From assembly GCA_022013635.1 (NCBI GenBank), contig JAKLPX010000267.1, forward strand, positions 1 to 14,305: 14,305 nucleotides of DNA, given 5' to 3'. Below are positions 1 through 14,305 of this stretch, piece after piece. The position numbers and the translations under genes were made by a program. Numbering within the stretch: position 1 is the stretch's first letter; every line of letters starts with the position of its first letter. Source of the stretch: Candidatus Delongbacteria bacterium. GTDB taxonomy: Bacteria > UBA4055. The notes under the pieces were generated by a model. The model saw nothing but the letters and a program-made list of their open reading frames with translations. It made no database searches and was not told the DNA's origin.

Positions 1-35
1 ATACTTTTTTAAATTATTTTTCATATAATTATATG

Positions 36-62
36 TTGCTAAAGATGTAAAAATATTATAAA
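36..62 (+). promoter_or_regulatory. Possible promoter of the hdr operon
   Basis: The 137 nt before hdrA are very AT-rich. TTGCTA at 36-41 could be a -35 element and TATAAA at 57-62 a -10 element. The 15-nt spacer is short for a sigma70 promoter. Read as a Bacteroidetes-type promoter, TTG (36-38) and TAAATTC (59-65) with about 20 nt between also fit loosely. No better candidate was seen closer to the gene. Confidence 0.25.
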
Positions 63-71
63 TTCATTCTC

Positions 72-91
72 CATGCTGTTCAGGCAGCATG
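72..91. promoter_or_regulatory. GC-rich hairpin in the hdrA leader
   Basis: CATGCTG (72-78) and CAGCATG (85-91) are perfect 7-nt complements around the 6-nt loop TTCAGG. This is the only GC-rich element in the AT-rich leader, 46 nt before the hdrA start. It could terminate an upstream gene outside the window, although only three T's follow nearby (95-97). It could also be a leader hairpin or a protein-binding palindrome. Function is unknown. Confidence 0.45.
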
Positions 92-137
92 AAGTTTAAA
101 TACATAAAAATCAAATTAAAATAGAACAGGTACTTAA

Positions 138-2522
138 ATGAGTAAAACCGGAGTATATCTTTGCCAATGCGGAGGCAATATATCCAACACTATTGATTTG
201 GATAAAGTATCGGCTTACATCAAAGAGAAATACGGCGAAGGCACGGAAGTAAAGATTTTTTCACACACATGTTCGGGCGCCGGCCAAAAGCTTATCAAGG
301 ATGACATTGAAAGTCTGGGTTTGGACAGGATCGTTGTTGCTGCATGTTCACCGCAGTTCCATGAAAAAACATTTAAAGCCGCAATGGAAAAAGGCGGACT
401 TAATGCGCATGTTCTTGAGATCGCCAATTTCAGGGAGCATATTTCCTGGACGCACAAGGACAATCCTGAAGCAGCCACGGAAAAAGCCAAGGACATTATA
501 AGTGCATCAATTGCCAAAGTAAAGCTTAATGAACCGCTGAATCCTAAGACTATGAAACTAGGAGACAGGGTACTTGTGATCGGCGGGGGAATTGCCGGAA
601 TACAAACTTCTCTTGACCTTGCAGATGCAGGGAAAAAAGTCACATTGGTAGAAAAACTTCCGACTATCGGCGGTAAAATGGCCGTTCTTACCAAAACTTT
701 TCCGACTGAAGATTGTTCGGCATGTATAATATCTCCAAAGATGTCCGATGTGCAGGATCATCCTAATATTAAACTATACACAAATTCTGAAATAGACAAT
801 ATTCAGGGTCACAGGCTTCATTTCAAGGCTACGATCAGAAAGAAACCCAGATATATCACAGATACAATTAATATGGATCAGTGTCTCTCCTGCGAAAAGT
901 GCGTTCAAGCTTGTCCGGTAACAACCAGAAATTACTGGGAGCAGGGAGTTATTGACAGAAAAGCCGTTTATATTCCGGCGGCGCTTGCAATTCCGTTCAG
1001 GTACATCGTTGATCCTGAAACCTGTCTCAACTTTAAGGGAGAGACTTGCACCAAATGTATTGATATATGTCCTCAAAAAGTTATAGACCTTACACAGAAA
1101 GAAGAAATAGTTGATGAAGTATTCGATACGATAGTCGTAGCAACTGGCTATGATATTTATAATGCCGCCGAGAAAACCGTTTTCGGTTACGGAAGGTATC
1201 AAAATGTCGTGTCGGGTCTTGAGATGGAAAGAATTGTTGACCACATTTCGGAAGAAGTACCGCCGAGAGATGTAGGGCACAGAGTAGCATTCATTCAATG
1301 CGTAGGATCACGCGACGAACAGATCGGAAGAGAATACTGCTCAAGAGTATGTTGCATGTATTCCGTCAAACTTGCTTCACTTTTAAAACAGGCTAAACCG
1401 GATACGGACATCTATATTTTCTATACTGATCTGAGGGCTTTCGGAAAAGGGTTCGAGGAGTATTATAAGAAAGCTCAAAAGATGGGTGTAAAATTCGTCA
1501 GAGGTAAACCGTCCCATTTCACAGAAAACACAGCCACAAAGCAAGTTACCGTTACGGTTGAGGATACGCTGACAAGACAGATTATCGAAAGCGATTTCGA
1601 CCTTGTAGTACTTGCAAACGGTATGGAATTAAGCAAATCAACTGACAAAATAGCAAACTATCTCAAACTCGCAAAGAGCGAGGACGGATTTTTAAAAGAA
1701 GCGCATCCGAAATATAAACCGGTCGACACTCTTATTGAAGGAGTATTTATCGCAGGTGCCGCACAGGGACCAAAAGACATTCCGGATACCGTAACTCAGG
1801 CAAGCGCTGCGGCTGCAAGGGTAATAGTGACACTTGCCCAGAAAGAATTCAAGATCGATCCGATACTCGCGTTCGTACATCAGGATATCTGCGACGGTTG
1901 CAAATCATGTATTTCAAAATGTCCGAAGAACGCGATCACAATGAACTCAGTCGGAAAGGCTGAAGTCGTTGAAGCGCTGTGTCTCGGCTGCGGGTCATGT
2001 CTGGAAAGCTGTCCGGTGGAAGCGTTAGATCTTCATGCCTATACAAACGAACAGGTTTACGCTCAGATAGATGTGATATTCAGGAACAGAAAAGAAAATG
2101 AAAAAAGAATACTTGTATTTGCCGATAATAACTGTACTTACAGAGTAGCAGACGCGCTCGGTGTCAGAAAAATGAAATACACGGCTGATGTCCGGATAAT
2201 CAGAATGCCTACCAGCGGAAGAGTAACATCGAAACTGATGCTTTACGCGTTCAAGAAAGGCGCGGACGCTATAATGGTCGGAGACTGCGAGAAAGAGAAT
2301 TTACGGGTGGAATGGACCAGCGTCACGGCTAAAAATAATATTAAGATCACGGAAGAAAAACTGAAAGGATCCGGAGTTAAAGGACAAAGAATATATTTCG
2401 AAGAATTCAATGCGGGTGCACTGGCCAAGTTCGTCAATAATGTTACTGCAATTGCGGAATCGTTAAAGACAGCCGATCCGATCAGCACCGAAATAAGGGA
2501 GAAATTATGCCTAAGAAAATAA
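138..2522 (+). CDS. hdrA: HdrA-type FAD/iron-sulfur subunit with C-terminal FlpD/MvhD-like domain
   Basis: This is the heterodisulfide reductase subunit A type flavoprotein, the bifurcating subunit of cytoplasmic HdrABC complexes. The N-terminal domain shows CQCGG (C9, C11) and CS-PQFHEKTF at 70-79. An FAD Rossmann motif GGGIAG lies at 149-154. An inserted ferredoxin domain carries C249-C252-C255-C259 and C296-C304-C307-C311. A second FAD-domain half has C387, C401, C405 and C406. A C-terminal two-cluster ferredoxin domain has C585-C588-C591-C595 and C615-C618-C621-C625. Residues about 655-775 resemble FlpD/MvhD, as in fused HdrA proteins, which explains the 794 aa length against roughly 650 aa for plain HdrA. 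In that tail only C666 and C717 remain of the usual cluster cysteines. The ATG has only a weak AGG (128-130) in front. The 3' end overlaps hdrC by 16 nt. Electron partners are inferred, not shown. Confidence 0.95.
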   Translation: MSKTGVYLCQCGGNISNTIDLDKVSAYIKEKYGEGTEVKIFSHTCSGAGQKLIKDDIESLGLDRIVVAACSPQFHEKTFKAAMEKGGLNAHVLEIANFREHISWTHKDNPEAATEKAKDIISASIAKVKLNEPLNPKTMKLGDRVLVIGGGIAGIQTSLDLADAGKKVTLVEKLPTIGGKMAVLTKTFPTEDCSACIISPKMSDVQDHPNIKLYTNSEIDNIQGHRLHFKATIRKKPRYITDTINMDQCLSCEKCVQACPVTTRNYWEQGVIDRKAVYIPAALAIPFRYIVDPETCLNFKGETCTKCIDICPQKVIDLTQKEEIVDEVFDTIVVATGYDIYNAAEKTVFGYGRYQNVVSGLEMERIVDHISEEVPPRDVGHRVAFIQCVGSRDEQIGREYCSRVCCMYSVKLASLLKQAKPDTDIYIFYTDLRAFGKGFEEYYKKAQKMGVKFVRGKPSHFTENTATKQVTVTVEDTLTRQIIESDFDLVVLANGMELSKSTDKIANYLKLAKSEDGFLKEAHPKYKPVDTLIEGVFIAGAAQGPKDIPDTVTQASAAAARVIVTLAQKEFKIDPILAFVHQDICDGCKSCISKCPKNAITMNSVGKAEVVEALCLGCGSCLESCPVEALDLHAYTNEQVYAQIDVIFRNRKENEKRILVFADNNCTYRVADALGVRKMKYTADVRIIRMPTSGRVTSKLMLYAFKKGADAIMVGDCEKENLRVEWTSVTAKNNIKITEEKLKGSGVKGQRIYFEEFNAGALAKFVNNVTAIAESLKTADPISTEIREKLCLRK

Positions 2523-2911
2523 CATTGAACGATAAAGGTATCGAATTTTTAAAGAAAATACAGGAACTCAGCGGAGAAACGATCACTCTGTGCGATCAGT
2601 GCGGAACCTGCTCCGGAGGATGTCCTTTTGTAGAGGACATGGATATCACTCCGTCACAGATCATGAGAAAAACAATGCTCGGTCAAACTGATGTTATGGA
2701 TTCAAAAACTATGTGGATCTGCGCTTCATGCTATACCTGTACCGTAAGGTGTCCGAGAATGCTTGATGTTTCAAAGGTATCGGAAGCTCTCAGGCAGGTA
2801 AAATTAAGACAGGCGATAGACAAAATAAATATTGATGACATAACACCTGAAGATGCCAATGAACTTCCTTCCATCGCAGTCGTATCCGCTTTCAGAAAAT
2901 TCACCGGATAA
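2507..2911 (+). CDS. hdrC: HdrC-type iron-sulfur subunit
   Basis: This small 134 aa protein has two ferredoxin-type 4Fe-4S motifs, C29-C32-C35-C39 and C72-C75-C78-C82, the signature of heterodisulfide reductase subunit C. In HdrABC complexes HdrC wires electrons between the HdrA flavin and the HdrB active site. The length is slightly short for the family but both motifs are complete. AAGGGAG at 2495-2501 stands 5 nt before the ATG, inside the end of hdrA, and the 16-nt overlap implies translational coupling and roughly equal expression. There is no signal peptide or membrane segment, so it should be cytoplasmic. Confidence 0.93.
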   Translation: MPKKITLNDKGIEFLKKIQELSGETITLCDQCGTCSGGCPFVEDMDITPSQIMRKTMLGQTDVMDSKTMWICASCYTCTVRCPRMLDVSKVSEALRQVKLRQAIDKINIDDITPEDANELPSIAVVSAFRKFTG

Positions 2912-2965
2912 TGCCGGAAATAATTTAAGTAACAAAAATTGAAATAAATTTCAGGACATTATAAA

Positions 2966-3868
2966 ATGAAAGAAAATATAAAGATCCCTTATTTTCCGGG
3001 ATGTACCCTTAAAACAAAAGCAAAAAATTTCGAGGTTTCCGCAATTGAAGCGAGTAAAATGATCGGTATTGAACTTACTGAAATACCGAAATGGAACTGC
3101 TGCGGTGTAGTTTCTTCGCTATCCACAGACGATCTGATGAAACATATAGCCCCTGTCAGAAATCTTATCAGGGTTCAGGAAATGAACGATTCAGGCCAAG
3201 CGAACGGCAATAGGCTTTTAACGCTGTGTTCAATGTGCTTCAATTCTATGAAGAGGACAAATCAGAGGGTAAAGAACAAACCTGAAGATATGAAATCCAT
3301 CAATGACTTCATGTATCTGGAAAAAGATTATCTTGGCGGAGTTGAAGTAATTCACTATTTTGAGTTACTTGACGAAGAAATTCTCGGCAGGATAAAAGAA
3401 AAATCCGTTAAATCTCTAAAGGATCTTAAGATAGCACCGTATTATGGCTGTATGCTTTTAAGACCCAAAGACATCGGAATTGATAATCCGGAAGAACCTT
3501 CCGTAATGGAAAATCTGATATCGTCATTAGGCGGAAAACCCGTAAAATGGGATGCCAAAAGCAGATGCTGCGGGAGTTATCACACAGTAAATAATAAAGA
3601 TATTGTCATAAATCTGGCTAAAGGAATTATCGAAAATGCAAGAAAATCCGGAGCGGACACAATAATTACTTCATGTCCGTTGTGCGCATTCAATCTTGAT
3701 AACAGACAGAAAGAGATAATTAAAAAAGATCACGGTTTCAGAACAATGCCTGTATTCTATTTTTCACAATTAATGGCAGTGGCATTCGGGCTTAAAGAAG
3801 AATTTATCGGATTAGATGGAAATTATATTGATCCTAAACCTCTGCTGAAAGAAAAAAAATTAATATAA
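2966..3868 (+). CDS. hdrB: HdrB-type subunit with two CCG (cysteine-rich) domains
   Basis: This 300 aa protein is the catalytic-type subunit of heterodisulfide reductase. Two CCG domains are visible: C13, C45-C46, C88-C91, then C162, C201-C202, C237-C240. In methanogen HdrB these bind two noncubane 4Fe-4S clusters that cleave the CoM-S-S-CoB disulfide. All expected cysteines are present, although the C46-C88 gap (41 residues) is a little longer than the textbook spacing. Bacteria lack that disulfide, so the real substrate is unknown. It may be a different disulfide, or HdrB may hand electrons to the fumarate reductase-like subunits encoded next. The gene follows hdrC after 54 nt, with AGGA at 2953-2956 as a modest ribosome binding site. 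The gap also holds a weak AT inverted repeat (TGAAAT/ATTTCA). Confidence 0.93.
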   Translation: MKENIKIPYFPGCTLKTKAKNFEVSAIEASKMIGIELTEIPKWNCCGVVSSLSTDDLMKHIAPVRNLIRVQEMNDSGQANGNRLLTLCSMCFNSMKRTNQRVKNKPEDMKSINDFMYLEKDYLGGVEVIHYFELLDEEILGRIKEKSVKSLKDLKIAPYYGCMLLRPKDIGIDNPEEPSVMENLISSLGGKPVKWDAKSRCCGSYHTVNNKDIVINLAKGIIENARKSGADTIITSCPLCAFNLDNRQKEIIKKDHGFRTMPVFYFSQLMAVAFGLKEEFIGLDGNYIDPKPLLKEKKLI

Positions 3869-3882
3869 TAACGGGAGTAATT

Positions 3883-4569
3883 ATGTCGGATACTCAAAAA
3901 ATGGTAAAGGTATATGTTATGGGCGAAGCGTACATGGTCCCGGAAGGCTCAACCATAGTCGGAGCATTTGAATACGCGGGATTTCAACTGAAAAGAGGCG
4001 TAGGGTGTCGAGAAGGATTTTGTGGTGCTTGCGCAACAGTTTACAGAGAAAAAGGTGACTACAAATTAAAAGGTGGTCTAGGCTGCCAAACAGTGGTTAC
4101 AGACGAAATGTATATAGCTCAGATACCTTTTGTTCCCGCTGACAAACCTATCTATGATATGGATGAGATCACACCTGATGCAGGTACATTCATGAACTTG
4201 TATCCGAGCGTGTTTAGATGCGTTTCTTGTAATACTTGTACTAAAGCATGTCCTCAGGACATTCAAGTAATGGATTACATCCAGGCAATAATCAAAGGTG
4301 ATATTGCTGAAGCGGCGAACCTGTCCTTTGACTGTATAAGATGCGGTCTGTGTGCGCTTCGTTGTCCCGCTGAGATTGTTCAGTTCAATGCGGCAATTCT
4401 GGCTCAAAGACTCTACGGAAAATATATTGCTCCGAAAAGCCCTGAACTTGAAGTAAGAGCAAATGAGATCATAGAAGGCAAATATGTCAAAGAACTTGAA
4501 GAACTTGCCACAATGGAAAAGCAAAAACTGGTGGATAAATACTATAACCGTGAAATAAAAATATCTTAG
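3883..4569 (+). CDS. Succinate dehydrogenase/fumarate reductase iron-sulfur subunit, HdrC-like variant
   Basis: The N-terminal half is a plant-type 2Fe-2S ferredoxin domain (C42, C47, C50, C68), as in SdhB/FrdB/TfrB. The C-terminal half holds C113-C116-C119-C123 and C151-C154-C157-C161, both CxxCxxCxxxCP. Canonical SdhB/FrdB instead has a split second motif giving one 4Fe-4S and one 3Fe-4S cluster. The motifs here predict two 4Fe-4S clusters, as in HdrC and thiol:fumarate reductase-like proteins. At 228 aa it has no CCG domain, unlike full TfrB. It should carry electrons between the FAD subunit encoded next and a soluble partner, plausibly HdrABC just upstream. The ATG follows GGGAG at 3873-3877. 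Its TAG stop overlaps the ribosome binding site of the next gene. Confidence 0.85.
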   Translation: MSDTQKMVKVYVMGEAYMVPEGSTIVGAFEYAGFQLKRGVGCREGFCGACATVYREKGDYKLKGGLGCQTVVTDEMYIAQIPFVPADKPIYDMDEITPDAGTFMNLYPSVFRCVSCNTCTKACPQDIQVMDYIQAIIKGDIAEAANLSFDCIRCGLCALRCPAEIVQFNAAILAQRLYGKYIAPKSPELEVRANEIIEGKYVKELEELATMEKQKLVDKYYNREIKIS

Positions 4570-4578
4570 GGAGATATC

Positions 4579-6249
4579 ATGTATCCAGAATATATGCAGG
4601 AATCTATAAAAAAAGTTGAAGCTACGAGACCGGATAGATTAGAACTTGCTAGAAAACTCGGCAAGATGATCTACCCCGGAATGAACAAGCAGGAAAGGGA
4701 AGAGGTATTAAATGAAAATCATCCTGATTATAAAGCCGAAGCCAGGACAAAAGTTAGGATCGGGCCTGATAAAGGTATGGTCATGACAACTGAAATTGCA
4801 GAAATGTTAGAGAGATATTCAAGAATTGATATAAAGAATTTTGATCTGTCAAAAGCGGATATTAAAACAGATGTGCTTGTAATCGGAGCAGGATCAGCTG
4901 GAATGTCAGCTGCTATAGTTGCTTCAGAACAGGGATCTGAAGTTCTTCTCGCAACAAAACTGCGTCTCGGAGATTCGAACTCAATGATGGCTCAGGGAGG
5001 TATCCAGGCAGCAGATCAGGCAGATGATTCACCGATAATTCACTATCTTGATGTAATGGGCGGCGGACATTTCGACAACAAACCCGACCTTGTAAAAGCA
5101 CTTGTTAACGATGCGCCTTTATCCATTAAATGGCTTGAAGATATGGGTGTTATGTTCGATAAAAAAGAATCCGGACAGATGGTTGTACAACCGGGCGGCG
5201 GAACAAGCCGGAACAGAATGCATTCGGCAAGAGATTATACCGGAGCGGCGATTTGTAAGGTCATAAGAGATGAGGTTTATAACAGAGCCGATAAAATAAA
5301 ATATATTGAATATACAGCTATTGTCGAATTGTTGCTTAACGATAAGAAAGAGGTTTCGGGTGCAGTAATGTATCATTTGGAAAACAAACAATTTTCGATT
5401 GTTAAAGCGAAGTCTGTTATTATTTCAACAGGTGGTTTCGGAAGATTACATATAAGAGGATTCGAAACAAGCAATCACTACGGCGCAACGGCTGATGGTA
5501 TTGCTTTTGCGTACAGGGCAGGTGCACACTTGTTGTACATGGACTCAGTGCAATATCACCCGACAGGAGCAGTTTATCCCGAGCAGATCGTGGGATTCTT
5601 ATGTACTGAAAAAATAAGAGCAATAGGTGCTCAACCTGTTAATAAAGATGGTGAACTTTTCGTTTACCCCTTAGAACCGCGTGATGTTGAAGCTTCTGCT
5701 TTCATTCGTGAATGTAATAATGGAAAAGGGATCTCTACTCCATCAGGAATCAAGGGAATTTGGCTCGACACACCTTTGATCGACCAGATAAACGGTGAAG
5801 GAACGATCGAAAAAGAACTTCCTGCAATGTTAAGGCAGTATCAAAGGTTCGGTATTGATATAAGAGAAGTACCGATGTTGGTTTATCCTACGCTTCATTA
5901 TCAAAACGGCGGGATTGATATCAATGACAGATGTGAAACGAATGTTCCGGGTCTTTATGTGGCAGGAGAGGCTACAGGCGGTGTTCACGGAAGGAACAGA
6001 CTTATGGGTAATTCTCAACTTGATATAATAGTATTCGGAAAAAGAGCCGGACAGTATGCATCAGAAAGAGCAAAAACGATAGAAGATGCAGGAAATTTAT
6101 CATTAGATCATGTATTAGCTTATAATAAGGAAGTTGAGGCTTTAGGAATAGAAAGAAGTAAAGTTTCTCCTATAATATTACCGGACTATATACCTGATCA
6201 TGTAAAAGCTAAACAACTGATCCAGGAGTATAACGGAACACTTATTTAA
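4579..6249 (+). CDS. Succinate dehydrogenase/fumarate reductase flavoprotein subunit (SdhA/FrdA family)
   Basis: This FAD enzyme interconverts succinate and fumarate. An FAD Rossmann motif GAGSAG is at 103-108, after an unusual leader of about 95 residues. MAQGGI (137-142) is the flavin-contact motif. Active-site elements of the family are visible: HPTG (327-330), TEKIR (343-347), EPRD with the likely catalytic R368, H440 in LHYQNGG, and GRNRLMGNS (471-479) with R474. The position of the FAD-bonding His of SdhA/FrdA (SHT before the AQGG motif) is Asn134 (SNS), so FAD is probably noncovalent, as in L-aspartate oxidase and soluble fumarate reductases. Only about 75 residues follow GNS, so the usual long C-terminal domain is mostly missing. 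AGGGAG at 4568-4573 precedes the ATG. No SdhC/D anchor follows. Reaction direction is not settled. Confidence 0.88.
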   Translation: MYPEYMQESIKKVEATRPDRLELARKLGKMIYPGMNKQEREEVLNENHPDYKAEARTKVRIGPDKGMVMTTEIAEMLERYSRIDIKNFDLSKADIKTDVLVIGAGSAGMSAAIVASEQGSEVLLATKLRLGDSNSMMAQGGIQAADQADDSPIIHYLDVMGGGHFDNKPDLVKALVNDAPLSIKWLEDMGVMFDKKESGQMVVQPGGGTSRNRMHSARDYTGAAICKVIRDEVYNRADKIKYIEYTAIVELLLNDKKEVSGAVMYHLENKQFSIVKAKSVIISTGGFGRLHIRGFETSNHYGATADGIAFAYRAGAHLLYMDSVQYHPTGAVYPEQIVGFLCTEKIRAIGAQPVNKDGELFVYPLEPRDVEASAFIRECNNGKGISTPSGIKGIWLDTPLIDQINGEGTIEKELPAMLRQYQRFGIDIREVPMLVYPTLHYQNGGIDINDRCETNVPGLYVAGEATGGVHGRNRLMGNSQLDIIVFGKRAGQYASERAKTIEDAGNLSLDHVLAYNKEVEALGIERSKVSPIILPDYIPDHVKAKQLIQEYNGTLI

Positions 6250-6261
6250 AACGGATAAAAT

Positions 6262-7431
6262 ATGAAAATTCATGAATATCAGGCGAAGGAATTATTTGCT
6301 ATGTATGACATTCCGATCCCAAAAGGTAAGATGATACATAATCCGGAAGATGCGATGGAGGCTGCTAGAGAGATCGGTGGCGGGGTATGGGCAGTAAAAG
6401 CTCAGATCCATGCAGGCGGAAGAGGAAAGGGCGGGGGAGTAAAACTCGCAAGGTCATTGACAGAAGTGAGCGACCACGCAAAAAGCATTCTCGGCATGAA
6501 TCTTGTGACTGCTCAGACAGGACATGAAGGGCAATTTGTAAGAAAGGTATATATTGAAGGCGGAGTTGATATAGCCAAGGAATTTTATCTTGGTATGGTT
6601 CTCGACAGAGCTTCAGAATTGCCGGTGATGATGGTTTCCACCGAAGGCGGAATGGAGATCGAGAAGGTAGCCGAAGAAACTCCCGGGAAGATCATAAAAG
6701 TTTATATTGATCCTTTATACGGTTTACAGGCATTTCAGATCATGGAGATGGGATTTAAGATCGGACTTCATAAAAATCAGTTGAAAGAATTCTATTTCTT
6801 TGCTAAGAAATTATATGAACTTTATATAGATCTCGATGCAAGCATAGTTGAGATCAATCCGCTTGTTCTTACGAATGACGATAAATTTCTGGCTCTTGAC
6901 GCAAAAATAGCTTTTGACGACAATGCGCTTTACAGGCATGATGATATTGTAGGGATGAGGGATTTTTCAGAGGAAGAACCCGCTGAAATGGAAGCCGGAA
7001 AATACGGATTGAACTATGTAAAATTAGACGGGAATGTCGGATGCATGGTAAATGGTGCAGGACTGGCAATGTCAACCATGGATATTATCAAACATGAGGG
7101 TGGAAATCCGGCTAATTTTCTGGATGTCGGAGGCGGAGCCAGCGCAAGCACTGTAGCTAAAGGATTTGAGATCATATTAAAAGATCAGAATGTTAAAGCG
7201 ATCTTTGTAAATATATTCGGAGGTATTGTCCGCTGCGACAGAATTGCTAATGGTATTTTAGAAGCAATAAAATTAACTAAAGTTACTGTTCCAATTATTG
7301 TCAGGCTTGATGGTACAAATTCAGAAGAAGCTTCAGAAATATTAAGGAATGCCAATATCGAAAATATTATTCCGGCTAAAGACCTTGCTGACGGCGCAAA
7401 ATTAGCTGTCAAAGCCGCGGAGGGAAAATAA
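6262..7431 (+). CDS. sucC: Succinyl-CoA synthetase (ADP/GDP-forming) beta subunit
   Basis: This is the ATP-grasp subunit of succinate-CoA ligase, which converts succinyl-CoA, Pi and ADP or GDP to succinate, CoA and ATP or GTP. The start [20 protein letters not shown] (50-60), EINP (197-200, metal/nucleotide site), NGAG (264-267) and [10 protein letters not shown] (317-326) are all family hallmarks. The 389 aa length is normal. The gene lies 12 nt after the flavoprotein with only a weak GGA before the ATG, so it probably depends on translation from upstream. In this operon it supplies or consumes the succinate used by the neighbouring oxidoreductase and is the substrate-level phosphorylation step. 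Nucleotide preference cannot be read from the sequence. Confidence 0.96.
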
Positions 7432-7432
7432 T

Positions 7433-8308
7433 ATGAGCATCTTCGTAAATAAAGATTCAAAAGTGATAATTCAGGGCTTTACCGGCAAGGAAGGCACTTT
7501 TCATGCTCAGCAATGTATTGAATACGGCACAAATGTCGTGGGTGGCATCACTCCCGGAAAAGGCGGACAGAATCATCTGGATAAGGATGTTTACAATACA
7601 GTTAAAGAAGCTGTAGAGCAAACAGGTGCTGATGTGTCTCTGATTTTTGTTCCGCCGGCTTATGGAGCAGACGCAATAATGGAAGCCGCCGCAGCCGGAA
7701 TTAAAATTATTGTATGTATAACCGAAGGTATTCCCGTAAAAGATATAATGATAGCAAAAAAGTTTGTAATTAAAAACGGCTCAATATTGATCGGTCCAAA
7801 TTGTCCGGGAATTATCACTCCTGAAGAAACCAAGATCGGTATCATGCCGGGATTTATATTTAAAAAAGGCAGTATAGGCTTAATCTCTAAATCAGGTACA
7901 TTGACTTATGAAGCAGCTAATCAAATCGTAAAAGCAGGTTTGGGAATTTCTACTGCGATCGGTATAGGCGGAGATCCGATAATCGGTACTTCGTTCATTG
8001 ATGCCTTAGAACAATTTGAGAAAGATGATGAAACAAAAGCTGTGGTAATGATCGGTGAGATCGGCGGCGACTTGGAAATACAGGCTGCAAAATATATAAA
8101 AGAGCATTTTTCTAAACCTGTCGTAGCATTTATCGCAGGGCAGACTGCACCAAAGGGAAAAAGAATGGGTCACGCCGGAGCTATCATAGCCGGAAGCAAA
8201 GGTACAGCTTCTGAGAAAATGGATGCATTAAAAGCTGCGGGAGTTTCAGTTGCGGACAGCCCGGCTGTTATAGGCGAAACAATAAAGAATATAATGGATA
8301 AATTATAA
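7433..8308 (+). CDS. sucD: Succinyl-CoA synthetase alpha subunit
   Basis: This is the CoA-binding subunit that carries the phosphohistidine intermediate. [10 protein letters not shown] (15-24) starts the CoA-binding Rossmann domain, GPNCPGI (121-127) follows, and the phosphorylated histidine is H247 in [16 protein letters not shown]. The 291 aa length is normal. Only one nucleotide separates the sucC stop from this ATG, and GGAGGG at 7419-7424 inside the end of sucC is the ribosome binding site, so the two subunits are tightly coupled. The protein pairs with SucC as a heterodimer or heterotetramer in the cytoplasm. Confidence 0.97.
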
Positions 8309-8322
8309 TATACGGAGTAATT

Positions 8323-9168
8323 ATGAGAGAAATTCATGTTAGCGACATTATTTCCTCGGTAAAAAAACTTAGTATTGAAGCGAATTATTATCTCGGGCAG
8401 GATGTTATTGATAGAATGATCTCACTCAAGGAGAAGGAAGAATCCGAGACCGGAGTTGAAGTCATGAACATTCTTCTTAAAAACTATGAACTCGCTGCAA
8501 AAGAAAAGATGCCTATCTGTCAGGACACCGGAATTGCTGTGATCTTTGTAGAACTCGGACAGGATGTACATCTGGTCGGCGGTGATTTTACCGAAGCAAT
8601 AAACGAAGGTGTGCGGCAGGGTTACAAAGAGGGTTATTTGAGAAAATCAATGGTGAATGATCCGATAATCGAACGGAAGAATACAACCGATAATACTCCC
8701 GCTATAATTTACACCGAAATTGTGCAGGGCGACAAGATTAAGATTACCATTGCTCCGAAAGGCGGCGGGTCGGAAAATATGAGCGAAGTAAAGATGATGA
8801 AAGCAGCCGACGGTATCGAAGGCGTGATGGATTTTGTCGTTGACCGGATCAGAAGGTCAGGCGGAAACCCATGTCCTCCTATTGTTGTCGGTGTCGGACT
8901 CGGCGGAAATTTCGAGCAAAGCGCTCTTTTGGCAAAAAAATCTCTTTTGAGAGAGATCGGATCGCCAAATCCGGAACCGAAATGGGATCAATATGAAGAA
9001 GAATTGCTTAAGAGAATCAACGATCTCGGGATCGGTCCACAGGGACTGGGCGGCAGGACAACGGCTCTGGCTGTTCATATACTGACAAAGCCCTGTCATA
9101 TTGCATCAATGCCTGTAGCGGTCAATGTGCAATGCCATGCAGCGAGACATAAATCAATAATATTATAA
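8323..9168 (+). CDS. Class I (iron-sulfur) fumarate hydratase, alpha subunit
   Basis: This is the 4Fe-4S-binding half of a two-subunit class I fumarase, reversibly hydrating fumarate to L-malate. PICQDTGIA (64-72, C66), GGNPCPP (180-186, C184), GPQGLGGRT (238-246) and NVQCHAARH (268-276, C271) are typical. C66, C184 and C271 are the best cluster-ligand candidates, with C258 nearby. The 281 aa length fits the separate alpha subunit. Related subunits act in tartrate dehydratase, but the neighbours (succinate-fumarate enzyme, malic enzyme) point to fumarase. CGGAG at 8313-8317 precedes the ATG. Class I fumarases are oxygen-labile, consistent with an anaerobe. Confidence 0.93.
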   Translation: MREIHVSDIISSVKKLSIEANYYLGQDVIDRMISLKEKEESETGVEVMNILLKNYELAAKEKMPICQDTGIAVIFVELGQDVHLVGGDFTEAINEGVRQGYKEGYLRKSMVNDPIIERKNTTDNTPAIIYTEIVQGDKIKITIAPKGGGSENMSEVKMMKAADGIEGVMDFVVDRIRRSGGNPCPPIVVGVGLGGNFEQSALLAKKSLLREIGSPNPEPKWDQYEEELLKRINDLGIGPQGLGGRTTALAVHILTKPCHIASMPVAVNVQCHAARHKSIIL

Positions 9169-9180
9169 TACGGAGGCATT

Positions 9181-9735
9181 ATGGCTAAAACAGTTTATCT
9201 AAAAACACCGATAGATAGTAAAGACCTGACTGACCTCCAGATCGGTGATAAGGTATTTATTACCGGTACGATCTATACTGCAAGGGATGCAGCCCATAAA
9301 AGACTGGTTCAATTGCTTGATAAAGGTGAAAAATTACCGTTTGACCCTCAGGGGCAGGCGATATATTATGTAGGTCCGGCACCTACTCCTCCCGGAAAAG
9401 CGATAGGATCGGCAGGTCCGACAACAAGCTACAGAATGGATCCTTACGCTCCCGCATTGATGGATGCAGGTATAAAAGCTATGATCGGAAAAGGAGAAAG
9501 AAGCAAACCTGTAATAGAATCTATGATAAAGAACAAAGCGGTATATCTTGCTGCGATAGGCGGTGCGGCTGTAGTTATTGCGGAATCAATAAAAAAATCT
9601 GAAATAATCGCATATGAAGATCTTGGAGCAGAAGCAATAAGAAAGCTGGAAGTCGAGAATTTTCCATGTATAGTAGCAAATGATATTAATGGGAACGACA
9701 TCTTTGTAGAGGGTGTAAAAAAATATAAGAGATAA
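9181..9735 (+). CDS. Class I fumarate hydratase, beta subunit
   Basis: This is the second half of the class I fumarase, corresponding to the C-terminal domain of single-chain enzymes. ARDAAHKR (34-41), GPAPTPPG (65-72), GPTTSYRMD (79-87) and GKGE (103-106) are family-conserved substrate-binding segments. At 184 aa it has the usual length of the stand-alone beta subunit. It starts 12 nt after the alpha gene with a strong GGAGG at 9172-9176. Both halves are complete and adjacent, so a functional heteromeric enzyme is expected. Confidence 0.93.
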   Translation: MAKTVYLKTPIDSKDLTDLQIGDKVFITGTIYTARDAAHKRLVQLLDKGEKLPFDPQGQAIYYVGPAPTPPGKAIGSAGPTTSYRMDPYAPALMDAGIKAMIGKGERSKPVIESMIKNKAVYLAAIGGAAVVIAESIKKSEIIAYEDLGAEAIRKLEVENFPCIVANDINGNDIFVEGVKKYKR

Positions 9736-9762
9736 CGAAATTATAAATAATTAAGGGAGTAA

Positions 9763-11220
9763 ATGATGGAAAAGATCAAGATGGATCTATCAAATCTAAA
9801 CAAAGTTTTCCCTGACGATTTCAGCCAGGAACAGATTGCAAAAGCAAAAACAGCGTTCCTAAAAAAACTTTCTCAGACTGCACATAAATTCTACGGCGGA
9901 AAGATACAGACCGTCCCGAAAGCTGGCGTATTCGGCTTCAACTGGTTCAATGTCTGGTACACTCCCGGCGTCTCTAAAGTTTCTACCGATATCCGAGAGA
10001 ATAACGAAGCTTCATTTGATCTCACAAACAGAGGAAACCTTGTTGGAGTCGTAAGTGATTCTACAAGAGTTCTCGGCGATGGTGATTGTACTCCTGCAGG
10101 CGGACTTGGAGTTATGGAAGGTAAAGCATTCTTAATGAAATATCTCGGCGGTGTTGATGCGGTTGCTCTGTGTGTTGACAGTAAAGGTAAAAACGGCAAG
10201 AACGATCCCGAAAAGATCATTGAATTTGTAAAAATGGTTCAGCATAGTTTCGGTGCAATTAACTTGGAAGATATTTCTCAACCGAACTGCTTTAAAGTTC
10301 TTGATGTATTACGCGAAGAATGTGACATTCCGGTATGGCATGATGATGCGCAGGGAACCGCGAGTGTTACTTTAGCAGGTCTGATAAATGCTTTGAAACT
10401 CGTTAAAAAAAGTATTAAAGATGTTAAAATCGTCTTTTTAGGCGCAGGAGCATCAAATACGACAATCGCAAGACTTATCATAACTGACGGAGCTGATCCC
10501 GGTAATCTTATTATGTTTGATACAAAAGGCTCATTGAACAAAGGCAGAGAAGATATTAAAGCGGATAAGAGATTTTACAGAAAGTGGGAGCTGTGCGAAA
10601 AAACAAATAAAGGTCAGGTTACATCTATCGAAGATGCGTTTAAAGGCGCTGATGTCCTTATAGCTCTATCTACTCCCGGACCTGATACGGTCAAAAAAGA
10701 ATGGATATCGGCTATGGCAGAAAAATCCATCGTTTTCACATGCGCAAACCCTGTTCCTGAAATTTATCCTTACGCCGCAAAAGAGGCAGGCGCATACATT
10801 GTCGCAACGGGCAGGGGAGACTTTCCGAATCAGGTGAATAATTCTATAGGCTTTCCCGGAATTCTTAAAGGCGCTTTAATGGTAAGAGCAAGAAAGATCA
10901 CCGACACAATGGCAATCGCAGCAGCTCACTCTTTGGCTGACTACGCAGAGAAACGCGGTATTGATCCTGAAAATATAGTTCCTACAATGAGCGAAGCAAC
11001 GGTATTCCCAGTTGAAGCCGCTGATGTAGCAATGCAGGCAATTAAAGACGGTGTAGCAAGAATTAACATGACATGGGACGAAGCCTTTGCCAAGGCTAAA
11101 ACTGATATTGAATATTCAAGAAACATGACACAATCACTGATGGACACCGGATTCATTAAAACACCGGAAGATTCAATGCTTCAGGAAGCACTTGACTGGG
11201 CAGTCGGGCAGGTAAAGTAA
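9763..11220 (+). CDS. NAD(P)-dependent malic enzyme (malate <-> pyruvate + CO2)
   Basis: This enzyme oxidatively decarboxylates L-malate to pyruvate. YTPGVS (66-71) holds the catalytic Tyr. VLGDGDCTPAGGLGVMEGKA (103-122) includes the catalytic Lys K121. LED (168-170) and HDDAQGTA (193-200) give metal ligands. GAGAS (227-231) is the dinucleotide motif and GRGDFPNQVNN (350-360) the conserved C-terminal signature. The length of 485 aa is longer than the roughly 400 aa small bacterial form. NAD versus NADP preference is not readable here. Two ATGs are adjacent. AAGGGAG at 9753-9759 lies 3 nt before the first and 6 nt before the second (9766), so the second may be the true start. This is the last gene of the operon and connects the C4 branch to pyruvate. 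Confidence 0.93.
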   Translation: MMEKIKMDLSNLNKVFPDDFSQEQIAKAKTAFLKKLSQTAHKFYGGKIQTVPKAGVFGFNWFNVWYTPGVSKVSTDIRENNEASFDLTNRGNLVGVVSDSTRVLGDGDCTPAGGLGVMEGKAFLMKYLGGVDAVALCVDSKGKNGKNDPEKIIEFVKMVQHSFGAINLEDISQPNCFKVLDVLREECDIPVWHDDAQGTASVTLAGLINALKLVKKSIKDVKIVFLGAGASNTTIARLIITDGADPGNLIMFDTKGSLNKGREDIKADKRFYRKWELCEKTNKGQVTSIEDAFKGADVLIALSTPGPDTVKKEWISAMAEKSIVFTCANPVPEIYPYAAKEAGAYIVATGRGDFPNQVNNSIGFPGILKGALMVRARKITDTMAIAAAHSLADYAEKRGIDPENIVPTMSEATVFPVEAADVAMQAIKDGVARINMTWDEAFAKAKTDIEYSRNMTQSLMDTGFIKTPEDSMLQEALDWAVGQVK

Positions 11221-11230
11221 ATAAGGAAGA

Positions 11231-11415
11231 GATTTCTTACTTTCTTTTGCTTGTCCAAAATGAAAGTAACAAAGAAAAAGACAGCCTAAAATATCCAATT
11301 CAGAGCTACATGTCATTTTGTTTTGGAGCAAGTAAGGTCGCCTTAATTTCAAAGACGATCAGGCAGCAGAGGATACTTCCGCAATTTTCTGAACTGATTT
11401 TAGGCGGGGAAAGAT
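11231..11415 (+). repeat. Repeat-like intergenic segment, probably non-coding
   Basis: This stretch follows the operon and holds an open frame (11247-11480, 77 codons) whose start is buried in the hairpin and has no ribosome binding site. Its wording, such as CLSKMKVTKKK in one frame and an FGASKV segment in another, resembles short dispersed intergenic sequences I recall from Bacteroidetes-like genomes rather than a protein family. That recollection is not verified. The last codons before 11480 ([15 protein letters not shown]) could be the tail of a lost gene. I treat the frame as non-coding. Confidence 0.35.
11237..11269. terminator. Long hairpin after malic enzyme, possible terminator
   Basis: TTACTTTC (11237-11244) pairs perfectly with GAAAGTAA (11262-11269), and inside them TTTTG (11245-11249) pairs with CAAAA (11256-11260). 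This gives a 13-bp stem with one bulged T and a 6-nt loop, starting 17 nt after the operon's last stop. No clear T-run follows on either strand, so a classic intrinsic terminator is not proven. It may end the operon transcript or protect its 3' end, and may itself be part of a dispersed repeat. Confidence 0.5.
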
Positions 11416-11444
11416 TTGATAAACAGATTAATTTATTGTATATT
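11416..11444 (+). promoter_or_regulatory. Sigma70-like promoter of the HicB-like gene
   Basis: TTGATA (11416-11421) and TATATT (11439-11444) each match the consensus at 5 of 6 positions, with an ideal 17-nt spacer. A transcript would begin near 11451, about 26 nt before the HicB-like ATG. The -10 context GTATATT recurs at the two other small-gene promoters in this window. Confidence 0.6.
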
Positions 11445-11476
11445 GCATTTAATGATAGAAGAATCGGAGATTATTT

Positions 11477-11626
11477 ATGAAATTGAAAATGATAATAAGA
11501 AAAGCGGAAGAAGGTGGCTTTTGGGCTGAAATTCCTTCTATACCTGGTTGCGTAACCCAAGGCGAAACATTTGAAGAATTATTAAAAAATATTTACGAAG
11601 CCGCTGAAGGGTGTTTATCAACATGA
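11477..11626 (+). CDS. Short HicB-like antitoxin, probably C-terminally truncated
   Basis: The 49 aa protein shows the HicB/UPF0150 fold signature: [17 protein letters not shown] (4-20), the PGCVTQGET turn (23-31) and the amphipathic helix [16 protein letters not shown] (32-47). HicB-like proteins of this type usually run about 20 residues further, whereas this one ends at LST. GGAG (11466-11469) lies 7 nt before the ATG, and a good promoter precedes it, so it may be expressed. No HicA toxin is adjacent. Its 3' end overlaps the convergent DTW gene by 9 nt, so truncation by rearrangement at that border is likely. Small HicB-like proteins can also occur alone, so a functional orphan is possible. 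Confidence 0.7.
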
Positions 11627-12229
11627 GCCCATTTTAGTTTTAATATCATCAATCATTTTCAGAAATATTTTTTCCATTTCTTTTACAACCGGTCCGTTCT
11701 CTATTATTTCGATAGCTTTTATTATGGCTTCAATAGTTGATATTTTTTCACTATCCCTTGCAGTTCTCAGCTCGTAGGAGCTTTTTTGTCCGTAAGGCAG
11801 ACGGACCCTTTTGATGTCTCTCAACAGTTCAGACCGGGTCATTTTGACTGCCTGATGATAATTGCCGTCAAGAACGATCAGATTTATAGGTTTTTCGAGC
11901 GTTGATAAAAACTTTTCATTCAATTCGTTCGATGCCGCAGGAAATAGTATCAGGTTGGTATGATCTTTAAAGATCAGTTCTTCCGGTTGAAGTTCAATAT
12001 CTTTTCTGCCTAGAATTGCGATACCGCAGTTATTCAGCATGAGTTTTGCCAGCTTACCGGTATTAGTCGTTTTATTAATTTCTCTTATGTGCATTAAAAG
12101 TGTGATCTTAGTTCGAAGGTCGAATTTTTTGATCTTGGAGCAAATACATATACTTTTGAAAAGCATGCAGTCGGGGCATTTTTCGGGTCTGTTTTCTCTT
12201 TGCATTATAGTCCGTCGATTACTTTTCAA
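11618..12229 (-). CDS. DTW-domain protein, tRNA-uridine aminocarboxypropyltransferase-like
   Basis: DTW-domain enzymes transfer the aminocarboxypropyl group of S-adenosylmethionine to a uridine in tRNA. The 203 aa protein has the N-terminal Cys cluster C18, C21, C28, C30, the segment [17 protein letters not shown] (45-61), LFPA (95-98), and [11 protein letters not shown] (120-130) at the place of the name-giving DGTW motif, followed by RLPYG and STIEA (164-168). The motif reads DGNY, with Thr and Trp replaced, so activity may be altered. The first codon is TTG, with TAGGGA (12236-12241 reversed) 6 nt away. An ATG at codon 9 (12205) is the alternative. The TTG overlaps the stop of a tiny antitoxin-like reading frame upstream, suggesting coupling. 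Confidence 0.8.
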
Positions 12230-12309
12230 GCAAGTTCCCTAGTCGTCAAATAGTCTTTAACCTTCTCGATCACTTCACTGTCAAGTTTTATTTTCAGCTT
12301 TGTATTCAT
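12226..12309 (-). pseudogene. Ribbon-helix-helix/VapB-like antitoxin remnant (27 codons)
   Basis: This short frame reads MNTKLKIKLDSEVIEKVKDY followed by LTTRELA and a stop. The pattern MNTKLxxKLDxxVIEKxKxY is how small DUF6364/VapB-type antitoxins begin, but those run about 70-80 residues. Here the frame stops just after the first helix, so it looks like a truncated remnant. It keeps a good ribosome binding site (GAGG, 4 nt before the ATG) and a strong promoter. Its TGA overlaps the TTG start of the DTW gene, so it now may act as a leader peptide for that gene. No partner toxin is present. Confidence 0.55.
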
Positions 12310-12338
12310 AAAACCTCGTAATTCTCGTTGCCCGTACT

Positions 12339-12367
12339 AATATACAAAAACAATGCGGCTTTTTCAA
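12339..12367 (-). promoter_or_regulatory. Sigma70-like promoter for antitoxin remnant and DTW gene
   Basis: Reading the - strand, TTGAAA (12367-12362) and TATATT (12344-12339) are separated by exactly 17 nt. Transcription would start about 25 nt before the antitoxin-remnant ATG and run into the DTW gene. The layout matches the HicB-like promoter (same -10 hexamer, same spacing). Confidence 0.6.
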
Positions 12368-12383
12368 GAATCAAACTGAATAT

Positions 12384-12403
12384 GTCGGTCACGGGTGTCC
12401 GAC
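12384..12403. repeat. GC-rich palindrome between AbiEii-like gene and DTW unit
   Basis: GTCGGTCACGGGTGTCCGAC is an imperfect 20-nt palindrome (GTCGG/CCGAC and CAC/GTG arms with a T-T mismatch). It stands out in AT-rich DNA between the 3' end of the AbiEii-like gene and the next promoter on the same strand. It could be a weak terminator of the AbiEii-like transcript or a mobile palindromic repeat unit. No T-run follows. The remaining 12404-12445 shows nothing recognisable. Confidence 0.4.
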
Positions 12404-12445
12404 CTTACTGAGTTAGAATGTTATCATATTTAAACTTTAACTTGT

Positions 12446-13372
12446 CTAAATTCTGACAGTCCACTCCAAACTTTTAAGACGATTCTTTATCTTTAAGAGT
12501 GTTTCTAATATCTCTTTTTCATTTGGGAATTCACCGAAAACCAGATTTTGGAAGTCAGATCGATAAACTGTTTTAAGAGATCGCCATATTTCTTCTGTAT
12601 CTGAGAATATTTTAGCTTTCTCAGGGTGATAATTCAGCCATTGATTATTATTTTTGAAGCTTACAATGTCATCGTTTCCGACTTTAAGCAGCATTTCGTC
12701 AAAATCTTCCGATTCGAAAAATTCAAGTAATTCTTTGTTTTTAAGCATCTGATTGAGATCATAAGTGTGTCTAATTTTCAAACTCAGATCAGTAAGAGCA
12801 TCTTCCGTATAAGAAAACCGAACGAGGCTCATTATCTTTTCGCAGAATGTCCGTTTCGGATCAAGAACGAGGACTTCAAACGGTTCCATCGCGTATTCTT
12901 TCACCAACCCGTCTTGTCCTGAATCTTTCATCATTTGATAGATAAATGAGCTGACTTTTGCATTTGTATAAGGCTCAAAATATCCCAGCCAGGTAGCTTC
13001 AACAGCCACAAAATCTTTAACCTGACCGTAATCTTCATCAAACTCTTTCTTATATTCGTGAGCCGTTTTTCTTATCATCCCTCTTTTGTGCGTGAAATTT
13101 TCGACATAGATCTCCGGCAGAATTCGATTAACGATCTTTCCGATCTTACGCAGCTTTGTTGTCAGCTGATTGCTGCTTTCATTCCCCTTTCTGAGTATTA
13201 CAAGATCAATATCCTCTGAAAATCTCTGTATCATGTCAAAACATTTCTGGAGCGAAGTTCCGCCTTTGAATATTACTTCTTCTCCCAAAGTATTTTTAAA
13301 GACAGACCTGATCACATAAGTTACCCAGTAATCCTTTTCAACGAATATTTTCTTTAATTCCATCGCCTTCAT
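12446..13372 (-). CDS. AbiEii/AbiGii-type nucleotidyltransferase toxin homologue, N-terminally shortened
   Basis: This protein belongs to the AbiEii (DUF1814, COG2253) family, the toxin half of type IV abortive-infection systems. FVEKDYWVTYV (10-20), FKGGTSL (35-41) and FSEDIDL (51-57, metal Asp D54 and D56) form the nucleotidyltransferase core. RTFCEKI (174-180) and RHTYDL (201-206) are the later family motifs. All catalytic motifs are intact in 308 aa. Relatives usually have about 25 more residues before the VEKDYW segment; here those are missing, an in-frame TAG lies 9 nt before the ATG, and a RhuM-like remnant occupies that place. There is no good ribosome binding site for either ATG (codon 1 or 4). 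No AbiEi antitoxin is adjacent. The gene may be decaying or an orphan. Confidence 0.8.
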   Translation of the reverse strand: MKAMELKKIFVEKDYWVTYVIRSVFKNTLGEEVIFKGGTSLQKCFDMIQRFSEDIDLVILRKGNESSNQLTTKLRKIGKIVNRILPEIYVENFTHKRGMIRKTAHEYKKEFDEDYGQVKDFVAVEATWLGYFEPYTNAKVSSFIYQMMKDSGQDGLVKEYAMEPFEVLVLDPKRTFCEKIMSLVRFSYTEDALTDLSLKIRHTYDLNQMLKNKELLEFFESEDFDEMLLKVGNDDIVSFKNNNQWLNYHPEKAKIFSDTEEIWRSLKTVYRSDFQNLVFGEFPNEKEILETLLKIKNRLKSLEWTVRI

Positions 13373-13439
13373 TCTGAACTATCGTAAAATTTGCGATAGT
13401 TGAATTCTTATCCAGCTCTTCTTCTGAGAAAACATTAGT
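13365..13439 (-). pseudogene. RhuM-family gene remnant
   Basis: In a frame different from the AbiEii-like gene, the - strand encodes TNVFSEEELDKNSTIANF followed by TIVQNEG. RhuM-family (virulence protein RhuM, Fic/KilA-N-associated) proteins contain just such a segment, with ELDKNS...VANFxxVQNEG ahead of the YYNLDVIISVGYRV motif. Only about 25 codons survive: upstream the frame loses resemblance and meets a stop, and downstream it runs into the AbiEii-like start (overlap 13365-13372) and ends soon after. The recognition is from memory of the family and needs a search. Confidence 0.55.
13377..13401. repeat. 25-nt near-perfect palindrome within the RhuM remnant
   Basis: AACTATCG (13377-13384) is the exact reverse complement of CGATAGTT (13394-13401), and the centre TAAAATTTG continues the symmetry with one T-G mismatch. 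It lies at the left edge of the PIN cassette and just before the AbiEii-like start codon. It could be an operator for the divergent genes, or simply a by-product of RhuM coding sequence. Confidence 0.5.
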
Positions 13440-13464
13440 GAAAACAATAAAATATTCGTATATT
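13435..13464 (+). promoter_or_regulatory. Possible promoter of the PIN toxin-antitoxin pair
   Basis: TATATT at 13459-13464, in the context CGTATATTG, repeats the -10-like element of the other two small-gene promoters. The -35 region (TTAGTG, 13435-13440, spacer 18) is weak. A start near 13471 would leave a leader of about 23 nt before the PIN ATG. Confidence 0.4.
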
Positions 13465-13493
13465 GTTATTTGTTAACCTTGGAGAAATCATTA

Positions 13494-13988
13494 ATGAAAA
13501 AATTGAACATTTATCTTGATACAAGCGTAATAAATCATCTTTTTGCCGATGATGCACCTGAAGCCAAATTGATCACAAAAGAACTCTTTGAAAAGTTTAT
13601 TAAGAATAAAAAGTATAATACTTATATTTCTCCGATAGTAATAAACGAAATAAATCAGACTACAAGTGGTGAGAAAAAATCTAAACTGCTTTCAATAATC
13701 TCAGAATACGATCTTATTATTTTAGATATCGAAACCGACAAGAATGAAATAGAATCCATAGCTCAAGGCTACCTGGAGCAGGGCATTCTTCCCAGAAAAA
13801 GCCTTTTGGACGCTTTGCACATAGCCGTTTGTACTTACTATGAAATAGACGCTCTTGTCAGCTGGAATTATAAACACATGGCAAATATCAACAGAGAAAG
13901 AAAGATCATATCATGGAATATCGGTGAAGGTTATACGCACAACATGAGAATCTGTACGCCTATGGAGGTCATTTATGAAAACGAATAA
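13494..13988 (+). CDS. PIN-domain toxin-like ribonuclease
   Basis: PIN-domain proteins are Mg-dependent endoribonucleases, commonly the toxins of VapBC-type systems. The acidic catalytic set is visible: D9 in IYLDTSV, E52 in INEINQT, D106 in LLDALHIA, plus N125 in SWNYKHMAN in the fourth position. The start is taken at this ATG, 9 nt after GGAG (13481-13484), which gives 164 aa beginning MKKLNIYLDTS. An upstream in-frame TTG (13470) adds eight residues with no ribosome binding site. The last 14 nt overlap the next gene, so toxin precedes antitoxin. The gene is divergent from the AbiEii-like gene. Target RNA is unknown. Confidence 0.85.
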   Translation: MKKLNIYLDTSVINHLFADDAPEAKLITKELFEKFIKNKKYNTYISPIVINEINQTTSGEKKSKLLSIISEYDLIILDIETDKNEIESIAQGYLEQGILPRKSLLDALHIAVCTYYEIDALVSWNYKHMANINRERKIISWNIGEGYTHNMRICTPMEVIYENE

Positions 13989-14220
13989 TATATCTAAAGC
14001 TCAGATCGAAGTATGGGAATGGAAAGAAAAAGCCGCAAGTGAAGTTGAGAATATGGATTTAAAAAAGGCACTTGATGTTTCGATATCGAATTCTATTAAA
14101 ATCATGAAAAAACTCGGTTTAAAATCAACCAAACAGAAAGATCATAAAGCAGGAAATTTACAACTTGCCGTTTCAGATAAACATAGCGAATATAATTCAG
14201 ATACTGAAAAAAATAGATAG
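13975..14220 (+). CDS. Putative antitoxin partner of the PIN protein
   Basis: This is a small 81 aa, helix-rich, charged protein without recognisable DNA-binding motif. Its segment WEWKEKAASEVENMDLKKAL and following IKIMKKLGLKS resembles the short partner proteins encoded directly after some PIN toxins, which have an E/K-rich helix ending in a KKLGLK-like motif. It overlaps the PIN gene by 14 nt and has a perfect GGAGG (13964-13968) 6 nt before its ATG, so it is translationally coupled and probably well made, as expected for an antitoxin. Family assignment is by context and look, not by a firm domain. Confidence 0.65.
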   Translation: MKTNNISKAQIEVWEWKEKAASEVENMDLKKALDVSISNSIKIMKKLGLKSTKQKDHKAGNLQLAVSDKHSEYNSDTEKNR

Positions 14221-14222
14221 GT

Positions 14223-14239
14223 GGTCGCAATTTGCGACC
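14223..14239. repeat. Perfect 17-nt palindrome after the PIN cassette
   Basis: GGTCGCAA (14223-14230) and TTGCGACC (14232-14239) are exact inverted copies around a single T, three nt after the antitoxin stop. As RNA it could fold a 6-bp GC stem with a 5-nt loop and act as a weak terminator. It shares AATTTGCGA with the palindrome at 13377-13401. It also lies inside the ORF6N-like remnant on the other strand. Confidence 0.5.
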
Positions 14240-14305
14240 TCAGTTTCGGAACTTCCGAATATTTCAACAGAAAACAAAACTCCTCAGGAAACCTTTCTTT
14301 GTTCC
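14223..14305 (-). pseudogene. ORF6N-domain protein fragment, cut by window end
   Basis: On the - strand the end of the window reads NKERFPEEFCFLLKYSEVPK followed by LRSQIAT. ORF6N-domain (phage antirepressor-like) proteins contain NxxRFPEDFxFQLTKEExxxLRSQxxT before a WGGRRYLPYAFTEQG motif. Here the frame loses that resemblance immediately after LRSQIAT, at the antitoxin stop, so the 3' part is missing. The 5' part would lie beyond 14305. It is probably a remnant left when the PIN cassette or another rearrangement joined here. Confidence 0.55.

Follow-up and report, generated by a model that had tools for sequence, protein, structure and literature searches.

An HdrACB-SdhBA gene run in Candidatus Delongbacteria as a candidate soluble bifurcating fumarate reductase

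Hdr Complexes and Soluble Fumarate Reductases

Fumarate reduction in anaerobes is normally bound to quinones and membranes. The fumarate reductase of Hydrogenobacter thermophilus is a soluble enzyme of several subunits with NADH as the donor, for which, to our knowledge, no bifurcation has been reported. Its genes are scattered, whereas those described here, in a window of 14,305 nucleotides (the whole stretch of DNA analysed) from a Candidatus Delongbacteria bacterium, stand in one run. The methanogen MvhADG-HdrABC complex has its HdrABC core in common with the window, but the window has no MvhAG, has lost ligands of the FlpD domain and has fumarate reductase subunits in place of heterodisulfide use.

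The M. acetivorans HdrA2B2C2 complex is soluble and combines an MvhD-fused HdrA with HdrB and HdrC, as does the window (Yan, Wang, Ferry 2017, PMC5296606). Its acceptor is CoM-S-S-CoB and its donor F420H2, whereas in the window sdhBA and C4 pathway genes follow. Bacterial homologs are reported in the same paper (PMC5296606), the main text of which contains the word fumarate only once, as a culture-medium component.

In tubeworm symbionts, tfrAB adjoins flxABCD-hdrABC and korABCD, and the papers on them already propose that Hdr electrons pass directly to thiol:fumarate reductase and OGOR (Rubin-Blum 2019, PMC6315080; PMC11636981). The symbiont cluster includes Flx genes, none of which stands beside the window operon, and its TfrAB is set beside SdhBA here by description (PMC6315080). 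The expression of tfrAB departs from that of the rest of the cluster (PMC11636981). A TFR-OGOR-fumarase-SucCD-Mvh-Hdr cluster of the same family, in its Mvh form, is described in Ca. Celaenobacter (Williams 2021, PMC8542988), one locus of which (L026) is among the relatives analysed below. In Culexarchaeia, SdhA is co-located with HdrA2B2C2 and either direction is discussed, but there the genes form part of the Ehe cluster of a group 4 [NiFe]-hydrogenase (PMC9723716). Clusters akin to this one, and the notion of bifurcation, have thus in part been published already. No Hdr-Sdh complex of this kind appears in the accessible parts of PMC10579422, PMC3570798, PMC5317091, PMC12542636, PMC11225162, PMC11287216 and PMC5861303; the text of PMC12054007 contains none of fumarate, succinate, frdA, sdhA and tfr; and the phrase "bifurcating fumarate reductase" is absent from the literature searched, mostly papers available without subscription.

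Gene Organization of the Locus

Ten open reading frames on the + strand, between positions 138 and 11220, follow each other in the order hdrA-hdrC-hdrB-sdhB-sdhA-sucC-sucD-fumA-fumB-mae.

138..2522, +, hdrA: HdrA2-like protein with a C-terminal FlpD (MvhD) domain (Pfam, NCBIfam)
2507..2911, +, hdrC: eight cysteines in two [4Fe-4S] motifs (Pfam, NCBIfam)
2966..3868, +, hdrB: ten cysteines, two CCG motifs for two non-cubane cluster sites (Pfam, NCBIfam)
3883..4569, +, sdhB: SdhB-like iron-sulfur protein, twelve cysteines in one [2Fe-2S] (Fer2) and two [4Fe-4S] motifs
4579..6249, +, sdhA: SdhA-like fumarate reductase flavoprotein (Pfam, NCBIfam)
6262..7431, +, sucC: succinyl-CoA ligase beta (574.5 bits, NCBIfam cut-off 370)
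7433..8308, +, sucD: succinyl-CoA ligase alpha (448.5 bits, NCBIfam cut-off 336)
8323..9168, +, fumA: fumarase alpha subunit (415 bits, NCBIfam cut-off 276)
9181..9735, +, fumB: fumarase beta subunit (272.8 bits, NCBIfam cut-off 238)
9763..11220, +, mae: malic enzyme (two Pfam malic domains over cut-off)

The intergenic gaps from hdrA to mae are, in order, -16, 54, 14, 9, 12, 1, 14, 12 and 27 nt. The sequence-only reading of ten co-directional genes with gaps of at most 54 nt was confirmed, all being open reading frames with families found by Pfam/NCBIfam; the malic enzyme reached no NCBIfam cut-off in the profile search. The operon stands, but the claim that the order after hdr follows the pathway steps does not: sdhBA precede sucCD, so that the genes do not run in strict sequence from succinyl-CoA through succinate, fumarate and malate to pyruvate. 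The FlpD (MvhD) domain fused to HdrA was absent from that reading. Promoter and terminator scans of the window gave numbers close to those of shuffled sequence. The source genome is 82% complete, and gene absences in it are weak evidence.

We propose that HdrACB and SdhBA form one cytoplasmic electron-bifurcating fumarate reductase, probably fed by NADH, whose ferredoxin would serve 2-oxoglutarate synthase and Rnf; we give this reading a somewhat better than even chance.

Linkage and Donor Modules in Relatives

The relatives compared are the best 80 of 459 loci, in which near relatives are over-represented. Within this set, Hdr genes lie at most 10 kb to either side of sdhA in 64 of the 80 loci, bearing out the expected conservation of hdr-sdh linkage, and sdhB is immediately upstream of sdhA in 74. 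Given this linkage, chance would be no sensible explanation for the Hdr-Sdh run. Clusters of this kind occur across many phyla. Two findings count against the proposed enzyme: hdr lies away from sdhBA despite long flanks in 5 of the same best 80, and the cluster is patchy, an SdhA at E <= 1e-60 being found in 4 of 13 same-family genomes. Some MAG contig titles may reflect wrong bins, as L033 (Armatimonadetes) is very close to L032 (Cloacimonadota).

Donor modules vary among relative loci: some have an MvhAG hydrogenase, others a Flx-like or an FrhB-like module, and in others none was seen. No donor genes were found alongside the window operon. Among the 54 loci having Hdr without a fused HdrA, 15 showed no donor module, some of these being short contigs. 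The labels are best phmmer hits to hand-picked ORFs, and "Flx-like" is our presumed name for its group. The "Flx-like" proteins of L063, a locus of Clostridium algoriphilum DSM 16153, match AsrA/sulfhydrogenase-beta and AsrB/NAD-binding reductase models, under the cut-offs; the group labelled "FlxB?" includes an FrhB/FdhB-like protein in L076, and no FrhB match was obtained in L063. On a FastTree phylogeny with open forks, in which 27 of the 82 rows were treated as unknown, eight by name, the fused label was clustered, with 8 changes against a shuffled mean of 10.6 and 8 of 500 shufflings as low.

HdrA and Its Fused FlpD Domain

The window has the HdrA2B2C2-type layout, that is, HdrA with a C-terminal MvhD/FlpD domain together with HdrB and HdrC. 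Its HdrA scores 863.1 bits against the NCBIfam HdrA2 model NF040770, below the 1100-bit cut-off, with positions 1-775 of the 777 in the profile covered, and 665 bits to a solved chain. The FAD domain of the core is present and its [4Fe-4S] cysteines are all kept. In the FlpD domain (residues 658-777, Pfam), three of the five [2Fe-2S] ligand positions are gone (D663, T692, L722), C666 and C717 remaining. Ten similar fused copies also lack at least three of these cysteines each; the five-cysteine set is thus complete in 0 of 11 fused HdrA versus 43 of 46 stand-alone MvhD. These eleven were delimited by an 850-bit limit, the L021 HdrA, ended by a contig edge, being left out. L026 and L049 also encode an HdrA of 794 aa whose FlpD domain is devoid of those cysteines; these score below 850 bits and are outside the eleven. 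One cysteine that most unfused HdrA have is replaced by Ile102 in the window but retained in 7 of the 11 fused copies; its replacement counts against the main reading.

Catalytic Subunits, Anchor, and Hydrogenase

The active-site set of fumarate reductase (His, Thr-Glu, Arg, His, Arg) is kept in all 82 SdhA copies, and in all of them the covalent-FAD histidine is replaced by Asn (N134 in the window). In FrdA, loss of this histidine blocks succinate oxidation. Its absence from an otherwise kept active site thus favours fumarate reduction. About 95 residues precede the FrdA-alignable part of the window SdhA. Fumarate reductases head the structure comparison list for its AF2 model, built with 43 alignment rows (an earlier one, from 16 close rows, was of low quality, with a pLDDT of 61).

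As the sequence-only reading had it, no SdhC/D anchor is apparent: none is encoded within the ten-gene run, PF01127 has no match in the own genome (82% complete), and it matches in 1 of 51 carrier genomes, leaving 50 without. MqnA/D and MenB are above curated cut-offs in 0 of 27 carrier genomes. A quinone-linked complex II was set aside on these two absences, the anchor search having covered PF01127.

The [NiFe] hydrogenase family PF00374 is present in 13 of 17 genomes searched, and in 10 of the 14 that are not Mvh-form controls, the exceptions being the own genome (82% complete), G014, L001 and L002. A hydrogenase-fed form in the window was rejected on these four absences. The ten matches, all in fused-type or unlinked-trio carriers, mean that a hydrogenase of some type is not generally absent where fused HdrA occurs, which counts against the main reading.

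Proposed Mechanism

From what is seen in sequence (genes, linkage, active site, cluster ligands, absent anchor and quinone markers), we infer complex formation, donor, bifurcation and direction. A two-electron donor, most likely NADH, would reduce the HdrA flavin directly. One electron would then follow the high-potential branch from HdrA through HdrC, HdrB, SdhB and SdhA to fumarate, and the other would reach ferredoxin via other HdrA clusters. Two turns would give 2 NADH + fumarate + 2 Fd(ox) -> 2 NAD + succinate + 2 Fd(red). Fumarate would be made from pyruvate by way of malic enzyme and fumarase, SucCD would convert succinate to succinyl-CoA, and reduced ferredoxin would be used by 2-oxoglutarate:ferredoxin oxidoreductase (Kor) and the Rnf pump. 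The M. acetivorans HdrA2 did not accept NAD (PMC5296606), so that NADH as donor is a guess and a separate donor protein may take part.

Genomic evidence supports the coupling. The membrane-free Hdr-Sdh coupling of the sequence-only reading is favoured by the conserved linkage, the lack of an anchor in nearly all carriers and of menaquinone markers above cut-off in those searched, and the intact HdrA core cysteines; its application to propionate or succinate oxidation fared less well.

Direction and Alternative Explanations

The same complex may run in reverse as a confurcating succinate dehydrogenase, passing electrons from succinate and reduced ferredoxin to NADH (H2 in Mvh forms) in syntrophic propionate or glutamate oxidation, a reading that we judge unlikely. 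It draws on methylmalonyl-CoA mutase (MCM), present in 34 of 51 carrier genomes, and on the sdh operons of three Cloacimonadota, which include a gene for methylmalonyl-CoA epimerase (L004, L008, L042; family scan for L008 only); together these would be compatible with a propionate pathway running either way. Kor adjoins the cluster, within the operon of one relative (it is elsewhere in the own genome), and an oxidative glutamate route would likewise be consistent with Rnf, Kor and PFOR; of 6 carriers searched for the citrate synthase family, 2 gave matches. With succinate/fumarate high and H2 low, the computed reaction is near equilibrium (-1 to +5 kJ with Fd at -500 mV). Against it, 29 of the 30 settings computed make bifurcation onto fumarate exergonic, and at most settings other than these near-equilibrium ones the reductive direction is clearly downhill; the covalent-FAD histidine is missing throughout, and fumarate reductases are the best structural fits. 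Moreover, MCM has no match in the own genome (82% complete) or in that of L002; the suggested search for it thus failed at home and succeeded in carriers. Propionate oxidation was accordingly rejected as the role in the source organism and kept open for relatives.

Less probable again is a plain ferredoxin:fumarate reductase, in which ferredoxin would feed fumarate through HdrA, without bifurcation, as an electron sink. The loss of FlpD ligands and the lack of a donor module could leave ferredoxin as the sole soluble partner, and ferredoxin:heterodisulfide activity is also described for M. acetivorans HdrA2B2C2 (PMC5296606). However, about 87 to 103 kJ per fumarate (computed) would be wasted, the whole flavin core would be retained to little purpose, and many sister loci carry bifurcation-suited Mvh or Flx/FrhB-like genes. 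HdrB poses another difficulty for the proposed bifurcating enzyme, as both its CCG sites are complete and it is not obvious why a protein that only relays electrons should need two sites of disulfide chemistry. They would suit a complex whose HdrB clusters act on some unknown disulfide, its thiols feeding a TfrAB-like SdhBA. The TfrB model unites an SdhB-like and an HdrB-like half, and SdhA matches TfrA (NF004900) better than any other NCBIfam model, but at 342.3 bits versus a cut-off of 718; SdhB and HdrB also miss the Tfr cut-offs and are separate genes here (3883-4569 and 2966-3868), and we hold this link improbable. A quinone-linked type E enzyme with HdrB as its SdhE anchor is very improbable: HdrB scores 164 bits to the SdhE-type anchor model, about as much as to the HdrB model, but the cut-off is 500, and the menaquinone markers reach their cut-offs in none of the 27 carriers searched, as given above.

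Significance

Tentatively, and at somewhat less than an even chance, fumarate may be a previously unproved high-potential acceptor of Hdr bifurcation, reached by a widespread soluble HdrABC-SdhBA enzyme with a swappable input module (hydrogenase, Flx-like or FrhB-like); the window would hold a form with a cluster-less FlpD domain, in which NADH hydride goes to the HdrA flavin, for fumarate respiration in a quinone-free setting with energy recovery through ferredoxin and Rnf. These fused copies, without cluster ligands, would bear on the open role of the MvhD domain in HdrA2. If the proposal is true, it offers a clear biochemical test for a cluster that genome papers label only as fumarate reductase or Hdr, and a soluble bifurcating enzyme would account for the way in which quinone-free lineages turn pyruvate into succinate and 2-oxoglutarate and obtain low-potential ferredoxin from it.

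Gene content of the operon and its surroundings

The window corresponds to contig C241 of a genome of 2.04 Mb (413 contigs, 82% complete), whose closest named relatives belong to Candidatus Delongbacteria, with SdhA identities of 90 and 82%. It carries the following features:

138-11220, plus strand: ten genes, hdrA, hdrC, hdrB, sdhB-like, sdhA-like, sucC, sucD, fumA, fumB and mae
11618-12229, minus strand, downstream of the operon: DTW-domain protein
12446-13372, minus strand, downstream of the operon: AbiEii-type nucleotidyltransferase of the type IV toxin-antitoxin family
13470-13988, plus strand, downstream of the operon: PIN-domain protein

Gaps within the ten-gene run are, in order, -16, 54, 14, 9, 12, 1, 14, 12 and 27 nt. 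The operon had been correctly recognized in the sequence-only reading, and family scans concur with its gene names while adding a C-terminal FlpD/MvhD domain on HdrA (fused HdrA). The gene order after hdr was also said to follow the pathway, which is not entirely the case, as sdhBA stand ahead of sucCD. The window HdrA is HdrA2-like, yet lies under the NCBIfam HdrA2 cut-off, and membership tests ruled out TfrAB, membrane complex II and MvhADG-HdrABC as identities of the enzyme.

About 95 N-terminal residues of SdhA (residues 1-95, window 4579-4860) precede the part aligning with FrdA/TfrA/NadB, with several positions invariant across 43 aligned copies; this segment, barely spanned by the structure comparison, is possibly a docking part. 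A 49-aa ORF (11477-11626, plus strand) looks by eye like a HicB-type antitoxin. Elsewhere in the genome, a 1018-aa HdrA-like protein is grouped with other Hdr-like neighbours (G000:C338, locus L114), and an HdrA-NuoE-like fusion adjoins a NuoF-like protein (G000:C144, locus L096).

Conservation of the Hdr-Sdh linkage

A scan of named genomes gave 459 SdhA relatives, the best 80 of which were retained as loci. SdhB is encoded immediately upstream of SdhA in 74 of these 80, and 64 carry Hdr genes in the available flanking DNA (at most 10 kb on either side). The linkage is conserved. By record title, with some contigs possibly misbinned, the 64 loci come from Delongbacteria, Cloacimonadota, Neomarinimicrobiota, Spirochaetaceae, Armatimonadetes, Sumerlaeota, Atribacteria, Myxococcales, WOR-3, Stahlbacteria, Omnitrophota, Chloroflexi, Fibrobacterota, Firmicutes (including Clostridium algoriphilum DSM 16153) and archaea. 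Distribution is patchy within the window's own family, where SdhA reaches E <= 1e-60 in 4 of 13 genomes. Upstream DNA is shorter than 2.6 kb in 11 of the 16 loci devoid of Hdr and reaches at least 7.3 kb in the other five (L004, L008, L042, L052, L062), whose genomes all encode HdrA elsewhere: a fused-type hdrA-hdrC-hdrB trio on a contig without sdhBA for L004, L008 (HdrA clipped by the contig end) and L042, and unfused HdrA only for L052 and L062.

The absence of an SdhC/D anchor also extends to relatives. The PF01127 anchor has no match in the window's own genome (82% complete) and is found in just 1 of 51 genomes carrying a relative SdhA (those belonging to 49 of the 80 loci, plus G014 and the window's own). 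At cut-off, MqnA/D and MenB are missing from all 27 carriers searched for menaquinone markers (25 hand-picked loci, the own genome and G014), with sub-cut-off matches in one genome for MqnA/D and four for MenB. The missing anchors and menaquinone markers speak for a soluble, quinone-free enzyme. The proposed cytoplasmic Hdr-Sdh coupling has good genomic support and is biochemically unproved.

Related arrangements have been published: an Hdr-Mvh-TFR-OGOR cluster in Cloacimonadota (PMC8542988) and an SdhA adjoining HdrA2B2C2 in Culexarchaeia (PMC9723716). No report of the HdrA2-type operon hdrACB-sdhBA-sucCD-fumAB-mae, of a cross-phylum Hdr-Sdh family with exchangeable donors or of FlpD ligand loss in this family was found in the literature searched.

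Apparently exchangeable donor modules

Fused HdrA occurs in the window and in ten of the 80 kept loci. Among the 54 loci with Hdr and without fused HdrA, MvhA is present in 17, a stand-alone MvhD in 38 and an FlxB/FrhB-like gene in 21; in 15, genes of the hydrogenase, Flx-like and FrhB-like kinds were all unseen. Three of these arrangements are:

L025: FumAB-KorABG-HdrCBA-MvhD-SdhBA-MvhGA
L028: MvhGA-HdrCBA-MvhD-maturation protease-SdhBA-Mae
L063: HdrBCA-MvhD-three Flx-like genes-SdhBA-Mae-FumAB

Among the ten fused-HdrA loci, MvhA and MvhD appear in L050 only, where a separate Mvh cluster adjoins. Mapping the fused label onto the SdhA tree (FastTree) takes 8 changes, and starred branches impose no fewer than 5 of these. 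One starred clade of 28 rows contains a mixture of fused and Mvh forms. Given this mixing and the variety of donors, the electron-input part seems to have been exchanged over time, with SdhBA retained.

The L050 locus (3143-18926, WOR-3 genome) pairs two adjoining Hdr-SdhBA clusters: one is of the Mvh form, and the other combines a fused HdrA with a distant SdhA. In L005 and L028, a hydrogenase maturation protease gene (by family scan in L028) is nested between MvhD and sdhB, a placement suggestive of co-expression of the hydrogenase and fumarate reductase genes.

The fused FlpD domain

All five FlpD cysteines are present in 43 of 46 stand-alone MvhD proteins and in none of 11 fused copies. 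Sites 1, 3 and 5 are lost in 11/11 fused copies, and sites 2 and 4 are each Cys in 7/11; the window displays D663, C666, T692, C717 and L722. The core cysteines of HdrA are retained in fused copies, except C618 (missing in 2/11), and a Cys common in unfused HdrA is Ile102 in the window. According to a review (PMC6019823), no function is known for the MvhD domain fused to HdrA2.

In the fused form, FlpD would not be the electron entry point, and hydride would pass from a soluble carrier to the HdrA flavin, by analogy with M. acetivorans HdrA2, whose flavin takes hydride from F420H2 (PMC5296606). NADH, the likely donor in the overall assessment, is in the window's form a guess, because the same source describes M. 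acetivorans HdrA2 as not using NAD and a Moorella HdrA homolog as catalyzing NADH-driven viologen reduction. The PF00374 hydrogenase has no match in the own genome (82% complete), G014 or the genomes of L001 and L002; it is matched in all 3 Mvh-form control genomes and in each of the 10 other searched carriers of a fused-type HdrA or an unlinked trio.

Direction of the pathway

The own genome encodes a KorABG set of 2-oxoglutarate oxidoreductase character (alpha above the 2-oxoacid oxidoreductase cut-off, beta at 359.8 bits versus 364, gamma assigned by eye), a POR_N frame of PFOR length, an RnfC-like ORF (by eye) and NADH-type dehydrogenase subunits. Citrate synthase (PF00285) has no match in this genome or in those of L001, L002 and L012, and is matched in those of L026 and L063. 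In L012, KorDABG immediately precedes hdrA and the rest of the operon keeps the window's order. This picture fits a reductive half-cycle that leads from pyruvate to 2-oxoglutarate and in which Kor consumes the ferredoxin reduced by bifurcation.

Bifurcation onto fumarate was computed at -33 kJ per fumarate (NADH at E0', ferredoxin at -500 mV), and at -51 to +5 kJ across 30 settings. The potential used for fumarate, +33 mV, is also given in PMC5861303.

In L004, L008 and L042, an epimerase gene stands between Kor and sdhB, the place of hdr in L012, and hdrACB lies elsewhere in the genome. The gene in the Kor-SdhBA operon of L008 is a methylmalonyl-CoA epimerase (152 bits versus a cut-off of 115), which those of L004 and L042 resemble.

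The propionate route proposed in the sequence-only reading finds methylmalonyl-CoA mutase in 34 of 51 carriers (two matches in the L001 genome) but no match in the L002 genome or in the own genome (82% complete), so propionate oxidation is unproved for the window's organism. Since the mutase is present in these 34 carriers and epimerase genes in L004, L008 and L042, propionate metabolism, whichever way it runs, matters in relatives. The function of the Hdr-Sdh system is likely fumarate reduction with bifurcation.
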